DNA of 64,000 nucleotides from Acidobacteriota bacterium. Lineage in GTDB: Bacteria > Acidobacteriota > Terriglobia > Terriglobales > Acidobacteriaceae. Made by a program: the position numbers and the translations under genes. The DNA is taken from NCBI GenBank assembly GCA_021836865.1, contig JAKBHH010000005.1:1-64000 (forward strand), read 5' to 3'. Shown piece by piece: positions 1 to 64,000 of the stretch; position 1 is the stretch's first letter, and the number at the start of each line of letters is the position of its first letter. The notes beneath the pieces were generated by a model. The model ran no database searches. It worked only from the letters and a program-made list of their open reading frames with translations, and was not told the origin of the DNA.

Positions 1-75
1 GGTCTGGCCGATCGATCCATCCAGGCGCTGGCCGGCCTTACCCCTGCAGCCTACGCCGCCAGTCTGGCGAAGTAG
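1..75 (+). pseudogene. C-terminal remnant of an IS3-type transposase
   Basis: The first reading frame runs from the window edge to a TAG at 73-75. It ends in residues reading ALAGLTPAAYAASLAK, which resembles the common C-terminus of IS3-family integrases (usually a 'RPHSALGGLTP' motif). The residues just before it do not match the usual RPHS block, so the copy appears degenerate. The 5' part lies outside the window. The family call rests on the tail motif only. Confidence 0.45.
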
Positions 76-106
76 CCTATCCCGCCTGCACAGACCCGTC
101 AACCAT

Positions 107-367
107 GGGTTTGCCCGAACGCGTACGTTCTTTACTTGGTACAACCAGCAACATCATCACAGCGGGATCGCCATGCTGACACCGGAAATGCTGCATTACG
201 GAATGGCTACAGAGGTGATCGGCCAGCGCCAACAGGTGCTCGATGCCGCCTATGCGCGCAACCCGGAACGCTTTACCCACGCCCGCCCTATGCACCCGCC
301 CCAGCCCACCGCGGCCTGGATCAACCCACCAATTCCGACCAGCGCGACAGAGGGAAATCTACACTAA
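107..367 (+). pseudogene. Transposase C-terminal remnant (IS3/IS481-like integrase core)
   Basis: This frame reads TFFTWYNQQHHHSG, then a 'LTPEMLHYG' block and a 'LDAAYARNPERF' block ending near 'PTAAWINPP'. These are the conserved end of a large group of DDE integrase-type transposases. No start codon or catalytic core precedes it, because the upstream sequence belongs to another remnant. It is therefore a decayed 3' end. Together with the piece at 1-75 it marks old insertion activity at the left edge of the polysaccharide island. Confidence 0.6.
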
Positions 368-446
368 ACTCTGACGCATCCTGTCTCAAAGTCGTTGACA
401 CGCTCCGATCTGGAAAGAGAACCACAGACTCATTCTCTTTCGTCGG

Positions 447-1454
447 CTACTTCGTTGGGAACTCGCTCTGCAAAGTCCGAGCCAGTCCTTCACTCAGCGA
501 ATAGGGCGGGATAAATCCTGACTGAGCAACACGGTCGGCACGAAATTGGGTGCTTTCGCAGAACTTGCGAACTCGAATGGCGCTGATGGGGAATTTACGC
601 CCCGTGAGTCGGGCTAGAACATCCATCAAGTAGCCGCCAGTGAGTGCAACGGGCTCCGGGATCGCCGCTGTCTTACCGGTTCTTCCCAGGCAGTTCCTGC
701 TGTACTCCACCAGTTCTCTTGTGGTCATGTCGGGGCCGTCCACGTAGTTGAAAATATGTACACCCGGCCCCAGCGCGAGCGTATGGATGATGAACGCAGC
801 AATGTTGCCGACATATGCCATGGACTTCGCATTCATTCCCGAACCCACCATCATGAAGCGACCTGATGCAATCTGGCGCAGAAGGTTATAGACGTTGCCC
901 CGATTTCCTTCCCCGAAAACAACAGTAGGACGGATGATCACCAGAGAGCGGGACGGATCTTCCTCCGCCCACTCCCGGTAGACGCCCTCAGCCGCCAGCT
1001 TCGTCTTCCCGTATTCATTGAACGGTTCAAAAGGTCCGCTCTCGTCCGTCGGCCGGGAATGGAATCCGTACACCGCCACGCTGCTGGTGAACACGATCTT
1101 TTGAATTCCAGCATTCCGGGCTGCGCTACATACCTCCGAAGCCCCGTCCACATTGGTCTCGTGATAGCGGGAGAGCGGACGCGCGTCGTCACGGTGCTCC
1201 GCGGCGAGATTGATGATGGTGCTGGAACCGCTAACCACTTCACTGAGCGTTTCATGCTTGCGCACGTCGCATGGTGTCCACAGATGAGGGAAAGAATCGC
1301 TCGGCCGGAGGTCGCCGATCCGGACCGGGATGCGACGCTCAGTCAGTAACGGCGTCAGTCGCGTACCGATAAATCCGGAACCACCGAAAATCACGACTGG
1401 CTCTGTCATCACAAGGCTGGGAGACTCAAAACAGAACTCTTCCATATTAGTCAT
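447..1454 (-). CDS. NAD-dependent epimerase/dehydratase (extended SDR)
   Basis: The protein of about 335 residues is a nucleotide-sugar-type extended short-chain dehydrogenase. A Rossmann glycine motif (GGSGFIG) lies near the N-terminus, a Ser-Ser pair is in 'VFTSSVAVYG', and the catalytic Tyr-x3-Lys is in 'NEYGKTKLAAE'. Substrate is probably a nucleotide- or lipid-linked sugar, but the exact reaction cannot be read from sequence. An upstream in-frame TTG would give 345 residues; ATG at 1454 is preferred because a GAGA-type ribosome site sits just before it, and a later ATG just before the Rossmann strand is also possible. It is the last gene of the minus-strand island and follows the glycosyltransferase gene almost without a gap. 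Confidence 0.8.
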   Translation of the reverse strand: MTNMEEFCFESPSLVMTEPVVIFGGSGFIGTRLTPLLTERRIPVRIGDLRPSDSFPHLWTPCDVRKHETLSEVVSGSSTIINLAAEHRDDARPLSRYHETNVDGASEVCSAARNAGIQKIVFTSSVAVYGFHSRPTDESGPFEPFNEYGKTKLAAEGVYREWAEEDPSRSLVIIRPTVVFGEGNRGNVYNLLRQIASGRFMMVGSGMNAKSMAYVGNIAAFIIHTLALGPGVHIFNYVDGPDMTTRELVEYSRNCLGRTGKTAAIPEPVALTGGYLMDVLARLTGRKFPISAIRVRKFCESTQFRADRVAQSGFIPPYSLSEGLARTLQSEFPTK

Positions 1455-1470
1455 ATTATCTCGGCGAGAA

Positions 1471-2667
1471 TCATGTTGTCGCAAGCAGATTCTTAACCTG
1501 CTCTCGTATTAAGAGATGAATCATCTTCCAGTCATGCGCGCGCTCGACAAATCGCCGGCCGTTTTCGGCCATTCTATTTCTAAGTCCTGAATCTCCAAGT
1601 AGATTCAGGATGATCTGCACAGCGCGCTCTGGCCTGTCATAAACAAAAAGTTCGCGGCCGTCCACAGCGCTCAACCCCTCAAGTCCCACGTTGGAAGTAA
1701 CGCATGGAATTCCAAGCGCAAGATAATTGAGAATCTTGTTCTGAATTCCCGCTCCAGCGCGTACTGGGCAAACGCCACAAAAGACCCCGTCGACGGCATC
1801 AGCAATGTTTCGAACTGTTCCTGTCACCTCTACGCCCGCATGTTGTTCAAGCTCTCGTCTCACAGCCTGCGAGCAGGCGCCGATCACGCGAAAACGAATA
1901 TCCGAGCTAGTCGTTAACGCCGGTAAGATATCCCGGATGAAATGCCGACAAGCATCCAAATTTAGACTGAATGACATGTTTCCGATAAATGCCACCACGT
2001 TTCCAGACGGGGCTGGAGTGAAAGGGAACTCGTCCAGATCCACTCCAATTGGAATAATTTGGACGGCCTTTTCTTTAAGCTCAAGAAAGCGGCGATCTAC
2101 ATCCGAGTGAAGCCATGTCTGATCGAAGTTCTCCGGACTCACACGCTCATAGCGAGACAGTCGCTTCATCTCGGCACGAAACAGGAAATGCCAAAGCAGG
2201 GATGACCCCGGCAGATTTGCCATCCGTTGATATGCTAGCGATATTGCATCCGCCATCAGCAATACACTGGGTAAACTCTGCTTCAATTCGATTACGTATT
2301 GCCCGGTCCTGATCAGATGTGCAAATACCGCGTCATGCCGCGGAGCTAACTCCTCCAACTTCCGACGATAAACGCTCGATTCGTAGTAGGCGAGCTGCAA
2401 CGGTCTTGGTCGGGCGAGAGAAGTCAATACGCTCCAATAAGAATGCAAAGCGGGAAGATGAACCTTGTGAATTTCTGCAAAAATACCATCGTCAGGCTCG
2501 AATTCCATTTCCTCACGCGTACTGCACAAAGACAGAAGCGTCAGCCTATAATCCTGCAATGCTTTGGCGACGTGGAGAAGGAACAGCTTGCCGCCACTGA
2601 GTGGCGGATAAGGGAATCGCGGGGCAAGAATAAGCAATCTTTTTTGTCCAAGTGTCATTAGGGCCAT
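1471..2667 (-). CDS. Glycosyltransferase, GT4-like
   Basis: This protein of 398 residues has a GT-B layout. The N-terminus reads 'LILAPRFPYPPLSGGK', the acceptor-side motif seen in sugar transferases linked to exosortase/EPS loci. The C-terminal half carries 'VAFIGNMSF' and a donor-binding segment around 'PVRAGAGIQNKILNYLALG' with the usual 'GIPCVTS' block. It is predicted to be cytoplasmic and to add one sugar to a lipid-linked polysaccharide repeat. Substrate is unknown. Neighbours on both sides belong to the same minus-strand island. Confidence 0.82.
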   Translation of the reverse strand: MALMTLGQKRLLILAPRFPYPPLSGGKLFLLHVAKALQDYRLTLLSLCSTREEMEFEPDDGIFAEIHKVHLPALHSYWSVLTSLARPRPLQLAYYESSVYRRKLEELAPRHDAVFAHLIRTGQYVIELKQSLPSVLLMADAISLAYQRMANLPGSSLLWHFLFRAEMKRLSRYERVSPENFDQTWLHSDVDRRFLELKEKAVQIIPIGVDLDEFPFTPAPSGNVVAFIGNMSFSLNLDACRHFIRDILPALTTSSDIRFRVIGACSQAVRRELEQHAGVEVTGTVRNIADAVDGVFCGVCPVRAGAGIQNKILNYLALGIPCVTSNVGLEGLSAVDGRELFVYDRPERAVQIILNLLGDSGLRNRMAENGRRFVERAHDWKMIHLLIREQVKNLLATT

Positions 2668-2949
2668 TCGCTTTCTTAAGATCCTGCCGCAACTCGAAAT
2701 CTAATTCACCGCAAAGGAAGAAATCCCCGATTCTCCGCATCGAGAATTGCATGTTTCAGCCGTCGCTTTACACACGACAAAGCGGAAACCGCATATAAAG
2801 CTCGCCCAATACATACAATGGCTCAATGTCGAACTCGTACAGAATCCTCACGTGAGCAAGCATGTGAGAGCAATAAGACGGCGAGAAGCGCAGTGGCACA
2901 ATTGCGGATGTTTTAAACTTCTGGCACTCCCGTTACCCTTCCTCTCGAT

Positions 2950-3789
2950 TCACTGCGGTGGACGAAAGACGCAGTCAGTGTCGGAAATGCGCTGATAAGA
3001 GTAACCCAGGTGCGCGACCTCGCGGAAAACATCTTCGGGCGTCGAACCGGCCCTCTCCAAATGTGAAGCAATAACCTCGCAAACAATCAATGGCCGGTCG
3101 CGAAGAATCGTTCGCCGTGCCCCTTGGAGTACCCGCATCTCAAATCCCTCGACGTCTATCTTCATTAGGGAAATATTCTTGATCTGGCGTGCTTCAACAT
3201 ACGCGTCAATCGACGTCGAATTGCATTCAATACTGCCGGAGTCGCTTACAAACGCTGAGCCTGGATCGCTATTTGAAGGATTCATAAAGCAAGTCCCGCT
3301 CTGTTCAGACACCGCCATTTGCTCGCAACGGATATTGTCATTGGCTTCCTGAACATACTTCATGTTGGCGACAAGAAGATCATAACTTAGCGGTACAGGC
3401 TCGAAGGACACAATTGACACATCCGATACTCCGCGTGTTCGGGAGTCGACCAGAACAAACCTGCTCCAGTAACCATAGTTTGCACCGATATCGAAAAACG
3501 TTGTTCCGGACCTCTCGAGGCGAAAATAGGGCATCAGCGTCGGTTCGAAACCCTCTCGACGCGCATAAAGCATACCGTCAACACCCAACTTTCGACGGTT
3601 GCCACGAACGCGGAAGGGATGCCCGAAGAGCGGAAACGTAAATTCGTTCCGACCCATCTTGCTCCACATTATAAAAATACAGGCTCGTAACGTAGCAAGC
3701 CAACCAAACTCGCGCAGTTCTTTCATTAGCCGCGCCGAGATGGAGGGGGCAAGAGAGTCGAAAAAAGTCCGGCGTCCGGGTCTTTGCAT
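2950..3789 (-). CDS. FkbM family methyltransferase
   Basis: The protein has 279 residues. It carries the SAM-binding start 'FFDIGANYGYWS', an acidic strand 'IVSFEPVP' and the FkbM signature 'SLMKIDVEGFEMRVLQGA' followed by 'PLIVCEV'. The family transfers a methyl group from S-adenosylmethionine to sugars or small secondary metabolites. In this setting O-methylation of an exopolysaccharide sugar is the likely job, which is inference. The start is supported by GGAGG five bases upstream of the ATG. Gaps of about 280 bp and 360 bp flank it, so it may have its own promoter. Confidence 0.85.
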   Translation of the reverse strand: MQRPGRRTFFDSLAPSISARLMKELREFGWLATLRACIFIMWSKMGRNEFTFPLFGHPFRVRGNRRKLGVDGMLYARREGFEPTLMPYFRLERSGTTFFDIGANYGYWSRFVLVDSRTRGVSDVSIVSFEPVPLSYDLLVANMKYVQEANDNIRCEQMAVSEQSGTCFMNPSNSDPGSAFVSDSGSIECNSTSIDAYVEARQIKNISLMKIDVEGFEMRVLQGARRTILRDRPLIVCEVIASHLERAGSTPEDVFREVAHLGYSYQRISDTDCVFRPPQ

Positions 3790-4151
3790 TGTTACCTCCA
3801 GGCAGTTGATCTTTACGTGCTTATGCTAAATCTGCAGCGAGCCTCAAGAGTTCCTAAACGAAGAAGGACCATCCCCTAGCACCTATCCATTAGAAGTCTG
3901 CACATTTTGCGCAGAATATTTTTGGCAACATACGTTGCGACCAGTGTTCATGCTGGCTTCAAGCGTATTTTCAAAGGCTCCAACTTTTGCAAAATCATCC
4001 ATTTTGGTTCCGGCTATGCCGGGTTAGGAGATTCCAGAGTGATACCCGCCCAGTCGTTCGACACAAAACCTTCCAGCTTGGACGGGCGCACGCGGTATCC
4101 CGTTGATAGCTCAGCGCACAGCAGTGACACGCTGTAGCAACTTAAGAATTG
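3790..4151. other. Gene-free gap of 362 bp inside the polysaccharide island
   Basis: No complete gene is visible. On the minus strand an open frame from about 4150 down to a TAG at 4014-4016 encodes a coding-like tail (reading 'GYRVRPSKLEGF', then 'NDWAGITLES'). It is GC-richer than the flanking glycosyltransferase genes and has no credible start. It may be the 3' remnant of a deleted gene; I cannot assign a family. The remaining sequence, 3790 to about 4010, shows nothing I recognise. Confidence 0.3.
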
Positions 4152-5252
4152 TTAGCCTAAACTCCTGTAAACTTCAAGTGTCTCACGGGCGCATTTTTCC
4201 CAGGAATATCGCGCAGTGACAATCTTTCCTTTTTGCCGTACATCTTCTCTCATTGAAGTATCATAGCAAGCACGCTGCAGCGCATTCACCATGGAATCCA
4301 TGGAATATGGGTCGAAATAAATCGCGGCATCTTGGCAGACTTCCGGAATCGATGTCGCGTTGGAAACTGCAGGCACGACCCCCATCGACATTGCCTCTAG
4401 AGGGGGTATACCAAATCCTTCCGACTTCGAAGGATAAACAAGTAGATGAGCATGCGAGTATAACGCTCCAAGTTCCCTTTCTGAGACTCTGGGAAAAAGG
4501 GTGATCCTTGCTTCCAGCCCTTCGTCTTGAATCACCTTGGATTCTTCGGGGCTGAAATTGCCCCCGCCTGCGCAAAGGATGGAAAAGTCTTTGTCAAGAC
4601 GGCCGATGCGGAAAGCACGAAGAAATCCAAGGAAATTCTTGTAGAACATTCGTGACCCTACATAAAGTATGTAGGGGGACTTCGCCGTCATGGTCTTTGG
4701 CAGGTCCCCGGACTCCATTTTAGTAATCCCTAAATGAATCACGTGGGTCTTTTCCGGTTGAACCTCATAAAACCTTAATAGGTCGTTGCGGCTATGCTCT
4801 GACACGCAAATGATTGCATCCACTCGGGCGAACTGCTTCGTCTTGATGCGTCTGCGCGTTGCCATATGAGCAAACATGCTGGGGAAACGCTCTTGTGTGA
4901 AATCATGGTGTGTTGCGACAATTGCATTAGATCGCACCAAAGGTAAGCAACGGTGAACTGTTGCATGATAAACATCAAATTTTCCCGATATAGAAGCCGC
5001 AGCATTTGAAATAACATCGTTAACGAGATAACGAAAGTGGCCCGTTTTCAAAATAGGACTCCTAAGCGAGACGATGCGACAGTGTCTGGAGGCAAGATCC
5101 CGATATGGATATATGGAGTGATTAAGGCCTAGGAGCAACGAGATATCTATTTCACTTTTGCCAAGCAGTCCTTTCACTAGTTGATAGTAATACCTGGAGA
5201 TTCCTCCCTCATCTTGCAATGAAGTGGCTTGATGGTCGTAAATGATTCGCAT
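4152..5252 (-). CDS. Glycosyltransferase family 4 (WbaZ/MtfB-like)
   Basis: The protein of about 366 residues opens with 'RIIYDHQATSLQDEGGISRY', the acceptor-domain motif of GT4 mannosyl/rhamnosyltransferases. It continues with 'YILYVGSRMFYKNF' and the donor-binding block 'VYPSKSEGFGIPPLEAMS', containing the E-x7-E pair. It is predicted to work at the cytoplasmic membrane face on a lipid-linked oligosaccharide. A longer form from TTG 5264 is possible. The ATG at 5252 starts exactly at the conserved strand, although its AAAGGAG ribosome site is rather far away. Base composition is visibly lower in GC than in regions 2-4. Confidence 0.87.
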   Translation of the reverse strand: MRIIYDHQATSLQDEGGISRYYYQLVKGLLGKSEIDISLLLGLNHSIYPYRDLASRHCRIVSLRSPILKTGHFRYLVNDVISNAAASISGKFDVYHATVHRCLPLVRSNAIVATHHDFTQERFPSMFAHMATRRRIKTKQFARVDAIICVSEHSRNDLLRFYEVQPEKTHVIHLGITKMESGDLPKTMTAKSPYILYVGSRMFYKNFLGFLRAFRIGRLDKDFSILCAGGGNFSPEESKVIQDEGLEARITLFPRVSERELGALYSHAHLLVYPSKSEGFGIPPLEAMSMGVVPAVSNATSIPEVCQDAAIYFDPYSMDSMVNALQRACYDTSMREDVRQKGKIVTARYSWEKCARETLEVYRSLG

Positions 5253-5354
5253 ATCGGCTAGCAAAGCTCCTTTTCAAAATTATGTTTGAATCAAGAGATG
5301 CAGCACTCCGTCAACATCGGTGCATTACAATATAACCCTTGATGGTTTCGAGAC

Positions 5355-6437
5355 CTAAGACGATTGCTTGGACGGCTCGATGGCCAACATCCTCCTGAGT
5401 GCCTCTAAGTGGGACTTATAAAAGTAAGTGCTAAGAAACCTTGCGCGGCAATTAGAGGTATATGAAGAGAGATGTTCATTGATATCGGAGTAGGCAGCGT
5501 TTATTTCTAACGGGTCTGTGCCTTCCAGCATCCTACCTTCGATCTTGTCTGTAATAAACTCGCCGAATGAGCCGACCCTCGATGCCAAAACTGGCGTACC
5601 GAACATCATTGCCTTACCAAGTACGCCACTTTGCGTGGAGCGCCGGTATATGTTCCAGACGCAAATGCTGCTTGCGTAGCATAGGTTTATCTCATCTGTC
5701 GACAAGGGGTGGCCACAATTTATTGTAAGCTGATCCAGGCTCCCTGCAATAGTTATATCGTTAATGTATGCTTGCGGAAACGGCGAACGCGAGGCCACAA
5801 GGAACCGTATGCCTAGATTGTTCTGGATAGAGTGCTTGACAAATCTCATGAACTGGTCAAATCCATGTGATTTTGAGATATTTCCGATATAAGCGAAATA
5901 CTGCCGATTCTGATCCGCAATCCCGCAGCTATCGTCGTCAAATAGGAGGGGAACTTTATAATAGTTAGAGTTGTATTGAGCATCGCCCTTTTCATAAGTG
6001 CGGAGGCAACACTGCGATGGCAATACAATCAAGTCCGACGCCTTCAGCATTTTGATGGACAACCGGTGGGCGATGAAGAGCTTGAGTATATCTGGCAAGC
6101 TTTCTGTATCGCGGTACATTGAAAACGATTCCCACGGTTCATGATATATGTACCAAATGTTACAACCCTCTCTCCTTAACTTCCCTGCATAAACATGATT
6201 CTTGCTTGCCATATTGGTGAACAGCGCGTGCGCACAATTCTCAAGAAGATCTCCATCATACGTAGTTGAAGCAGATGCAAGGGGATTGTTTTTGAATTCA
6301 GGAAATGCCATATATGAGGGATGAAGCACATACTTTATGCTATGCCCTAGCAGAGCAAATGCCCGGCCATATCCAATAAGCAATGAAATGTATGCAGGTG
6401 AGAAGTGCAATGATATCAGGCATACGGTGCCTTCCAT
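5355..6437 (-). CDS. Glycosyltransferase, GT-B fold
   Basis: The protein of about 360 residues is clearly GT-B-like but more divergent than its neighbours. The second domain begins with 'YFAYIGNISKSHGFDQFM'. The donor-site region reads 'STQSGVLGKAMMFGTPVLAS', where the family usually has an E-x7-E pair; here the first Glu is not evident. The start at 6437 is chosen over 6455 because AAAGGAAA precedes it. This is one of the most AT-rich genes of the window, in keeping with horizontal acquisition of serotype-type genes. Sugar donor and acceptor are unknown. Confidence 0.75.
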   Translation of the reverse strand: MEGTVCLISLHFSPAYISLLIGYGRAFALLGHSIKYVLHPSYMAFPEFKNNPLASASTTYDGDLLENCAHALFTNMASKNHVYAGKLRREGCNIWYIYHEPWESFSMYRDTESLPDILKLFIAHRLSIKMLKASDLIVLPSQCCLRTYEKGDAQYNSNYYKVPLLFDDDSCGIADQNRQYFAYIGNISKSHGFDQFMRFVKHSIQNNLGIRFLVASRSPFPQAYINDITIAGSLDQLTINCGHPLSTDEINLCYASSICVWNIYRRSTQSGVLGKAMMFGTPVLASRVGSFGEFITDKIEGRMLEGTDPLEINAAYSDINEHLSSYTSNCRARFLSTYFYKSHLEALRRMLAIEPSKQSS

Positions 6438-6526
6438 AATGGCGTTTCCTTTCATGCACGGATCGTGTTGTCTCGCGGTGGCCCCTGAACGGTGGTTCCG
6501 GTCGGTACGAATACTATTCGCGCCTA

Positions 6527-8038
6527 TTAAGTAGGGTTGTCTTGCTGCAGGCTGTAATGGCCGCTACTGGGCACCGAGCAGGGCGGGCGCTTAGTGGACC
6601 CCTTTAACAGGTAAAGCCTGGGTATTTTCATGGCAATATAAAGAACAGGGATAAGCAGAAAAATGGCGACCATTAATTTCATCGCCTGAGCGACAGGATC
6701 TAAGAGAACAGTCCTTGGCATATATATTATTGATGGCATTGTATATGCCAATACTAGTGCTCCTAAAAGGGATTTGCTGGCAAAATGTAACCTGGAGAGC
6801 AAATACCCTAGCAGGCCAGAGATTATAATGACTCCCCAAAAGCCTCCGAATAGATACGCCTCAGCCAAATAGGAAGATCCGGTCCCATTCCCCAGCAGGG
6901 CAGCCTCCCTATTGAGATAGTATCCCAAGTCATCTGCCAGGTATTGCCCCGTGGGTCTTTCCGTCTGGGATGGGCTTGGGAATAGTGGGGGTTTCATTTC
7001 GTACAGTAGATATTTGAATGGGTTATGCACGAATTCATGCTTGAATCCAATCACAGCTTCTACAACCTGCATTGATCCGCCCTGACCAGCCACAAAAAAC
7101 GCTAGAGGATTTGACGGGATCCCCGCTCTGGCAATGTCTTGACTTCCCCGGTACGAGTCGATGAATAGAGCCAGGAAGGCCATAGGGATGACTATACTTG
7201 CAACTTTAAGTAAACTAAAGTGCTTCCTGCGTTTCATTAATTGCAAAAACCAAAGGGTCAATAGGAAGGTAAACACTTTTCCGCGAAGACCAATGATCAA
7301 GGCCAATGCATAGGCGACCAAGAAGGATGAAGTCAATATGTAGGTTCGCATGCGGTCTGTTTCGAAGATAAATATAACAAGAAATGCTAAGGCGGCCACC
7401 AGGGAAATAAACTCTGGAATAGGGCCAACTGTGGATGAGAACTGGTCTCCCATGGTGTAAAGAGCCATATAGCCGCCATGGTTCCTGATGAACAGAAGCC
7501 ACACCAGATTTTTATAGATCAAGAATGGGAAGGAGAAGAAATATATCCTGAAGAGGGCGCGCATGAAGGCGGGGGATGGTCTGTCTGGCAATCGGGCCGG
7601 TGCGTACCGAATGCTACAGGGAAGATACACGAAAACCGCTGAACTAACGACTGCGAGCATCGTGAGCTCTGCAATGTTGTCCCCAACATCGAATGGCCAT
7701 TCAACCATCATTTTGAAGCGAAATGGATCCATCCACATGGGATCATTCCCAAAGAGTGGATTGAATGTAAAAACCAAAAGCGCGCCTGCCATAAATAGGA
7801 ACTGAGTACCCAGGAATAGGAAACATATATGCATGCCGCCGTCGAATCTTTTCCAGGCTGTCAGCAGCAGGCAAATGAGGAAAAGCGTGTTAATTCGGAT
7901 TGTCCAATTCAGTGGAATTGCTTGCGTGTAGGTGTTGATCGCCTGGAGCAGGAGATACAAAAGGCAGATCGTCGCCTCGATCAGGGGCCAGTAAGGAATG
8001 GTTCCTCTATTACGCGTTTCGGGCGACATTGTGGTCAT
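6527..8038 (-). CDS. Wzy-type oligosaccharide repeat-unit polymerase
   Basis: The protein of about 503 residues has roughly a dozen hydrophobic membrane segments, for example 'ATICLLYLLLQAI', 'FLALFIDSY' at a loop edge, and 'WGVIIISGLLGYLLS' near the end. A long periplasmic loop lies around residues 310-410. No soluble enzyme domain is present. Size, topology and position between glycosyltransferase and flippase genes fit a Wzy polymerase that joins undecaprenyl-linked repeats in the periplasm. Polymerases share little sequence, so the call relies on topology and context. ATG 8038 has AGGAAC six bases upstream; an in-frame start at 8092 has no good ribosome site. Confidence 0.72.
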   Translation of the reverse strand: MTTMSPETRNRGTIPYWPLIEATICLLYLLLQAINTYTQAIPLNWTIRINTLFLICLLLTAWKRFDGGMHICFLFLGTQFLFMAGALLVFTFNPLFGNDPMWMDPFRFKMMVEWPFDVGDNIAELTMLAVVSSAVFVYLPCSIRYAPARLPDRPSPAFMRALFRIYFFSFPFLIYKNLVWLLFIRNHGGYMALYTMGDQFSSTVGPIPEFISLVAALAFLVIFIFETDRMRTYILTSSFLVAYALALIIGLRGKVFTFLLTLWFLQLMKRRKHFSLLKVASIVIPMAFLALFIDSYRGSQDIARAGIPSNPLAFFVAGQGGSMQVVEAVIGFKHEFVHNPFKYLLYEMKPPLFPSPSQTERPTGQYLADDLGYYLNREAALLGNGTGSSYLAEAYLFGGFWGVIIISGLLGYLLSRLHFASKSLLGALVLAYTMPSIIYMPRTVLLDPVAQAMKLMVAIFLLIPVLYIAMKIPRLYLLKGSTKRPPCSVPSSGHYSLQQDNPT

Positions 8039-8096
8039 CTTAGTTCCTGTTCGCAAGCATGATGGGAATTCGTACGCAAATTGCAGCAACAACCAT

Positions 8097-9176
8097 CTAG
8101 GGTCCTATGATCGACCGGATGAGATCAAAATACATGGGACGTATGTGTTCTTCACTATAGGTTTCCAGTGCGTAACTTCGCCCGCGCTCAGACAAATCAA
8201 CCAGGCGCTGCCGGTTGTTTTGTAGGCCCCGTATTTTGTCCGCCATATCGGAAGGGTCGCCGCATCGGAAAAGTTCGGCAAATCGGCCATGGTTTGTCGT
8301 TTCTATAGCGGCAGCGATGTCACTAGCCAGGCACGGAAGCCCGCATGACATGGCTTCTATTAGTACGAGTGGCTGACCTTCAGAATATGATGGAAATACT
8401 AACATATCTGCATCCATATAATAAGTTGTCACGTTCTCTTGGAACCCGTGAAAGTGCACCGGCATGCCGACACACCCATTCCTTGCTCTTGCCATATCTG
8501 GTCCTTCTCCGACAATGTCGAGCCGTACATTCTGGAGCAGCTCGATAGCCTTTATCAAGTCCATAATTCCTTTGGCTGCCTCGATGCGGCCAACAAAGAG
8601 TAAGCGGAACTCACTGGTGCCATCATAGCGCCGGCGGTTAGTTCGGTCGGGGACAAGGTCGAGCCAGTTATAAATAACGATCGTGTTGGTTGTCCATGCA
8701 TGCTGTCGCAAGTTGTTTTGGACTGTTTCGGAGACACATATGACTTTCTGGGCAAGCTCTGCGCTGATCCACAAAGCCAACCTTTTGAGGAATGCAGCAG
8801 GAGCATTTGTGCGGACAATGTGGTTTGTGAGTAGAACTGGAATACCGAAAAGGCGTGGGATGAAGGCTAGATATCCCTCTAAACCGCCGTTTAGATGGAC
8901 GAGGGCGGGGTGAAATTGGCGGATTGCTTTCAGTGTGCATCGGGCGACAGTGAGATATTTTCTCCATATTGTGCATCCGTCCGGCATCGTCCCTGCCCAA
9001 ACCGGCATGCCCATATCTTCAAATTCTGCTTGCAGTCTGGGGTTGAAGGCAACCGCGGCAAGCTCGTATTTTTCAGATAAGAGTCTTGCAAGCTTTATAT
9101 AATAGACCTCTCCTCCTCCAAATGCGCTGGTAGCGTCAACAAGCAGAATGCGAGGTCTAGTTTGCATCATGTCCAT
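8097..9176 (-). CDS. Glycosyltransferase family 4
   Basis: The protein has 359 residues. The N-terminus reads 'ILLVDATSAFGGGEVYYIKL', with the Gly-rich acceptor loop of GT4 enzymes. The C-terminal domain has 'LLFVGRIEAAKGIMDLI', 'LDIVGEGPD' and the donor-site block 'FPSYSEGQPLVLIEAMSCG' with both glutamates. Its ATG follows the flippase stop codon directly, with AAGGA about eight bases upstream inside the flippase end, so the two are probably co-translated. Predicted role: addition of one sugar to the lipid-linked repeat unit on the cytoplasmic face. Confidence 0.88.
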   Translation of the reverse strand: MDMMQTRPRILLVDATSAFGGGEVYYIKLARLLSEKYELAAVAFNPRLQAEFEDMGMPVWAGTMPDGCTIWRKYLTVARCTLKAIRQFHPALVHLNGGLEGYLAFIPRLFGIPVLLTNHIVRTNAPAAFLKRLALWISAELAQKVICVSETVQNNLRQHAWTTNTIVIYNWLDLVPDRTNRRRYDGTSEFRLLFVGRIEAAKGIMDLIKAIELLQNVRLDIVGEGPDMARARNGCVGMPVHFHGFQENVTTYYMDADMLVFPSYSEGQPLVLIEAMSCGLPCLASDIAAAIETTNHGRFAELFRCGDPSDMADKIRGLQNNRQRLVDLSERGRSYALETYSEEHIRPMYFDLIRSIIGP

Positions 9177-10457
9177 TTATCTTGTCCTTTCCACAATTAG
9201 TGCTCTGCTGATAGCAAATTTTAGCAGCGCATAACTCATCAGACCCAGGGTAGCGTCCGCGGCAAGACTAGCCCACGCTGCTCCCAGCCATCCGTAGGCT
9301 GGAATCAGCCATAAGTTTAATGCAAGATTCAGACCGGCAACAGTGAACTGCGCAGCCACTCGGTACCTTTGGTGTCCCGATGCCGTAAGCATACTTCCAG
9401 TAATTTGATGGACGCTGCGGAACAGGGGCAGCAGACAGAGCCATCGCAGTGCCAGCACGCTTGACTGAAACCCGCTGCCTGCAATGTACGGGACGGCCGG
9501 TGCGGCGAGATAAAGGAAGGCAGATACTACTGCGCCTAAAAGGATGCTCCGCTCCAAGAGTGCCTTGCAAGACGATTCAAGTTCACGCATGGAGTTGGCA
9601 GCACGTTGGAACATACGCGGGATAGCTGCCATTTCGATGGAGTTAATCGGCATGGTGGCAAGATTGGAGATGCGGTACGCGAGTGTATAGATGCCATTAG
9701 CGGTATTCATACCATAATGGTTCAGCATTACCCGATCAAAGTTGTTATAGATCGATTCTGCACTCATCGAGATTGAGTATCCAAGCCCTTCGGTCATGCT
9801 TCGAGGGAGCAGCCTCAACGAAAATCGCGGCATCCCAAAGTACCGGACCACTACGGACACAGATCCTGCAACAATGAGGAGCGAGATACTCATGTCTGCC
9901 ATGGCCCATTGCCGTGCCTGGGCTTTGTGCACAATGAGTATAAATGCAAGCGCCACCACGAAGCGCAGGCTGTTGCCAATGAAGCTAAATGCCGCCATTG
10001 CTTTTGGCATTTCATAGGTCTGGAACATTTGCGAAATGGACATTAGCAGCGGGGAGCAGAGACAGCCGGAAATTGCTACCATCCAAACAATGGAAGCGCC
10101 TTGTGCGTCCAGTAAATGGGGGGCTATGAGCCAGAGTGCCAGAATTAGGACTCCCGACATGGACAAAGACGCGAGAAAAACATTTCCCGCATAAAGTTTG
10201 CAGTTTGTGCGATCCGCGCTCACATGGCGCATAAAGACGATTCCGGAACCCATGTTGCCGTACGCAGCCAAGACGCCCACGAATGCTGTAGCGCCAGCCA
10301 GCACGCCGAACTGTGTGGCGCCAAGCAGACGGGACAACACAATAAAATAGGCGGCTTGCGCAGCATAGCTTGAGATCTGGCTGACCAGCATCCATCCGGC
10401 GTTTTTTGCAAGGCTACTGGCTCGAATTTTCTGGATCTCACGTTTGATGAATTCCAT
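9177..10457 (-). CDS. Wzx-type polysaccharide flippase (MOP superfamily)
   Basis: The protein of 426 residues has about 12-14 hydrophobic segments and begins with 'SSLAKNAGWMLVSQISSYAAQ', as in MATE/MOP-type oligosaccharide flippases. It then has 'LLGATQFGVLAGATAFVG', the usual first-loop motif. It would move undecaprenyl-linked repeats across the inner membrane for the Wzy polymerase two genes downstream. The stop codon abuts the next glycosyltransferase start. A broken relative of the same family lies just upstream (10607-10922), which suggests that the island exchanged one flippase for another. Confidence 0.85.
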   Translation of the reverse strand: MEFIKREIQKIRASSLAKNAGWMLVSQISSYAAQAAYFIVLSRLLGATQFGVLAGATAFVGVLAAYGNMGSGIVFMRHVSADRTNCKLYAGNVFLASLSMSGVLILALWLIAPHLLDAQGASIVWMVAISGCLCSPLLMSISQMFQTYEMPKAMAAFSFIGNSLRFVVALAFILIVHKAQARQWAMADMSISLLIVAGSVSVVVRYFGMPRFSLRLLPRSMTEGLGYSISMSAESIYNNFDRVMLNHYGMNTANGIYTLAYRISNLATMPINSIEMAAIPRMFQRAANSMRELESSCKALLERSILLGAVVSAFLYLAAPAVPYIAGSGFQSSVLALRWLCLLPLFRSVHQITGSMLTASGHQRYRVAAQFTVAGLNLALNLWLIPAYGWLGAAWASLAADATLGLMSYALLKFAISRALIVERTR

Positions 10458-10606
10458 AGTGAGTCTCGCTGTAGCAGGATTAGGTTGAATCGTGATGGCG
10501 TGATGATGTTTTCAGATTATGTCTCCGAGGTCAGAAGGCGAGCAAGGAAGATGCCGCCAAGAACACCTCTGCCTTAAGCACTAGCATCCTCGATGTCCAG
10601 CATGAG

Positions 10607-10922
10607 TCACTTGGCGTCTTCCACTTGTACAGGATAGAGCGCCTGCCGCACCACAGCGGGGAGAGTCGCGTTCCAGCCTTCCAAGCGTATCGCGAAAACG
10701 CGGGCCAGGTTGTTGCAATCCGGGCGGGAATTGAGTGAAAGCACCGGTGAAGATGCCGTACTCCTTCACGCAGGCCAATCGTGCCAGCAGAACCAATTGT
10801 CCAGCCTGCAGCCCCAGGTTCATTCTCTGGCCAACCAAGTTCCGCCCTGAAACAGATGCAAGAGAACTTGCCCGCGCAATAGAAACTTGGTTTGTCAGAA
10901 AATCCTTGAAAAGTTGAATCAC
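10607..10922 (-). pseudogene. Truncated Wzx-like flippase remnant fused to an unrelated 3' end
   Basis: A GTG start overlaps the wzz stop in a GTGA arrangement, so this was once a properly coupled gene. The first ~60 residues resemble the intact flippase next door (shared 'RASSLA', then 'LARLACVKEYGIFTGAF'). After about 10740 the flippase similarity is lost. Another frame then reads 'LARVFAIRLEGW' and 'AVVRQALYPVQVEDAK' to a TGA at 10607-10609 and looks coding by its GC-rich third positions. The open frame that keeps the start ends at 10581 with nonsense-looking residues. I read this as a deletion or recombination scar joining the 5' end of an old flippase gene to the 3' end of another gene. 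Confidence 0.6.
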
Positions 10923-12226
10923 GCCGTCCGAGAGGGCTTTCTGGAGCCGAGATCGGAACCTGCCGCGAGTCTCCGGATAGACAGCGTGTTCTTCAAGAGG
11001 GTCAACTTCGTGCTTACTTCCGGATCGGTCTTCAGGCGCGCAAAGGCCGCCTGAAGCACTACGAAGAATATCCCAACAAAAAGACCAATAAACGTAGATC
11101 CGATGACAATTGGTCCACGCGCGGGGAAGGAGCGTTTGTCTGGTAGGATGGCCGGATCAACGACCTGAATCAGTGCGCCCTCCTTCGCCTCGTCCAGCTT
11201 GGCCAATTCGAACTGGCGCGCGAGGATATCGAAGATCGTCTCATAATACTTCACGTCGCGGAGCCTGCGGACGTATTCAAGACCGGCTTGGGGCACGGCG
11301 CCTTTCGGGACGATAAGGCCGCCGGCGCTGTCTTCCGAACCGCCTAGCTTGGCTAACTGCGCGCGAAGGCTATCCAACTCCTGCTGCGCCTGCACCAGCT
11401 GCGAGTTTTCTCCGGTGGCATACGTCTGCATTCCCTGAATCTGTACTTCTCTTGCGGTTATTTGTGCGCGGAGTGCTGCGGCGGACTCGATCAGCGCGCG
11501 AGCCTGGCTATCGAGCTGAATCAATCCCGTCTTTTGTTCTGTCAGCTTTAGGTTCTCTTCGGCATTTGCAAGATTATCTTTTGCCTGTACGAGCTGCTGT
11601 TCGAAGAAGAGCCTGCGCTGCGAAGCTTCGGAGATGGCAAGATGCTCAGAGAGTGTTCGAAACTGGTCTACGTAGCCGTTGGCCAATTCGGCCGCACGGT
11701 GTGGATCGCGATCCTCGACCGAGATATGGATCAGACCTTCCTTGCCACTGCTCACAGTTGCATATTGCTCAAATGTCTTGCGCGCATCGGAGATGTACTT
11801 CTTGTGGTATTCCTGCATCAGGCCAAAGTGCTGCACCATGGCGTCTTCGACCGTGCGGCTTTGCAGCATCCCGATGAACATGTCGTTGGGGTTCTTGAGG
11901 CCCAGGCTGCCCCCAGCCAGCGCGGCCATCCCGCCCAGGCTGCCGAGCTGAGAAGCCAATGCCGCGCCCATGGAAGAGCTCTGCTGCGGAGGCAGAAGCG
12001 TTACAGTCGCGGTGTAGCGCTTGGGCAGAAGCAATGAGACAAAGATCGCGACAATCGCGAACGCCGCAGTCACCCAGAGAATCGTGCGCTTGCGCTCCGC
12101 CAGGACAATCAGTAGATCGAGCAGGGATATTTCATCATTCTCCTGAGCGTTGGGCCCCGCGGCATGCGGCGTTCTGGGAGAAGAGGTCTGCTCTTTCAGA
12201 TTGGGAAGCGGAGTTTCTGTTGCCAT
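10919..12226 (-). CDS. Wzz/GumC-type polysaccharide co-polymerase
   Basis: This inner-membrane protein of 435 residues sets polysaccharide chain length. A Wzz domain begins near residue 32 ('EISLLDLLIVLAERK'). The first membrane segment spans about 45-68, and a glycine/alanine-rich stretch and an extended coiled-coil region (about 190-290, rich in Gln/Glu/Ala) form the periplasmic part. A second membrane segment near 385-410 follows a 'PDKRSFPARGP' motif, the proline-rich turn typical of the family. There is no C-terminal tyrosine-kinase domain, so it is a stand-alone co-polymerase. It heads the minus-strand polysaccharide genes, and its stop overlaps the start of the broken flippase. Confidence 0.85.
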   Translation of the reverse strand: MATETPLPNLKEQTSSPRTPHAAGPNAQENDEISLLDLLIVLAERKRTILWVTAAFAIVAIFVSLLLPKRYTATVTLLPPQQSSSMGAALASQLGSLGGMAALAGGSLGLKNPNDMFIGMLQSRTVEDAMVQHFGLMQEYHKKYISDARKTFEQYATVSSGKEGLIHISVEDRDPHRAAELANGYVDQFRTLSEHLAISEASQRRLFFEQQLVQAKDNLANAEENLKLTEQKTGLIQLDSQARALIESAAALRAQITAREVQIQGMQTYATGENSQLVQAQQELDSLRAQLAKLGGSEDSAGGLIVPKGAVPQAGLEYVRRLRDVKYYETIFDILARQFELAKLDEAKEGALIQVVDPAILPDKRSFPARGPIVIGSTFIGLFVGIFFVVLQAAFARLKTDPEVSTKLTLLKNTLSIRRLAAGSDLGSRKPSRTA

Positions 12227-12507
12227 CGAATTCTGCTGAGTCGAAAAGTTAAACCTCGACCCAGATTCATACTACTAGAAAGACATGCAGGCGGCTATGG
12301 AGGAAAGAGCCAAATCCAGCGAGGTCGCGTGAGGAGTGTATCTACACAAGAAACGGCGCCTCGTATCAGCCATGCGGCTCTCCTGGCGCTTAACAGTCTT
12401 TCAATTACCCACAATTCTGCCGTGAGCATTGATCTATAATGGCGACTTTTATTCGGTCTCAAATGAGGTACTTACGATGCGCGCTGTGGTGATGGCCGAC
12501 TGTTGGT

Positions 12508-13706
12508 ATGAAGGATCCGAAGCTGGTTCGTGCCGTGCAGGGGCGGGACTTTTCGGAGTCTCGAGAATGGATCGACTATGAGATGGTGGGATGCGAGTTT
12601 GATGACGTCTGCCATCGAAAGCGGCTAAGCAGTTGCTGGAGCACTTTTCGGACAGAGTAGGATCGACCACGCCGTGGGCTTCGCAGGATTGGGCGAACAC
12701 GAAGGCTCCGTATCGATTCTTCTCGAACCAGCGGATCAGCGAAGCGAACAGTCTGGCTGGACACCTCAGGTCGACAGGGGAACGTTTCGCTGACCGTGAT
12801 GCGACGGTGTTGGTGCTGCATGACACGACGGAGTTCTCGTACAAGCATGAGCATACGGAGCCGATCGGGATTCCGAAGAAGATTGCTGCCGGCCCTCCGG
12901 GAAGGCCGGGACGTCCCCGCTTCCACACCAGTTGCGGCATTCTTATGCACTCCAGCTTGGTCACGACTGTCGATGGCCTGCCACTTGGGCTGGCGGTCGT
13001 GAAGTTCTGGACGCGCGACAAGTTTCATGGTGCCAACGCGCCGAAAAGGAAGATCGATCCGACGCGCGTGCCCATCGAGCGGAAAGAGAGTATCCGCTGG
13101 CTGGAGAACATGCGTCAATCCACTCAGTTGCTCGGCAAGCCAACTCGTTGTGTGCATATCGGAGATCGGGAAAGCGACATCTATGAGTTGTTTTCGCTTG
13201 CACGAGAGCTGGGGACGCATTTCCTGGTGCGAACCTGCGTAGACCGATTGGCTGGAGATGGGCAGACCACCATCTCAGCTGAGATGAAAAGATCAGAGAT
13301 CCGTGGCCTTCATCCGATCGGCGTTCGAGATCATCGCGGCGAGGCCACGACCGCTGTGCTGGGGCTGCGCTTCCGCCGCATTCTGGTTCGTCCTCCGAAG
13401 GGAAAGGAGAAGCATTATCCGGAACTTGTCCTCACTGCAATCCATGCCAAAGGAAGAGACAAACCCAAGGGCCGCGAAAAGATCGACTGGAAGCTGCTCA
13501 CCGACCTGCCCGTGCGATCTTGCCTCGATGCTATCGAGAAGCTTGAGTGGTACGCGCAGAGATGGAAGATGGAGAACTTCCACAAGATCCTGAAATCCGG
13601 CCGCAAGGTGGAGGAGGCGAAGCTGAGGACCGCCGAGTGGCTCGTGAACTTGCTCGCAATCCTCTGCATCCTGAGTTGGCGCATCTTCTGGATCACCATG
13701 CTCAAT
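12508..13706 (+). pseudogene. IS4-family transposase, frameshifted at the N-terminus and truncated at the C-terminus
   Basis: The long frame from TTG 12633 carries a Tn5/IS4-like DDE transposase. The first Asp is in 'LVLHDTTEFSY', the second in 'HIGDRESDIYELF', and the Glu is in 'WKMENFHKILKSG'. The family's N-terminus is present but in another frame, starting at ATG 12508 ('KDPKLVRAVQGRDFSESREW'); a single-base slip around 12610-12620 separates the two. The C-terminus stops matching after 'RIFWITMLN' at about 13706, where a fragment of an IS3 element begins on the opposite strand. A consensus TATAAT lies at 12435-12440 upstream, without a good -35. The element is probably dead. Confidence 0.78.
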
Positions 13707-13709
13707 CTT

Positions 13710-13778
13710 CTACAAGCGGCAAGCCCGGCGTTCGGTGAAGGTGAACTTCTCCCGGATGTGCTCGACAGATGCCTTCAT
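13710..13778 (-). pseudogene. 5' stub of IS3-family orfB
   Basis: An ATG at 13778 overlaps the orfA stop as ATGA. The next 22 codons read 'MKASVEHIREKFTFTERRAC', the typical beginning of IS3-family orfB (normally about 270 residues). The frame then hits a TAG at 13710-13712, exactly where IS4-type sequence begins on the other strand. The rest of the integrase is gone. Confidence 0.75.
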
Positions 13779-14056
13779 CGCTGCGAGCTCCATCCGTTTT
13801 TTCCCATCACCGACTGCAGCGCTTCCTTGTCCAGACTCAGATCCGCCACCAGCTTGCGTAACCGGGCATTTTCATCCCGCAGCCGCTTGGCTTCCTTCGC
13901 CTCGCTCACATCCATACCACCGTACTTCGACTTCCAGGCATAGATCGTGTGCGCGCTCACCCCGACTTCGCGGGCCACATCCTCCGCCTTCCGGCCGGCT
14001 TCCATCTGCGTGACCGCCGCGATCATCTGCGCTTCCGAATGCTTGCTCCTCGACAT
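13775..14056 (-). CDS. IS3-family transposase orfA (helix-turn-helix subunit)
   Basis: The protein of 93 residues begins 'SRSKHSEAQMIAAV', followed by a helix-turn-helix ('DVAREVGVSAHTIYAWKSKYGG') and a leucine-zipper-like helix ending 'LSLDKEALQSVM'. These are standard for the DNA-binding OrfA of IS3 elements. It looks intact, but its partner orfB is cut to 22 codons, so it cannot mobilise the element. The upstream end of the element probably lies between 14057 and about 14135. A right-hand terminal repeat cannot be found because that side was lost. Confidence 0.85.
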   Translation of the reverse strand: MSRSKHSEAQMIAAVTQMEAGRKAEDVAREVGVSAHTIYAWKSKYGGMDVSEAKEAKRLRDENARLRKLVADLSLDKEALQSVMGKNGWSSQR

Positions 14057-14256
14057 CGCTCCGCACCTTCCTGAATACGAAAATCGTACTCGGTTCTGTG
14101 CGGAAAACAGCGTTCAGACCACACGTCTGACAAGGAAGTCTCAAACCTACCCCGATGCGACTCTCGCGGATGGATCAGCGTGTCTCCGTTCGCGAGGAAC
14201 ACGCATACCACGCCAACCGATATACTACCGTCGTTGCAGTTCGTTGAGGAAGAAAG

Positions 14257-15291
14257 ATGTTGATTCGTTCCAGAGCACCTTTGCGCCTTGGGCTTGCGGG
14301 CGGCGGCACGGATGTTGCCCCCTATTGCGATGAGTTCGGTGGGGCCATTTTGAATGCCACAATTGGGCATTATGCCTATGCCTCGATCGAACCGCTGGAG
14401 ACGGGTGTCCTCCAGTTTACTTCGAGCGACCAGAATCAAGCTGCCGAATATGCAACTGCGGTCGAGCTGCCGCCGGATGGCAATCTCGACCTGCTGAAGC
14501 ATGTGTACAACTACGTAGTAAAGAGCCTTAATGCGAGCCAGCCCTTGGGTCATCGGCTGACAACGCGCGTCGATGTCCCCTCAGGCTCGGGCCTTGGAGG
14601 ATCCTCCACACTGGTGGTCGCTACGCTCAAGGCATATGCGGAATGGCTCAATCATCCTCTCGACGACTATGAGCTTGCAAGAGCCGCCTACACAATCGAG
14701 CGAAATGATGCCGGTTTGAAAGGAGGGCATCAGGACCAATACGCAGCAGCATTCGGCGGCTTCAACTTTATGGAGTTTGGTCGTAATGGCAAGGTGCTGG
14801 TGAATCCTCTTCGGATCAAAGAGAGCGTCATTTCGGAGCTTGAAGCATCACTGCTGCTCTTTTATACCGGGGCTTCGCGAGCCTCCGCAGGGATTATCGC
14901 AGAACAATCGAGAAACGTTGAGACGGGCAATGCGCAAGCCATTGAGGCCATGCACCAAGTCAAACAGGAGGCGTTCCGCATGAAAGAGTCCCTGCTGCGC
15001 GGAGACTTCCATTTGCTGCATGAGGTCCTTCGCTCCAGTTGGGAAGCCAAGAAGCGCATGGCAACCACGATCGTCAACGAAAGAATTGAAGAAATGTATG
15101 CCAAAGGGCTCGAAGCGGGTGCGTATTGTGCCAGGATCTCAGGCGCCGGTGGAGGAGGGTTTATGATCTTTCTGGCAGATCCCATGCGCAAGGGTCGAGT
15201 GGCAGATGCGCTTCGGGGCTGCGAGGATGCAGGTATCGTCTACGGTTGTCATTTCACGAGCATCGGCGCACAGGCGTGGAAGGTGTGGTAA
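14257..15291 (+). CDS. hddA: D-glycero-alpha-D-manno-heptose-7-phosphate kinase (GHMP family)
   Basis: The protein of 344 residues is a GHMP kinase. Family motif 1 is 'RAPLRLGLAGGGTDVAPYC', the ATP-binding motif 2 is 'VPSGSGLGGSSTL' (about residues 107-119), and motif 3 near the end is 'ARISGAGGGGFMIF'. This pattern matches HddA-type kinases, which phosphorylate D-glycero-D-manno-heptose 7-phosphate at C1. A strong GAGGAAG site precedes the ATG. The following gene is the matching guanylyltransferase, and an isomerase of the same pathway lies just beyond on the other strand. That context supports heptose over fucose or galactose as substrate. No gmhB phosphatase is visible here. Confidence 0.85.
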   Translation: MLIRSRAPLRLGLAGGGTDVAPYCDEFGGAILNATIGHYAYASIEPLETGVLQFTSSDQNQAAEYATAVELPPDGNLDLLKHVYNYVVKSLNASQPLGHRLTTRVDVPSGSGLGGSSTLVVATLKAYAEWLNHPLDDYELARAAYTIERNDAGLKGGHQDQYAAAFGGFNFMEFGRNGKVLVNPLRIKESVISELEASLLLFYTGASRASAGIIAEQSRNVETGNAQAIEAMHQVKQEAFRMKESLLRGDFHLLHEVLRSSWEAKKRMATTIVNERIEEMYAKGLEAGAYCARISGAGGGGFMIFLADPMRKGRVADALRGCEDAGIVYGCHFTSIGAQAWKVW

Positions 15292-15386
15292 GTGCCTCGT
15301 CCTTTTGGCACAAGGCCCAGCCAAAATTCACGCATTTCGCCGGGTGTACGCGTCCGCATGGTGGTCCCGGAACTGGTCGAGGCCGA

Positions 15387-16094
15387 ATGGAAGCAATAAT
15401 TCTTGCCGGTGGACTTGGTACCCGGCTCAAGTCGAGACTCACGAACCTGCCAAAGTCAATGGCCCCTGTTGGTGGAAGGCCATTTCTTGAGATTTTGCTG
15501 GATCAGCTAATTGGTGGAGGCTGCAAGCGGGTCGTTCTGTCAGTGGGACATTTGCGCAATGCAATCTATGACCACTTTGGAGAGACCTATCGCGGAGTCC
15601 CGCTTCACTATGTGATCGAGGAAGTCCCGCAGGGCACCGGGGGAGCCATACGCCTGGCTCTTCGGCGCGTGCAGGAACCTGCTGTGCTGGTTCTGAACGG
15701 CGATACTTATTTGGAAGTCGACCACTCCGCTCTGCTTGCGCAACACATGGCCCAAGGTCACTCCATGACCATGGCAGTCACACGCGTTGAAGAAATGTCT
15801 CGATATGGCGGAGTTGCAATTGACGAGGGAAATGTAGTGGGCTTTATTGAGAAAGGGCGTAACGGGTCCGGATGGATTAATGCCGGCACATATGCACTCA
15901 ATAAAAATTTCCCTTGGCCTGAACAGCTGCCTGCTCACTTCTCCTTCGAAACCGATGTGCTCGTCCCATTCCTCGACCGCCTTCGCCCTGCTGCCTTTCA
16001 ATGCGAGGGGCATTTCCTGGACATTGGAGTTCCGGAAGACTTGGATCGAGCACAGGTCGAACTAGCCGTTCGGAATTTCAATCGGCCCTGTTGA
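15387..16094 (+). CDS. hddC: D-glycero-alpha-D-manno-heptose-1-phosphate guanylyltransferase (HddC-like)
   Basis: The protein of 235 residues is a nucleotidyltransferase of the sugar-1-phosphate family. It starts with 'MEAIILAGGLGTRL', has the Mg-binding 'VLNGDTYLEVD' and ends with 'GHFLDIGVPEDLDRAQ'. HddC-type enzymes join GTP and heptose 1-phosphate to give GDP-heptose for S-layer or LPS glycans. The open frame extends upstream to 15126, but ATG 15387 is chosen because it starts at the first conserved strand and has GAGG four bases before it. It lies about 95 bp after hddA on the same strand. Specificity for GDP-heptose rather than another sugar is inferred from context. Confidence 0.82.
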   Translation: MEAIILAGGLGTRLKSRLTNLPKSMAPVGGRPFLEILLDQLIGGGCKRVVLSVGHLRNAIYDHFGETYRGVPLHYVIEEVPQGTGGAIRLALRRVQEPAVLVLNGDTYLEVDHSALLAQHMAQGHSMTMAVTRVEEMSRYGGVAIDEGNVVGFIEKGRNGSGWINAGTYALNKNFPWPEQLPAHFSFETDVLVPFLDRLRPAAFQCEGHFLDIGVPEDLDRAQVELAVRNFNRPC

Positions 16095-16230
16095 AGCCCT
16101 CGATGCGATGAAGAAATTCACTGCTCGGTTGAGCCGCGCCAGTAGGCCGACAGCATCTGCACCGCGATCCATTGAGACGCTGGTTCTCAAATATTCATGC
16201 CCGAGGGAACAGGGACAGTGCCGGTTCCTG

Positions 16231-16833
16231 TTAAGACGCTGCCGTCTTCACACTGTCCGCTTCGTAGACGCACTTTTCAATGTAGTCGCATAGCATGTGG
16301 CCACAGAGGATGTGCCCCTCCTGGATGCGCGGCGTCCGGGTCGATGCAATACGAAGACTTTCATGAGCAATCCCTGCCATTGCGCCACCGGTCTCGCCTG
16401 TAAAGGCGACTGTGAACGCACCGATGGCACGGGCGGTTTCCAGGGCAGAGCAGACATTTGTGCTGTTGCCGGAGGTGGAAATGCCCACAACCACATCCCC
16501 AGGCAGGCAAAGGGCGTCGATCTGCCGGCGGAATATATGCTCATACCCATAGTCGTTGCCGATTGCAGTGAGAATGGACGTGTTGGTCGTTAACGCGATC
16601 GAAGGGAGGCCTCTGCGCTCCAGTAAGAAGCGCCCAACCAGTTCAGCGGCCATATGCTGGGCATCGGCGGCGCTGCCGCCATTGCCACACCACAGGATCT
16701 TTCTGCCGTTCAGGATTGCGCGGCTCATTTCCGACGCAATTCGCTGCAAAACCGGCTGCTGCTGGTGTAGGGCTTGCATCACCTCCAGATGGTCTGCAAT
16801 GGCCTTTTCAAAGACTTGCGCCGCGTCCTGCAT
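16231..16833 (-). CDS. gmhA: Sedoheptulose-7-phosphate isomerase, SIS domain (GmhA)
   Basis: The protein of about 200 residues is a single SIS domain. It shows 'ILWCGNGGSAADAQHMAAEL' (phosphosugar site), 'LTTNTSILTAIGNDYGYE' and 'VGISTSGNSTNV', all typical of GmhA. The enzyme converts sedoheptulose 7-phosphate to D-glycero-D-manno-heptose 7-phosphate, the substrate of HddA. The start at 16833 has AGGGGG just upstream; an in-frame extension to 16872 lacks this. It converges with hddC, an unusual layout because the pathway genes usually share one operon. Confidence 0.88.
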   Translation of the reverse strand: MQDAAQVFEKAIADHLEVMQALHQQQPVLQRIASEMSRAILNGRKILWCGNGGSAADAQHMAAELVGRFLLERRGLPSIALTTNTSILTAIGNDYGYEHIFRRQIDALCLPGDVVVGISTSGNSTNVCSALETARAIGAFTVAFTGETGGAMAGIAHESLRIASTRTPRIQEGHILCGHMLCDYIEKCVYEADSVKTAAS

Positions 16834-17210
16834 TTTTCCCCCTGATCTGGAAGTTGAAATAACCCTGAACATCTCTCTCCATTGTAGCGTCTACCCTGCC
16901 CTGATAACTCTGCCACTTACATGTCATCCTGGCGTCAGCGCGCGGCGGGTTAGCCGGCTTCTACCAGGCCGTAGCGGCGCTGCCAGGCTTTTTTGAACCG
17001 GGCCCATACAGGGCCCGTACACGGGCGCGTTCGGCCTCTGTGCCTTCGGCTTCCCTGCCCACGGCTTTTACGCTCTGGGCTGCCCCGCTTTCGGCTTTTC
17101 TGGTCTCGTCCCCATTGCTCTTCTCGGGACTGGCATTGGCAAAGCGGGCGGCTTCCAGCTTGGCCAGCTCAAGCAGCTTACGGCGCTTCCATCCGGGCGC
17201 CTCGATCAAC
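16834..17210. other. Gap with no recognised gene, left of an IS3 element
   Basis: No RNA gene or recognised protein is visible. On the minus strand a frame is open from the edge of the IS (17210) down to a TAG near 16961. It encodes a polar, Lys/Glu/Ala-rich stretch (for example 'GWKRRKLLELAKLEAARFAN'). It has no start outside the IS. It could be the tail of a gene interrupted by the insertion, but no family is recognised and simple readthrough is equally likely. Confidence 0.25.
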
Positions 17211-17241
17211 TGACCTTGCCCGCGCAAAACGTATCCCTTAG
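17211..17241 (+). repeat. Left terminal inverted repeat of the IS3 element
   Basis: The 31 bases begin TGACCTTGCC and end CGTATCCCTTAG. They match the reverse complement of 18577-18607 at about 24 positions, with the outermost seven and an inner eight-base block identical. Confidence 0.75.
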
Positions 17242-17272
17242 CGAGCTGCTGTAATAGCGAAGGGAGCTGAGG

Positions 17273-17569
17273 ATGAGGAACGGGAACCGGGGCAGGTACA
17301 CGCTGGAGTTCAAGCAGGAAGCGGTGCGGCTTGTGGAGTCGGGCCAGAGCATTGCAGAGACAGCGCGCAGTCTGGGCGTGGTGGAGCAGACACTGTCGAA
17401 CTGGGTCCAGGCGCATCGCCAGGGAAGGCTGCAGGAAGTCAGCGGCAAGGCGGGTGTAACGGCCGAGCAGATGGAGATCAGCCGTTTGCGGGCGGAGTTG
17501 GCGCGGGTGAAGATGGAGCGCGACATCCTGGGAAAAGCGACGGCATACTTTGCAAAGGGCCAGAAGTGA
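17273..17569 (+). CDS. IS3-family transposase orfA
   Basis: The protein of 98 residues has an N-terminal helix-turn-helix ('YTLEFKQEAVRLVESG', 'SIAETARSLGVVEQTLSNWV') and a C-terminal zipper helix ending 'MERDILGKATAYFAKGQK'. It is the DNA-binding subunit of an IS3-type transposase. Its stop codon overlaps the GTG of orfB by four bases (GTGA), so orfB is either translated by coupling or produced as a fusion. A GGAG site precedes the ATG. It differs in sequence from the orfA at 13775-14056 and so comes from another subgroup. Confidence 0.9.
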   Translation: MRNGNRGRYTLEFKQEAVRLVESGQSIAETARSLGVVEQTLSNWVQAHRQGRLQEVSGKAGVTAEQMEISRLRAELARVKMERDILGKATAYFAKGQK

Positions 17570-18420
17570 AGTATGCCTTCATCGAACGCCATCGGCATCT
17601 CTGGCCGATTTGTGTGCAGTGCCGGGTGCTCAGGGTGAGCGTCTCCGGCTTTCATCAACATCGGGTGCGGCGGTGCCAGATCGCCAGGCGCCGGCACCTG
17701 AGCGATGCGGCGCTGCTGGCACATATCAGCGCAGTGTATGCGGAACATCGTGGCGCCTACGGCTGGCCGCGCATCTGGCGGGAGCTGGTCAAGCGCGGCA
17801 TTCGCGTGGGCAAGCGTCGGGTGCAGCGGCTGATGCAACAGCACGGCATTCATGCTCGCGGCAAGCGGCGCTTCCGTGTAACGACTACCGACAGCCTACA
17901 TGATCTGCCCATCGCGCCGAACCTGTTGAACCGCAATTTCACCGTGGCCGCGCCCAACCAGGCGTGGTCGGGGGACATTACGTATATCGCCACCGAGGAA
18001 GGCTGGCTGTTTCTGGCCGTGGTGATCGATCTGTTCAGCCGCAAGGTGGTGGGCTGGTCGATGCGGCCTGACATGCATCGCAGCCTGGTGATCGATGCGT
18101 TGGAGATGGGTTTGTTTCAGCGCCGTCCGCGCAAAGGAGAACTGATCTTTCATTCCGATCGCGGCAGCCAGTACGCCAGCGATGATTTTCGCAATGCGCT
18201 GGAGAAGCACGGCATCCAGGCTTCGATGAGCCGCAAGGGCAACTGTTGGGACAACGCGGTGACGGAGACGCTGTTCGGATCGCTGAAGGTGGAGCGGCTG
18301 CACGGCGAGCGCTTTGAAACCATTCGCCACGCCAAGGACGCGGTACTTGCGTGGCTGCTGTAGTGCAACCGGCAACGCATGCACTCAACGCTGAACTATC
18401 TCAGCCCTGTGGAGTTCTAG
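17566..18420 (+). pseudogene. IS3-family transposase orfB with an in-frame stop near the C-terminus
   Basis: The integrase catalytic domain is complete: first Asp in 'WSGDITYIAT', second in 'FHSDRGSQYASDDF', Glu in 'NCWDNAVTETLFGSLKVE'. Translation stops at a TAG (18361-18363) right after 'AVLAWLL'. The same frame continues with 'CNRQRMHSTLNYLSPVEF' to a TAG at 18418-18420, which is the normal family tail (usually 'WYNRQRMHSTLNYLSP'). A TGG-to-TAG change plus a Tyr-to-Cys change therefore removes about 19 residues. The start is GTG 17566. The remaining protein may be inactive. Confidence 0.85.
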
Positions 18421-18479
18421 AGCCGCTGGGAGAACGCAGATTCGATAGCTGCCGCATGATGGATGCGGCGGCCGAGGCA

Positions 18480-18530
18480 GGCGGTGGAAATATGGAAATC
18501 GATCAAGCCGATTTCCACATTCCCACCGCC
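18480..18530. repeat. Palindrome inside the IS3 right end
   Basis: Two arms of 22 bases (18480-18501 and 18509-18530) are inverted copies differing at two positions, with a seven-base loop. Each arm begins GGCGGTGG when read inward. It lies between the orfB end and the terminal repeat, has no T-tract and could act as a transcription barrier or a transposition-related structure. Confidence 0.7.
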
Positions 18531-18576
18531 ACGACGACTACGACGAGGATGAATTAATCTCGTCAAAACCCGCCCG

Positions 18577-18607
18577 CTATGGGATACGCATTCTGAGGGT
18601 AAGGTCA
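18577..18607 (-). repeat. Right terminal inverted repeat of the IS3 element
   Basis: Read on the minus strand it begins TGACCTTACC and contains CGTATCCC, mirroring the left end at 17211-17241 at about 24 of 31 positions. Confidence 0.75.
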
Positions 18608-18673
18608 TCCGCGCTCGGCGAAGCCCTGCACGAGTCGGAACCGCTAACGATAGGGGGATCACGGTGTACAGTG

Positions 18674-19570
18674 TTATGCGGTGGAGGCTTTGACCTCTGC
18701 ATGAGACGCTGCCTCTGCGAAGGTGGCAATGGCCGCGTGATCAAGCTCGCCTTTTCCGTCGGCAATCAACGACGAAATCATCTGTTGGACCAGGGCCGTA
18801 AACGGCAGAAAAACGCTGTTTGATTCCGCGGTTTGCAATGCGTTGCGCAGATCTTTCTGATGCAGCCGAACCTTGAATCCCGGCTCAAAGTTGCGCGCAA
18901 TGAGCATGGGCCCTTTGGCGTTGAGCACCGCGCTGCCCGCCAGCCCGCTTTGAATCGCATTGACGACGACGGTGGGATTCAGTCCGCAGCAGGTTGCCAA
19001 TGTCAGCGCCTCGCCCATGGCGGCAATATTGCACGCCACCATGATCTGATTGGCGAGCTTGGTGGTATTGCCCGCACCCACCGGGCCCGTGAGAGTGACG
19101 CTTGAGCCCATGCACCTGAGAATCGGCTCAGCCTTGTGGAAGACCTCCTCGCTGCCGCCTGCCATGATGGCCAGCGTTCCCTCTATCGCTTTCGGCTCTC
19201 CGCCGCTCACCGGCGCGTCCATGAACTCCACGCCTTTGAAAGCGCAAGCCGCAGCGATCTTCTGCGAGACCAGCGGATTGATGGAGCTCATGTCGATGAC
19301 GAGTGAGCCCGGTTTCGCTCCAGCCAGAATGCCATTTGCGCCGAGCACCACCTCTTCCACTTCCGGTCCATCGGGCAGCATCGTGATGACGATAGGGGCG
19401 CGCGCGCCCACGTCGCCGTTGGATTCACCGCGCTGCGCCCCATCGTGCACGCAAGCGTCAAGTTTTTCGGCGTTGCGGCTGAAGGCGATGACGGTGTGGC
19501 CGGCCTTCAACAGATTTCTCGACATGGGACGGCCCATGATGCCAAGCCCGACAAACCCTACAATAGCCAT
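18674..19570 (-). CDS. garR: Tartronate semialdehyde reductase / beta-hydroxyacid dehydrogenase
   Basis: The protein of about 298 residues belongs to the 3-hydroxyisobutyrate dehydrogenase family. It has the Rossmann start 'GFVGLGIMGRPMSRNLLKAG', the substrate signature 'FMDAPVSGGEPKA' and the catalytic Lys in 'GAGNTTKLANQIMV'. It would reduce 2-hydroxy-3-oxopropionate to glycerate with NAD(P)H, the last reductive step of the glucarate/galactarate route encoded around it. The in-frame extension to 19639 is rejected: ATG 19570 sits on the Rossmann strand and has GGGAG seven bases upstream. It is the last gene of the minus-strand operon, 22 bp after the aldolase. Confidence 0.87.
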   Translation of the reverse strand: MAIVGFVGLGIMGRPMSRNLLKAGHTVIAFSRNAEKLDACVHDGAQRGESNGDVGARAPIVITMLPDGPEVEEVVLGANGILAGAKPGSLVIDMSSINPLVSQKIAAACAFKGVEFMDAPVSGGEPKAIEGTLAIMAGGSEEVFHKAEPILRCMGSSVTLTGPVGAGNTTKLANQIMVACNIAAMGEALTLATCCGLNPTVVVNAIQSGLAGSAVLNAKGPMLIARNFEPGFKVRLHQKDLRNALQTAESNSVFLPFTALVQQMISSLIADGKGELDHAAIATFAEAASHAEVKASTA

Positions 19571-19592
19571 CGCTGTTCTCCCTTGGTTCTGA

Positions 19593-20375
19593 TCACAGTT
19601 TCTTAAATCGCGCAGCAATACTCTCCGCGCCGCGCGCAAGGATTCCTACATCGCTACCGGTGGCCGTAAAGTTAAAGCCGAGGCCGAAAAGAAATTCGAC
19701 CTCGTCGACGCTGCCAGACAGCGTGCCTGCCGAAATGCCCGCAGCACGAATGCGTTCAGCGGCGTCCCTGATGGCTGCCTGGACATCTGGATGCTTCGGG
19801 TTGCCGAGATGTCCAAAGTCCGCGGCCAGATCGCTTGGTCCGATGAAGATGCCGTCAATGCCGTCAACCGCAGCGATGCCTTCAATCTGCTTGAGAGCGG
19901 CGCGCGTTTCGATCTGCACCAGAACACAGGTATCCAGGTGCGCATTGCGATGATAGTTCTGGATGCGGCCGAAATCGTTCGCTCGCGGCACAACGGAAAC
20001 CCCGCGGATGCCGAGCGGCGGATAGCGCGTTGCGGTGACGGCACGTTCGGCCTCTTCCATGCATTGCACGAAGGGAATCAGGAGCGAGCGGGCGCCCACA
20101 TCCAGTGCGCGCTTGATGATGACAGGCTCGTTCCACGGCACTCGGAATACAGGCTCAGCTGTACCCGCACGCATCGCCTGGAGTTGAGGAAGTAGCGAAG
20201 AGATGTCATTAGGCGCGTGTTCGCCGTCGATCACAATCCAGTCGAATCCCGCCCCGGCGATGATCTCCGCCGCGATGGGACTTGCCAGGCCACTCCACAG
20301 GCCCACTTGCCGCTCGCACTTCGCGAGTGCGTGCTTGAATGCGTTGCGCGATAGATTTCCTGGCCACTCGGGCAT
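19593..20375 (-). CDS. garL: HpcH/HpaI-family class II aldolase (5-keto-4-deoxyglucarate aldolase-like)
   Basis: The protein of 260 residues shows the HpaI/GarL pattern: 'VGLWSGLASPIAAEIIAGAG', 'DWIVIDGEHAPND', the Arg in 'VFRVPWN', and the metal-binding Glu and Asp in 'VQIETRAAL' and 'IFIGPSDLAAD'. Such enzymes split 5-keto-4-deoxy-D-glucarate into pyruvate and tartronate semialdehyde, or the related hydroxy-oxo-heptanedioate. The neighbouring garR and the divergent dehydratases favour the sugar-acid reaction. It lies between the MFS transporter and garR in one minus-strand run. Confidence 0.83.
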   Translation of the reverse strand: MPEWPGNLSRNAFKHALAKCERQVGLWSGLASPIAAEIIAGAGFDWIVIDGEHAPNDISSLLPQLQAMRAGTAEPVFRVPWNEPVIIKRALDVGARSLLIPFVQCMEEAERAVTATRYPPLGIRGVSVVPRANDFGRIQNYHRNAHLDTCVLVQIETRAALKQIEGIAAVDGIDGIFIGPSDLAADFGHLGNPKHPDVQAAIRDAAERIRAAGISAGTLSGSVDEVEFLFGLGFNFTATGSDVGILARGAESIAARFKKL

Positions 20376-20468
20376 AGCCTTATTCTCCTATGGCAGCGCG
20401 CGGACCTCGCTGCAAGCTTAAGCAATGACGCACCGCCGCGGGAAGGCTTTCTTTGAGAGAGCGCCGGT

Positions 20469-21809
20469 TCAACTTGCGCTCGCAACGGGATTGAGTTCGA
20501 TGCGCTTGATCTCGCCCACGATCGGGCCGTAACTCACAATGGCACAGAAAGCAATCAGCGCGACAAAGATCAATGCGCCGTTGTACGAGTGTGTCTTCTC
20601 TACGATGTAGCCGATAATGAGCGGCGTAGTGACCCCGGCCATATTGCCGCACAGATTAAATAGAGCCCCGTTCATACCGATCATTCCTTGTGGCGAAGTG
20701 TCGGAAACGACAGTCCAACCCAGTGCGCCAATTCCCTTGCCGAAAAACGAAATCGACATGAACAGCAACATGATGCTTTGCGCGCTCGCGTAGTTGCAGG
20801 CAATGATGGTCATTGAAAGAGCCATCCCGACCATGATGGGCGCTTTGCGCGAGAAACTGAGCGAACAGCCGCTTTTAAGAAGCCGGTCAGAAATCACGCC
20901 ACCCAGAATTCCGCCGAATCCTCCGCAGAGCCCGGGCACTGCGGCCGCGAAACCCACCTTCAGAACTGACATGTGCCGTGCCTGCGCCAGGTAGAGGGGA
21001 AACCAGGTAAGAAAGAACCAGGTAAGCGTCGTGATGCAATATTGGCCGATATAGACGCCCACTAACATGCGATAGCTTAACAGCACTTTTACCGTGGCCC
21101 AGGTGAGAGTGTTCTTCTTCGCGCCTGCCCGCGCGTCGGTATTTACCAGGCCTCCGCCGCGCTCGATGAATTCAGCCTCTGACTGCGAGATGCGCGGATG
21201 TTCCTTGACCCCGTAAATGCCTGTGAACCAGACGACCGTCAGCCCGGCCCCGAGGACGCCCAGAAACCAGAAACAGCTTTGCCAACCGGCCGCGTGAATG
21301 AGCCCTCCGAAAATAGGAGCAAAAATGGGCAACGCGAAATACTGCGACGAGTTGAAGATCGCGGATGCGCGCCCGCGTTCGCTGGTTGGAAACCAGGCCG
21401 CAACAATGCGGCCGTTCCCCGGAAAAACCGGCGATTGCGCCAGGCCCGAGAGCAGCCTGAGGAAAAAGATTACGGTGAAAACGGCGCCCGCTGGTCCATA
21501 GCCTGCGAGGCCGGTCAGAAAAGCGAAGATAGACCACAGCACAATACTGATGCCGTAGACACGCTTGGAACCAAAACGGTCGAGCAGACCACCGGAAGGT
21601 AACTGCCCCAAAGCATAAGCCCAACCGAATCCAAAGAGCAGATAGCCCATCCTTTCCGGGCTGAGGTTCATCTCTTTCGGCATCGAAGCCGCTGCCTGGG
21701 AAATGGCAGAGCGGTCAGCAAAACTGAAGCAGCTCACCACAAAGAGAATGCTGATGATGAGATAGCGAATGCGAGTTTGCCGGGCTTCAGCCAAAGTATG
21801 GTTTTCCAT
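20469..21809 (-). CDS. MFS transporter, anion:cation symporter type (sugar-acid uptake)
   Basis: The inner-membrane protein of 446 residues has about 12 hydrophobic segments. Early motifs include 'CFSFADRSAISQAAASM', 'GWAYALGQLPSGGLLDRFGS' and 'RLLSGLAQSPVFPGNGRIV', which resemble the ACS group of D-glucarate, galactarate and galactonate permeases. Proton-coupled uptake of glucarate/galactarate is the likely task. It lies between the UxuA-like gene and the aldolase on the minus strand. Exact substrate is inference from the enzymes around it. Confidence 0.85.
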   Translation of the reverse strand: MENHTLAEARQTRIRYLIISILFVVSCFSFADRSAISQAAASMPKEMNLSPERMGYLLFGFGWAYALGQLPSGGLLDRFGSKRVYGISIVLWSIFAFLTGLAGYGPAGAVFTVIFFLRLLSGLAQSPVFPGNGRIVAAWFPTSERGRASAIFNSSQYFALPIFAPIFGGLIHAAGWQSCFWFLGVLGAGLTVVWFTGIYGVKEHPRISQSEAEFIERGGGLVNTDARAGAKKNTLTWATVKVLLSYRMLVGVYIGQYCITTLTWFFLTWFPLYLAQARHMSVLKVGFAAAVPGLCGGFGGILGGVISDRLLKSGCSLSFSRKAPIMVGMALSMTIIACNYASAQSIMLLFMSISFFGKGIGALGWTVVSDTSPQGMIGMNGALFNLCGNMAGVTTPLIIGYIVEKTHSYNGALIFVALIAFCAIVSYGPIVGEIKRIELNPVASAS

Positions 21810-21875
21810 TCCGATCAGGTGGCTCTGCGCTGGTTATGATTCGTTCTGACGGTATCATGCTGAAGGCTGCGGGCC

Positions 21876-22976
21876 TCAGGCGACTTCTTTTAGCGACTGA
21901 ATTAGCCCGCGGATATAGCCGTAGCAGAAAGCGAACGACTGCAACGAGCCTGGGTCGTTTGCGGCCAGTGGCACATGATCCGGCATCAGCATGTAGGAAT
22001 AGCCAACCTCACGATAAACCTTGATCGCCTTCACGAAATCGATATCGCCCTCATCCGGATAAACCTCAATGAAGTCGTTGCGATGGCCGCGAATATTCCG
22101 AAAATGCACGTTGAATATCTTCTTGCGCGTGCCGAAGTAGCGAATGACGTCAAAGATTTCAACCCCCGGATTCTCTAAATCTTCCGAGATGGTCCCCTGG
22201 CAAAAGTTCAGGCCGTGATAGGGGCTCTCCTGAATGGTGATGAATTTCTTCAGACCTTCAACCGTGCCGAGCACACGGTTTACGCCCTGGTATCCTTCGG
22301 GCGGAACACCTGGATCCTGCGGATGACACGCCATACGAATCTTGTATTCATTGGCCACGGGAATCACGCGGTCGAGAAAGTAGGAGATTCGTTCCCAGAA
22401 GGCATCTGCGCTCACAACGCCGGCCCTGGTGAGCGGCGTCTTCGGGCGCGCCTCTGACAGCTTCCACTGGTGATACAGTGCATCGCCGCGCCCCTGCACG
22501 CGCCCGGTGCGGAGTACGCCCAGAATGCTCATGTTGTACTTGATCGATGGAATCCCCGCCAGGGAGCAATTGCGAATGAAGACCTGCAATTGCTCGATGT
22601 CGCGGTCTCTCTCGGGACTCTCCGCCAGCATGATCGCCGGATGCTTTTCCTTGTCGATATAGCTGGACTCGAGGAACGGCGGCGCCGTGCAATCAACGCT
22701 CATGCCGAACTTCCCGGCCATATCGATCATCCGCTTCAATTCGTCCACGGTTGCATAGAGACGGTCGCCCTCAATCTGGGGATAACCGCAGATGTGGCGT
22801 ACGCCGTAGCGAGCGAGATAGGCAAGATGCGCATCGTTGGTGGGTGCGGACTGGTCTCCCAGTTTCATAAGCACGGGATGGGATGCGGTCTCCGCGCTGC
22901 GGGAAGTGCCTGCACCTGGGCTTGCCACTGCCAGTCCGGCACTTCCGCTCGAAACGATGAACTCCCTCCGATTCAT
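21876..22976 (-). CDS. UxuA-like mannonate dehydratase family protein with Tat signal
   Basis: The protein of 366 residues begins with a Tat signal ('MNRREFIVSSGSAGLAVA'). The mature part is a TIM-barrel related to mannonate dehydratase: 'RMACHPQDPGVP', 'NFCQGTISEDL', 'IFNVHFRNIRGH' and 'YMLMPDHVPL' correspond to the family's metal-binding His, Cys and Asp-His motifs. D-mannonate to 2-keto-3-deoxygluconate is the family reaction. A Tat-exported copy is unusual for a cytosolic route, so a periplasmic role or another uronate-type substrate is possible. GGAGGAAAGG precedes the ATG. It heads the minus operon and is divergent from glucarate dehydratase. Confidence 0.8.
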   Translation of the reverse strand: MNRREFIVSSGSAGLAVASPGAGTSRSAETASHPVLMKLGDQSAPTNDAHLAYLARYGVRHICGYPQIEGDRLYATVDELKRMIDMAGKFGMSVDCTAPPFLESSYIDKEKHPAIMLAESPERDRDIEQLQVFIRNCSLAGIPSIKYNMSILGVLRTGRVQGRGDALYHQWKLSEARPKTPLTRAGVVSADAFWERISYFLDRVIPVANEYKIRMACHPQDPGVPPEGYQGVNRVLGTVEGLKKFITIQESPYHGLNFCQGTISEDLENPGVEIFDVIRYFGTRKKIFNVHFRNIRGHRNDFIEVYPDEGDIDFVKAIKVYREVGYSYMLMPDHVPLAANDPGSLQSFAFCYGYIRGLIQSLKEVA

Positions 22977-23227
22977 GTGTTCCTTTCCTCCAAAGCATCA
23001 TTATTCGGATTCCGCCGAGCCGGCGTCTATGGTCCCCATATGTATGACATTCATCGCTCCATCGTTAAGCCGCTTGTATGGCTGCGGGGGGAAGTGTTCG
23101 CTGGGACTCAATGGCCTCTAGCTGCTTCAGCCCTGCTCATGCAGGGACATAGACCTTGTATGCGCGTAAGCACACGCTTGTAAAGTTGCGTCCGAAAGGT
23201 CAAGCGCCGGCGTTATGATTTGGTGCA

Positions 23228-24613
23228 GTGGTCGCGAATGAGATCACTCTCAAGGAACAGATGAGCGGAGATCGATCGAGCACCGCGGGGAAATCGCCGC
23301 GCGTTACTTCCATGCGAATTGTGCCTGTAGCGGGCCAGGACAGCATGCTGCTCAACTTGAGCGGAGCGCATGGGCCCTATTTCACGCGCAATCTCGCCAT
23401 CCTGACAGACGAATCAGGAAACTCCGGCGTGGGCGAGGTGCCGGGTGGCGAAACAATCCGCCAGGTGCTTGAGGACGCCCGGACGCTGGTCATCGGGCGC
23501 GACATCGCCTCTCACCATGCAATCTTGAACGAAGTTCAGAATCGTTTTGCGGACCGGGATGCGAGCGGACGAGGTCATCAGACTTTTGATCAGCGCGTAG
23601 CGATTCATGCAGTGACGGCCATTGAATCGGCGCTGCTTGACCTTCTGGGTCAGTTCCTCGGTCTGCCCGTTGCGGCCTTGCTCGGGGAGGGTCAGCAGCG
23701 AAACAGCGTGCCGGTTCTCGGCTATCTATTCTTCGTCGGCGACAGTAGCAAGACTGGCCTCGGCTACCGACGCGCAGGCGATGCCGCAAGCGGCTGGTTT
23801 CGTCTTCGAGATGAGGAGGCCCCTACGCCCGAGGCTATTGTGCGACTTGCCGAAGCGGCCTGCGAGAAGTATGGATTCAAGGACTTCAAACTGAAAGGCG
23901 GCGTGCTGTCCGGCGCCGAGGAGATGCAGACCGTGGAGGCGCTGGCTCATCGCTTTCCGCAGGCTCGAGTTACGATCGACCCCAACGGTGCATGGACATT
24001 GAACGAAGCGATCGAATTGTGCAGGGGAAAACAACAAGTGCTGGCCTACGCGGAGGATCCGTGCGGAGCGGAGCAGGGATTCTCAGGTCGGGAGATCATG
24101 GCCGAATTTCGCCAGGCCGCGAGCCTGCCCACTGCGACAAATATGATCGCCACGGATTGGCGGCAGCTCAGGCACGCGATCCAATTGCGCGCGGTCGATA
24201 TTCCGTTGGCCGATCCTCATTTCTGGACTATGCAAGGCTCCGTGCGTGTAGCACAAACCTGCCGCGATAATGGACTCACCTGGGGATCGCACTCGAACAA
24301 CCACTTTGACATTTCCCTGGCCATGATGACCCATGTGGCCGCTGCAGCGCCGGGCGAGATCACGGCCATTGATACCCACTGGATCTGGCAGGATGGGCAG
24401 TATCTCACGCGGAATCCGTTTGAGATCAAAGAGGGTGCGATTGCCGTGCCGGACCGCGCCGGTCTCGGCGTCGATCTTGATCTTGACGCAATCGAGCGCG
24501 CACATGAGCTTTACAAAATCAAAAGCCTGGGCGCGCGCGACGATGCCGTCGCAATGCAGTTTCTGATTCCGGGCTGGAGGTTCGATTCCAAACGTCCGTG
24601 TCTGGTGCGATAA
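23228..24613 (+). CDS. gudD: Glucarate dehydratase (enolase superfamily)
   Basis: The protein of 461 residues matches glucarate dehydratases along its length. It has the early motif '[15 protein letters not shown]', the catalytic Lys in '[10 protein letters not shown]', metal ligands in 'VTIDPNGAW' and 'AYAEDPCG', a late Asn in 'TATNMIATD', and the catalytic His in '[11 protein letters not shown]'. It dehydrates D-glucarate, often also L-idarate, to 5-keto-4-deoxyglucarate. The start is GTG 23228; an ATG at 23261 would remove 11 poorly conserved residues. The galactarate dehydratase gene begins three bases after its stop, so the two form an operon divergent from uxuA-MFS-garL-garR. Confidence 0.92.
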
Positions 24614-24615
24614 CA

Positions 24616-26184
24616 ATGAGCGATGGCCCCAAGGCAGCGATGAATTCTTTTCTTCAGCCCCGCTATATTCGCGTTCACAAGAACGACAACGTCGCTGTTG
24701 TGGTGAACCAGGGCGGCCTGCCCGCCGGCAGCAGATTCGCCTGCGGCTTAGTGCTCACAGAAATGATCCCGGAGACGCACAAAGTCGCGCTCGCCGATCT
24801 GGCGGAGGGCGATGCCATTGTGCGCTACGGTGTCGTCATCGGCCATGCAAAACGCGCCATTCAACGCGGAAATTGGGTGCATGAGGGACTCGTGAGTCTG
24901 CCCGATGCGCCGCCACTCGCGGACTGTCCGCTTGCAACCGCGGTGCCCAAAACTCTTCCGAAGCTGGATGGATTCACTTTCGAGGGCTTCCGCAATATCG
25001 ACGGATCCGTGGGAACCAGAAATATCCTCGGCATCAGCACCACAGTCCAGTGCGTAGCCGCCACCGTTGCATACGCGGTCAGGCGCATCAAGGCCGAGAT
25101 GCTGCCGCACTATCCCAACGTAGACGATGTCATTGCAATTACCCACCCCTATGGTTGCGGCGTAGCCATCGATGCTCCAGGCGCCGCGGTGCCCATTCGC
25201 ACACTCCGCAACCTGAGTCTGCATCCCAATCTCGGTGGGGAGCTCTTGCTGGTGAGCCTCGGATGCGAAAAGCTGCAACCGGAGCGGTTGATGCCCTCCG
25301 GCACGCTTCCGGTGCTCAATGAGGAATCCTCGCTCGCCGTAATGCAGGACGCGCAGCAGGGGTTTGGCGAGATTGTCGACACCATCATGACACTGGCCGA
25401 GAGAAAGCTGAAGAAACTGAATGAGCGGCGGCGCATTTCATGTCCTGCATCCGATCTGGTTGTAGGTTTGCAGTGCGGCGGCTCCGACGCACTTTCCGGC
25501 GTGACCGCGAATCCTGCGGTGGGGTTCACCGCCGATCTCCTGGTGAGGGCCGGTGCGACGGTGATGTTTTCTGAGGTGACCGAGGTGCGCGATGCCGCTC
25601 ATCTACTCACCGCACGTGCGGCGACGCCGGAGATCGCGCAGGACCTTGTGCGAGAGATGGCGTGGTTTGACGAGTACCTGCACGCGGGCGGGGCTGATCG
25701 CGCAGCGAACCCCACGCCCGGCAATAAAAAGGGCGGGTTGGCCAACGTGGTAGAGAAGGCGATGGGATCAATCGCCAAGGCAGGCAGCACTGCCTTGATG
25801 GGGGTGGCGGGCCCCGGCCAGCGCGTCACGCAGAAGGGGCTCGTCTTCGCAGCCACGCCGGCAAGCGATTTCATCTGCGGTACGCTGCAGTTGGCCGCCT
25901 CGATGAATATGCACATCTTCACCACCGGTCGCGGCACGCCATACGGCTTGGCCATGGCGCCGGTTATCAAGGTATCCACCAACAGCGGGCTCGCGACTCG
26001 CTGGAGCGATCTGATCGACGTGGATGCGGGAAAGATTGCCACTTCAGAGGCAACAATCGAAGAAGTCGGTTGGGAAATCTTCCGGCTGATCCTTGAAGTC
26101 GCCAGCGGATGCAAAGAAACCTGGGCGGATCACTGGGGCCTGCACAACGATCTCGTGCTCTTCAATCCAGGCCCTGTGACGTAG
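24616..26184 (+). CDS. garD: Galactarate dehydratase (GarD/UxaA family)
   Basis: The protein of about 522 residues has the two-part layout of the family. An N-terminal SAF-like domain ('[19 protein letters not shown]') is followed by the catalytic UxaA-type part with '[14 protein letters not shown]', 'THPYGCGV' and '[11 protein letters not shown]', containing conserved cysteines. '[12 protein letters not shown]' and a C-terminal '[12 protein letters not shown]' also fit. It dehydrates galactarate to 5-keto-4-deoxyglucarate; altronate dehydratase is the main alternative. ATG 24616 follows the gudD stop by two bases; an in-frame start at 24598 would overlap gudD. Confidence 0.88.
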
Positions 26185-26306
26185 CACCCGCGCAGAATGT
26201 CTCCATTCAAATTCAGCCCAAAAAGGTAGAGCATCTTCATACAGTGAAATGTCTTGCAGCGGTTTCGCGGCGCACGGCCGGACAACCACTGCGTGCGACG
26301 CTCCCG

Positions 26307-27620
26307 TTATCTCCGAATTGCACTAGCCGGCATCTCGGCGGTGTTAGTCGTCTCCAGGCGTGAGCGATGCGCCCAAAGGCCCAGCCCCGGATTCGCAATG
26401 AAAAAGATCTCTTCGCCGTCCACCGTGTTCCATCCGTGGCTTAGTTTCGCGGGGTCATAGCGCTTCATCATCTCTTCAAGCTCACCATACGCAAACCCGA
26501 CGCCTTCAACCTCGCCTTTGCTCAGATGACCGGGGCACCAGGTGATTTTGAAGCGACCTTCGGAGGAGCCATGAATCAGATGCGCGGCTGCACTCAGTTC
26601 ATTGGCCAGATCCGCATTGCCGTCCACCGCTGCCAGCGTTGCAGGCGTACCGTGATATCCATACTTGCGAATCAACCCATCGATTGTCTTGTCTTCCCCA
26701 AACTCCCGCACCGCAGGAGCCAGTACGATCAGTTCGCCTGCATCGGCCAACGCCATCCGCGTGCGATATACCGCCTTGTTGCCCAGCCACGTCGAGTGAA
26801 ACTCATGCGGATCGAGGTAGACGACGGCTCTCCGGATGGGTTGTTCCACCAACTCGAAATTCACTTTCAGGCTCAGCTCGGCCGCGCGGTGGAAGCACTC
26901 CACATCATCCCCGATGAAGAGCCCGCGCACTGCCAGTTCTCCATCAGCTCGCCTGCCAACAACGGTCAGCACATACACAATCGGCAGGTGCCGAAGAAAA
27001 TGGTCCGATGCATAGTTCAGCACAGCCCGCACGGGATTTTCCGCGCGGCCCATGATGCGCTCCATGCCATACACTGCGCCGAGGTAGTGGCTGCGATTGA
27101 TCCCCTCGCGCCCGCCCGTGCCCACCAGAATGTTCTTGTTGTAATTCGCCATGCCGATCACTTCATGGGGCACCACTTGACCGACGGAGAGAATCAGGTC
27201 GAACCCACCATGTGCGATCAGCCGATTCACTTGTGCAGGCCAGGCAAAGTTCAGCTTGCCCTCTGATTGCTCGCGAATAAACTCTGCAGGCACTTCGCCG
27301 ACTGTTTCAATATCGGTGCGCCAGTTATGCACGCGGAACAGCTCCTGCGGTACATCGCCGAACATCCCTCTAAGTTGCGCAGGCTGCATGGCCGTGTGCG
27401 TGCCCAACGCGGGAAGCACCGCCTGCAGGTTCTCGCCATAGTGCTTCCAGGCTGCGTGAGTAAGTGCGCCCGCTTGCGAGTGCGCCCGCGTCTGGTCCGG
27501 CGGGACCGCAAGCACGCGTCGGCGCGGACCCAGCTTTGCAAGGCTCTCCACCAGCTGATCATTCAGTTGACCCAAAGAAAAATCGGATTGGACGCTACCG
27601 ACTGCGCAGTACAAACTCAT
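26307..27620 (-). CDS. LarA-like nickel-pincer racemase/epimerase family protein
   Basis: The protein of 437 residues matches LarA (lactate racemase, DUF2088) motifs. It has 'VPPDQTRAHSQ' (D-x-TR), 'LPALGTHTAMQPAQL' with the catalytic His of the GTH motif, and 'VVPHEVIGMANYNKNI' containing the second His and the Lys expected to hold the nickel-pincer cofactor, followed by 'GTGGREGINRSH' with another His. LarA homologues racemise or epimerise alpha-hydroxy acids. Beside glucarate, galactarate and mannonate-type enzymes, a sugar-acid C2 epimerase is more likely than a lactate racemase; that is inference. No larB/C/E cofactor genes are in the window. It converges with garD. Confidence 0.8.
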   Translation of the reverse strand: MSLYCAVGSVQSDFSLGQLNDQLVESLAKLGPRRRVLAVPPDQTRAHSQAGALTHAAWKHYGENLQAVLPALGTHTAMQPAQLRGMFGDVPQELFRVHNWRTDIETVGEVPAEFIREQSEGKLNFAWPAQVNRLIAHGGFDLILSVGQVVPHEVIGMANYNKNILVGTGGREGINRSHYLGAVYGMERIMGRAENPVRAVLNYASDHFLRHLPIVYVLTVVGRRADGELAVRGLFIGDDVECFHRAAELSLKVNFELVEQPIRRAVVYLDPHEFHSTWLGNKAVYRTRMALADAGELIVLAPAVREFGEDKTIDGLIRKYGYHGTPATLAAVDGNADLANELSAAAHLIHGSSEGRFKITWCPGHLSKGEVEGVGFAYGELEEMMKRYDPAKLSHGWNTVDGEEIFFIANPGLGLWAHRSRLETTNTAEMPASAIRR

Positions 27621-27836
27621 GCCATAAGATTACTCCCACAGACGCATGAGCGCAGAGGAATGGAAAGGACCCGCGATTGCGCCGGGCCGCACCAGCCCAG
27701 GCACCCGACGCCACGCGCTACTGAACCACGCGCCGCATGCTAGACTTCCCCTGCATTGTGCAACGTTGCTGCTTGAGGCTTGAACCACATGCCCACCCGC
27801 AGTCAATGCAACTTCCCGTAGACCCAGGAGGCAGCT

Positions 27837-29264
27837 ATGCTTCGTGCTCCATTCGATTCCAGAAGCTCCATGAATTTCAGCCGCCGCCAGTTTCTCCAGT
27901 CCGCAGCAGCCACAGCGGCCATTGTCTCCAGTCCCCTTGCCCGCGCCAGCCGTACGCCTGCCTCGAACCGCATTACCATCGGCGTCATCGGCTGGGGCAT
28001 GATGGGGCCGGCAAACACCAAATCTTTCCTCTCCTTTGACGATTGCCAGGTCGTCGCTGCCTGCGACATCCACACCGGACACCTGCAGGCCGCGGTTGAC
28101 ACCGTCAACAGCCATTACGGCAATAAGGACTGCCGCGCCTATCACGACTATCGCGAGCTGATTGCGCGCGACGACATTGACGCCGTCATGATCGCCATTC
28201 CCGATCACTGGCACGCAATCGTCGCCACAGAGGCCGCCGCCCGCAAAAAAGACATCTACGGCGAAAAGCCGCTCGCCCGCACCATCGCCGAGCAGCAGGC
28301 CATCGTCCGCGCTGTCCAGCAGAACAACATCATCTGGCAAACCGGCTCCTGGCAGCGTTCCCTGCCCCAGTTCCATAAGGCGGCGGAGATCGTGCGCAAC
28401 GGCCTGATTGGCAACGTTACCCATGTTGAGGTTGGCCTGCCCGGCGGCCATCACGACTTTCCCGGCACAGTTCCCTCGCTGCTCAAGCGCCTCGCGGCTC
28501 TTCCCGACAAGATCACCAGCCCTGCCCAGATCGTCCCCGGCATGCCCGCGTGGGACCTCGCCGTCACTCAGCCGCCAGCAGAACTCGACTACGATACCTG
28601 GATCGGCCCATCCAAAATGGAGCCTTACATTGAGCAGCGCGTCTACCAGAACTGGCGCTGGAACTACAACACCGGCGGCGGCCAGCTCCTGGACTGGATC
28701 GGCCACCACGGCGACATCGCACATTGGGGCCTTGGATTTGACTCGACCGGGCCGTCTGAGGTCGAGGGCTTTGGCGAGTTCCCTCCCGCCCACGCCGTCT
28801 GGAACACCGCAACGAAGTACACCGTCGAGTGCCTCTACCGCAAAGAGGTGACAGGATATGCCAACGATGTCCGCATCACCATCGCCGGAGGCTCGCCCGC
28901 CATTGCGATGGGAACCAAATGGATTGGCCCCGACGGGTGGGTCTGGGTGGATCGCAGCGGCTTCGACGCCTCAAATCCCGACTGGGTCAAGGAGGAATCT
29001 CTTCCCGAAAGCCAACGCAAGGTCAAGCTCTACGAGTCCTCCGAGCATCGTCGCAACTTTCTCGACTGCGTCAAATCCCGCAAGCCCACCATCGCCCCCG
29101 TCGAGACGGCGCACCACTCGATCATCCCCGGCCATCTCGGCCTCATCTCCATGCTCACCGGCCGCAAGCTCCAGTGGGACGTCGCCAACGAATCCATTCT
29201 CAACGACCCCGCGGCCAGCGCGCTGCTGACACGCCCCTACCGGACGCCTTACAAGCTCGCGTGA
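27837..29264 (+). CDS. Gfo/Idh/MocA family oxidoreductase with Tat signal
   Basis: The protein of 475 residues carries a Tat signal ('NFSRRQFLQSAAATAA' with an Ala-rich h-region). A Rossmann domain then starts 'ITIGVIGWGMMGPANTKS', and the family Lys is in 'YGEKPLAR' within the EKP motif. The C-terminal domain has 'GGGQLLDWIGHHGDIAHWG', the exported-type Gfo/Idh/MocA signature. The family oxidises or epimerises sugars with NAD(P). Perfect AGGAGG five bases before ATG 27837 supports this start over the internal ATG 27870. It is divergent from the LarA-like gene and may belong to the same carbohydrate locus. Substrate unknown. Confidence 0.87.
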   Translation: MLRAPFDSRSSMNFSRRQFLQSAAATAAIVSSPLARASRTPASNRITIGVIGWGMMGPANTKSFLSFDDCQVVAACDIHTGHLQAAVDTVNSHYGNKDCRAYHDYRELIARDDIDAVMIAIPDHWHAIVATEAAARKKDIYGEKPLARTIAEQQAIVRAVQQNNIIWQTGSWQRSLPQFHKAAEIVRNGLIGNVTHVEVGLPGGHHDFPGTVPSLLKRLAALPDKITSPAQIVPGMPAWDLAVTQPPAELDYDTWIGPSKMEPYIEQRVYQNWRWNYNTGGGQLLDWIGHHGDIAHWGLGFDSTGPSEVEGFGEFPPAHAVWNTATKYTVECLYRKEVTGYANDVRITIAGGSPAIAMGTKWIGPDGWVWVDRSGFDASNPDWVKEESLPESQRKVKLYESSEHRRNFLDCVKSRKPTIAPVETAHHSIIPGHLGLISMLTGRKLQWDVANESILNDPAASALLTRPYRTPYKLA

Positions 29265-29293
29265 GTCCAGATCGTTGCTGTTCTTTTGCGGTA

Positions 29294-29337
29294 GACGGGG
29301 CGCCACGCAAGATGCATGGCGCGCGGATCTCCCCGTC
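29294..29337. terminator. Stem-loop between convergent genes
   Basis: GACGGGG at 29294-29300 pairs with CCCCGTC at 29331-29337, and CGCCA/TGGCG pair inside it. It lies between the convergent oxidoreductase and permease genes, where a shared terminator is expected. No T-tract is present on either side, so intrinsic termination is uncertain. Confidence 0.35.
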
Positions 29338-29344
29338 GTCCGGT

Positions 29345-30586
29345 TCACTCGTACCGAAGCGCCTCAATCGGGTCCAGATTCGCTGCGCGTATCGCCGGAA
29401 TCATCCCGCTCACCAGCCCCGTAACGGCTAGAATCACCGTGGCCACAATCACTGAGAGCGGCGAAATCCTCAAATAGATATCCGCACCCTCGGCGTGCAG
29501 GGCCAAAGCACTATAGAACGGAATTCGTCCCACCAATATCGACACTAGATACGCCAGGACAATTCCGCTCATGCCCCCCACACCGGTAATCACAAACGCC
29601 TCTGCCAGAAACTGCAGCAGGATATGCCGCTTTTGCGCACCCAGGGCCTTCTCTACGCCGATCTCGCGCGTCCGCTGCTGCACCGCAACCAGCATGATGT
29701 TCATCAGTCCGATGCCCGCGATGCCCAGCGTGAGCGCGCCCACCAGCGACAGCAGCACCTGCAGTGCCAATGAGAGAATCTGGAACTGGTGCAACTCGGT
29801 CATCAGGTTCGCCACATAAATGGCGTTGTGGTCCGAGGGCCGAAAGTGATGCGCCACTGCCAGCGTCTCGCGCAGACTCTTCTCAACCATCTGGTAGTCG
29901 CCGCGATAGTTGAACCATATCCCATCAAGGTATTTCGTGTCCTTGATGTCGCTCATGGTACTGAACGGGACATAGATCTGGCGGTTGCGATCGTTGTCTT
30001 CGCCCTCCTGCATCTTGGGCGCCAGCACTCCGACGACGGTGAACAGCACGCCATTCAGCCGGATCGTCTCACCCACTCCCCATGCGCCCGAGAAGAGCTT
30101 CGTCTTGGCTTCCGATCCAATCACGCATACGTGCGCCCGCTGCTGCTCTTCCTCGCCGTTAAAAAACCGCCCCTGATCCGTGTCCAGTTTCCAGATGTCC
30201 TGGAAAACGGGGAGGACGCCATTCACCGTCCACGTATAGGTGTGCAGGTCGTTTTGTACAGGCACATCCTTCTGCACCTGCGGCGAGATACGCTCAATCC
30301 CTGGAACACTGATCGCTACGCGGTCCAGATCGTCCTGGGTAAACCGCACCAGCACACCGGACTTCTCTCCGCCGGCCTGCTCGCTGGTACGACCGGGAAA
30401 GGTCCCGATGATGTTGGTGCCCCACTGGGCAAAAATGGCCTCAATGGCGCGGCTGAATCCCGCGCCATAGGCCAGCAACAGCACCACCGTGGCGATTCCC
30501 CAGGCCATGCCAATCATGGTGATGGCCGTGCGTCGCCGATTGTAGACCATCGCCTCCCAGGCTTGACCCCAGATATCTTTGAACAT
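29345..30586 (-). CDS. ABC transporter permease, MacB/FtsX type
   Basis: The protein of about 413 residues has the MacB layout: one N-terminal membrane helix ('TAITMIGMAWGIATVVLLLA'), a large periplasmic MacB-PCD domain (about residues 45-240), and three C-terminal helices of the FtsX domain. The signatures 'GIAGIGLMNIMLVAVQQRTREIGV' and 'ALGAQKRHILLQF' couple to the ATPase. Such permeases act in lipoprotein release, macrolide or peptide export, or mechanotransmission. ATG 30586 has GAGGAAGG five bases upstream; a GTG at 30601 overlaps the previous stop. Together with the next gene it forms a permease pair; no ATPase or membrane-fusion gene is visible. Confidence 0.87.
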   Translation of the reverse strand: MFKDIWGQAWEAMVYNRRRTAITMIGMAWGIATVVLLLAYGAGFSRAIEAIFAQWGTNIIGTFPGRTSEQAGGEKSGVLVRFTQDDLDRVAISVPGIERISPQVQKDVPVQNDLHTYTWTVNGVLPVFQDIWKLDTDQGRFFNGEEEQQRAHVCVIGSEAKTKLFSGAWGVGETIRLNGVLFTVVGVLAPKMQEGEDNDRNRQIYVPFSTMSDIKDTKYLDGIWFNYRGDYQMVEKSLRETLAVAHHFRPSDHNAIYVANLMTELHQFQILSLALQVLLSLVGALTLGIAGIGLMNIMLVAVQQRTREIGVEKALGAQKRHILLQFLAEAFVITGVGGMSGIVLAYLVSILVGRIPFYSALALHAEGADIYLRISPLSVIVATVILAVTGLVSGMIPAIRAANLDPIEALRYE

Positions 30587-30597
30587 GACGGCCTTCC

Positions 30598-31857
30598 TCA
30601 CTCTCTGCGCAACGCTTCAATCGGGTCCATCTGCGCCGCTTTGCTCGCCGGATAAAGCCCTGCGGCAATGCCGCTCAATACCAGCGAACCAAGAGCCAGC
30701 GCGGCCGACCACGGCACCAGACGCGGCGGATCCCACCCTGGCATCTTGTCCGTTAGAAGCATCTGAAGCAGCGACATGAAGCCCGCCGAGAGTGCAATGC
30801 CGATCAGGCCGCTGATACCAGTCAGCAAAAGTCCTTCCCAAAAGAACTGCGACAGAACGCTGCGCTTGGTGGCGCCTAGCGCCTTCAGCAGGCCGATCTC
30901 ACGTGTGCGCTCAGAAACAGACACCAACATGATATTGATGATGCCCACCGCGCCCAGGCCCAGCGTCACAATGCCGACCCCGCCGAGAAATATATCCATC
31001 GCGCTGAAGATGGCTCCAATCATCTTCTCTTCCTGTATCGTATCGAACTCATAAAAGGCATCCTTCATCGCGGGGTCAAAACCGTGGCGTTCAGCTATCA
31101 CGCGATGCACGGCGGCCACCGCGGCATCAATCTCGCCTTTGGTAACGGGCTGATATTGAATCGATGTGAGCGCGTCCTGAGGGATATTGTCGCCTTTTAG
31201 CGGAAATAGCTCCTGCATGGTGGTCACAGGAACGTAAACCTTCTGGTCGTCGTAGTCGTTGTTCCCGCGGCTGATTTTGCCCACTGATCCGACTACGGTG
31301 AATGCAGTTCCGTTGATGGTGATCGTCTCACCCAGCATGGGGCGGCCATTAAACAGCAGCGCGGCCGCCTTGAAGCCCAGCACCGCGACACGCCGCCGGT
31401 TCGCCAGATCGGCCGCGTCGATAAACCGACCCGTTGCCATCGGAATAAAACGCACAACTGTGTAATTCGGCTCCACACCCATGACGTGGCTGGAAGTGTT
31501 GGCCCACTGGCTCACTTCATAAAGATCAGAGCGGCCCAGTTCCACCGTCACGGCGCGCAACTCCCGCAGTTGACTGACAGCTGCCGCGTCGCCCATCGTC
31601 AACTCATAGGGACGCATTCCGGTGTGCTGGTTGGCAACCGCCGGAATGGTCCCGTTCCACATCATCACCAGGTCATTGCCCAGCGTAGCAAGTTGCCGGT
31701 GCTGGCCCGAACGAAACCCCTCGCCCAGACCCACCAGAACCAGCAACGAGCCCACGCCCCACGCGATCCCAAACATGGTCAGGAAACTGCGCAGCTTGTT
31801 TGCCGCAATCGCTCGAAGCACCTGCCCGAGAGTGTCCGTGAAGCTTTGCATAATCAT
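30598..31857 (-). CDS. ABC transporter permease, MacB/FtsX type
   Basis: The protein of about 419 residues is a paralogue of the following gene. It begins 'LRAIAANKLRSFLTMFGIAW', has a MacB-PCD domain, and then an FtsX domain with 'GLGAVGIINIMLVSVSERTREIGL' and 'ALGATKRSVLSQFF'. A heterodimeric permease made by the two is likely. The open frame extends to 32013, but ATG 31857 starts at the conserved N-terminal helix; a second ATG lies two codons later. Its stop is close to the next start, so the two are co-translated. The partner ATPase must come from elsewhere. Confidence 0.87.
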   Translation of the reverse strand: MIMQSFTDTLGQVLRAIAANKLRSFLTMFGIAWGVGSLLVLVGLGEGFRSGQHRQLATLGNDLVMMWNGTIPAVANQHTGMRPYELTMGDAAAVSQLRELRAVTVELGRSDLYEVSQWANTSSHVMGVEPNYTVVRFIPMATGRFIDAADLANRRRVAVLGFKAAALLFNGRPMLGETITINGTAFTVVGSVGKISRGNNDYDDQKVYVPVTTMQELFPLKGDNIPQDALTSIQYQPVTKGEIDAAVAAVHRVIAERHGFDPAMKDAFYEFDTIQEEKMIGAIFSAMDIFLGGVGIVTLGLGAVGIINIMLVSVSERTREIGLLKALGATKRSVLSQFFWEGLLLTGISGLIGIALSAGFMSLLQMLLTDKMPGWDPPRLVPWSAALALGSLVLSGIAAGLYPASKAAQMDPIEALRRE

Positions 31858-31973
31858 TGGACGCTCAGATCGCGCGTGCGTAGAAAGAAACCCGCGCACG
31901 CAGCTGAGCGACTGCAATCGAATACGCAAAAGGTGGAGGGGCAGTTCCGGCAGGACTGGTGAAAGCAGGCATC

Positions 31974-32014
31974 GAAAAGGAAATGGGCCCGGCGGCAGGT
32001 TCGCCAGGCCCATT
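31974..32014 (-). terminator. Intrinsic terminator downstream of pstS
   Basis: Perfect arms AATGGGCC (31982-31989) and GGCCCATT (32007-32014) with an inner GCG/CGC pair lie ten bases past the pstS stop. On the minus strand the stem is followed by a T-rich tract (31974-31981 complement: TTCCTTTTC). Confidence 0.7.
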
Positions 32015-32023
32015 CAAATGAGC

Positions 32024-33025
32024 TTACTTCAACGAGTAAACAACTTGCAGTTCCTTATCCACCAGGTTCTGCGGCAGCGGAGCATAGGAAAGCGCAGCGG
32101 AGTCGCTCTGGCCGGACTTCACGATCCAGCTGAGCAGATCCTTAAGCACCTTGCGATTGACGGGATTCGGGCCATCGACAGGCGCGATGATCCACGAGAA
32201 GCTGGAAATCGGATACGCATCGGCTCCGGGAGCGTTGGTGATGGAGACGCGGAAGTCCGCCGGCATATTCTTTACGCTGCCTGCCGCCGCGGTGGTGCTG
32301 GCGATGGATGCCGTGATCCAGTTCCCGGCGGCATTCTTGACGGCGCCGGAAGACATGTGGTTTTGCAGCGCATAGATCAGCTCGACGTAGCCAATGGCGC
32401 CCGGCAGCTGGCGCACAAGACCGGCAACGCCCTCATTACCCTTGCCGCCCACTCCCACCGGCCAACTGGGCGAGGTACCCTTGCCAGGACCCGCGGCCCA
32501 GTCCTTGCTTACCTTGCTCAGGTAGTCGGTCCACACAAAGCTGGTGCCTGAGCCGTCCGAGCGGTGGACCACAATAATCTTCTGGTCCGGCAGATGCACA
32601 CCAGGGTTATCCTTCGCGATACGACCGTCGTTCCAGTTGGAAATCTTCCCCATGTAAATATCAGCCAGCACGTCGCCGCTGAATCTGAGGTTATTCACGC
32701 CTGGGATATTGAAAACGGGCATAACTGCACCGAGTACGACGGGAAGGTGAACGAGCTTCACCTTGGATGAAGCCAGCATCTCATCGGTCATCGGCATGTC
32801 TGATGCGCCAAAGTCCACCAGCCCTTTGATCACCTGGGCGATCCCGCCTCCGGAGCCGATGGACTGGTAGTTGATCTCCACACCGGGGTGCGCCGCGCTG
32901 TACTCAGCAAACCACTTGGAAAAAATCGGGTAGTCGAAGGTTGATCCGGCTCCGGTCAGGTGCTGGGCCTGAACGGTACTGAGCGCAAACACAAATAAAC
33001 CAACTGCAACCAAAGCTTTCTTCAC
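32024..33025 (-). CDS. pstS: Phosphate ABC transporter substrate-binding protein
   Basis: The protein of about 333 residues has a signal peptide ('KKALVAVGLFVFALSTVQA') and the PstS pattern: 'LTGAGSTFDYPIFSKW', 'YQSIGSGGGIAQV', 'FGASDMPM', 'VVHRSDGSGTSFVWTDYL' and 'GAIGYVELIYA'. These residues cage the phosphate ion. GTG 33025 is preferred because it begins a clean signal peptide and has AAGGGAG six bases upstream; the ATG 12 codons earlier would add a charged N-terminus. pstC, pstA and pstB are not in the window. phoR and phoB lie just upstream on the same strand, a phosphate-starvation unit ending in the terminator at 31974-32014. Confidence 0.93.
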   Translation of the reverse strand: MKKALVAVGLFVFALSTVQAQHLTGAGSTFDYPIFSKWFAEYSAAHPGVEINYQSIGSGGGIAQVIKGLVDFGASDMPMTDEMLASSKVKLVHLPVVLGAVMPVFNIPGVNNLRFSGDVLADIYMGKISNWNDGRIAKDNPGVHLPDQKIIVVHRSDGSGTSFVWTDYLSKVSKDWAAGPGKGTSPSWPVGVGGKGNEGVAGLVRQLPGAIGYVELIYALQNHMSSGAVKNAAGNWITASIASTTAAAGSVKNMPADFRVSITNAPGADAYPISSFSWIIAPVDGPNPVNRKVLKDLLSWIVKSGQSDSAALSYAPLPQNLVDKELQVVYSLK

Positions 33026-33143
33026 GAAGAACTCCCTTGCGGATTTACCGACACTCATCATTCTCTGCTCGCAATGTTACGGGCGTTTGAAAGAATGGGA
33101 GAATCTGGCGCTTCCTGGTGCCGCCGGCGAGCGGACAGACCGG

Positions 33144-34595
33144 TCATGCTTCGGTCTTTGCAGGCTGACTCGCCTCTGGCCGTGAGACCGGCGGGGCCAA
33201 CGGCAGCGTAAAGTGGAAGTTTGCGCCTGCGCCCAGTTCACTTTCCACCCAGATGCGGCCCCCGTGCACCTGCACGATGTGCTTCACGATGGCGAGCCCC
33301 AGGCCGGTCCCGCCCGATTCGCGGGAACGAGCCTTGTCGACGCGGTAGAAGCGCTCGAAGATGCGCTCCAAATGCTCCGAGGCGATGCCGGGGCCAAAGT
33401 CTCGCACCCAGAACTCGATTCCCTCAGCCACCGGCTTTGCGCCCACCTCGATCCGCTTGCCGGAGCTACCGTACTTCACGGCATTTTCAACCAGATTTCC
33501 GAATACCTGATTCATCGCGTCCGCATCGGCAATGACACAAGTGTCGGGCGCACCTGCAGACTCCAGTTCCACACCGGAATCCACCACAATGCCGCCCAGG
33601 GATTCAATCGCATCCTGCACCAGCGCCGAAGCGCGCATGGGCTGTGCGGCGAGCTTGTAATCGGGACTCTCCACGCCGGCCAGGGCAAGCAGATCTTCCG
33701 TTAACCGGCTCATTCGGCTCACATTCTTCTGGATAATCCCAAGAAATTCGCGCGTCGTCCCCGGCCTGGGTTTCGGGTCTTCGATCAGCGTCTCCACATA
33801 GCCCTGGATCGACGTCAGCGGAGTACGCAGTTCGTGGCTGACGTTGGCAATGAACTCTCGCCGCGATTTCTCCGCTGCTTCAATGCGGGTCACATCGTGC
33901 AGCACAGCCAGCGCGCCGCCAGAAGGCAGCGGTGCGGCATTGATCTCAAACGTGCGGCCCGGCGCCAGCGAGTTGGAGCGGCCAAAGCGAACCTCGCGGC
34001 TCTCGATGGCGCCGCGAACGCAGGCCAGCAATTCAGGGTCGCGCACCGAATGGACAAGGGGCCTGCCTGCGCGAATCTCAGTGCCCGCGATACGCTGCAT
34101 CACGGCATTCGACCAGCGCACCTGACCCTCGCTAGTGACGGCCACTACCGCCTCCTGCATCGAGTCAAGCATGGTTGCGAGTTCGTGTCGGCGGCTCTCA
34201 ATCTCTGCAAAATTGCTGTCGAGCCGCTCCGCGGTCTGGTTCAGCGCTGCCTCCATTGCGGAGAGTTCGTCGCCCCCTTGCGGGCTCAGGCGTGCGGAAA
34301 GATCGCCCTGCGCAATGTGTCGCGCAAAGTCCACCACACGTTGCAGTCTTGCTGTCACGCCTCCGGCAGCCCAGGCGGCCAGCGGCAGCGCCACCGCCAG
34401 AGCCAGCAGGCCCGACCACAGCGCCTCGCGATCGAGCCGATGCAGGGTTTCGGCCGGTGTGTGCTCCACAAAGTGGCGCAGAATCAACTCCATGGCCACC
34501 GTCTGAAAGACGAGCAACAATACAAACAGGCCCAGCAGCTTGGTAAAAACTTTGCGGGTCAACAGAAGCCGCCCCCATCCGTCTTGATGCGGCAT
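33144..34595 (-). CDS. phoR: Phosphate-regulon-type sensor histidine kinase
   Basis: The protein of 483 residues has two N-terminal membrane helices (about 16-36 and 58-80), a HAMP segment (about 80-130) and a PAS-like domain ('LATMLDSMQEAVVAVTSEGQ'). The HisKA domain carries the phospho-acceptor His in 'FIANVSHELRTPLTS'. An HATPase domain has the N box 'NLVENAVKYG', G1 'DFGPGIA' and G2 'GGTGLGLAIVKH'. This is the PhoR arrangement. It would phosphorylate the response regulator encoded 21 bp upstream, and its gene is followed by pstS. Together they respond to low phosphate. Confidence 0.9.
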   Translation of the reverse strand: MPHQDGWGRLLLTRKVFTKLLGLFVLLLVFQTVAMELILRHFVEHTPAETLHRLDREALWSGLLALAVALPLAAWAAGGVTARLQRVVDFARHIAQGDLSARLSPQGGDELSAMEAALNQTAERLDSNFAEIESRRHELATMLDSMQEAVVAVTSEGQVRWSNAVMQRIAGTEIRAGRPLVHSVRDPELLACVRGAIESREVRFGRSNSLAPGRTFEINAAPLPSGGALAVLHDVTRIEAAEKSRREFIANVSHELRTPLTSIQGYVETLIEDPKPRPGTTREFLGIIQKNVSRMSRLTEDLLALAGVESPDYKLAAQPMRASALVQDAIESLGGIVVDSGVELESAGAPDTCVIADADAMNQVFGNLVENAVKYGSSGKRIEVGAKPVAEGIEFWVRDFGPGIASEHLERIFERFYRVDKARSRESGGTGLGLAIVKHIVQVHGGRIWVESELGAGANFHFTLPLAPPVSRPEASQPAKTEA

Positions 34596-34616
34596 ATGCC
34601 TGCGCCGAATCAGCAG

Positions 34617-35315
34617 TTATTCGCCCTTGGGAATCTCGAAACGGTAGCCGGCCCCGCGCACGGTTTTCAGGTAGCGCGGGTTCTCCGGGTCTACCTCGAT
34701 TTTCTCACGGATGCGGCGTACATAAACGTCCACCGAGCGAGGCGTGACAAAGCGCGCATCGCCCCACACCGCATCCAGCAGATGGTCGCGGCTGAAGACG
34801 CGGCCGGGATGCCGGGCCAGGTAGTCGAGAAGGCGAAACTCGGTGGCGGTGGTCGTGGTCAGCTCCCCGCGCACGCGCAACTGCATCGCGTTGGCGTCGA
34901 TGACAACCTCTTCAAAGCTGATGACAGAAGGCGTCGTGGGGCGCTCAAAGCGGCGCAGTACTGCCTTCACGCGGGCCACCAGCTCACGCGTGGCAAAGGG
35001 CTTGGTGATGTAGTCGTCTGCGCCCAGTTCCAGACCCAGCACCCGGTCATTTTCTCCCGCGCGGGCGGTGAGGAAGATAATCGGCACCGTGGAAAGACCC
35101 GGATGACTGCGCAGCCTTCGGCATACGTCCAGCCCGTCGCCGCCCGGCACCATAATGTCCAGCAGAAAGAGCGCCGGAGCCTGTCGCTCAGCGTCGGGAA
35201 TCAGGTTATTGGGGGTTTGGAACAACCGAACGGCAAATCCCGCGGCTTCAAGATGGTGCTGCACCAGCCGCGAAATATCTGTGTCATCTTCCAGTACAAA
35301 TACAGTCTGGCTCAA
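34617..35315 (-). CDS. phoB: OmpR/PhoB-family response regulator
   Basis: The protein of about 232 residues has a receiver domain with acidic pocket 'VFVLEDDTD', phospho-acceptor Asp in 'FLLDIMVPGGDGL', Thr in 'IFLTARAGE' and Lys in 'YITKPFATREL'. A winged-helix DNA-binding domain follows ('RVFSRDHLLDAVWGD', 'RSVDVYVRRIREKIE'). The proposed start is TTG 35315, because the family begins at this point and GGGAGAGGG lies eight bases before it; another TTG at 35351 would add 12 residues. It leads the phoB-phoR-pstS run and is divergent from the aquaporin gene. Confidence 0.88.
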   Translation of the reverse strand: MSQTVFVLEDDTDISRLVQHHLEAAGFAVRLFQTPNNLIPDAERQAPALFLLDIMVPGGDGLDVCRRLRSHPGLSTVPIIFLTARAGENDRVLGLELGADDYITKPFATRELVARVKAVLRRFERPTTPSVISFEEVVIDANAMQLRVRGELTTTTATEFRLLDYLARHPGRVFSRDHLLDAVWGDARFVTPRSVDVYVRRIREKIEVDPENPRYLKTVRGAGYRFEIPKGE

Positions 35316-35649
35316 CCGGTGTGCCCTCTCCCGGCGGCCGTTGAAGATCAATCGCGGAGGCCGCCCGAGACCATGAACAGACTACTGCAATCAGGCAAAT
35401 AGATTGCAAACGTTGTGTGAATTTGCTCAGATAGCCAGCACCGCCCGGCGCAAAAGGCTCGTACAGAGGGGCTTTTTGCTTGACGCCTCGTGAGGACCTC
35501 TGCGAGACTCCGTGGGCGTACGGGACGACTGCAATTCATTGCTCCTCAAATCTGCTGAACCGGGCCATAACCGGCCCAACCACGGGCCCGCCGGTGCACA
35601 ACGGCGTGCTCGCTTATCCGTTCGAGACACACAACCCATGGGAGGAACC
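35316..35649. other. Divergent intergenic region between phoB and the aquaporin gene
   Basis: No gene is visible in these 334 bases. A GC-rich block around 35560-35592 holds repeated CCGGGCC/CCGGCCC/CGGGCCC words that can pair with one another. A weak stem (GCAAAAGGC with GGCTTTTTGC) lies near 35450-35480. A GGAGG at 35641-35645 is the aquaporin ribosome site. I cannot define a Pho box or a promoter with confidence. Confidence 0.4.
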
Positions 35650-36333
35650 ATGAAAAAGTATCTGGCAGAACTGGTTGGCACCTTCATTCTGGTGCTCTTT
35701 GGCTGTGGAACCGCCGTGGTGGCGGGCGAAAAGGTCGGCATTCTCGGCATCGCATTTGCCTTCGGATTTGCACTGATCGGCGCAGCCTACGGGATAGGCC
35801 CTATCTCCGGCTGTCATATCAATCCGGCCGTAAGCCTGGGTGTGTGGGCCGCAGGCCGGATGTCCCTCAAAGACATGATCGGCTACTGGGTCGGCCAGTT
35901 CGCGGGTGGCATTCTGGCAGCCTGGATTCTGAGCATGATTGTGAGCGGTGTGGCGGGAGGATACAACATTGGTGCCAGCGGGCTCGGACAGGACGGCTGG
36001 GGGCCGGGCTACCAGGGCGGCTACAGCATGATGTCGGCGATTGTCTTCGAGTTTGTCGCGACGCTGATATTCGTCACCGTCATTCTGGGCTCGACGCAGA
36101 AGAGCGCACCCTCGGGTTTTGCCGGCCTCGGCATCGGCATTACGCTGGTGGCGATTCACATCTTTGGCATCCACATCACCGGCGTGAGTGTGAACCCGGC
36201 GCGCAGTCTTGGACCCGCCCTGCTCGTAGGTGGAACGGCGCTCGCACAGGTCTGGTTGTTCCTGCTGATTCCAAGTGTGGCAGGTATTGCCGCCGGATTG
36301 CTCTTCCGGACCAAGACTTTGGAAGCAGACTAA
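35650..36333 (+). CDS. aqpZ: Aquaporin (MIP family, AqpZ-like)
   Basis: The membrane protein of 227 residues has six hydrophobic segments and both hemipore motifs, 'SGCHINPAVSLG' and 'GVSVNPARSLGPAL'. It begins 'KKYLAELVGTFILVLFGCG', as in AqpZ. The aromatic/arginine filter includes the Arg after the second NPA and a His in 'IHIFGIHITG', as in water-selective channels, so water transport is more likely than glycerol. GGAGG four bases before ATG 35650 fixes the start; the open frame extends further upstream. It is divergent from phoB and followed by a small TauE/SafE gene. Confidence 0.93.
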   Translation: MKKYLAELVGTFILVLFGCGTAVVAGEKVGILGIAFAFGFALIGAAYGIGPISGCHINPAVSLGVWAAGRMSLKDMIGYWVGQFAGGILAAWILSMIVSGVAGGYNIGASGLGQDGWGPGYQGGYSMMSAIVFEFVATLIFVTVILGSTQKSAPSGFAGLGIGITLVAIHIFGIHITGVSVNPARSLGPALLVGGTALAQVWLFLLIPSVAGIAAGLLFRTKTLEAD

Positions 36334-36371
36334 GCCTGCCCCTGCATCGCGTCACGATGTCCCGACAACAT

Positions 36372-36414
36372 GCCCCAGCCTTCAACCCCGAGCGGTTAGG
36401 CTGAAGTCTGGGGC
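36372..36414 (+). terminator. Stem-loop downstream of the aquaporin gene
   Basis: GCCCCAG plus CTTCA on the left pair with TGAAG plus CTGGGGC on the right, with small bulges and a short loop. It lies 39 bases past the aquaporin stop. There is no T-tract, so it may stabilise the mRNA rather than terminate it. Confidence 0.4.
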
Positions 36415-36451
36415 GTGCACCACCGTCAGGATCGCGCGCCATGGGGGGCAA

Positions 36452-36808
36452 ATGGTCTGGTTGACCTTGTTAATAGGGGTAGTAGTTGGAGCATTCTCCG
36501 GCGTGGTTGGAGTCGGCGGAGGCATCCTGTTCGTTCCCGCGCTGGTTTGGCTGCTCGGAATGAGCCAGCACAAGGCTCAGGGCACATCTCTGGGCGCGCT
36601 TCTCGCGCCGGTCGGCATTCTGGCTTTCATCGAATACTATCGCAAGGGCGCCGCTGACATTCGCGTTGCGACGCTTTTGGCAGTCGGCTTCCTCGTCGGT
36701 GGATACTTTGGAGGCGCCGGAGCGCAGTTTATCCCGGACCAGTGGCTGCGGCGCATCTTTGCGGTGACACTGCTTGCCATCGGCGGCCGAATGTTGTTCC
36801 AGCATTAA
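36452..36808 (+). CDS. Half-size TauE/SafE (TSUP) membrane protein
   Basis: The protein of 118 residues has about four hydrophobic segments. It opens with 'LLIGVVVGAFSGVVGVGGGI', the glycine-rich motif of TSUP transporters, and has 'AQGTSLGALLAPVGILAF', the family's second motif. TSUP proteins normally contain two such repeats in about 250 residues and export sulfite or organosulfur anions; this one has a single repeat and would have to dimerise. ATG 36452 follows a G-rich stretch. Small single-repeat relatives occur in other bacteria, so it is not necessarily truncated. It converges with bshB1. Confidence 0.82.
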   Translation: MVWLTLLIGVVVGAFSGVVGVGGGILFVPALVWLLGMSQHKAQGTSLGALLAPVGILAFIEYYRKGAADIRVATLLAVGFLVGGYFGGAGAQFIPDQWLRRIFAVTLLAIGGRMLFQH

Positions 36809-36851
36809 AACACGCGCAATACGAATCTAAGGTCCGGCAATCGTTGGTCGA

Positions 36852-37589
36852 TTAAATTGATTGGACGGGCAAAAGCGTCAGATCGTCCACCATGCCGACC
36901 TCTTTCTGCACGAAAGGCTCTCCGTAGCGGACACCGCCCAGCAGACCATAATGCCGCGCCTCGGCGAAGGTCCGTTCGCGTATCTCATCTTCCGCGACAA
37001 AGAGGCCGCTGCCGGTCGGCTGGTTGGCGTATTGCGATCTGTAAGCCATCAGCGCGGCATGACGCTGTTCGATGAACGGCGTGATGTCCACAATGAAGCT
37101 GGGGCGCACATCGGCGTACAGGCTGGCGTAAACAATCTTGAATGGGCGATGCGGCTGACTGCCGGTTTCCACCTTGGACAAGCCAGCCACAAAGCAGGCC
37201 TCGTAGCCCAGAGTCGCAGTTATCGCATGGTCCGGGTGGCGCGCCTGCCAATAAGGAAGGATGACCACGCGCGGGCGGAGTTCACGCACCACACGCGCAA
37301 TCTTGACCCTGTTTTCCAGCGTATTCGCGACGGCTCCGTCTGGCAGGTCGAGCGCCGCACGCCAGCCCACGCCAAGCAATTGTGCAGCTTCGGCCGCTTC
37401 AGCGGCACGCTCCTGCGCGGTGCCTCGGGTTCCGGCTTCACCCTGTGTCAGATCCAGAATCCCCGTGCGCAGGCCTCTTGCAGCCATCCTCAGCAGCGTG
37501 CCGCCGCAGGTCTGCTCCACGTCGTCGCGGTGCGCTGCAATCGCCAGGACATCAACCGGCAAGGGATCGTCAGCGGAGGCCATGCGCAT
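36852..37589 (-). CDS. bshB1: Bacillithiol biosynthesis deacetylase BshB1 (LmbE family)
   Basis: The protein of 245 residues is a zinc-dependent LmbE-type deacetylase. The metal motif reads 'AAHRDDVEQTCGGTL'; the usual AHPDD has Arg in place of Pro, while His and both Asp are kept. 'LDLTQGEAGTRGT', 'LPYWQARHPDH' and the 'YRSQY' segment match BshB1, which removes acetyl from N-acetylglucosaminyl-malate. bshA and bshC are not in the window. The start ATG overlaps the stop of the upstream lipoprotein gene by one base (TGATG), so translation is coupled. A related mycothiol-type or general GlcNAc deacetylase is the alternative. Confidence 0.85.
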   Translation of the reverse strand: MRMASADDPLPVDVLAIAAHRDDVEQTCGGTLLRMAARGLRTGILDLTQGEAGTRGTAQERAAEAAEAAQLLGVGWRAALDLPDGAVANTLENRVKIARVVRELRPRVVILPYWQARHPDHAITATLGYEACFVAGLSKVETGSQPHRPFKIVYASLYADVRPSFIVDITPFIEQRHAALMAYRSQYANQPTGSGLFVAEDEIRERTFAEARHYGLLGGVRYGEPFVQKEVGMVDDLTLLPVQSI

Positions 37590-39034
37590 CAGTAGACCGT
37601 GTTATTCGCGTCGGTCGTGCCGTCCATATAAGCCACGTCGTAGGCCGTGCCGGTCACAGTGACGTATTGATTGTTGATTGCTGAACCATCGTGCGTGCTG
37701 TAGATGTACACTTGGCCCCCTTGCGCCACATAAACCTTGTGGAGCCCCTCGACATCCGCAATGCCCGTCAGATCGCCCAGATAGGGCTCAATCATCGTCA
37801 CGCTGTTGGTCGATGTGTTGAACATCGTCAGGCAGCCATACGGTTGCCCCTTGGCAAAGCGCTCACCGTTGTTGCACTTCGTCATTCCAATCCACAGCGT
37901 ATTGTCGTCCGCCAGCAGCATCCGGCTCACGCCGCCCGGAAATCCATCGCTGATTGGGGTCGCACTCCCCGCGGTATTGTTCAACAGATTCAGGGCTGTA
38001 AGATTGCCCGTGAACAAGCCATCTGGCTGTAGCTGCTGACCAACCACATACATCGTGGATCCGACGACAAGTGCATTGCTTGATCCCCCGGGTATGGGGA
38101 TAAAGGAAAGTGATCCCGTCTTCGGCAACGTACCGGACTGCTGCCCGATCTGGAAAATAAGCGGATTCACCGCGAGTGGTGTGACAGAGGAAGCGGTCCC
38201 GCCGCATTCAGGTCCACAGTTCAGGATGTACGCCGTCCCGCCATCCGATGAAAAGACAGCCTTGATGGGGCGGTCAAACTTGAGTGGAGCGCCATAGTAG
38301 TTGCCGGTCGAGTCGATATTGTCTGGGCTCTGGACCTGCAGCAGACACCAAAGGGGCGCATTCTGCGGCTCGCAATCGACTGCGGCCTTCGGCCAATTAC
38401 CGGGGCCACCCGCATAGGTGATCGTTTGCGCGGCGGTAAGCTGGCGCATGTAGTAGACGTAATCTGAATTCTGGACAAATGCCAGCGCTACCGAGCCGCC
38501 CGTGTTGACACTCACGCGGTAAACACCCGGCAGACTCAGATTTGCCTCCTGGCTCGTACTACGATCGATCGCGGTTACGACGTGCGCCGACGGGCTGGCT
38601 GCAAAGGCGTACACCTGGCTGCGCGTCACAAACACACTCGATGAAACGCCATTCAGGCCCGACACGTTCCCATTCGTTGCTTCTTTTGCGTAATTAATGA
38701 ACGTCAGGCTGCCATCCCCGGAGCCGTAGACAGCACCTGTCTGCTCTTCCGGCATGTTCTGGATGGTGACCGGAAGCGCCCCCGCATACCCCGTGATGGA
38801 ATACGTCTTGTTTATGTTGTCGTAGGCGTAACGTATGTCGTAATAAGCATCCACAAACTCGAGCGCACCCCTGGTAAACGAGCTGGGGTTCTGGATTGCA
38901 ATCAGGACCCGGTGCAGCAATCCGCTCGGCGGCAACACGCGGCCCGCGAAGTAGGTTGTGGAACCGCACCCTGCCAGAACAATTGCAGCCGCCAGTGCCC
39001 CGACGGTGCTCAACCATAGACTTCTCTTCTTCAA
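37589..39034 (-). CDS. Secreted lipoprotein, beta-propeller-like, unknown function
   Basis: The protein of about 481 residues has a lipoprotein signal: 'LKKRSLWLSTVGALAAAIV' and then lipobox 'LAGC'. The remainder is rich in Gly, Ser, Thr and short beta-like repeats ('GGVSRMLLADDNTLWIGMT', 'GLHKVYVAQGGQVYIY'), as in YVTN-type beta-propellers. No catalytic motif is seen. The start is proposed at TTG 39034, directly before the signal, with GAGG upstream; the open frame extends to 39247 without signal-like sequence. It is translationally coupled to bshB1. Function is unknown; envelope binding or scaffolding is a guess. Confidence 0.7.
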   Translation of the reverse strand: MKKRSLWLSTVGALAAAIVLAGCGSTTYFAGRVLPPSGLLHRVLIAIQNPSSFTRGALEFVDAYYDIRYAYDNINKTYSITGYAGALPVTIQNMPEEQTGAVYGSGDGSLTFINYAKEATNGNVSGLNGVSSSVFVTRSQVYAFAASPSAHVVTAIDRSTSQEANLSLPGVYRVSVNTGGSVALAFVQNSDYVYYMRQLTAAQTITYAGGPGNWPKAAVDCEPQNAPLWCLLQVQSPDNIDSTGNYYGAPLKFDRPIKAVFSSDGGTAYILNCGPECGGTASSVTPLAVNPLIFQIGQQSGTLPKTGSLSFIPIPGGSSNALVVGSTMYVVGQQLQPDGLFTGNLTALNLLNNTAGSATPISDGFPGGVSRMLLADDNTLWIGMTKCNNGERFAKGQPYGCLTMFNTSTNSVTMIEPYLGDLTGIADVEGLHKVYVAQGGQVYIYSTHDGSAINNQYVTVTGTAYDVAYMDGTTDANNTVY

Positions 39035-39365
39035 AATCCCATACCTCGACAGAGCGTGCGGAGTGTGCCGACGCCTTTTAGGTGAATACGATAACCGGCG
39101 GTTGCAGCTCGCCCGGAACGGGCCAGAACTGCCCGCCTGAACTCGATTCCTGCATCCCTTTAGACTCTCGAAGTATAACAAAGCAGCCTGACCCTCTGAC
39201 GGGTCGGCCTCCAGGCGATTGGAGAGCCCCCGGCGGACTCTGCGCACGTCCGAGCATCACGCTGACTCCTGCTGTCCAGGCGCAGGACTCGGTTCCCGAT
39301 CGTACGGGTCGGGCGAACACTCCGCCGACGCAACTTCGGTCTTGATGCGTTAGCATGACAACAGA
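39035..39365. other. Divergent intergenic region before the homocysteine methyltransferase gene
   Basis: No gene is visible in these 331 bases. A small stem, GACCC/GGGTC, lies near 39190-39207, and several GC-rich words could fold. I looked for SAM, SAH and cobalamin riboswitch features, which would suit the downstream methionine gene, but could not establish a consensus core. Promoters for the two divergent genes must be here. Confidence 0.4.
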
Positions 39366-41240
39366 ATGCCGCAATTCAGTGACATCCTTGCCGGTCAACC
39401 CGCGCTCGCCGACGGCGCCATGGGCACAGTCCTCTACGCGCGCGGCATCTTCATCAACCGCTGCTATGACGAGCTGAACCTCTCCGATCCCGGCCTGATC
39501 ATGGCCGTGCATGAGGAGTACCTGCAGGCGGGCGCACAGATTCTGGAATCCAATACCTTCGGCGCGAACCGCTTCCGTCTCTCTCGCCATGGGCTGGGCA
39601 GCAAGGTGGCGGAGATCAACACCGCTGGAGTGCGGATTGCCCGCGAGGCTGTTGCGCACCTGCGCGAGAAGCAGGCGGGCGAGGCCTGGGTCGCCGGTTC
39701 GGTCGGCCCGCTCGGTGTCCGGCTGGAACCGCTCGGCAAGACCGGCCTCGAAGAAGCTCGCGCCGCATTCGCCGAGCAGATCCGCGCATTGGCCGAAGCC
39801 GGCGCAGATCTCCTCATCATTGAAACAATGCCGGCTCTCAATGAGGCCCGTGAAGCACTGCTTGCCGCTGAAGAGACCGCGCCTCATCTGCCCGTGCTGG
39901 TCATGGTCACCGTTGACGACGAGAGCAACTGTCTTGACGGATCCTCCCCGCAACAGGCCGCGGCGCTACTCACCGAGTGGGGCGCGGGAGCGATCGGCGT
40001 CAACTGCTCCACGGGGCCCTCCGCCGTACTCACCGCCGTTGAAGCGATGCGCTCTGCCACCACGCTGCCCATCGCCGCCATGCCCAACGCCGGCCTGCCG
40101 CGCGCCGTCGAAGGCCGCAACATCTATCTCTGCTCGCCCGAGTACATGGCCAGTTTTGCGCGCAAGGCCATCGCCGCGGGGGCACAGATTGTCGGCGGCT
40201 GCTGCGGCACCACGCCCAACCATATCCGCGCCATGCGCTCGGCCATGCGAGCCATCGACGCACAAACGCGCGTCGCCGAAGGCCACGCCACCGCCGTGCT
40301 CAGCAACGAAACGCCGCCGGCTTCACTCGGCCAACGCTCGCGGCTTGGTTCCCTCATCGAACAGGGAACTTTTGTCACGATGGTCGAGATAGTACCGCCC
40401 AAAGGAATCGACTGCTCCGCCGAAATCGAAGGCGCGCAGCTTCTAGCGCAGCTCGGCGTCCACTCCATCAACGTGCCGGACTCGCCGCGCGCCTCGGCCC
40501 GCATGAGCGCGCAGAGCCTCTGCATCCAGATTCAGCAGCAAACCAGCATCGAGACGGTCCTCCACTACACCTGCCGCGATCGCAATGTGCTGTCCATCCA
40601 GTCGGACCTCCTGGGAGCGTCGTCCATCGGCCTCCGCAACATACTTTGCCTCACAGGCGACCCGCCCAAACTGGGCAATTACCCGGATGCCACCGCGGTG
40701 TTCGACGTGGATTCAATCGGCCTCGTAAACCTGGTGCGACGCCTCAACCACGGGCTCGACATCGGGGCAAACTCGATCGGAGCCTCGACGAATTTCACCA
40801 TAGGCGTCGCGGCCAACCCTGGCGCACCGGACATCGAGCACGAACTGCGCCGCTTCGCTTTTAAGGTGGAGGCAGGCGCGGAGTACGCCATCACCCAGCC
40901 GGTCTTTGACCTGCGCCTTCTGGAAGAGTTCCTCGAACGCATCGAGCAGCATCGCATTCCCGTCATTGCAGGCATCTGGCCTCTTACCAGCCTGCGCAAC
41001 GCAGAGTTCATGAAGAACGATCTGCGTGTCTCCATGCCGGAGGAAATCATGCTGCACATGGCGCAGGCTGACACGCCGGAAGCGGCGCGCAAGGAAGGCA
41101 TCAAGATCGCGCAGCAGATGATGGAGGCCGTCCGTCCCTACGTGCAGGGTGTGCAGGTCAGCGCGCCCTTTGGCCGCTACGCCGCCGCTGCCGAAGTCAT
41201 TGCGAGCGTGCTGCCGCCTGCGCCCAGGATGAAGGAGTAA
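39366..41240 (+). CDS. Bifunctional homocysteine S-methyltransferase / 5,10-methylenetetrahydrofolate reductase
   Basis: The protein of 624 residues is a fusion. Residues about 1-290 form a homocysteine methyltransferase barrel with 'LADGAMGTVLYARG', the first zinc Cys in 'IGVNCSTGP' and the Cys pair in 'VGGCCGTTPNHIRAM'. Residues about 320-620 are a MetF-type FAD reductase with 'MVEIVPPKGID', 'INVPDSPRASARMS', 'CLTGDPP' and 'EYAITQPVFD'. The fusion would produce and use methyl-THF for methionine synthesis. Known relatives such as YitJ have this layout. No strong ribosome site precedes the ATG. xseB follows after five bases. Confidence 0.92.
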   Translation: MPQFSDILAGQPALADGAMGTVLYARGIFINRCYDELNLSDPGLIMAVHEEYLQAGAQILESNTFGANRFRLSRHGLGSKVAEINTAGVRIAREAVAHLREKQAGEAWVAGSVGPLGVRLEPLGKTGLEEARAAFAEQIRALAEAGADLLIIETMPALNEAREALLAAEETAPHLPVLVMVTVDDESNCLDGSSPQQAAALLTEWGAGAIGVNCSTGPSAVLTAVEAMRSATTLPIAAMPNAGLPRAVEGRNIYLCSPEYMASFARKAIAAGAQIVGGCCGTTPNHIRAMRSAMRAIDAQTRVAEGHATAVLSNETPPASLGQRSRLGSLIEQGTFVTMVEIVPPKGIDCSAEIEGAQLLAQLGVHSINVPDSPRASARMSAQSLCIQIQQQTSIETVLHYTCRDRNVLSIQSDLLGASSIGLRNILCLTGDPPKLGNYPDATAVFDVDSIGLVNLVRRLNHGLDIGANSIGASTNFTIGVAANPGAPDIEHELRRFAFKVEAGAEYAITQPVFDLRLLEEFLERIEQHRIPVIAGIWPLTSLRNAEFMKNDLRVSMPEEIMLHMAQADTPEAARKEGIKIAQQMMEAVRPYVQGVQVSAPFGRYAAAAEVIASVLPPAPRMKE

Positions 41241-41245
41241 GACCC

Positions 41246-41467
41246 ATGCCATCCTTTGAAGAGTCTCTGCAAAAACTTGAAAGCATTGTCGAGCAGATGG
41301 AGAAGGGCGACCTCAGCCTGGAGGACTCGCTCAAGCTGTTTGAAGAGGGCGTGGCTCTCTCGACGGCCTGCAAGAAAGAACTGGACGAGGCCGAAGGCAA
41401 GGTCCAGATGCTCATCAAGCAACGCGACGGCTCCTTCAAGACCGAGCTGTTTCCCCCGGAAAAGTAA
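41246..41467 (+). CDS. xseB: Exodeoxyribonuclease VII small subunit
   Basis: The protein of 73 residues is almost all helical and matches XseB: 'SFEESLQKLESIVEQMEKGD', 'LSLEDSLKLFEEGVAL' and 'CKKELDEAEGKVQML'. Several copies bind one XseA to form the single-strand nuclease of exonuclease VII. xseA is not in the window. GGAG at the end of the upstream gene serves as ribosome site, so the two are co-transcribed. It converges with an aldo/keto reductase gene. Confidence 0.95.
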   Translation: MPSFEESLQKLESIVEQMEKGDLSLEDSLKLFEEGVALSTACKKELDEAEGKVQMLIKQRDGSFKTELFPPEK

Positions 41468-41534
41468 CCCGCTCACCGCGTTGACGTACGCGGATCCCCC
41501 TTCGATCCTCCATTGAATATTCCAGCGCTGTGCC

Positions 41535-42548
41535 TCACCCAAGCATCTGCGGCCGGTGCGCTGTTCCGTCAAAGTGGGTGCTCGTCTTGTAGAGCTCGAA
41601 CTTGCCTTCCTGCGAGGCGGCTTTTGTGCGATCGAGCAGGCTGGCCACCTGCGCCTCAGACAGTGGCTGAAAACTTCGTGCCGCTTGCAGCGCCTGGTCG
41701 AGCACTGCCTGATTGTCGATGCCCGTAATTTGGGTCGAGATGGGCAAGTTGAGACAGTAGTGCAGGCACTCGATCGGTTTCACGGTCTTGCTGTCGAGGA
41801 TGAAGTGGTCGCCGAATGCCTTCATGCCTAACGCGCCGATGTTTTCGCGATTCAGCACGGGTAACACATCATGGACAAAGCTGCGGAAGTGCGCGTCCAT
41901 CACGTTAAGTGGCATCTGCACGGCGTCAAAGTGGAAGCTGCGCGCACGCGCCTCCTCCAGCATGCGCAGGTGTACATACGGGTCTTTGTGGCCGGTGAAG
42001 CCAATGTAGCGAACCTTGCCCGCCTTCTTCGCGTCCAGCATCGCCTCCATCGCGCCCCCCTCGGCGAAGATGCGGTCGGGGTCTTCGAGGCGGATGACCT
42101 CGTGAAACTGCATCAGGTCGACGTGGTCGGTTTGCAGGCGTTGTAACGATTCGTTGATCTGCTGCGCGGCGGCAGCTTTGGTGCGACCATCGATCTTCGT
42201 CATCAGAAAAATCTTGTTCCGATAGCCGTCCGCCAGCGCCTTGCCCATGCGCGCCTCACTCACGCCGTCGTTGTAATCCCAGCAATTGTCCATAAAGGTG
42301 ATGCCACGGTCGATCGCCTGGCGAATCAGCTGAATGGACTCCTGCTCCTCAAGCGATGGCTTGCCGATGTGATAGCCGCCAAGGCCAATGGCCGATATAC
42401 GCTCCCCGGTGCTGCCCAGCGTGCGATAGATCATGCCCTCTGCCTCGGGCGTCTTTCCCTCCGCGTGCAGCATGGGCGTCAAAAGACGCTCTGTGGCCGC
42501 CACGCTCACCGCCGTCGTTGCCGTCTTCAAAAAATCGCGCCGATCCAT
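41535..42548 (-). CDS. Aldo/keto reductase with Tat signal
   Basis: The protein of 337 residues begins with a Tat signal ('MDRRDFLKTATTAVSVAATE'). An aldo/keto reductase barrel follows: 'RTLGSTGERISAIGLGGYHI', catalytic Asp and Tyr in 'GITFMDNCWDYNDGVSE', the catalytic Lys in 'FLMTKIDGRTK' and 'VDLMQFHEV'. Such exported reductases are common in Acidobacteria-like genomes; substrate unknown. GGAGGAAGT precedes the ATG. It is the last gene of the minus-strand run lpxL-lpxD-mobB-like. Confidence 0.87.
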   Translation of the reverse strand: MDRRDFLKTATTAVSVAATERLLTPMLHAEGKTPEAEGMIYRTLGSTGERISAIGLGGYHIGKPSLEEQESIQLIRQAIDRGITFMDNCWDYNDGVSEARMGKALADGYRNKIFLMTKIDGRTKAAAAQQINESLQRLQTDHVDLMQFHEVIRLEDPDRIFAEGGAMEAMLDAKKAGKVRYIGFTGHKDPYVHLRMLEEARARSFHFDAVQMPLNVMDAHFRSFVHDVLPVLNRENIGALGMKAFGDHFILDSKTVKPIECLHYCLNLPISTQITGIDNQAVLDQALQAARSFQPLSEAQVASLLDRTKAASQEGKFELYKTSTHFDGTAHRPQMLG

Positions 42549-42584
42549 ACTTCCTCCGTCTTGCCTTGTGGGCCTACTCCATAC

Positions 42585-43121
42585 TCAGTGAGGCATCAGC
42601 CTCACACGAAGCCATTGTTGCAGCGGCGGCGAGACGCGGTCGAATGCGGCCAGGTGAAAGACGGGCTTTCCCAGGCCAGGCATCTCCCCATCGGGACCAC
42701 GCAGGATGGTCGCGTCTGCCCGCCGCCGGAGCCTTTCAAAGGATGGCTTTCGCTCGCCGTCTGCTCCTGCATCGACCGCGAGGCAGACATCCGGCTGCAA
42801 ACAATCCACCATTCGATTGGACTCGAAGATCAAGGGGGAATCGCGCTCTACACGCGACCAAAGCGTGTGGATGACCTGTGCAAGCATCTCATCCCGCGCA
42901 GAAACGAGCAGCGCACGGCTCGCCCCGGCAGCCAGATACCGCGCAGTGTCGGTCGTCTGCCCTGCGGTGGTCTCTTCCCAGATGGGTTCACGCTCGCCGT
43001 GTGCGTGGCTGGTGATTTTAACCGCAGTCCAGGCAAACTCGCGCAGAGCCGCAATCAGTCCGCAGATGACTGCGGTCTTCCCCACGCTTTTACCGCTGCC
43101 CCCAACAAGGATGACTGGCAC
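42585..43121 (-). CDS. MobB-like P-loop NTPase
   Basis: The protein of 178 residues begins 'PVILVGGSGKSVGKTAVICG', a Walker A loop of the type found in MobB-like and dethiobiotin-synthetase-like proteins. 'AVKITSHAHGE' resembles the MobB segment 'KHxHH', and 'LIFESNRMVDCLQPD' is the downstream nucleotide-binding block. A role in molybdopterin guanine dinucleotide assembly is possible, but no other cofactor gene is near, so function is uncertain. The start is GTG 43121. Its AAGGAG ribosome site is formed by the last codons and stop of lpxD. Confidence 0.72.
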   Translation of the reverse strand: MPVILVGGSGKSVGKTAVICGLIAALREFAWTAVKITSHAHGEREPIWEETTAGQTTDTARYLAAGASRALLVSARDEMLAQVIHTLWSRVERDSPLIFESNRMVDCLQPDVCLAVDAGADGERKPSFERLRRRADATILRGPDGEMPGLGKPVFHLAAFDRVSPPLQQWLRVRLMPH

Positions 43122-43123
43122 AC

Positions 43124-44149
43124 CTACTCCTTGCCGTTAGACTTGCCGTGGCTCTTGGCAAGGCGGGCGAGCGTGGCCTGCTCCCGCAGCACCTGTTTGA
43201 GCGGACGCGCCGGCGTGCCGAAGAAGACCGTTCCAGGCTTGTGGCCTTCATTGGTCAGCGTTTTGCCGTTAAAGACGCCGGACTGGCCGCCCAGGATGAC
43301 TCCGGGGCCGACGTGTGCGTGGTCGCCGATGCCCACCTGTCCTGCAATCACCGCCCCGCTGCCCACCGTGCTTGAACCCGAGATTCCCGTCAGCGCCACG
43401 AGAATTACGTTCTCGCCAATCTCGCAGTTGTGTCCCACGTGGACGAGATTGTCAATCTTCGTTCCCCTGCCGATGCGCGTCTCCTTCAGCGCGCCGCGGT
43501 CAATCGTTGAGTTTGCCCCGATCTCCACATCGTCTTCAATCACCAGGGTGCCTTGCTGCGGAAATTGAGTGTAAGCGCCCGTCTTCGCGTCGCGCACATA
43601 GCCAAAACCGTCCGCGCCTAGCACCGCCCCGGCGTGGACCAGCACACGATCTCCCAGTGTGACGCCGGGATAGAGCACGGCGCGCGGATAGATGCGGCAA
43701 TCGGCGCCAATGCGGACTCCGTGACCGATGATCGCGCCCGCCTCGATGCGAGTGCCCGCGCCAATTTCCGCGCCGGCCTCAACCACCGCGACGGCGCCGA
43801 CCGTCACGCCTGCGCCCAGGCTGGCAGTCGCAGCGACAATTGCTGCGGGGTGGATGCCTGCTGCAGAGGGCAGCGGAGCGAGCAGCTTGGCCGCGCGAGC
43901 AAACCAGAGACGGGGCTGATCGGTCTCAACGATAGACTTGCCGGGCGGGTAGGCGTCCGCTTGGCCCGGCTGCAACACAATCACGCCCGCGTTGCTGCCC
44001 AGCGCTTCCGCAATCGTTGCTCTTGTGTCCGAGAAAATCAGATCAAAAAGGCCAGCTCGCTCACAGGAACTTACGTCTTTGACGTTCCACCCCGGATCGC
44101 CCTGCGCCAGCTTGCCCCCCAGCTTCTCTACCAGCTCACCCAGCGTCAT
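43124..44149 (-). CDS. lpxD: UDP-3-O-acylglucosamine N-acyltransferase
   Basis: The protein of 341 residues has an N-terminal uridine-binding domain (about 1-100, 'MTLGELVEKLGGKLAQGDPG') and a left-handed beta-helix of hexapeptide repeats. The catalytic His lies in 'IDNLVHVGHNCEIGENVI', and the tail reads 'GTPARPLKQVLREQATLARL'. It adds the N-linked acyl chain in the third step of lipid A synthesis, in the cytoplasm. The open frame reaches 44398, but ATG 44149 starts at the family N-terminus and has a GAGAGAG site. It lies 13 bp after the acyltransferase gene in one operon. Confidence 0.9.
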   Translation of the reverse strand: MTLGELVEKLGGKLAQGDPGWNVKDVSSCERAGLFDLIFSDTRATIAEALGSNAGVIVLQPGQADAYPPGKSIVETDQPRLWFARAAKLLAPLPSAAGIHPAAIVAATASLGAGVTVGAVAVVEAGAEIGAGTRIEAGAIIGHGVRIGADCRIYPRAVLYPGVTLGDRVLVHAGAVLGADGFGYVRDAKTGAYTQFPQQGTLVIEDDVEIGANSTIDRGALKETRIGRGTKIDNLVHVGHNCEIGENVILVALTGISGSSTVGSGAVIAGQVGIGDHAHVGPGVILGGQSGVFNGKTLTNEGHKPGTVFFGTPARPLKQVLREQATLARLAKSHGKSNGKE

Positions 44150-44162
44150 CCGTCTCTCTCCT

Positions 44163-45065
44163 CTAGTAAAGACCCGGCTCGCCCGCGGGCCTCGTCTTCC
44201 AGCGCCGATGAATCCACAGCCACTGGTCAGGATAGCGCCTGATCCATGCCTCGGTAGCCGCGGCGCACTGTTGCGTGGCCGCCAGCACATCGGCCTCCGC
44301 GTCGCCGGTGCGCGCAAACTCCAACTCCGGGCCGAAGTGCAGCACATACTGCCCCTCATCCTGCTCCCACAGCATAAAGCCGGGCAGCACCGCCGCACCG
44401 GTCTTGAGCGCCACCCGCGCCAGGCCTGAACCCGTGCATGCCTTGCGTCCGAAGAAGTCTACAAAAACACCCTGCGGCGGCGTCATGTTGGTGTCCATCA
44501 GGATGCCGACGGTTTGGCCCTCATGCATGGCCTTCAACAGGCCGCGCGCAAAGTCATCCTTGTGCAATACGCGATTTCCGTGCAGACAGCGGATGCCGTT
44601 GACGAACTCATCGAGCGGGCGATTGTCGAGACGCCGGATGACCATGCTCATCGGATAGCCCATCAGCGAGTGGTAAAAGCTTGACAGCTCCCACGCACCC
44701 AGGTGGCCTGTGAGCACCAGCACGCCTTTGCCGCGGTCTCGCGCTGCCAGGTAGTGGTCCAGGCCCTCGGTGCGAATCCAGGCGCGCGTGTTCTGCGGCG
44801 TGTAGCGCTTCATGCGGCAGAACTCAACGAGCTGCCAGCCCAGATGCCGGTAGACGCCGCGCAGTATCTTTTCTCTTGATGCAGAAGAGCGTTCCGGAAG
44901 AGCGAGTTGCAGGTTGCGCTGGCCCACGCGGCGTAGCCGGCCCAGTCCCAGGTACACAGCCCAGGCCAGCACTCCGGCAATCAGCCGCGCCCATGAGCGC
45001 GGCATGCGCCCCAGGACGCGCACCACTGCCAGCACCAGCCCGGATTCAAGCTCTTCCCGCATCAT
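44163..45065 (-). CDS. Lipid A late acyltransferase family protein (LpxL/HtrB-like)
   Basis: The protein of 300 residues matches the lysophospholipid/lipid A acyltransferase family. It has an N-terminal membrane segment ('LIAGVLAWAVYLGLG'), 'RNLQLALPE', the catalytic H-x4-E in 'LTGHLGAWELSS', 'YRNL'-like region replaced by 'MVIRRLDNRPLDEFV', 'VGILMDTNMTP' and the end motif 'WLWIHRRWKTRP'. It would add a secondary acyl chain to lipid A at the inner membrane. Placement beside lpxD supports lipid A work. Which position is acylated cannot be read from sequence. Confidence 0.85.
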   Translation of the reverse strand: MMREELESGLVLAVVRVLGRMPRSWARLIAGVLAWAVYLGLGRLRRVGQRNLQLALPERSSASREKILRGVYRHLGWQLVEFCRMKRYTPQNTRAWIRTEGLDHYLAARDRGKGVLVLTGHLGAWELSSFYHSLMGYPMSMVIRRLDNRPLDEFVNGIRCLHGNRVLHKDDFARGLLKAMHEGQTVGILMDTNMTPPQGVFVDFFGRKACTGSGLARVALKTGAAVLPGFMLWEQDEGQYVLHFGPELEFARTGDAEADVLAATQQCAAATEAWIRRYPDQWLWIHRRWKTRPAGEPGLY

Positions 45066-45147
45066 TGTGGCAAAAGCTTAGTGTAGGGCATGGACGGTAG
45101 GCATTCGGGGGTCGACGCAGCATCATGACAGCCGTCTGCCGCGCAAT

Positions 45148-45178
45148 GAAAAGGACGGCCCGCTCGCGGACCGCCCTT
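45148..45178 (-). terminator. Intrinsic terminator of the SYLF gene
   Basis: Two 13-base arms (45151-45163 and 45166-45178) pair at 11 positions around a two-base loop. On the minus strand a short T-run follows (complement of 45149-45152). It lies about 20 bases past the SYLF-gene stop. Confidence 0.65.
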
Positions 45179-45198
45179 CCTTGCTGCTTCAGCGTTGC

Positions 45199-45891
45199 CT
45201 ATTTGTGATCCTTTGATGCCACAAAGTACTTTGCCACGCTGCGTACAAACGGAGCCGCGGCCGGCGGCACGGCCACGTTGCCTTTCAGGATGGACTCAAA
45301 GGTGTGCTGTGCGCCGTAATACGTGTTGGTGTCATCCATGTTCTGGCTGACGCTGGTGCCGTCCAGGTCAATGCCGGCAAACAGGCCTTTGTTGCGGGAA
45401 TAGCTGAGGAGCTCGGCGTTCATCTTCCAGTCCGTTGAAGCCTGGCCCGCACGTCCAACCGGACCGGCCGCTGCCGACGCATCCGCGCCGATCTTGAACT
45501 TGCTCTTCAGCAGATCCTGAAAGCCCTTGTCATTGACGGCAACCAGGACCAGGTCCGTCGACTGCCCGCCGATCTGGAAGCCGAATGAGCCGCCCGCCAT
45601 GCGGATGAACACCGGCGCACTCCAGCCGTGGCCCGTGCGGCAGGTCACCACACCCTGTCCGTACTGGCCGCCAAAGATGAACGCTCCTTTCAACATGCCC
45701 GGCACAACGCCCACGCAGGTGGCTTGTTGCAGGATGTCCGAGGGAATGCTGTGATCTGGAGCGCCCATTATCTGCTCCAGAACGGTCTTCGCGGAATCAA
45801 TGCGATCCTGCAGGTCCTGCTTGGACGATGCCGCAAACGAGGTACATGTGACCAGGAAACAGAAGCAAATTGCGGAAATTACCTTCTTCAT
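45199..45891 (-). CDS. SYLF (Ysc84) domain protein, exported
   Basis: The protein of 230 residues has a Sec signal peptide ('KKVISAICFCFLVTCTSFA') and one SYLF domain: 'VGVVPGMLKGAFIFGGQYGQ', 'GGSFGFQIGGQSTDLVLVAV' and 'LFAGIDLDGTSVS'. The domain binds phosphoinositides in eukaryotes; bacterial versions are periplasmic or outer-membrane lipid-binding proteins of unclear role. ATG 45891 is chosen since it begins the signal peptide and has AGGA upstream; the open frame continues to 46041. It is a single-gene unit ended by the terminator at 45148-45178. Confidence 0.9.
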   Translation of the reverse strand: MKKVISAICFCFLVTCTSFAASSKQDLQDRIDSAKTVLEQIMGAPDHSIPSDILQQATCVGVVPGMLKGAFIFGGQYGQGVVTCRTGHGWSAPVFIRMAGGSFGFQIGGQSTDLVLVAVNDKGFQDLLKSKFKIGADASAAAGPVGRAGQASTDWKMNAELLSYSRNKGLFAGIDLDGTSVSQNMDDTNTYYGAQHTFESILKGNVAVPPAAAPFVRSVAKYFVASKDHK

Positions 45892-46236
45892 GGGTGAGTC
45901 CTTTCGTCGAACGCCAATCGATGGCGTTAGTCTGGGGTGTATTCGCAATAGACGGTGCTTTGGCTGTGGGGTAAGCCCGCCTGCAAAGAGGCAAAAACTC
46001 TGACATCCACCGATCCGATCGTCCGGCAAAGCCCTCCGCATTTTTTAGGATGTTCGCCAGCCGGGAAGATACCGGATCGCACCCGTGCGAGGAACCAGAA
46101 GCTTACATGGACCGCAAACGCAAAAAAGGCCTTTGCGTGTTCATAGGCTTGGATGCTGGATGCTCGGTTCGGGTGGGCTGATCGCACAAAAATAGGGGCT
46201 TCGTGCTTCCGAGGGAAGGTCTACCCCGAAATTCAG
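45892..46236. other. Gene-free region upstream of the SYLF gene
   Basis: No gene is visible in these 345 bases. The SYLF promoter must lie here, but no clear -35/-10 pair could be fixed. Two copies of AGGTAATCG appear further on (about 46325 and 46367), beyond the terminator and before the LuxR-type gene end; their meaning is unknown. Confidence 0.4.
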
Positions 46237-46287
46237 AAAAAAGAGGAGTTCCCAGGCTTCATGCGGACATGCCGCCTGGGAACTCCT
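46237..46287 (-). terminator. Strong intrinsic terminator downstream of the LuxR-type gene
   Basis: Perfect 14-base arms, AGGAGTTCCCAGGC (46244-46257) and its reverse complement (46274-46287), surround a 16-base loop. On the minus strand the stem is followed by CTTTTTT (complement of 46237-46243). It lies 130 bases beyond the stop of the regulator gene. Confidence 0.85.
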
Positions 46288-46416
46288 TTCCCCAGATCTG
46301 CGTTGTTTCTGTAATCGAGTTTCAGGTAATCGGCCATTGGGTACAAGAGTACGAAAGGATTAGATTTTAGGTAATCGCAAATCGAATTACTGAAGTACTT
46401 GACCCCGTGCGGGGAG

Positions 46417-47088
46417 CTACTCCGGTCGCGCCATCTCCGGTCCCCGCAGAGCCATCATCGAGAGTTCAATGCGGTTTTCCGCGCCCGTCTTCCGCATCAG
46501 CTTGCCAACGTGGGATTTCACGGTCCGTTCTTCGATCCCAAGCTCCACCGCGATTTCCCGGTTTGAGCGCGCCAGGAGAATCAGGTCCAGAACCTGTCTT
46601 TCGCGTGCTGTCAGATCTGGCAGCGGGCTGGCAGGGCGCGCTTCTTTATCGGCAAGCAACCGGTCGATCAGCTGCGCCAGAGAGCGCCTCGGAGCCCAGA
46701 TGGAACCGGAAAGGGCCACCTCGATCGCATCGCGGATCGTTCGGGGACCGGCCGACATGTCCAGATAGGCGCGAGCACCCGCTACGATGGCCTCCATCAC
46801 GAGTTCATCGTCGCTGTCAGAACCAATCACAATAAGCCGAATGGAGGGTTTAAGGCGACTGATCTGGCGCAACGTTTCCAGGCACCAGCATGAGGAGTTC
46901 AGATCCACGATCAGGTATCCGACCGCCGGATTCGCCAGCAAATCTTCCAGGGTGCCCACTACAGGAACCAACCGGGTCTGCCCCGGCTGAGTGGAATGCT
47001 CAAAGACACCCCGCAAGCCTTCCATGCGGATCGGCTCGCCCGCAATGAGTCCTACGGGGACAGTGTGCCGGCTGGTTCCTTGGTCCAT
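46417..47088 (-). CDS. LuxR/NarL-family regulator with degenerate receiver
   Basis: The protein of about 223 residues has an N-terminal receiver-like fold and a C-terminal LuxR helix-turn-helix ('LTARERQVLDLILLARSNRE', 'IEERTVKSHVGKLMRKT'). The receiver is atypical: the acidic pair is replaced by 'LIAGEPIRMEG', an Asp is kept in 'YLIVDLNSS', but the conserved Lys is missing ('ARAYLDMSAG'). Normal phosphorylation control is therefore doubtful. No sensor kinase lies beside it. ATG 47088 has a GAGAG site; GTG 47100 is an alternative. It follows dcd on the same strand after about 120 bp. Confidence 0.85.
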   Translation of the reverse strand: MDQGTSRHTVPVGLIAGEPIRMEGLRGVFEHSTQPGQTRLVPVVGTLEDLLANPAVGYLIVDLNSSCWCLETLRQISRLKPSIRLIVIGSDSDDELVMEAIVAGARAYLDMSAGPRTIRDAIEVALSGSIWAPRRSLAQLIDRLLADKEARPASPLPDLTARERQVLDLILLARSNREIAVELGIEERTVKSHVGKLMRKTGAENRIELSMMALRGPEMARPE

Positions 47089-47210
47089 ACGAACTCTCAC
47101 CGCGGTTGCCTCGCCCTTCGGTGCCGTCCGGATTCAGATTCCTGACAGTGCTATCGGGCGTCGGCCATTCGATCGACAGGCCATCCTCACGCCGGGCCAT
47201 GCTGTGCGAT

Positions 47211-47765
47211 TTACAGCTTGGGAAGCACAATTCCCTGCTGTTTCTGGTACTTGCCTTTGCGATCCGCATAACTTACTTCGCAGACCTCATCGGACCGGAA
47301 AAACAGGATCTGGCAGAGCCCCTCGTTCGCGTACACCTTTGCCGGCAGCGGTGTAGTGTTTGAGATTTCAAGAGTCACAAACCCTTCCCACTCCGGCTCA
47401 AACGGTGTCACATTCACAATAATGCCGCAACGGGCGTACGTGGACTTCCCAACACAGATGGTTAGCACGTTCCTGGGAATACGAAAGTACTCAACCGAAC
47501 GAGCCAGGGCAAAAGAATTCGGCGGAATAATCACCGACTCCGCCTGCACGGAGACAAAGGACCGCTCGTCAAAAGCCTTGGGGTCGATGATCGCGGAGTT
47601 TACGTTGGTAAATATCTTGAACTCATCGGTGACCCGAAGGTCGTAGCCGTAGGAGGACAGGCCGTAGGATATGACGCCCTCGCGAACCTGCTTTTCGCTG
47701 AAGGGCTCAATTATCTTGTGCTGCAGGGCCTGTTCCCTGATCCAACGGTCGCTCTGAATGGACAT
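47211..47765 (-). CDS. dcd: dCTP deaminase
   Basis: The protein of 184 residues has the trimeric dUTPase-like fold with '[20 protein letters not shown]', '[20 protein letters not shown]' and the catalytic Glu in '[20 protein letters not shown]'. It converts dCTP to dUTP for thymidylate synthesis; a bifunctional dCTP deaminase/dUTPase cannot be excluded from sequence alone. ATG 47765 has AGGAG five bases upstream; seven further in-frame codons upstream are not conserved. It precedes the LuxR-type gene on the minus strand. Confidence 0.93.
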
Positions 47766-48053
47766 GCTTCTCCTGTCGCGGCTCACACACGAAGCCGGTC
47801 ATTGGTTAAGTGGCGCACTAGGCCGCTCGAAAACTTCATCTTACGGAACGCGCACCCCAATGACAACCTGTGCGAATCTCCGCGTATCCGCTGACTGCCG
47901 GAACCCTCTACCGCCTTCGCGCCAATCCATGCTGGAGAGAATCGCCCTTGAACCGGCATGGGCCGGGTGTTCCATCTTTGGCGCAAAATCTGTACCATCA
48001 ACTGCGTAGGGCGTGGTACAGTCGATTTCAGTCGCGCATGCGAGGTGACCGCA

Positions 48054-48344
48054 TTGATCAAGCAGGACATCGTACACCATGTAATCGAACGCACGGGCCT
48101 GCCGCGCACCAAGGCTGAGGCAGCCGTGGACACCGTGTTCGAAGGCCTGAAGCAGGCACTTGCCGCCGGAGAACGCATTGAACTGCGCGGGTTTGGCGTC
48201 TTCAGCGTCCGAGCGCGCAAAACCGGCATCGGCCGCAACCCCCGCACCGGCACTGAGGTCAGCATCACGCCGGGCAAGGCCGTGCGTTTCAAGCCCGGCA
48301 AAGAACTGCATACCCTGGACACCGGCGGCGCACCCGGCAAATGA
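48054..48344 (+). CDS. HU/IHF-family DNA-binding protein
   Basis: The protein of about 96 residues has the histone-like fold: 'IKQDIVHHVIERTGLPRTKA', 'LAAGERIELRGFGVFSVRAR' and the DNA-contacting arm 'KTGIGRNPRTGTEVSI' ending 'GKAVRFKPGKEL'. It bends DNA as a homo- or heterodimer. A perfect GAGGTGA five bases before TTG 48054 supports that start; GTG 48045 would lie inside the ribosome site. Its stop overlaps the ATG of the next gene (ATGA), linking a nucleoid protein to a membrane phosphatase. Confidence 0.87.
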   Translation: MIKQDIVHHVIERTGLPRTKAEAAVDTVFEGLKQALAAGERIELRGFGVFSVRARKTGIGRNPRTGTEVSITPGKAVRFKPGKELHTLDTGGAPGK

Positions 48345-50353
48345 CGGCGCAGCCGGCCAGCCAGACTCGCAGTCTGGCGCAGGGAGCAGTACGGGCCGCT
48401 CGCAGAAGGATTTGCGCCAGTGGGCTGTTATTGCTGCTTGCCTGCTGTGGCTTGCTCCAGGCCCAGACCTTCAATCTCGCAACGGACCGCGAGCCTGTGG
48501 CTTCACTCAATGGCCTTTGGCGGTTCCATCCCGGCGACAACCCAGCCTGGGCCAGCCCCAACTTCGATGACTCCGCATGGCCCCTGCTGCGCTCAGATGA
48601 AGACTGGGCCAAGCAGGGATACCAGGGCTACAGCGGCTTTGCGTGGTATCGCTTTCGCGTCGTCATCCCGCCGGGATTGGACCACGTATCCCTTCTGCTT
48701 CCGCCGATCTTCACCAGCTATCAGGTCTATGCAGACGGCAAACTCATGGGATCCTTCAGCCAGATGCCTCCCCATGAACTCGTGCGCCTGCCAGGGCCGG
48801 CCGTATATGCGCTGAATTTCGGGCAGGAGTCTGCACCAACAGAAGCGACGATCGCTGTGCGCGTATGGCACTGGTTGGGTTGGTCAGCGTACGACGGCGG
48901 AGGACCTCTGAGTGGCGGAGGGCTCGTTGGAAAGTCGAGCCTGATCGATGCGCAGCTCCAGCTCCGGAACGATTCACGGCTGCTCAGAAATGGCGCAAGT
49001 TATTCGCTCGCAATCCTGACCGCTACCTCCGGCATGATGGCGCTTCTTCTATTTCTGGTCCGGCGCAAGGAAACCGAGTATCTCTGGTTTGCACTCAATC
49101 AACTGGCAAATGCGATTCTCTTTAGTCTGTTCGTCTATGAGGATACTCATGCCGTCCCGCTTTTTAGCAGAGATTTTGCAAACGCCTCGTTGGAGCTCAT
49201 CGCCGGTTTGAGTCTTGTCTTTTTCCTGCAGATACTATTGCGTGGCCGCAGGACTGTACTTTTCTATCTGGCGATTATAGCCGTGTTGCAAAGCCCAGTC
49301 TTGCTTCTCAGCTTGTTCCTGCATCTTGGGATCACTGTGGGTTACGTCAATTTGACGGATGCTGTGGGTACGCTTGTGGTGTTCGCGTGGGCCTGTGGCC
49401 TTCTGGTTCGACGAGCGAAAGAGGGTTTGCCGGATGCCCGTCTACTGATGGCGCCCGTGCTCATCGCCCTGGGATTGCGGTCCGCCGATTCCGTGCTGTG
49501 GGGAGCTTTTCAGCTTGGATGGACGAAGACTTTTGATGGATCGTTGATCCTGTTCAACGACCCGTTTCCCTTTCCCGCCGATAACCTGGTCGAGGTCCTG
49601 TTCCTGATCGCCATGCTGGCAATTCTCTCCAACCGCTTTATACGTTCGCGCAGCCAGGAAGAGCGATTTGCAAGCGAGGTGATGGCGGCGCGGAGCGTGC
49701 AGCAGTACCTCATCCCGGTGCACCTGCCGAATACACCCGGCCTCGCCATCGAAAGCGAATACCGCCCTGCCCGGGAAGTGGGCGGCGATTTCTTTCAGGT
49801 GCTGCCTCAGGCCGCGGATGGAAGCGTAATGATTGTAGTGGGTGACGTTGCAGGCCATGGACTCGAAGCGGGAATGCTTGCCACGCTCATCGTAGGCGCC
49901 ATCCGCACTGCGGCGTCGTTCACCACGGATACGGCCCGCATCCTTGCGCTGCTCAATGAGCGGATGCAGGGTCGTGGCCTCGCCACTTGCCTCGCGTTGC
50001 GCGTCGAGAAGGATGGCAACGCAACCTTGGCCAACGCCGGCCACCTGCCGCCGTACCGGAACGGAAACGAGTTGTCCATCGAGGGCGCACTCCCGCTCGG
50101 CGCAGTTCCCGGCATCGACTTCCCTGTTCTGCATTTCAAGCTCGTGGAAGGCGACTCACTGATGCTGATGACCGATGGCGTCGCCGAAGCGCAAAACGCC
50201 GAGGGCCATCTCTTCGGCTTCGAGCGTATCGCAGAGTTGCTCCAGAAAGGCACCGCCGGCGCTGCTCTTGCCAACGCCGCGCAGGCCTTCGGCCAGCAAG
50301 ACGACATCACTGTCCTCACCATTGCTCGCATGGCAGCAGCGGTCAGCGCCTGA
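48341..50353 (+). CDS. Membrane SpoIIE-type PP2C phosphatase with sugar-binding-like sensor and 7TM
   Basis: The protein of 670 residues has four parts. A signal peptide is followed by a galactose-binding-like domain resembling that of family 2 glycoside hydrolases ('SLNGLWRFHPGDNPAW', 'FDDSAWPLL'; about 35-190). Seven hydrophobic segments (about 225-425) form a 7TM-DISM-type module. The C-terminal SpoIIE phosphatase (about 450-665) carries metal-binding acids in 'EVGGDFFQVL' and 'VVGDVAGHGLEAGML'. It probably dephosphorylates an anti-sigma-factor antagonist in response to an extracellular ligand. No partner is adjacent. It resembles the protein at 54162-56237. Confidence 0.88.
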   Translation: MTAQPASQTRSLAQGAVRAARRRICASGLLLLLACCGLLQAQTFNLATDREPVASLNGLWRFHPGDNPAWASPNFDDSAWPLLRSDEDWAKQGYQGYSGFAWYRFRVVIPPGLDHVSLLLPPIFTSYQVYADGKLMGSFSQMPPHELVRLPGPAVYALNFGQESAPTEATIAVRVWHWLGWSAYDGGGPLSGGGLVGKSSLIDAQLQLRNDSRLLRNGASYSLAILTATSGMMALLLFLVRRKETEYLWFALNQLANAILFSLFVYEDTHAVPLFSRDFANASLELIAGLSLVFFLQILLRGRRTVLFYLAIIAVLQSPVLLLSLFLHLGITVGYVNLTDAVGTLVVFAWACGLLVRRAKEGLPDARLLMAPVLIALGLRSADSVLWGAFQLGWTKTFDGSLILFNDPFPFPADNLVEVLFLIAMLAILSNRFIRSRSQEERFASEVMAARSVQQYLIPVHLPNTPGLAIESEYRPAREVGGDFFQVLPQAADGSVMIVVGDVAGHGLEAGMLATLIVGAIRTAASFTTDTARILALLNERMQGRGLATCLALRVEKDGNATLANAGHLPPYRNGNELSIEGALPLGAVPGIDFPVLHFKLVEGDSLMLMTDGVAEAQNAEGHLFGFERIAELLQKGTAGAALANAAQAFGQQDDITVLTIARMAAAVSA

Positions 50354-51019
50354 AACCTGTTGTAAGCGGGAATAGGGCTTCGAGTTCGGTGCGCTGATCG
50401 GATAGACATTCAGTCCTAACCCATTCCTTTCGTGCCACTGCAAAAAATGGCAGGAAACGACCCACTCCGCCCGGTCGCTCTCTGGCTCCATTGCGAACGC
50501 CCACCCGTTGCCCCGCCGCTATCCCCCCGCCGCGCGACCTTTTCTCTACCCCATTCCATTCACAAAACGCCGCAGCACTTCAGCGATCTCCGCAGCCCGT
50601 ACCAAGCTCCCTCTCCCCTCTTTGAATCTCGCAATTTTGCTGATCTTGCGGATTTTTCCGCTACGCCCTATGCCATCCCCCGCAAATACATTCCCGTCGG
50701 CGCATCGTCTCCTTCAATGGCTCTGCGGCCGGGTCTTCGGCACTGCTTCGTGCCCACTTGCACCGTATGCGGGTACCGAAAAGCCTTCACTGTTCGCTTC
50801 TGCATTTGGGAATGGTGTCAGCGTGCAAATTCTCATTGACACTCTGTTATGGACGTGATGTAACTAAGAGCTATTCGTCCCCCACTCGCTCCACTTGCGA
50901 GTAACTGCGCTGAAGTAACTTGAGTTTCCCCTGGTTAGTTACCACAACGAAGCATTCGCTTGCGCCGGATTCCATAGGTGGCAGGCCGTCATTCGAGCGA
51001 CGAGGAGGTCGTCTACGCG
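50354..51019. other. Intergenic region of 666 bp before the Ig-repeat protein gene
   Basis: No gene is recognised. A plus-strand frame at 50432-50839 is open for 135 codons, but its product is Pro/Arg/His-rich with no family resemblance and no ribosome site, so I do not call it. A promoter candidate lies at 50836-50864. GAGGAGG at 51002-51008 is the ribosome site of the next gene. The length suggests space for regulation. Confidence 0.5.
50836..50864 (+). promoter_or_regulatory. Sigma-70-type promoter candidate
   Basis: A perfect -35 box TTGACA (50836-50841) is followed after 17 bases by TGTAAC (50859-50864), matching the -10 consensus at four positions. It would start transcription about 150 bases before the Ig-repeat protein gene. 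Confidence 0.45.
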
Positions 51020-53890
51020 ATGAAAATTCACTTTCGTGCAAGTATGCTGCTGCTGCTCTGTACCTGGAGCGCTTTCAGCCTTGGAGCCGAGGCCCAGACC
51101 CCAACCCAACCCCCAATTCAGCTCTTCGGCCCTGTGAATGTGCGGCTGTCGCAAACCGGAGCGAGCTACAGCAGTCCTGTCGTCTTCAACACAAATACGT
51201 TGACGCTGACCTGTTCCAACGCACCGACGGCAACGCTCTCCGGAACTGCAGACGGCTTGGGCTATATCCTGGTGGACAATAACATTTTCGTAACCTCGTC
51301 GACCAAAGCGACTACAAACGTCTGCACAGGCGAAAAGGGCGGGCAGATTGACGACGGCGGAGCGTTCCCTGACTGTTTCACCGCCGCATATCAGACGCCC
51401 GCAGCTAAGGGACACCTTGACGGCGCCGATGTCGATTCCGCTTTCTACCCCACCACAACCATCACGATTGTATCGACCGGTGGAGTTCCGCCCATTGATA
51501 TCAGCGACTTTTTGACGAGCGGCACGCAGCAGTTGACGATTGCGCTTGAGGATGAAGGTGGCTATGTCGCGAGCTCAAGCGTGTACCTCAACACGAACTG
51601 CAGCCTCAGCGGCGTGCAGAACGGAGGTACGATCAGCGGCAACACAATCACCCCATCCAGCCAGACGAACCAGGACTTCAATTTCAATCCGCTCACCAAC
51701 CAGCAGATCGGTTTTGAATACGACTTGGCCGGCTCGTACGCAAACCAGACTGTGACCTCCAATGCGAGTGGCGCAATTCCTCAGGTGAGCGACTCCGGCT
51801 TGGCTCCAAGCCAATTTTCCAGTTACGTCAGTGGGACTTCCTTTGCGACGTCAAGGTGCCTGGTACATAGCGGCGAACTTGTAGGCGGCCAACCCGCCTG
51901 CAAACTGTACACATTGACATGCACAACGGGTACAGGCAGCTCTGCGGCGGGCGCAAATTGCCCGGTATCCAGTCAGCCCAACGAGGTCCTTCAAGACGTG
52001 TTTGACGGACCGTCCTTTACGTTGGCCGATATCACGACTTCGCAAGGGACGTTCCACGAAGGCATGGGCTTCCTGATGGCGAAGGAAGGGTGGACAGGGG
52101 GGCCCTGCACGTTCGACCCAACTGAGACCGATCTCGCCAGTGAACTTTGCCCGCAGAATCTGCTGACCACCTTCAGCGGGCCGGGATCGTTCACAAGCGG
52201 TGGCCAAACGACGCATCCGAACTCGACCTTCATCTCTATTTATGGCGTGCCGGAGGATCTAACAACCGTCACGATGACGGATGGAAATGGCAGCCCCGTG
52301 ACGCTGGGACCGGGCAATTGGACAAATCGTCCCAATCCGAACTTCATGCTCTCCAGCCAGCCGCCCAATCTAACCGGAATATCACTTCCGGGAGCGACAA
52401 ATTTTGTAGCTGCCCCGATCCAAAGCATCAGTTATGGCCTTTCATCGGCCAACCAGGTGCCTGCGCCGGGCAGTACCAGCGGCACTGACACCAAGCTCCT
52501 CAATCCTGTAGGTTGTCCAACGCCGGGCAGTTCCAGCAACTCGGTCGCGCCTGTATTCGCCCCGGAAGGTGTGCAACCGCTCGCCCTCAAGAACGACGGA
52601 TACTATGCATTGCATTACTACGCGCAAGACTGCGCCGGAACGCAGGAGCTGAAGTTTGTGCAGGACAATTCAGGAAGCTGGACGACAAACTTCTATACTT
52701 ACCCAATCAACTTGGATACAGGCGCGCCAGATGCAACCCTGGCTCTTTTACCCTCAGGGCTGAGCTACTACCAGGGCGAGATCGTAACCGCCACGTATAG
52801 CTGCTCCGATCCCCCGCTCACTCCATCAGGTGCCCCCGGTTCGGGTGTCATCACCTGCGGCAGCCAATCCTTCGGTACGGGGGTCGCTTCGGCAGGCCCA
52901 TTCACCTCACCGGTGAATACATCCATGGGAGGAGCGCAGAGCTTCACCCTGAATGTTGCGGATGCTGCAGGCAATCAGGCGCCCCAGTCCGTTCCTTACA
53001 GCGTGAACATCGACAGCCAGATCCGGTTCACTCTGGCATCCAACAGCATTATCTATCCGCTCGGCACTGAGGCGGATATCCAGGTCCTGAATACGAATGG
53101 AAGCGTACCGACCGGCAACGTAATCATCATCGACAACGGCAACCCGGTCGCCACACTCACCCTGAAGAGGGGCAGCGTGTACGACTACCTGAGCAATCTC
53201 CCAGCGGGTAAGCACTCGTTGAATGCGGAGTACAGGGGCGACAGCTCGAATCCCGGCGGCTACTCGGCGGCCGTGCAGCTCACCGTTCTGCCGGTTCCTG
53301 TAAAGCTGACCGCTTCATGCTGGAACACACCGTATCCCTATGGCTCTAACTTCCAGTGCGGTGTGTATGCAAGCTCGAACGCAGGTGCTCCGCAGGGCGT
53401 GATCAATTACTCCTACGACGGCGGCGCGCCGATCAGCCTTCCGCTGGCTGCCGGTACGGCCAACATTGTGATCGCCAAGCCTCCGGTGGGAACCCACTCA
53501 CTGGTGATCAGCTACCCGGCCCAGACAAACTATGCTGCCGCCGGCCCGCTGAGCGAGAGCTTTATGGTCACGCCGGCTCCCGTCAACGTGCAGTTCACAC
53601 CGTCGGCCTGGTACTTGACAGGAGGCAATTTGACGCTGACTGCTGCCGTTGCATCATGGAGTGCAGGTCCGCCGAATGCTACAGGTATGGTGACGTTTTC
53701 CTTCGGGAGCACCGTGCTCGGTGGTGCCGCTGTTCCGGTGAATGCTGCCGGGACCGCAAGCATCACGATTCCCGCGATGACTCTGCCCAACGGCACGGAT
53801 CTTGTAACAGCCACCTACAGCAACGGAGCAAACTACGCCTCCGGGAGCACTGCCATCACCCTGCAGGTTGCAGTACCGACCGCGCCCTGA
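51020..53890 (+). CDS. Large secreted protein with C-terminal Ig-like repeats
   Basis: The protein of 956 residues starts with a signal peptide ('MKIHFRASMLLLLCTWSAFS', cleaved near 'AEAQ'). Residues about 25-650 are Ser/Thr/Gly/Asn-rich with paired cysteines and no known domain. Residues about 660-950 hold three bacterial Ig-like (Big_3-type) repeats, each ending in a motif such as 'YRGDSSNPGGYSAAVQLTV', 'YPAQTNYAAAGPLSESF' or 'YSNGANYASGSTAITLQV'. No membrane anchor or sorting motif closes the protein, so it is released or held by binding. GAGGAGG precedes ATG 51020 by about ten bases. It lies between two paralogous SpoIIE phosphatase genes. Confidence 0.8.
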   Translation: MKIHFRASMLLLLCTWSAFSLGAEAQTPTQPPIQLFGPVNVRLSQTGASYSSPVVFNTNTLTLTCSNAPTATLSGTADGLGYILVDNNIFVTSSTKATTNVCTGEKGGQIDDGGAFPDCFTAAYQTPAAKGHLDGADVDSAFYPTTTITIVSTGGVPPIDISDFLTSGTQQLTIALEDEGGYVASSSVYLNTNCSLSGVQNGGTISGNTITPSSQTNQDFNFNPLTNQQIGFEYDLAGSYANQTVTSNASGAIPQVSDSGLAPSQFSSYVSGTSFATSRCLVHSGELVGGQPACKLYTLTCTTGTGSSAAGANCPVSSQPNEVLQDVFDGPSFTLADITTSQGTFHEGMGFLMAKEGWTGGPCTFDPTETDLASELCPQNLLTTFSGPGSFTSGGQTTHPNSTFISIYGVPEDLTTVTMTDGNGSPVTLGPGNWTNRPNPNFMLSSQPPNLTGISLPGATNFVAAPIQSISYGLSSANQVPAPGSTSGTDTKLLNPVGCPTPGSSSNSVAPVFAPEGVQPLALKNDGYYALHYYAQDCAGTQELKFVQDNSGSWTTNFYTYPINLDTGAPDATLALLPSGLSYYQGEIVTATYSCSDPPLTPSGAPGSGVITCGSQSFGTGVASAGPFTSPVNTSMGGAQSFTLNVADAAGNQAPQSVPYSVNIDSQIRFTLASNSIIYPLGTEADIQVLNTNGSVPTGNVIIIDNGNPVATLTLKRGSVYDYLSNLPAGKHSLNAEYRGDSSNPGGYSAAVQLTVLPVPVKLTASCWNTPYPYGSNFQCGVYASSNAGAPQGVINYSYDGGAPISLPLAAGTANIVIAKPPVGTHSLVISYPAQTNYAAAGPLSESFMVTPAPVNVQFTPSAWYLTGGNLTLTAAVASWSAGPPNATGMVTFSFGSTVLGGAAVPVNAAGTASITIPAMTLPNGTDLVTATYSNGANYASGSTAITLQVAVPTAP

Positions 53891-53924
53891 GCGGTGACGT
53901 GACGTACCGCAGCCGCACTGGAAA

Positions 53925-53965
53925 GAGAGGGTCCGCAACATCTCGGCGGGCCCTCTCCTTTTTTT
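53925..53965 (+). terminator. Intrinsic terminator of the Ig-repeat protein gene
   Basis: GAGAGGGTCC (53925-53934) pairs with GGGCCCTCTC (53948-53957) at nine of ten positions and is followed by seven T residues (53959-53965). It lies 35 bases after the stop codon. Confidence 0.85.
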
Positions 53966-54161
53966 GATCGGTAACGGTGACCAACTGCTCGCAACAACCG
54001 CCCGATGCGCACCGGCCTGCGGCCCGCCCAAAGCGCAATGGAAGGGCTGATTCCAGCTACAGGGAGAAATTCTGTCAGCCATGGAACGTGCAAGGTGGGC
54101 GGATACACAGACATTGAGCCTGACCGGGCTGAGCGGATCAACTGCGTCCTTGCTTCACCTC

Positions 54162-56237
54162 TTAGAACGTTCTGGCGAGTCCCGGCGCCACAAGTTCCGT
54201 AGTCGATTCCTCGCCGGCTGCCAGTCGTGTCAGCGTAAGTACGGTAATATCGTCTTCCTGACCAAACGCCACCGCTGCCTCACTCGCCTCCTGAGCCGAA
54301 GGCCTTGCCGAGAAAAGTGTATTCATGCGTTCAAAGCCGTAGAGCTCACCGTTCTTACTGCGCGCCTCCAGCAGCCCGTCCGTATAGAGGCTGAGCTGAT
54401 CGCCGGGATTCAGTCGAACAGCCACCTCCGAGAATTCCGCCTGGCTTAGCAGACCAAGCGGGAGCGATGGTTCCAGGGTTAGTTCCTTGCCGTTCAAATA
54501 AGGCGGAAGGTGCCCTGCGTTGGCAAATGTTACTGTGCCATCCATATCGAGGCGACAAACGATTGTTGTGGCAAACCCGCCCTGCATGCGGCCTACGAGG
54601 CATTGATTCAGTGCAGACATAATCTTTTCAGGGCTAACGGAGCTTGCAGCCTCTGCGCGCATGACACCAACGATCATCGACACATTCATGGCGGCCTTCA
54701 GTCCTTTGCCGCTCACGTCGCCCAGAGCGACAATCGTTGAGCCGTCGGGATTGGACAGTATCTGGAAGAAGTCACCGCCGACCTCCTGCGCGGGCGTGTA
54801 GGCACTGGTGACTGCATAGCCCTCCAGCGACGGCAGAGTTTCCGGGATGAGCATCTGCTGGATTTCCTTTGCGCTCTGTATTTCCTGCTCCAGGGCAGTG
54901 CGGCGCGCCTGCGTCTCCAGCACATACCGGTAGACCGCGTAGAGGATCGCCGCAAACAGAGCCAGAGAAGTGAGCTTCTCTGGCCCGAAGACCACACCCT
55001 GAATCTGGAAACTGCGATTGTCGATGAGGTTGGAGTAAAGAGTCCAATGGGTGAACCGCTGCCCCAGGGCGCTGGAATCGGCAATCGTGCGCATGAGTTG
55101 CAGCAAGAAGGCCGTGAGCGCAACAGCCCAGCGGGATGCATCGAGACGCCGGCGTAATGCCAAGGCAATTAAAGCAAACGGAAACAATTCAGACAGCAGA
55201 ATGCAAGTGCATAAAATCGCGTCTGTCCACTGCATCCAGAGCGTTGCCTCACCCCAGAACAGGGCCGCCAATCCGTCGAGAATGCCAATGATTACGGTCG
55301 TGCGGGCAAGAACTTCCGTCCACTGCAGAACCCGCGGATCCTCGTTCAGCCTGAGAAGCCAGACAAGCAGGAACCACAGCGAAACATTGGAGAGGACGTA
55401 AAGCGGCTGATTGATACATCGCGCCAGCTCATAGGAAATGGGGATGAAGAAAAGATTCTGCAGAATTCCAAGTCCGACTGGCGTGACGGTAAAAACTCCT
55501 ACCCAGAGAAAGAGCTGCTCCTTGCGGCTACGCGTCCAAAGAACAACACAGAGTAGCGCCACAAATGTCCGAAGCAGGACAAGGGAATAATCGAATAAAT
55601 CCTGCTGGACCTCGTCCCACGTAATCGCCTTTTGGTTGAGTTCAATCGAATCAGGATCGCCGAGAGAGGGGACGACATAAATCCCGCCCGACTCCGCGAG
55701 CGAGAAGATGTCCAGCGGCGCTTTCCAGACTCGAATGGCCAACACGCCCCCGGTGTCGCCATTGATCGGGAATGAGCGCGGGAAGACGCTGTAATACCAG
55801 TAGGCATGTGGTGGAAACTTGCCATAGCTGCCCACGAGCTTGCCGTTCCAGTAGACTTCGTAGGCGTCCTCCGCATCCGGAATCAGAACACGATACTGAC
55901 CGGAGGCGCCGGGCTCGGGCATGATGCTGATATGACGCCGATACCACGCGATTCCCGCGTAGGACGGATGGCCTTGTGCGCCCCAGGGTGCATCCACCAG
56001 CAGCGACTCCCAACCAGAGTCGTCGAAATCCGGGCGGGCCCATTGGGGGTCATCGCCAATATGAAACTGCCAGAGGCCGCCGAGATCAGCGGTCCCTTTG
56101 CCCATGCCGTCCAGCACCAGCGTTCGAGAACCGGGAACATGGGTTGCACCCGGCTTCTGGGCGCGCACCACCACCGCGAGGGCCGCCACAACAACCAGGA
56201 TCTTCACCATGTTCGACCACTCGCGCTGGGAAGACAT
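54162..56237 (-). CDS. Membrane SpoIIE-type PP2C phosphatase, paralogue of the 48.3-kb gene
   Basis: The protein of 691 residues repeats the layout of the phosphatase at 48341-50353. It has a signal or anchor ('VKILVVVAALAVVVRA'), a galactose-binding-like domain ('DLGGLWQFHIGDDPQWARPD', 'VYWNGKLVGSYGKFPPHAY'), a 7TM region (about 215-440) and a SpoIIE phosphatase with 'EVGGDFFQIL' and 'IVALGDVSGKGLKAAMN'. The phosphatase half keeps the metal-binding acids. An internal ATG at 56210 is an alternative start. It converges with the Ig-repeat protein gene. The phosphorylated partner, presumably an anti-anti-sigma protein, is not encoded nearby. Confidence 0.88.
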   Translation of the reverse strand: MSSQREWSNMVKILVVVAALAVVVRAQKPGATHVPGSRTLVLDGMGKGTADLGGLWQFHIGDDPQWARPDFDDSGWESLLVDAPWGAQGHPSYAGIAWYRRHISIMPEPGASGQYRVLIPDAEDAYEVYWNGKLVGSYGKFPPHAYWYYSVFPRSFPINGDTGGVLAIRVWKAPLDIFSLAESGGIYVVPSLGDPDSIELNQKAITWDEVQQDLFDYSLVLLRTFVALLCVVLWTRSRKEQLFLWVGVFTVTPVGLGILQNLFFIPISYELARCINQPLYVLSNVSLWFLLVWLLRLNEDPRVLQWTEVLARTTVIIGILDGLAALFWGEATLWMQWTDAILCTCILLSELFPFALIALALRRRLDASRWAVALTAFLLQLMRTIADSSALGQRFTHWTLYSNLIDNRSFQIQGVVFGPEKLTSLALFAAILYAVYRYVLETQARRTALEQEIQSAKEIQQMLIPETLPSLEGYAVTSAYTPAQEVGGDFFQILSNPDGSTIVALGDVSGKGLKAAMNVSMIVGVMRAEAASSVSPEKIMSALNQCLVGRMQGGFATTIVCRLDMDGTVTFANAGHLPPYLNGKELTLEPSLPLGLLSQAEFSEVAVRLNPGDQLSLYTDGLLEARSKNGELYGFERMNTLFSARPSAQEASEAAVAFGQEDDITVLTLTRLAAGEESTTELVAPGLARTF

Positions 56238-56418
56238 GACGAAAGAATACTCCGTTCAAGACGATTTCAAAACGGTTGCGGGGAAGATGGGCAGAACCGG
56301 GCCTGAGACCCAACCCGGCTTTTGCGCATCGCTCGGTTTAACCTGCGATTGTGCCTGCCTGGAAGCCAGAACCGGCACGCGGCGGCCTGATCAAGACAAC
56401 TGCTTTCTTCAATCATTT

Positions 56419-58026
56419 TCACTTGCTCTTCCAGTGCGCGCCGGGCCTGGCCACGGCATACATCTCCGCTCCGATCTGGTCGAACAACCCTTCGCGATCC
56501 TTGTCGACAAGATAGAGGTCGAAGTGGGTGCGATCCGCGATGTACGTAAAGTGCGGATCGGAGCCAAGGCGGTTGAGCACCGCCTCAAACTTGTGCGCGG
56601 CCCCGTCCAGATAGAACGTGTCGGCAGTCCCAACGATTAGATGAATGCGCCCCTTCAAGAGGGCCCGGCGCTCGGCCGACTCCTCTTCCACCCGATGAGC
56701 AAGGTCGTAGTGATCGTGCCAATACGCAACGACCTCCGGATGGACCGAGCCCGTCTGGTGGTCGAACATCTGCTCTGGCGCCCCGTCCTTGCCTTTGGGG
56801 GAAAAGACCCAGTCGAAGGAGGCAATCTGCCCGCCGAAGGGCCCCAAAACATCTTCCATGCGGGCAAACTCTTCAAAAGTGGCGATGACTTTTCCATGGT
56901 TGCGAAGGATGGGAACGTCGGAACCGTCGGCGCGGTGGTATACATTGGCATTCGCTGCGTAGAGGTCAGTCCCGGTAAAATCGTGAAAATCACTCGGATC
57001 GGGTGAGGTGGACCAGGTGCCGCCAAAAATGTCGGGGTACATGACCTCGAGTTGCAAGGTCGCCCAACCACCGCTTGAATGGCCGTTGAGCAAGCGCCCC
57101 GCGGGACGGGCGTCCATGTGGTACTTCTTTTCGAGATACGGAATAAACTCCTGTGTCAGCGCAGAGCCCCATGGCCCGTTGTTCACTGAGTCGGCGAACT
57201 CATGCGTGCCTTCCGGAATCGACTCATCGAGCATCACCCAGATCATCGGGGGCATCTTGCCGGCCTCCATGCGGGTACGGAGTTGGAGGCCCGCCACCAG
57301 CGCTCCATCGATTCCGCCGCCAAAGCCATGCGTCCAGTACGCAGTCGGATACCTGACCGAGCGGTGGTCATTGTATCCCGGCGGCAGAATGACCCAGGCC
57401 GTGATGTTCACGCGATGACCCCAGAAACGGCCCAGCTGTGGGCTCTCAAAAGTCTCTAGCTGAGCTACCCCTGGCTTGACCTGCGCCCGGGCTGCAGCCA
57501 GCCTGGATGCCAGCATTGGATTCTCTTCCGGATGGTGGTCCAGCTTTAGAACAGGCTCGGCACCCCCGCCCGGAGTCCAGGCCGGTAATGCGACAACCGG
57601 GCTGATCCAGTCCTGCGGGCTGCGACCGCTGTAGTTGAACGTGTGGCCCACGTCGAGCACCGCCTGGGCCTCGTATGTGGCGGCAGGTAGTGCCGAAAAC
57701 GGCTGGGGATAGGCCAGCTCGTCCGCATCGAACTCGATGGTCGAACCCGGAGCCAGATCATGGACTTCGCGCGCCGCCACCCACGTATCATTGGGCCGGA
57801 ATTCATTGATCTGGACCTCCTTGTCGCCCGATCCTTGCTTCACAAAGACGAGCAGCCGTCCGTTGATCGGCTCAGCGACTGAGGTCGTAACCTGTACGCG
57901 AAAGAAAACGTGGGCCGGCACAGCGGCCGTCTGGCCATGCAGGGGCAGGAGTGCGGCTGCAATCAACGCACCGCAGCTCCCCATTGCCGCAAAGCGGCGG
58001 GATATCCTCACACGCTCAAAACGCAT
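56419..58026 (-). CDS. Exported esterase, alpha/beta-hydrolase (esterase D/Fes-like)
   Basis: The protein of about 535 residues has a signal peptide ('GSCGALIAAALLPLHG'), an N-terminal beta-rich part and a PF00756-like alpha/beta hydrolase. 'YPTAYWTHGFGGGID' is the oxyanion region, 'RLLNGHSSGGWATLQL' is the nucleophile elbow with catalytic Ser, and the His is probably in 'YIADRTHFDLYL'. It may hydrolyse carbohydrate esters or siderophore-type esters in the periplasm; substrate unknown. ATG 58026 follows GGGGGTAAGTG. It lies 111 bp after priA on the same strand. Confidence 0.83.
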   Translation of the reverse strand: MRFERVRISRRFAAMGSCGALIAAALLPLHGQTAAVPAHVFFRVQVTTSVAEPINGRLLVFVKQGSGDKEVQINEFRPNDTWVAAREVHDLAPGSTIEFDADELAYPQPFSALPAATYEAQAVLDVGHTFNYSGRSPQDWISPVVALPAWTPGGGAEPVLKLDHHPEENPMLASRLAAARAQVKPGVAQLETFESPQLGRFWGHRVNITAWVILPPGYNDHRSVRYPTAYWTHGFGGGIDGALVAGLQLRTRMEAGKMPPMIWVMLDESIPEGTHEFADSVNNGPWGSALTQEFIPYLEKKYHMDARPAGRLLNGHSSGGWATLQLEVMYPDIFGGTWSTSPDPSDFHDFTGTDLYAANANVYHRADGSDVPILRNHGKVIATFEEFARMEDVLGPFGGQIASFDWVFSPKGKDGAPEQMFDHQTGSVHPEVVAYWHDHYDLAHRVEEESAERRALLKGRIHLIVGTADTFYLDGAAHKFEAVLNRLGSDPHFTYIADRTHFDLYLVDKDREGLFDQIGAEMYAVARPGAHWKSK

Positions 58027-58137
58027 CACTTACCCCCAGAATGAAGCACGCTGGCTGAACGATCATTTCGAGTCTATCTGGGCAATCCGCAACGCAGCCA
58101 TAAAAAACGCGACGCCCGTCCTGCCTTCGCTGCACCA

Positions 58138-60633
58138 TCACATCAGCCGCTGTGCGTCCACATCCACCACCAGGTTTCTGCGCGGAATCCCCGAGCCGTC
58201 TGCGTGCGCCAGAGCTTCACGAAGCGCCGCATTGAGCCCTTTGCGAGAAGTCGCCTTCAGGATAAGGTGAAAGCGATATACGCCTTTGATACGCGCGATC
58301 GGGGCCGTACATGGACCCAGCACGCGCACGCCCTCCGGCGCTGCCCGCTGGAACCACTTGCCCAGTGACGCAGACCACCCCGCAGCCTCTTCCAGTTTTT
58401 CCGATTGAACAAGAATGTTCGCGAGCACGCCGAACGGTGGATAGTGCATCCATCGGCGATATTTCAGCTCGCGCTCCACAAAGCTCGCATAGTCGTGCTT
58501 GCTCGCGGCGAGAACGGCATAGTGGTCGGGGTAGTAGGTTTGCACCACCACGCGGCCAATAAGCTCCCCTCGCCCCGCTCGCCCTGAGACCTGTGTCATC
58601 AGTTGAAAAACCCGCTCAGCCGCTCGAAAATCCGGCATCGAGAGCGCGTGATCGCAGCCCACCACGCCCACCAGCGTCACGCCGTGAATATCGTGCCCTT
58701 TGGCAATCATCTGGGTACCCACCAGCAGGTTGATCTCGCCGGAGTGCAGCCGGGCCAGCAGCCGCTCCAGATCGTGGCGCCCACGCACCGTGTCGCGGTC
58801 CATGCGCCCAATGCGCGCCGAGGGAAAGATCTCTGCCAGCCGCTCTTCCCCCTGCTGCGATCCAGCGCCCAGGTAGTAAAGATGCTCGCTGTCACACTCC
58901 GGACAGCGACCCGGCACCGAGCGCCGGTAGCCACAATAGTGACATTCCAGCCGCTGCCCCTCTCGTGCCAGGCCATCCTCCTCGGCAGGCGGCTTATGGT
59001 GAGTCAGTGCAATCGCGCAGTTCTGGCACTCCAGCTTCTTTCCGCAGGCGCGGCAGATCACTGCAAATGAGTAACCGCGGCGGTTGAGCAGAATCAGTGC
59101 CTGCTCGCCCCGGTCCAGCGCTGTCTGCGTCTCCTCCACAAGCCTGCGCGCAAAAAGCTGGTCCCGCCCTGTCTCTTGGAACTCGCGCCGCATGTCCACG
59201 AGCTCCACCTCCGGCAGCGGCCTGTCCTGTACGCGATCCCTCATCTCGATGCGCGCGTACTTGCCCTGCGCGGAGTTCTGCCACGTCTCCAGCGACGGCG
59301 TGGCCGAACCCAGCACCACCACGGCGCCCTCCAGCTTGGCGCGCATCACCGCCACGTCGCGCGCGTTGTAGCGTGGCGTCTCTTCCTGCTTGTAGCTCTG
59401 GTCATGTTCTTCATCCACCAGAATCAGTCCCAGTTTTGACGCCGGAGCAAAAATCGCCGAACGCGTGCCCACCACAATCTGCGCCTCGCCGCGCTGTATG
59501 CGACGCCACTGCTCGCTGCGCTCCTCCGGCGTCAGCGCGGAGTGCAGCAGCGCCACCCGCGCCCCAAATGCCGCGTCCAGCACGCCCACCATCTGCGGGG
59601 TCAGCCCAATCTCCGGCACCAGTAGAATCGACGCCAATCCGCGATCGAGCGCCCGCTGCATCGCCGCCAGATACACCGCGGTCTTGCCGGAACCGGTGAC
59701 ACCGTGCAGCAGGAAAGGCTTGAAGCCGCCCAGCGCGGCCGCAACAGTAGCCAGCGCCTCCATTTGCGGCTCATTAAGTCGCACCGGCTCCGTGCGGCAC
59801 GCGATCCCGCCCAGCCGAAACTCCAACGCGCGCTCCTCTATGCGCACCAGCGCGCGCCGCACCAGCGTCTGCAGAGTCGATGAAGGCAGTTCTTTGCGCC
59901 GCAACTCCGCCAGAGGCAGTTCGCCTCCCGATGCCGCCAGCTCCACCAGAATCGCCTGCTGCTTCTCAGTAAGCGCAGGCAGCCGCGCATCCGGAACTAG
60001 CACTGCGAACCGTTCCGTCCTGCGTGCATCGCGCTCCACCGCGGAGGTCTCGCGGGCAATCCACTTTTTACGCAGCATGGACGCCAGCACCGGCAGCGTG
60101 GCAGACGTGGCCGTGCGCAGGGTGGAAACTCGCACCGGCTCTCCCGATGCCAGCCTCTCCAGCACACTCCGCGCAAGGCTATGCTCCTCCGGCGACGCGT
60201 TGCGCCCCTTGGCGCGGCGTGGGACCGGACTCACAGTTCCCTCTTGCCCATCCCCATCCAGCCAGTTTGCCAGCACGTCGCGCCCCTGGTCCGTGATGCG
60301 GTAGTAGACCGTGCGGCGCACCTCCGCCATCAGCGGCAACATGCCGCGCAGCACCTCGCCCAGCGGAGCCAGATAATACTGTGCAATCCACTCCGCCAGT
60401 TGCAGCAAATCTTCGCTCAATAGCGGCTCATCGTCGATCAGGGCCTCAATCGGGCGCGCTTCAAAGCCGGTCGGCGCCGTCAACGAAATCCCTGTGACCA
60501 CGCCAATCAGCTTCTCCTGGCGAAACGGTGCAATCACCCGTGCCCCGCGCCGCGGCTCCATCCCGGCCGGCACCGCATAAGTAAATGTGCGATCCAGCGG
60601 CACCGGCAGCGCGACTTCACAGTAGGCAGGCAT
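58138..60633 (-). CDS. priA: Primosomal replication restart helicase PriA
   Basis: The protein of 831 residues has the full PriA layout. The N-terminal 3'-DNA-binding domain starts 'AYCEVALPVPLDRTFTYAVP'. Walker A is 'LLHGVTGSGKTAVYLAAMQ' (about residue 310), and the DEEH box is in 'LILVDEEHDQSYKQEETPRY'. Zinc-binding cysteines lie in 'CRACGKKLECQNC' and 'LECHYCGYRRSVPGRCPEC', followed by the second helicase lobe ('LLVGTQMIAKGHDI', 'SGRAGRGELIGRVVVQT'). It restarts stalled forks in the cytoplasm. ATG 60633 begins at the conserved N-terminus; TTG 60642 is possible. Confidence 0.95.
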   Translation of the reverse strand: MPAYCEVALPVPLDRTFTYAVPAGMEPRRGARVIAPFRQEKLIGVVTGISLTAPTGFEARPIEALIDDEPLLSEDLLQLAEWIAQYYLAPLGEVLRGMLPLMAEVRRTVYYRITDQGRDVLANWLDGDGQEGTVSPVPRRAKGRNASPEEHSLARSVLERLASGEPVRVSTLRTATSATLPVLASMLRKKWIARETSAVERDARRTERFAVLVPDARLPALTEKQQAILVELAASGGELPLAELRRKELPSSTLQTLVRRALVRIEERALEFRLGGIACRTEPVRLNEPQMEALATVAAALGGFKPFLLHGVTGSGKTAVYLAAMQRALDRGLASILLVPEIGLTPQMVGVLDAAFGARVALLHSALTPEERSEQWRRIQRGEAQIVVGTRSAIFAPASKLGLILVDEEHDQSYKQEETPRYNARDVAVMRAKLEGAVVVLGSATPSLETWQNSAQGKYARIEMRDRVQDRPLPEVELVDMRREFQETGRDQLFARRLVEETQTALDRGEQALILLNRRGYSFAVICRACGKKLECQNCAIALTHHKPPAEEDGLAREGQRLECHYCGYRRSVPGRCPECDSEHLYYLGAGSQQGEERLAEIFPSARIGRMDRDTVRGRHDLERLLARLHSGEINLLVGTQMIAKGHDIHGVTLVGVVGCDHALSMPDFRAAERVFQLMTQVSGRAGRGELIGRVVVQTYYPDHYAVLAASKHDYASFVERELKYRRWMHYPPFGVLANILVQSEKLEEAAGWSASLGKWFQRAAPEGVRVLGPCTAPIARIKGVYRFHLILKATSRKGLNAALREALAHADGSGIPRRNLVVDVDAQRLM

Positions 60634-60741
60634 GAGTGGCAAGACTCAGTGTAGGGGATGCAGGCGCTGTGCTCCTCCGGGATTCGACCCTCGATTTGCA
60701 CAACGGTGACCGCAGCCCCCGCGCAGTACAATTTCACTCTA

Positions 60742-61494
60742 ATGACACACTCAGGCCGCTCTTCCGATGCCCCCGCGCAAGATGCACCAAAGGACTCCAC
60801 GCGTCCCGTCACCCTTTCGATCGACATCGGCGGCTCTGGCCTGAAGGCTATGCTGCTTGACCCCGCCGGGCAGCCGGTCAGCGAGCGCCAGCGCATAGCC
60901 ACGCCCACTGTGCCCACACCCAAGATGGTGCTTGACGCCCTCGACGGACTGCGCAAGCAGTTGGCCGCCTTTGATCGCGTCTCCGTCGGCTTTCCCGGCG
61001 TCATCAAGCGCGGCTCCACGCTCACCGCCGCCAATCTCCACCCGGAGTGGGGCGGCTACGCGCTCCAGAGCGAACTCGAAAAGCGATGGAAAAAGCCCGT
61101 CCGAGTGGCCAATGACGCGGCGGTCCAGGGATACGGAGCGATCAGGGGAACCGGCGTCGAGCTCGTCCTCACCCTCGGCACGGGTCTGGGATCTTCCCTG
61201 TTCACGAGCGGCCGCCTCTGTCCCGGCCTCGAACTCGGACACCATCCCTGGCACAAGCACACTTATGAGGACTACCTTGGTCGCCGGGGACTCGACAAAT
61301 ACGGGAAAAAGGAGTGGAACAAACTCCTTCAGGAGGCCATCGACCAGACCGCAAAGCTGTTCAACTGGGATAGCCTCTACCTGGGTGGCGGCAACGCAAA
61401 GAAGATCGAGTTCAAGCTGCTGGAAAACGTCTCCATCATCTCCAACGAGACGGGCATCCTGGGCGGAGTCAAGTTATGGCAGGATCAGGCCTGA
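60742..61494 (+). CDS. ppgK: Polyphosphate glucokinase-like ROK kinase
   Basis: The protein of 250 residues shows the ROK ATPase start 'TLSIDIGGSGLKAMLLDPAG', a sugar-binding 'VGFPGVIKRG', the catalytic Asp in 'VANDAAVQGYG' and 'VLTLGTGLGSSLF'. 'LELGHHPWHKHTYEDYLG' is typical of polyphosphate/ATP glucokinases. It would phosphorylate glucose with polyphosphate or ATP. ATG 60742 is chosen since it precedes the conserved core by about 26 residues; the frame is open from 60658. No ribosome site is seen, while TACAAT lies 10 bases upstream, so a leaderless mRNA is possible. It is divergent from priA. Confidence 0.85.
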   Translation: MTHSGRSSDAPAQDAPKDSTRPVTLSIDIGGSGLKAMLLDPAGQPVSERQRIATPTVPTPKMVLDALDGLRKQLAAFDRVSVGFPGVIKRGSTLTAANLHPEWGGYALQSELEKRWKKPVRVANDAAVQGYGAIRGTGVELVLTLGTGLGSSLFTSGRLCPGLELGHHPWHKHTYEDYLGRRGLDKYGKKEWNKLLQEAIDQTAKLFNWDSLYLGGGNAKKIEFKLLENVSIISNETGILGGVKLWQDQA

Positions 61495-61579
61495 CGAAAT
61501 CGCGCGCGGAAAGACGGTAAAGACGCGCCGACGCTGAGCAGGCAGCATCGTGCGGCCGCAGGCTCGCTCCAGTACAGCC

Positions 61580-62431
61580 TTAGTCGCGCGCCGGCGCCTT
61601 CAGTCCCAGTTCCCGCATGGCGATCTGCAGATCCGCCCATGCCTCTTTCTTTTGCCGTGGATCGCGCAGAAGATACGCGGGATGATACGTCACAATCAGT
61701 TGGCTGCCGCGAAAAGCATGAACGCGCCCGCGAAGCCCTGCCAACGGCTGGCGTTGGCCCAGCAAGTACGTAGCTGCCGTGGCGCCCAGCGCCACCAGCA
61801 CCTGCGGCCGCACGACGTCAATCTGTCGAAACAAAAACGGCGTACAGGTATTTGCCTCGTCCGGCTCCGGCGTCCGATTCCCCGGCGGTCTGCACTTCAC
61901 CACGTTCGCGATGTAGACTTCTTCGCGCTTCAGACCCATCGCCGCGATCATGTTGTTCAAAAGCTGTCCCGCACGTCCCACAAACGGCAGCCCCTGCGCG
62001 TCCTCGTCCGCACCCGGGCCTTCGCCCACAAACATCAGCCGCGCGTTAGGATCGCCATCGGCAAACACCAGCTTGTTGCGCCCCGTGTGCAGAGCGCAGC
62101 GCGTGCAGTCGCCGATCTCTTCGCGCAGGATGCGCAGTGCTTTCTCGCGCTCTGCGGGTGCAACGGCAGCGCCCACACCTGGAGGCTCTGGGAATGTCGT
62201 GCGTGGTGGAATGGGCTGGTCCTCCAAAGTGTCTGGGATGGGCATGTTTATCGGCTGTGCCTGACGAGCGGGCACCACGGACGGCTCCGCCTGGCTCGGC
62301 ATGGAAGGAGCGTCTGCCAGCAGTGCCGGGTCCACCGGGCGGCGATAGAACTCATGCAGGCCGAGGTCGCGGTAGAAGCGCAGGCGTGCCGCGAGCGCCT
62401 CTTGCGTAGCCGAATCGAGCGATTGCCTCAC
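61580..62431 (-). CDS. Family 4 uracil-DNA glycosylase (iron-sulfur type)
   Basis: The protein of 283 residues has a variable Pro-rich N-terminal third and then a UDG4 domain. The four cluster cysteines are in 'GDCTRCALH', 'NVVKCRPPGN' and 'EANTCTPF', motif A is 'VGEGPGADEDAQGLPFVGRA', and motif B is 'VTYHPAYLLRDP'. It removes uracil from DNA in base-excision repair. The start is GTG 62431, two bases after the coaBC stop, so the two genes are co-translated. Confidence 0.9.
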   Translation of the reverse strand: MRQSLDSATQEALAARLRFYRDLGLHEFYRRPVDPALLADAPSMPSQAEPSVVPARQAQPINMPIPDTLEDQPIPPRTTFPEPPGVGAAVAPAEREKALRILREEIGDCTRCALHTGRNKLVFADGDPNARLMFVGEGPGADEDAQGLPFVGRAGQLLNNMIAAMGLKREEVYIANVVKCRPPGNRTPEPDEANTCTPFLFRQIDVVRPQVLVALGATAATYLLGQRQPLAGLRGRVHAFRGSQLIVTYHPAYLLRDPRQKKEAWADLQIAMRELGLKAPARD

Positions 62432-62433
62432 GC

Positions 62434-63738
62434 TTAGCTCTCCACAATCAACTGCCGGCGCGGGGCAGGCGCCGCTTCAGACTGGCTAAGCACGCGATCC
62501 TGCGACGTTGTCTGATCAAGCTCCACCACCAGCGAGCGCGGTCGACGCAGCGTCACGATCTCGTCCAGAATACGGTCGGCAAGTTTGCGCTTCGGCATCT
62601 CCGGCAAATCGATCGCTGTCGTGAGCGTCAGGAAAGTCGCGGCGTTGTTGTCGGCGTCAATGCCCAGGGTGTCGCCCGATACATCGTTCGCCACGATGGC
62701 GTCGGCGCCTTTGCGCAGCAACTTGGCGCGCCCATTCTCCTTGCTATTCTCTGTCTCTGCGGCAAAACCCACAATCAGTTGCCCTGGCCGTCGCTGCCGA
62801 ACCACCTCGGCAAGAATATCCTCCGTTGGCGCCAATTCAAGCGTCAGCGGCCCTGTGCGCTTCAGCTTCTGGTCTGAGACATGCACCGGGCGATAATCGG
62901 CCACTGCAGCCGCCTTGATGATCATTGTGGCATCGCCCATACGGTCCAGCACCGCGCTTCGCATCTGGTCGGCCGTAGTTACTTTGATCAGCTCGCAATG
63001 CATCGGCGGGTGCAGCGCAGACGGCCCGCTGACCAGAATCACGCGCGCCCCGCGGCTCTGCGCAGCATCGGCCAGCGCGTAGCCCATCTTGCCACTCGAT
63101 CGGTTGCCGAGAAAACGCACCGGATCCAACGCCTCGCGCGTGCCGCCCGCCGTCACCAGCACGACCTCGCCGGCCATGTCATGGCGGCGCCCCAGTGCAT
63201 TCAGCACGGCATCTGCAATCGCCTCGGGCTCTGCCATCCGTCCCGGACCAACCATCCCGCACGCCAGCGCTCCCGTGCCGGGCTCGATCACCCGCACGCC
63301 CCGCTGGCGCAGTAGTTCAAGATTCGCCTGCGTGGCCGGGTGCTCCCACATATTCACATTCATGGCAGGCGCAACCAGCACCGGCGCCTGAGTTGCCAGA
63401 TACATGGTTGTCAGAAAGTCGTCTGCGATGCCATGCGCGAACCGGGCCAGGATATTCGCTGTCGCCGGAGCCACAACGAGCGCTTCCGCCCACTGGGCTT
63501 CGCCAATGTGATCGATGCCGCTCTGCTCTGCGGCGGCGTCAGAGGAGCCGGCGTCATCCCACAGGCTGGTGATTACTTTGTGGCTCGTGAGCGCGGCAAA
63601 GGTCAGCGGCTGGATAAAGCGAGTGGCCGCTTCCGTCATCACGACATGGACTTCCAGAGCCTGGCGCTGCAAGGCGCGCACCAGTTCCGCCGCTTTATAG
63701 GCGGCTATGCCGCCCGAGACACCAACCGTGACCCTCAT
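62434..63738 (-). CDS. coaBC: Bifunctional phosphopantothenoylcysteine decarboxylase / phosphopantothenate-cysteine ligase
   Basis: The protein of 434 residues is the CoaBC fusion. The flavin decarboxylase half (about 1-190) has 'VGVSGGIAAYKAAELVRALQ', 'VAPAMNVNMWEHPAT' and the active Cys in 'ALACGMVGPGRMAEPEAI'. The ligase half (about 195-410) has 'VVLVTAGGTREALDPVRFLG', 'NRSSGKMGYALADAAQ', the 'DYRP' segment and 'VGFAAETEN'. It makes 4'-phosphopantetheine from phosphopantothenate for coenzyme A. It lies between the omega-subunit gene and the uracil glycosylase gene on the same strand. Confidence 0.96.
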   Translation of the reverse strand: MRVTVGVSGGIAAYKAAELVRALQRQALEVHVVMTEAATRFIQPLTFAALTSHKVITSLWDDAGSSDAAAEQSGIDHIGEAQWAEALVVAPATANILARFAHGIADDFLTTMYLATQAPVLVAPAMNVNMWEHPATQANLELLRQRGVRVIEPGTGALACGMVGPGRMAEPEAIADAVLNALGRRHDMAGEVVLVTAGGTREALDPVRFLGNRSSGKMGYALADAAQSRGARVILVSGPSALHPPMHCELIKVTTADQMRSAVLDRMGDATMIIKAAAVADYRPVHVSDQKLKRTGPLTLELAPTEDILAEVVRQRRPGQLIVGFAAETENSKENGRAKLLRKGADAIVANDVSGDTLGIDADNNAATFLTLTTAIDLPEMPKRKLADRILDEIVTLRRPRSLVVELDQTTSQDRVLSQSEAAPAPRRQLIVES

Positions 63739-63815
63739 AGCCTGATTGTAGACTGAATCATCTCTACCGCGTATCCGCGGCGACGTCTATGATCATCAAG
63801 ACTCGGGCAACCACT

Positions 63816-64000
63816 TCAATGCGCCATGATCGGCAGACCGCGATCCTCAATCAGCGGCTTCGTCACAGGTACATCTCCCTTCACATAGGCAATCTTGCCC
63901 GCGTTGACTTCATCCTGCGCAATGCGGCACACCTTGTTCGAAGGGCTATGGACGAGCGCGGCAGAACCGCTCTGCAGTTGGCGGGCGCGTCGCGCCGCCA
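63816..64000 (-). CDS. rpoZ: RNA polymerase omega subunit, C-terminal part (runs off the window)
   Basis: A minus-strand frame open from the window edge to TGA 63816-63818 encodes 'AARRARQLQSGS', then 'NKVCRIAQDEVNAGKIAY' and a short tail 'DRGLPIMAH'. The 'ARRARQL' block and the 'IAQDEVNAGKI' block are the core of RpoZ as found in Acidobacteria and Deltaproteobacteria. The N-terminal start lies outside the window. The order rpoZ-coaBC is common in bacteria, which supports the call. About 77 bp separate it from coaBC. Confidence 0.85.
   Translation of the reverse strand, partial: AARRARQLQSGSAALVHSPSNKVCRIAQDEVNAGKIAYVKGDVPVTKPLIEDRGLPIMAH

Follow-up and report, generated by a model that had tools for sequence, protein, structure and literature searches.

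In a 64,000-nucleotide stretch of an Acidobacteriota genome (hereafter the window), a NarL/FixJ-type regulator that has lost most of its phosphorylation pocket lies directly upstream of a separate, structured RNA. The RNA is conserved in its own right and is co-conserved with the regulator. At the level of sequence, four points are established: the loss of the pocket, a motif that marks the regulator family, the conservation of the RNA, and its linkage to the regulator. To explain them, we propose an orphan transcription factor that dimerizes by itself, independent of phosphorylation, and that controls the separate RNA downstream. We hold this explanation with about even confidence. The features are collected in Table 1.

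Table 1. Features of the regulator-RNA locus in the window
Feature	Position	Strand	Basis or remark
Regulator coding sequence, 223 aa	46417..47088	-	ATG at 47088; alternative in-frame GTG at 47100 possible
Degenerate receiver domain, residues 9-126 (A16, G17, D62, G89, M111)	46711..47064	-	AF2 elements and alignment with relatives
W131-A-P-R134 motif and extra helix alpha6 (residues 131-148), hydrophobic I141 = W+10	46645..46698	-	
GerE/LuxR-type helix-turn-helix (HTH), residues 159-213	46450..46614	-	
Conserved small RNA element, 134 nt	46237..46370	-	Covariance model R1 match, 124.7 bits
RNA core AGAAACAACGCAGATCTGGGGAA	46288..46310	-	Part AACAACGCAGATCTGGGG invariant in 44 aligned copies
RNA terminal hairpin, 14-bp outer stem	46244..46287	-	Covariation
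T-run completing the intrinsic terminator	46237..46242	-	
Conserved block CCTTTCGTACTCTTGT, possible -10 region (TACTCT) of a putative RNA promoter	46343..46358	-	
Position-fixed TTAC box, here CGATTACC, putative regulator site	46363..46377	-	
Degenerate counterpart of the upstream TTAC-N6-GTAA palindrome	46383..46398	-	No exact match in the window
SYLF/Ysc84-domain protein, signal-peptide-like start (by eye)	45199..45891	-	Frequent downstream neighbor
dcd (dCTP deaminase)	47211..47771	-	Upstream neighbor in many relatives
HU-family DNA-binding protein	47958..48344	+	Divergent neighbor in many relatives

The Regulator Family and Its Gene Neighborhood

The initial annotation described a LuxR-type regulator with an intact DNA-binding half. 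This description is correct: the reading frame exists on the reverse strand, and its GerE HTH domain scores 57.7 bits against a Pfam cut-off of 23.5. The receiver domain (Response_reg) scores 24.7 bits, under the gathering score of 30.2. A UvrY/SirA/GacA model reaches 53.6 bits, far under its cut-off of 280. The best PDB matches, by sequence and by fold, are NarL, LiaR, VraR and DevR. The window protein shares the overall architecture of these phosphorylated response regulators but lacks four of the five pocket residues. A search with a 60-aa fragment returned nothing useful.

The AF2 model of the protein (pLDDT 80, pTM 0.59) was built on a shallow alignment of nine rows, and its domain arrangement is unreliable. 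Its predicted elements indicate that the (beta-alpha)5 fold of a receiver is present. Receiver folds match the model with Z of about 16 and an rmsd of about 1.9 over about 115 residues.

The window's own genome contains this copy of the regulator and eight weaker paralogue matches. At E <= 1e-20 the regulator is present in 29 of 35 genomes of the same genus. The total over 60 genomes is 33, which includes the own genome and three weak matches in another family. In a sample of the order, a profile of the A1 set (33 members) finds it at 1e-40 in 260 of 298 genomes (225 of the 251 of good quality) and in 57 of 70 genera; a few of these genomes have two copies. In a sample of the class, searched at 1e-35, it is found in 35 of the 37 genomes of its own family and in none of the 114 outside. 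Among named relatives, the three nearest belong to Acidobacteria/Acidobacteriaceae MAGs. When 27 members are placed in a tree with 40 other regulators and CsgD, all 27 form one clade with a support of 0.993.

Many relatives retain the gene order of the window, with HU pointing one way and dcd, the regulator and SYLF following each other in the opposite direction. Among 40 further loci (39 from other genera and one from the same genus), SYLF is near 33, HU near 15 and dcd near 14. In the relatives L014, L015, L016 and L019 dcd is missing from this place while HU and SYLF stay, hence dcd is the least stable member of the neighborhood there. Directly after the HU gene of the window lies a membrane protein (48341-50353, forward strand) with a 7TMR-DISM-like part and a SpoIIE phosphatase domain.

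A Conserved RNA Downstream of the Regulator

According to the initial annotation, the regulator gene ends in a strong terminator. The hairpin and the T-run are indeed real and strong (-38.8 kcal/mol, z -5.2), but they close a separate RNA element. The hairpin starts about 130 nt past the stop codon of the regulator, and the element that it closes is conserved separately and also occurs away from the regulator. Thus, it is not simply the terminator of the regulator gene; that reading was rejected because copies also occur elsewhere and as tandem repeats. The sequence of the hairpin is kept even where the regulators of two species share just 51-66% identity, a conservation that a plain terminator need not show.

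Of the 53 element copies listed, alignment A6 contains 44; L014, L024, L029, L033:513-651 (divergent), L039, L049, L069, L090 and L094 are outside it. In distant genera the letters of the stem change wholesale while the pairing is kept, and both sides have changed in 12 of 18 pairs. The stem has 50 double-change cells against 12.6 in shuffles, and a covariation score of 0.242 against at most 0.111 when slid. The core varies by clade (AACAACGCAGATCTGGGGAA, AGCAACACAGACCTGGGAGA, ACCTACCACAGAACCTGGGAGA). Outside the alignment it is not invariant: L033:513-651, the second copy of L037, L287 and L288 deviate. In one deep clade (L097, L101, L103, L106 and relatives) the loop of the terminal hairpin is conserved too, as about GAGGGTC. 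This loop is not shared by the genus of the window.

With a conserved hairpin on the same strand, covariation and a T-run, the element has the form of an intrinsically terminated small RNA. Rfam 15 contains no match at E <= 1 for positions 45800-47300 of the window and none at gathering score for six loci. Two other identities were rejected. The element could be coding: the window copy has a frame of 34 codons that starts with ATG. However, no conserved frame is seen: the ATG is found in only 10 of the 44 aligned copies (12 and 2 for the other two frames), and the hairpin varies by 1-2 nt between species, which counts against coding. The element could also be a dispersed repeat, but the 12 of 60 genomes with the hairpin pattern have it at a single place each, and model matches in the listed genomes are confined to one place per genome, in some cases as tandem copies.

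The covariance model finds the RNA in 33 of the 60 relatives' genomes, all from the window's own genus. In the class sample it finds the RNA in 28 of 151 genomes, all from the own family (28 of 37, compared to 0 of 114 outside). In all 28 the RNA lies 38-167 nt downstream of a regulator match and on the same strand, and 24 of these genomes were not used to build the model. A genome search of the same sample finds the regulator without the RNA in 7 of 35 genomes. At the 40 further loci, the model places the RNA (E <= 2e-5) at most 550 nt downstream of the regulator in 20 and 2.2 kb from it in one. Six more have a weak model match (E 0.002-0.23) but the core motif, and eight have the core motif alone, one of which, L076, lacks an evident hairpin. 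At the remaining five the RNA is not found, even by its core motif.

Boxes Upstream of the RNA

The RNA is often preceded by a TTAC box, a plausible binding site of the regulator. We compared 82 upstream regions of the RNA, a set that includes close relatives. In 49 of them [GA]TTAC is found at the same position, -16 to -18 from the end of the cut-out. The box lies outside the covariance model, hence its fixed place is not forced by the model. The palindrome TTAC-N6-GTAA occurs in 15 of the 82 regions. Other spacings from 0 to 15 yield 0 or 1 occurrence, and shuffles, which keep dinucleotides only approximately, yield a mean of 0.16 and a maximum of 2.

Neither the regulator (0 of 73) nor SYLF (0 of 61) has this palindrome upstream. 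Hence, there is no sign of autoregulation, and autoregulation through this palindrome can be rejected. TTAC/GTAA half-sites with a 4-nt gap do occur upstream of the regulator in 6 of the 73 loci. A genome-wide regulon based on a composite site can be rejected as well. Across 37 genomes, this site matches 21 times, 8 of these being RNA promoters, compared to 35 matches for the reversed control, so the composite site has no genome-wide excess.

Alternatively, the TTAC boxes may serve another transcription factor. The regulator would then have other targets and would be a mere neighbor of the RNA. This scenario is on the unlikely side, but it deserves some weight because the palindrome is missing upstream of both the regulator and SYLF. 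It does not account for the co-conservation in every RNA-bearing genome of the class sample. Furthermore, the symmetric half-sites suit a dimeric HTH protein.

Genomes that have the RNA but lack the regulator also bear on this question. In G024, dcd and SYLF flank two copies of the RNA, and the regulator is missing between them. The layout is retained in the first copy, although the GGTTAC and TTACC of relatives are replaced by GGCTAC and TGACC; the second has no promoter-like block. The altered box argues against another factor. However, the core of the first copy has changed too, so general decay also explains the altered box. In G035 the regulator is missing from its place between dcd and SYLF, and the RNA copies have no GTACTCTTGT block. 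Both genomes are less than 80% complete, and regulator-less genomes are single cases and not a test.

The RNA Outside Its Usual Place

At most loci the RNA lies a few to about 230 nt past the stop codon of the regulator, usually before SYLF. It could thus be no more than the 3' UTR and terminator belonging to the regulator mRNA, or else a SYLF leader, and not an independent RNA gene. In line with this reading, the window RNA has no consensus sigma-70 promoter. Yet, the element and its upstream block are also found apart from the regulator in G022 and L208, and apart from both the regulator and SYLF in G008 and L229/L291. In G022 the RNA adjoins SYLF; in G008 some 200 kb of the same contig separate it from the regulator. 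L033 has four copies in tandem, each with its terminator, and a conserved block and box precede the RNA. These observations make the 3' UTR reading improbable.

No regulator match accompanies the RNA in four genomes (G003, G024, G028 and G035), which are 73-88% complete. In G003 the RNA lies near the start of a contig. In G028 (L289) it lies behind a transposase-like frame (identified by eye) instead of the regulator, with box and block intact. Tandem copies are found in L033 (G030), L037 (G017), L288 (G035) and L287 (G024). In some of them, and in L025, another shared stretch like TGAGCAATATTGACCA replaces the GTACTCTTGT block; it is possibly a second type of promoter.

The conserved upstream block, the boxes and the genomic autonomy would fit a putative promoter of the RNA's own, although no hit to the sigma-70 consensus was found. 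If transcription started just past the conserved block, the transcript would be about 105 nt long.

A Motif and an Extra Helix in the Regulator

How might the regulator work? We compared 96 family members (the 33 of the A1 set and 63 others left after the removal of five same-genome duplicates; close relatives are included). W131, A132 and R134 are invariant in all 96, and P133 is found in 95. The background set comprises NarL-type proteins from the own genome and from other Acidobacteriota plus five distant ones; removing the target itself, one non-regulator and two duplicates reduced it from 44 to 40 proteins. W131 and R134 occur together in just 1 of these 40 and in none of 8 plasmid-borne regulators. 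I, L or V at position 141, ten residues past the Trp, is found in all 96 members, but also in 21 of the 40 background proteins. In the protein model, W-A-x-R is predicted to open an extra helix (134-148) after alpha5.

W131 and R134 are in register with W131 and R134 of the c-di-GMP motif WLTR of VpsT. CsgD fits the same register: the VpsT stretch EMWLTRKLAQEYI aligns to ECYFTQKLASYLI in CsgD, and the window protein aligns to CsgD with SIWAPRRSLAQLI. In VpsT, CsgD (YFTQ) and the window protein an Ile follows ten residues past the aromatic residue. CsgD of Escherichia coli also combines a degenerate receiver with a GerE-type HTH, but it is only 18% identical to the window protein. In the tree it adjoins the regulator family with a support of 0.577, on a long branch.

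The register suggests that the regulator could sense c-di-GMP through W131 and R134, as VpsT does, and dimerize on binding. The own genome contains nine GGDEF domains, and VpsT ranks fifth in the Foldseek search with the window protein. A PDB profile search with the motif region alone does not list VpsT. It is also not among the 50 matches listed in the VIA list, which excludes nothing. The sequence of the motif argues against c-di-GMP sensing. With WAPR, the regulator falls outside the strict motif W[FLM][TS]R: it has Ala at position 2 and Pro at position 3, where VpsT has Thr. The Pro speaks against a strict VpsT-type sensor, and in the available text of PMC6237807 two proteins with WLPR, QstR and BrpT, are reported to be independent of c-di-GMP. 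A c-di-GMP sensor is therefore quite unlikely.

The comparison with QstR points to another mode of action. The same text describes QstR of Vibrio cholerae as a protein that self-dimerizes, for which the phosphosite and c-di-GMP are dispensable and L137, the equivalent of W+10, is required (PMC6237807). Compared via this published description and not by alignment, QstR and the window protein share a LuxR-type HTH, W-x-P-R and a hydrophobic W+10 residue. The window family differs by its Ala in WAPR, by the loss of the Asp in many members, and by its linkage to a small RNA and SYLF. Because WAPR has a Pro like the WLPR of QstR, the window protein appears nearest to the self-dimerizing version that does not depend on c-di-GMP. 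The initial annotation had suggested that the protein may respond to a ligand or a protein partner in place of phosphorylation. Given the likeness to QstR, a regulator that dimerizes by itself and is governed by how much of it is present is no less probable than a sensor of a ligand.

Loss of the Phosphorylation Pocket

The joint alignment gives A16, G17, D62, G89 and M111 for the phosphorylation positions of the window regulator. A16/G17 stand in place of the acidic pair, G89 replaces the T/S and M111 the Lys; only Asp62 is kept. Hence, the receiver was correctly described at the outset as lacking the acidic pair and the conserved Lys while retaining an Asp. An acidic pocket and a functional Lys at shifted positions had been named as the result that would speak against this description. 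No Lys occurs between K80 and K148 of the translation, which rules out a shifted Lys. An acid shifted by one place does exist: E18 lies one place past the usual pair, and 94 of 96 relatives have D or E there. This near-invariant acid weakens a clean statement that the window regulator has no acid in this region.

The protein had also been called a pseudo-receiver, and this holds for the whole orthologous family. All 96 members keep at most two of the five pocket residues, while 38 of the 40 background regulators keep all five. The Lys is found in 0 of the 96 members, the T/S in 3 and Asp62 in 57; in the other 39 the Asp is missing. A pseudo-receiver (PsR) is defined, in the available text of a 2025 review, as a domain that is recognized as a receiver but lacks key catalytic residues, and about 6% of bacterial receivers are of this kind (PMC12632262). 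The window regulator corresponds to this definition, its receiver being recognized under the gathering score. It is not an aspartate-less receiver (ALR), as D62 is present. Two LuxR-type proteins on other contigs of the own genome (L156 on C49 and L157 on C67) have degenerate receivers as well. Each has only one pocket residue of the five left. The first motif of both is IILADSQAI, and the two form a group in the tree.

Of the 33 members of the A1 set, 31 retain Asp62, 15 have an acid at position 17 and 32 have one at position 18, which makes weak phosphorylation possible there. Nevertheless, a residual two-component regulator whose Asp62 is still phosphorylated in this genus, by acetyl phosphate or a non-cognate kinase, is very unlikely: the Lys is missing throughout the family and the T/S in 93 of 96, the Asp is replaced in 37 of the 63 members of the second set, and, among the neighboring genes of the window that were examined, Pfam detects no kinase.

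Discussion

The explanation that we favor is an orphan regulator whose receiver domain, beyond phosphorylation switching, has turned into a module for protein-protein contact between the subunits of a dimer. The regulator would dimerize through helix alpha6 without phosphate. Because the Pro at the third position of its motif is also found in QstR, it would probably do so without c-di-GMP. Its activity would then be set by the amount made or by a partner. The dimer would bind the TTAC boxes upstream of the RNA and control its transcription. The RNA would be transcribed on its own and, with its conserved core and variable terminator stem, would act in trans, its targets being mRNAs or an RNA-binding protein.

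A more general claim is that this pair forms a two-part switch throughout the family of Acidobacteriota, in which a phosphorylation-blind self-dimerizer has an adjacent, trans-acting small RNA as its dedicated output. We put this claim forward tentatively and with less than even confidence.

Pseudo-receivers are already known. Hence, what is new is not the protein alone but its pairing, across the family, with a small RNA that is unlisted. In the open-access literature, covered partly by titles and abstracts of the papers listed, we found nothing in print on either the regulator family or the RNA. For Acidobacteria, the available part of one review table gives no more than 4 small RNAs as annotated (PMC9029176).

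The regulator family is mostly single-copy and near-universal in one family of soil bacteria, with an invariant motif and a likely dimer helix. It also adjoins a specific candidate target, the RNA. The 2025 review terms the switching of bacterial pseudo-receivers a mystery (PMC12632262).

The regulator and the RNA resemble a known design by analogy. GacA/UvrY with RsmY/Z or CsrB/C is likewise a NarL/FixJ-type protein paired with small RNAs. The resemblance would be one of working only: the window regulator does not appear to be phosphorylatable, judged by its residues, and its RNA matches no Rfam family. If the two-part switch is real, these bacteria would have a kinase-free counterpart of the path from GacA to small RNAs that evolved independently. 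The RNA of this counterpart would be free to duplicate, in up to four tandem copies, or to leave its regulator.
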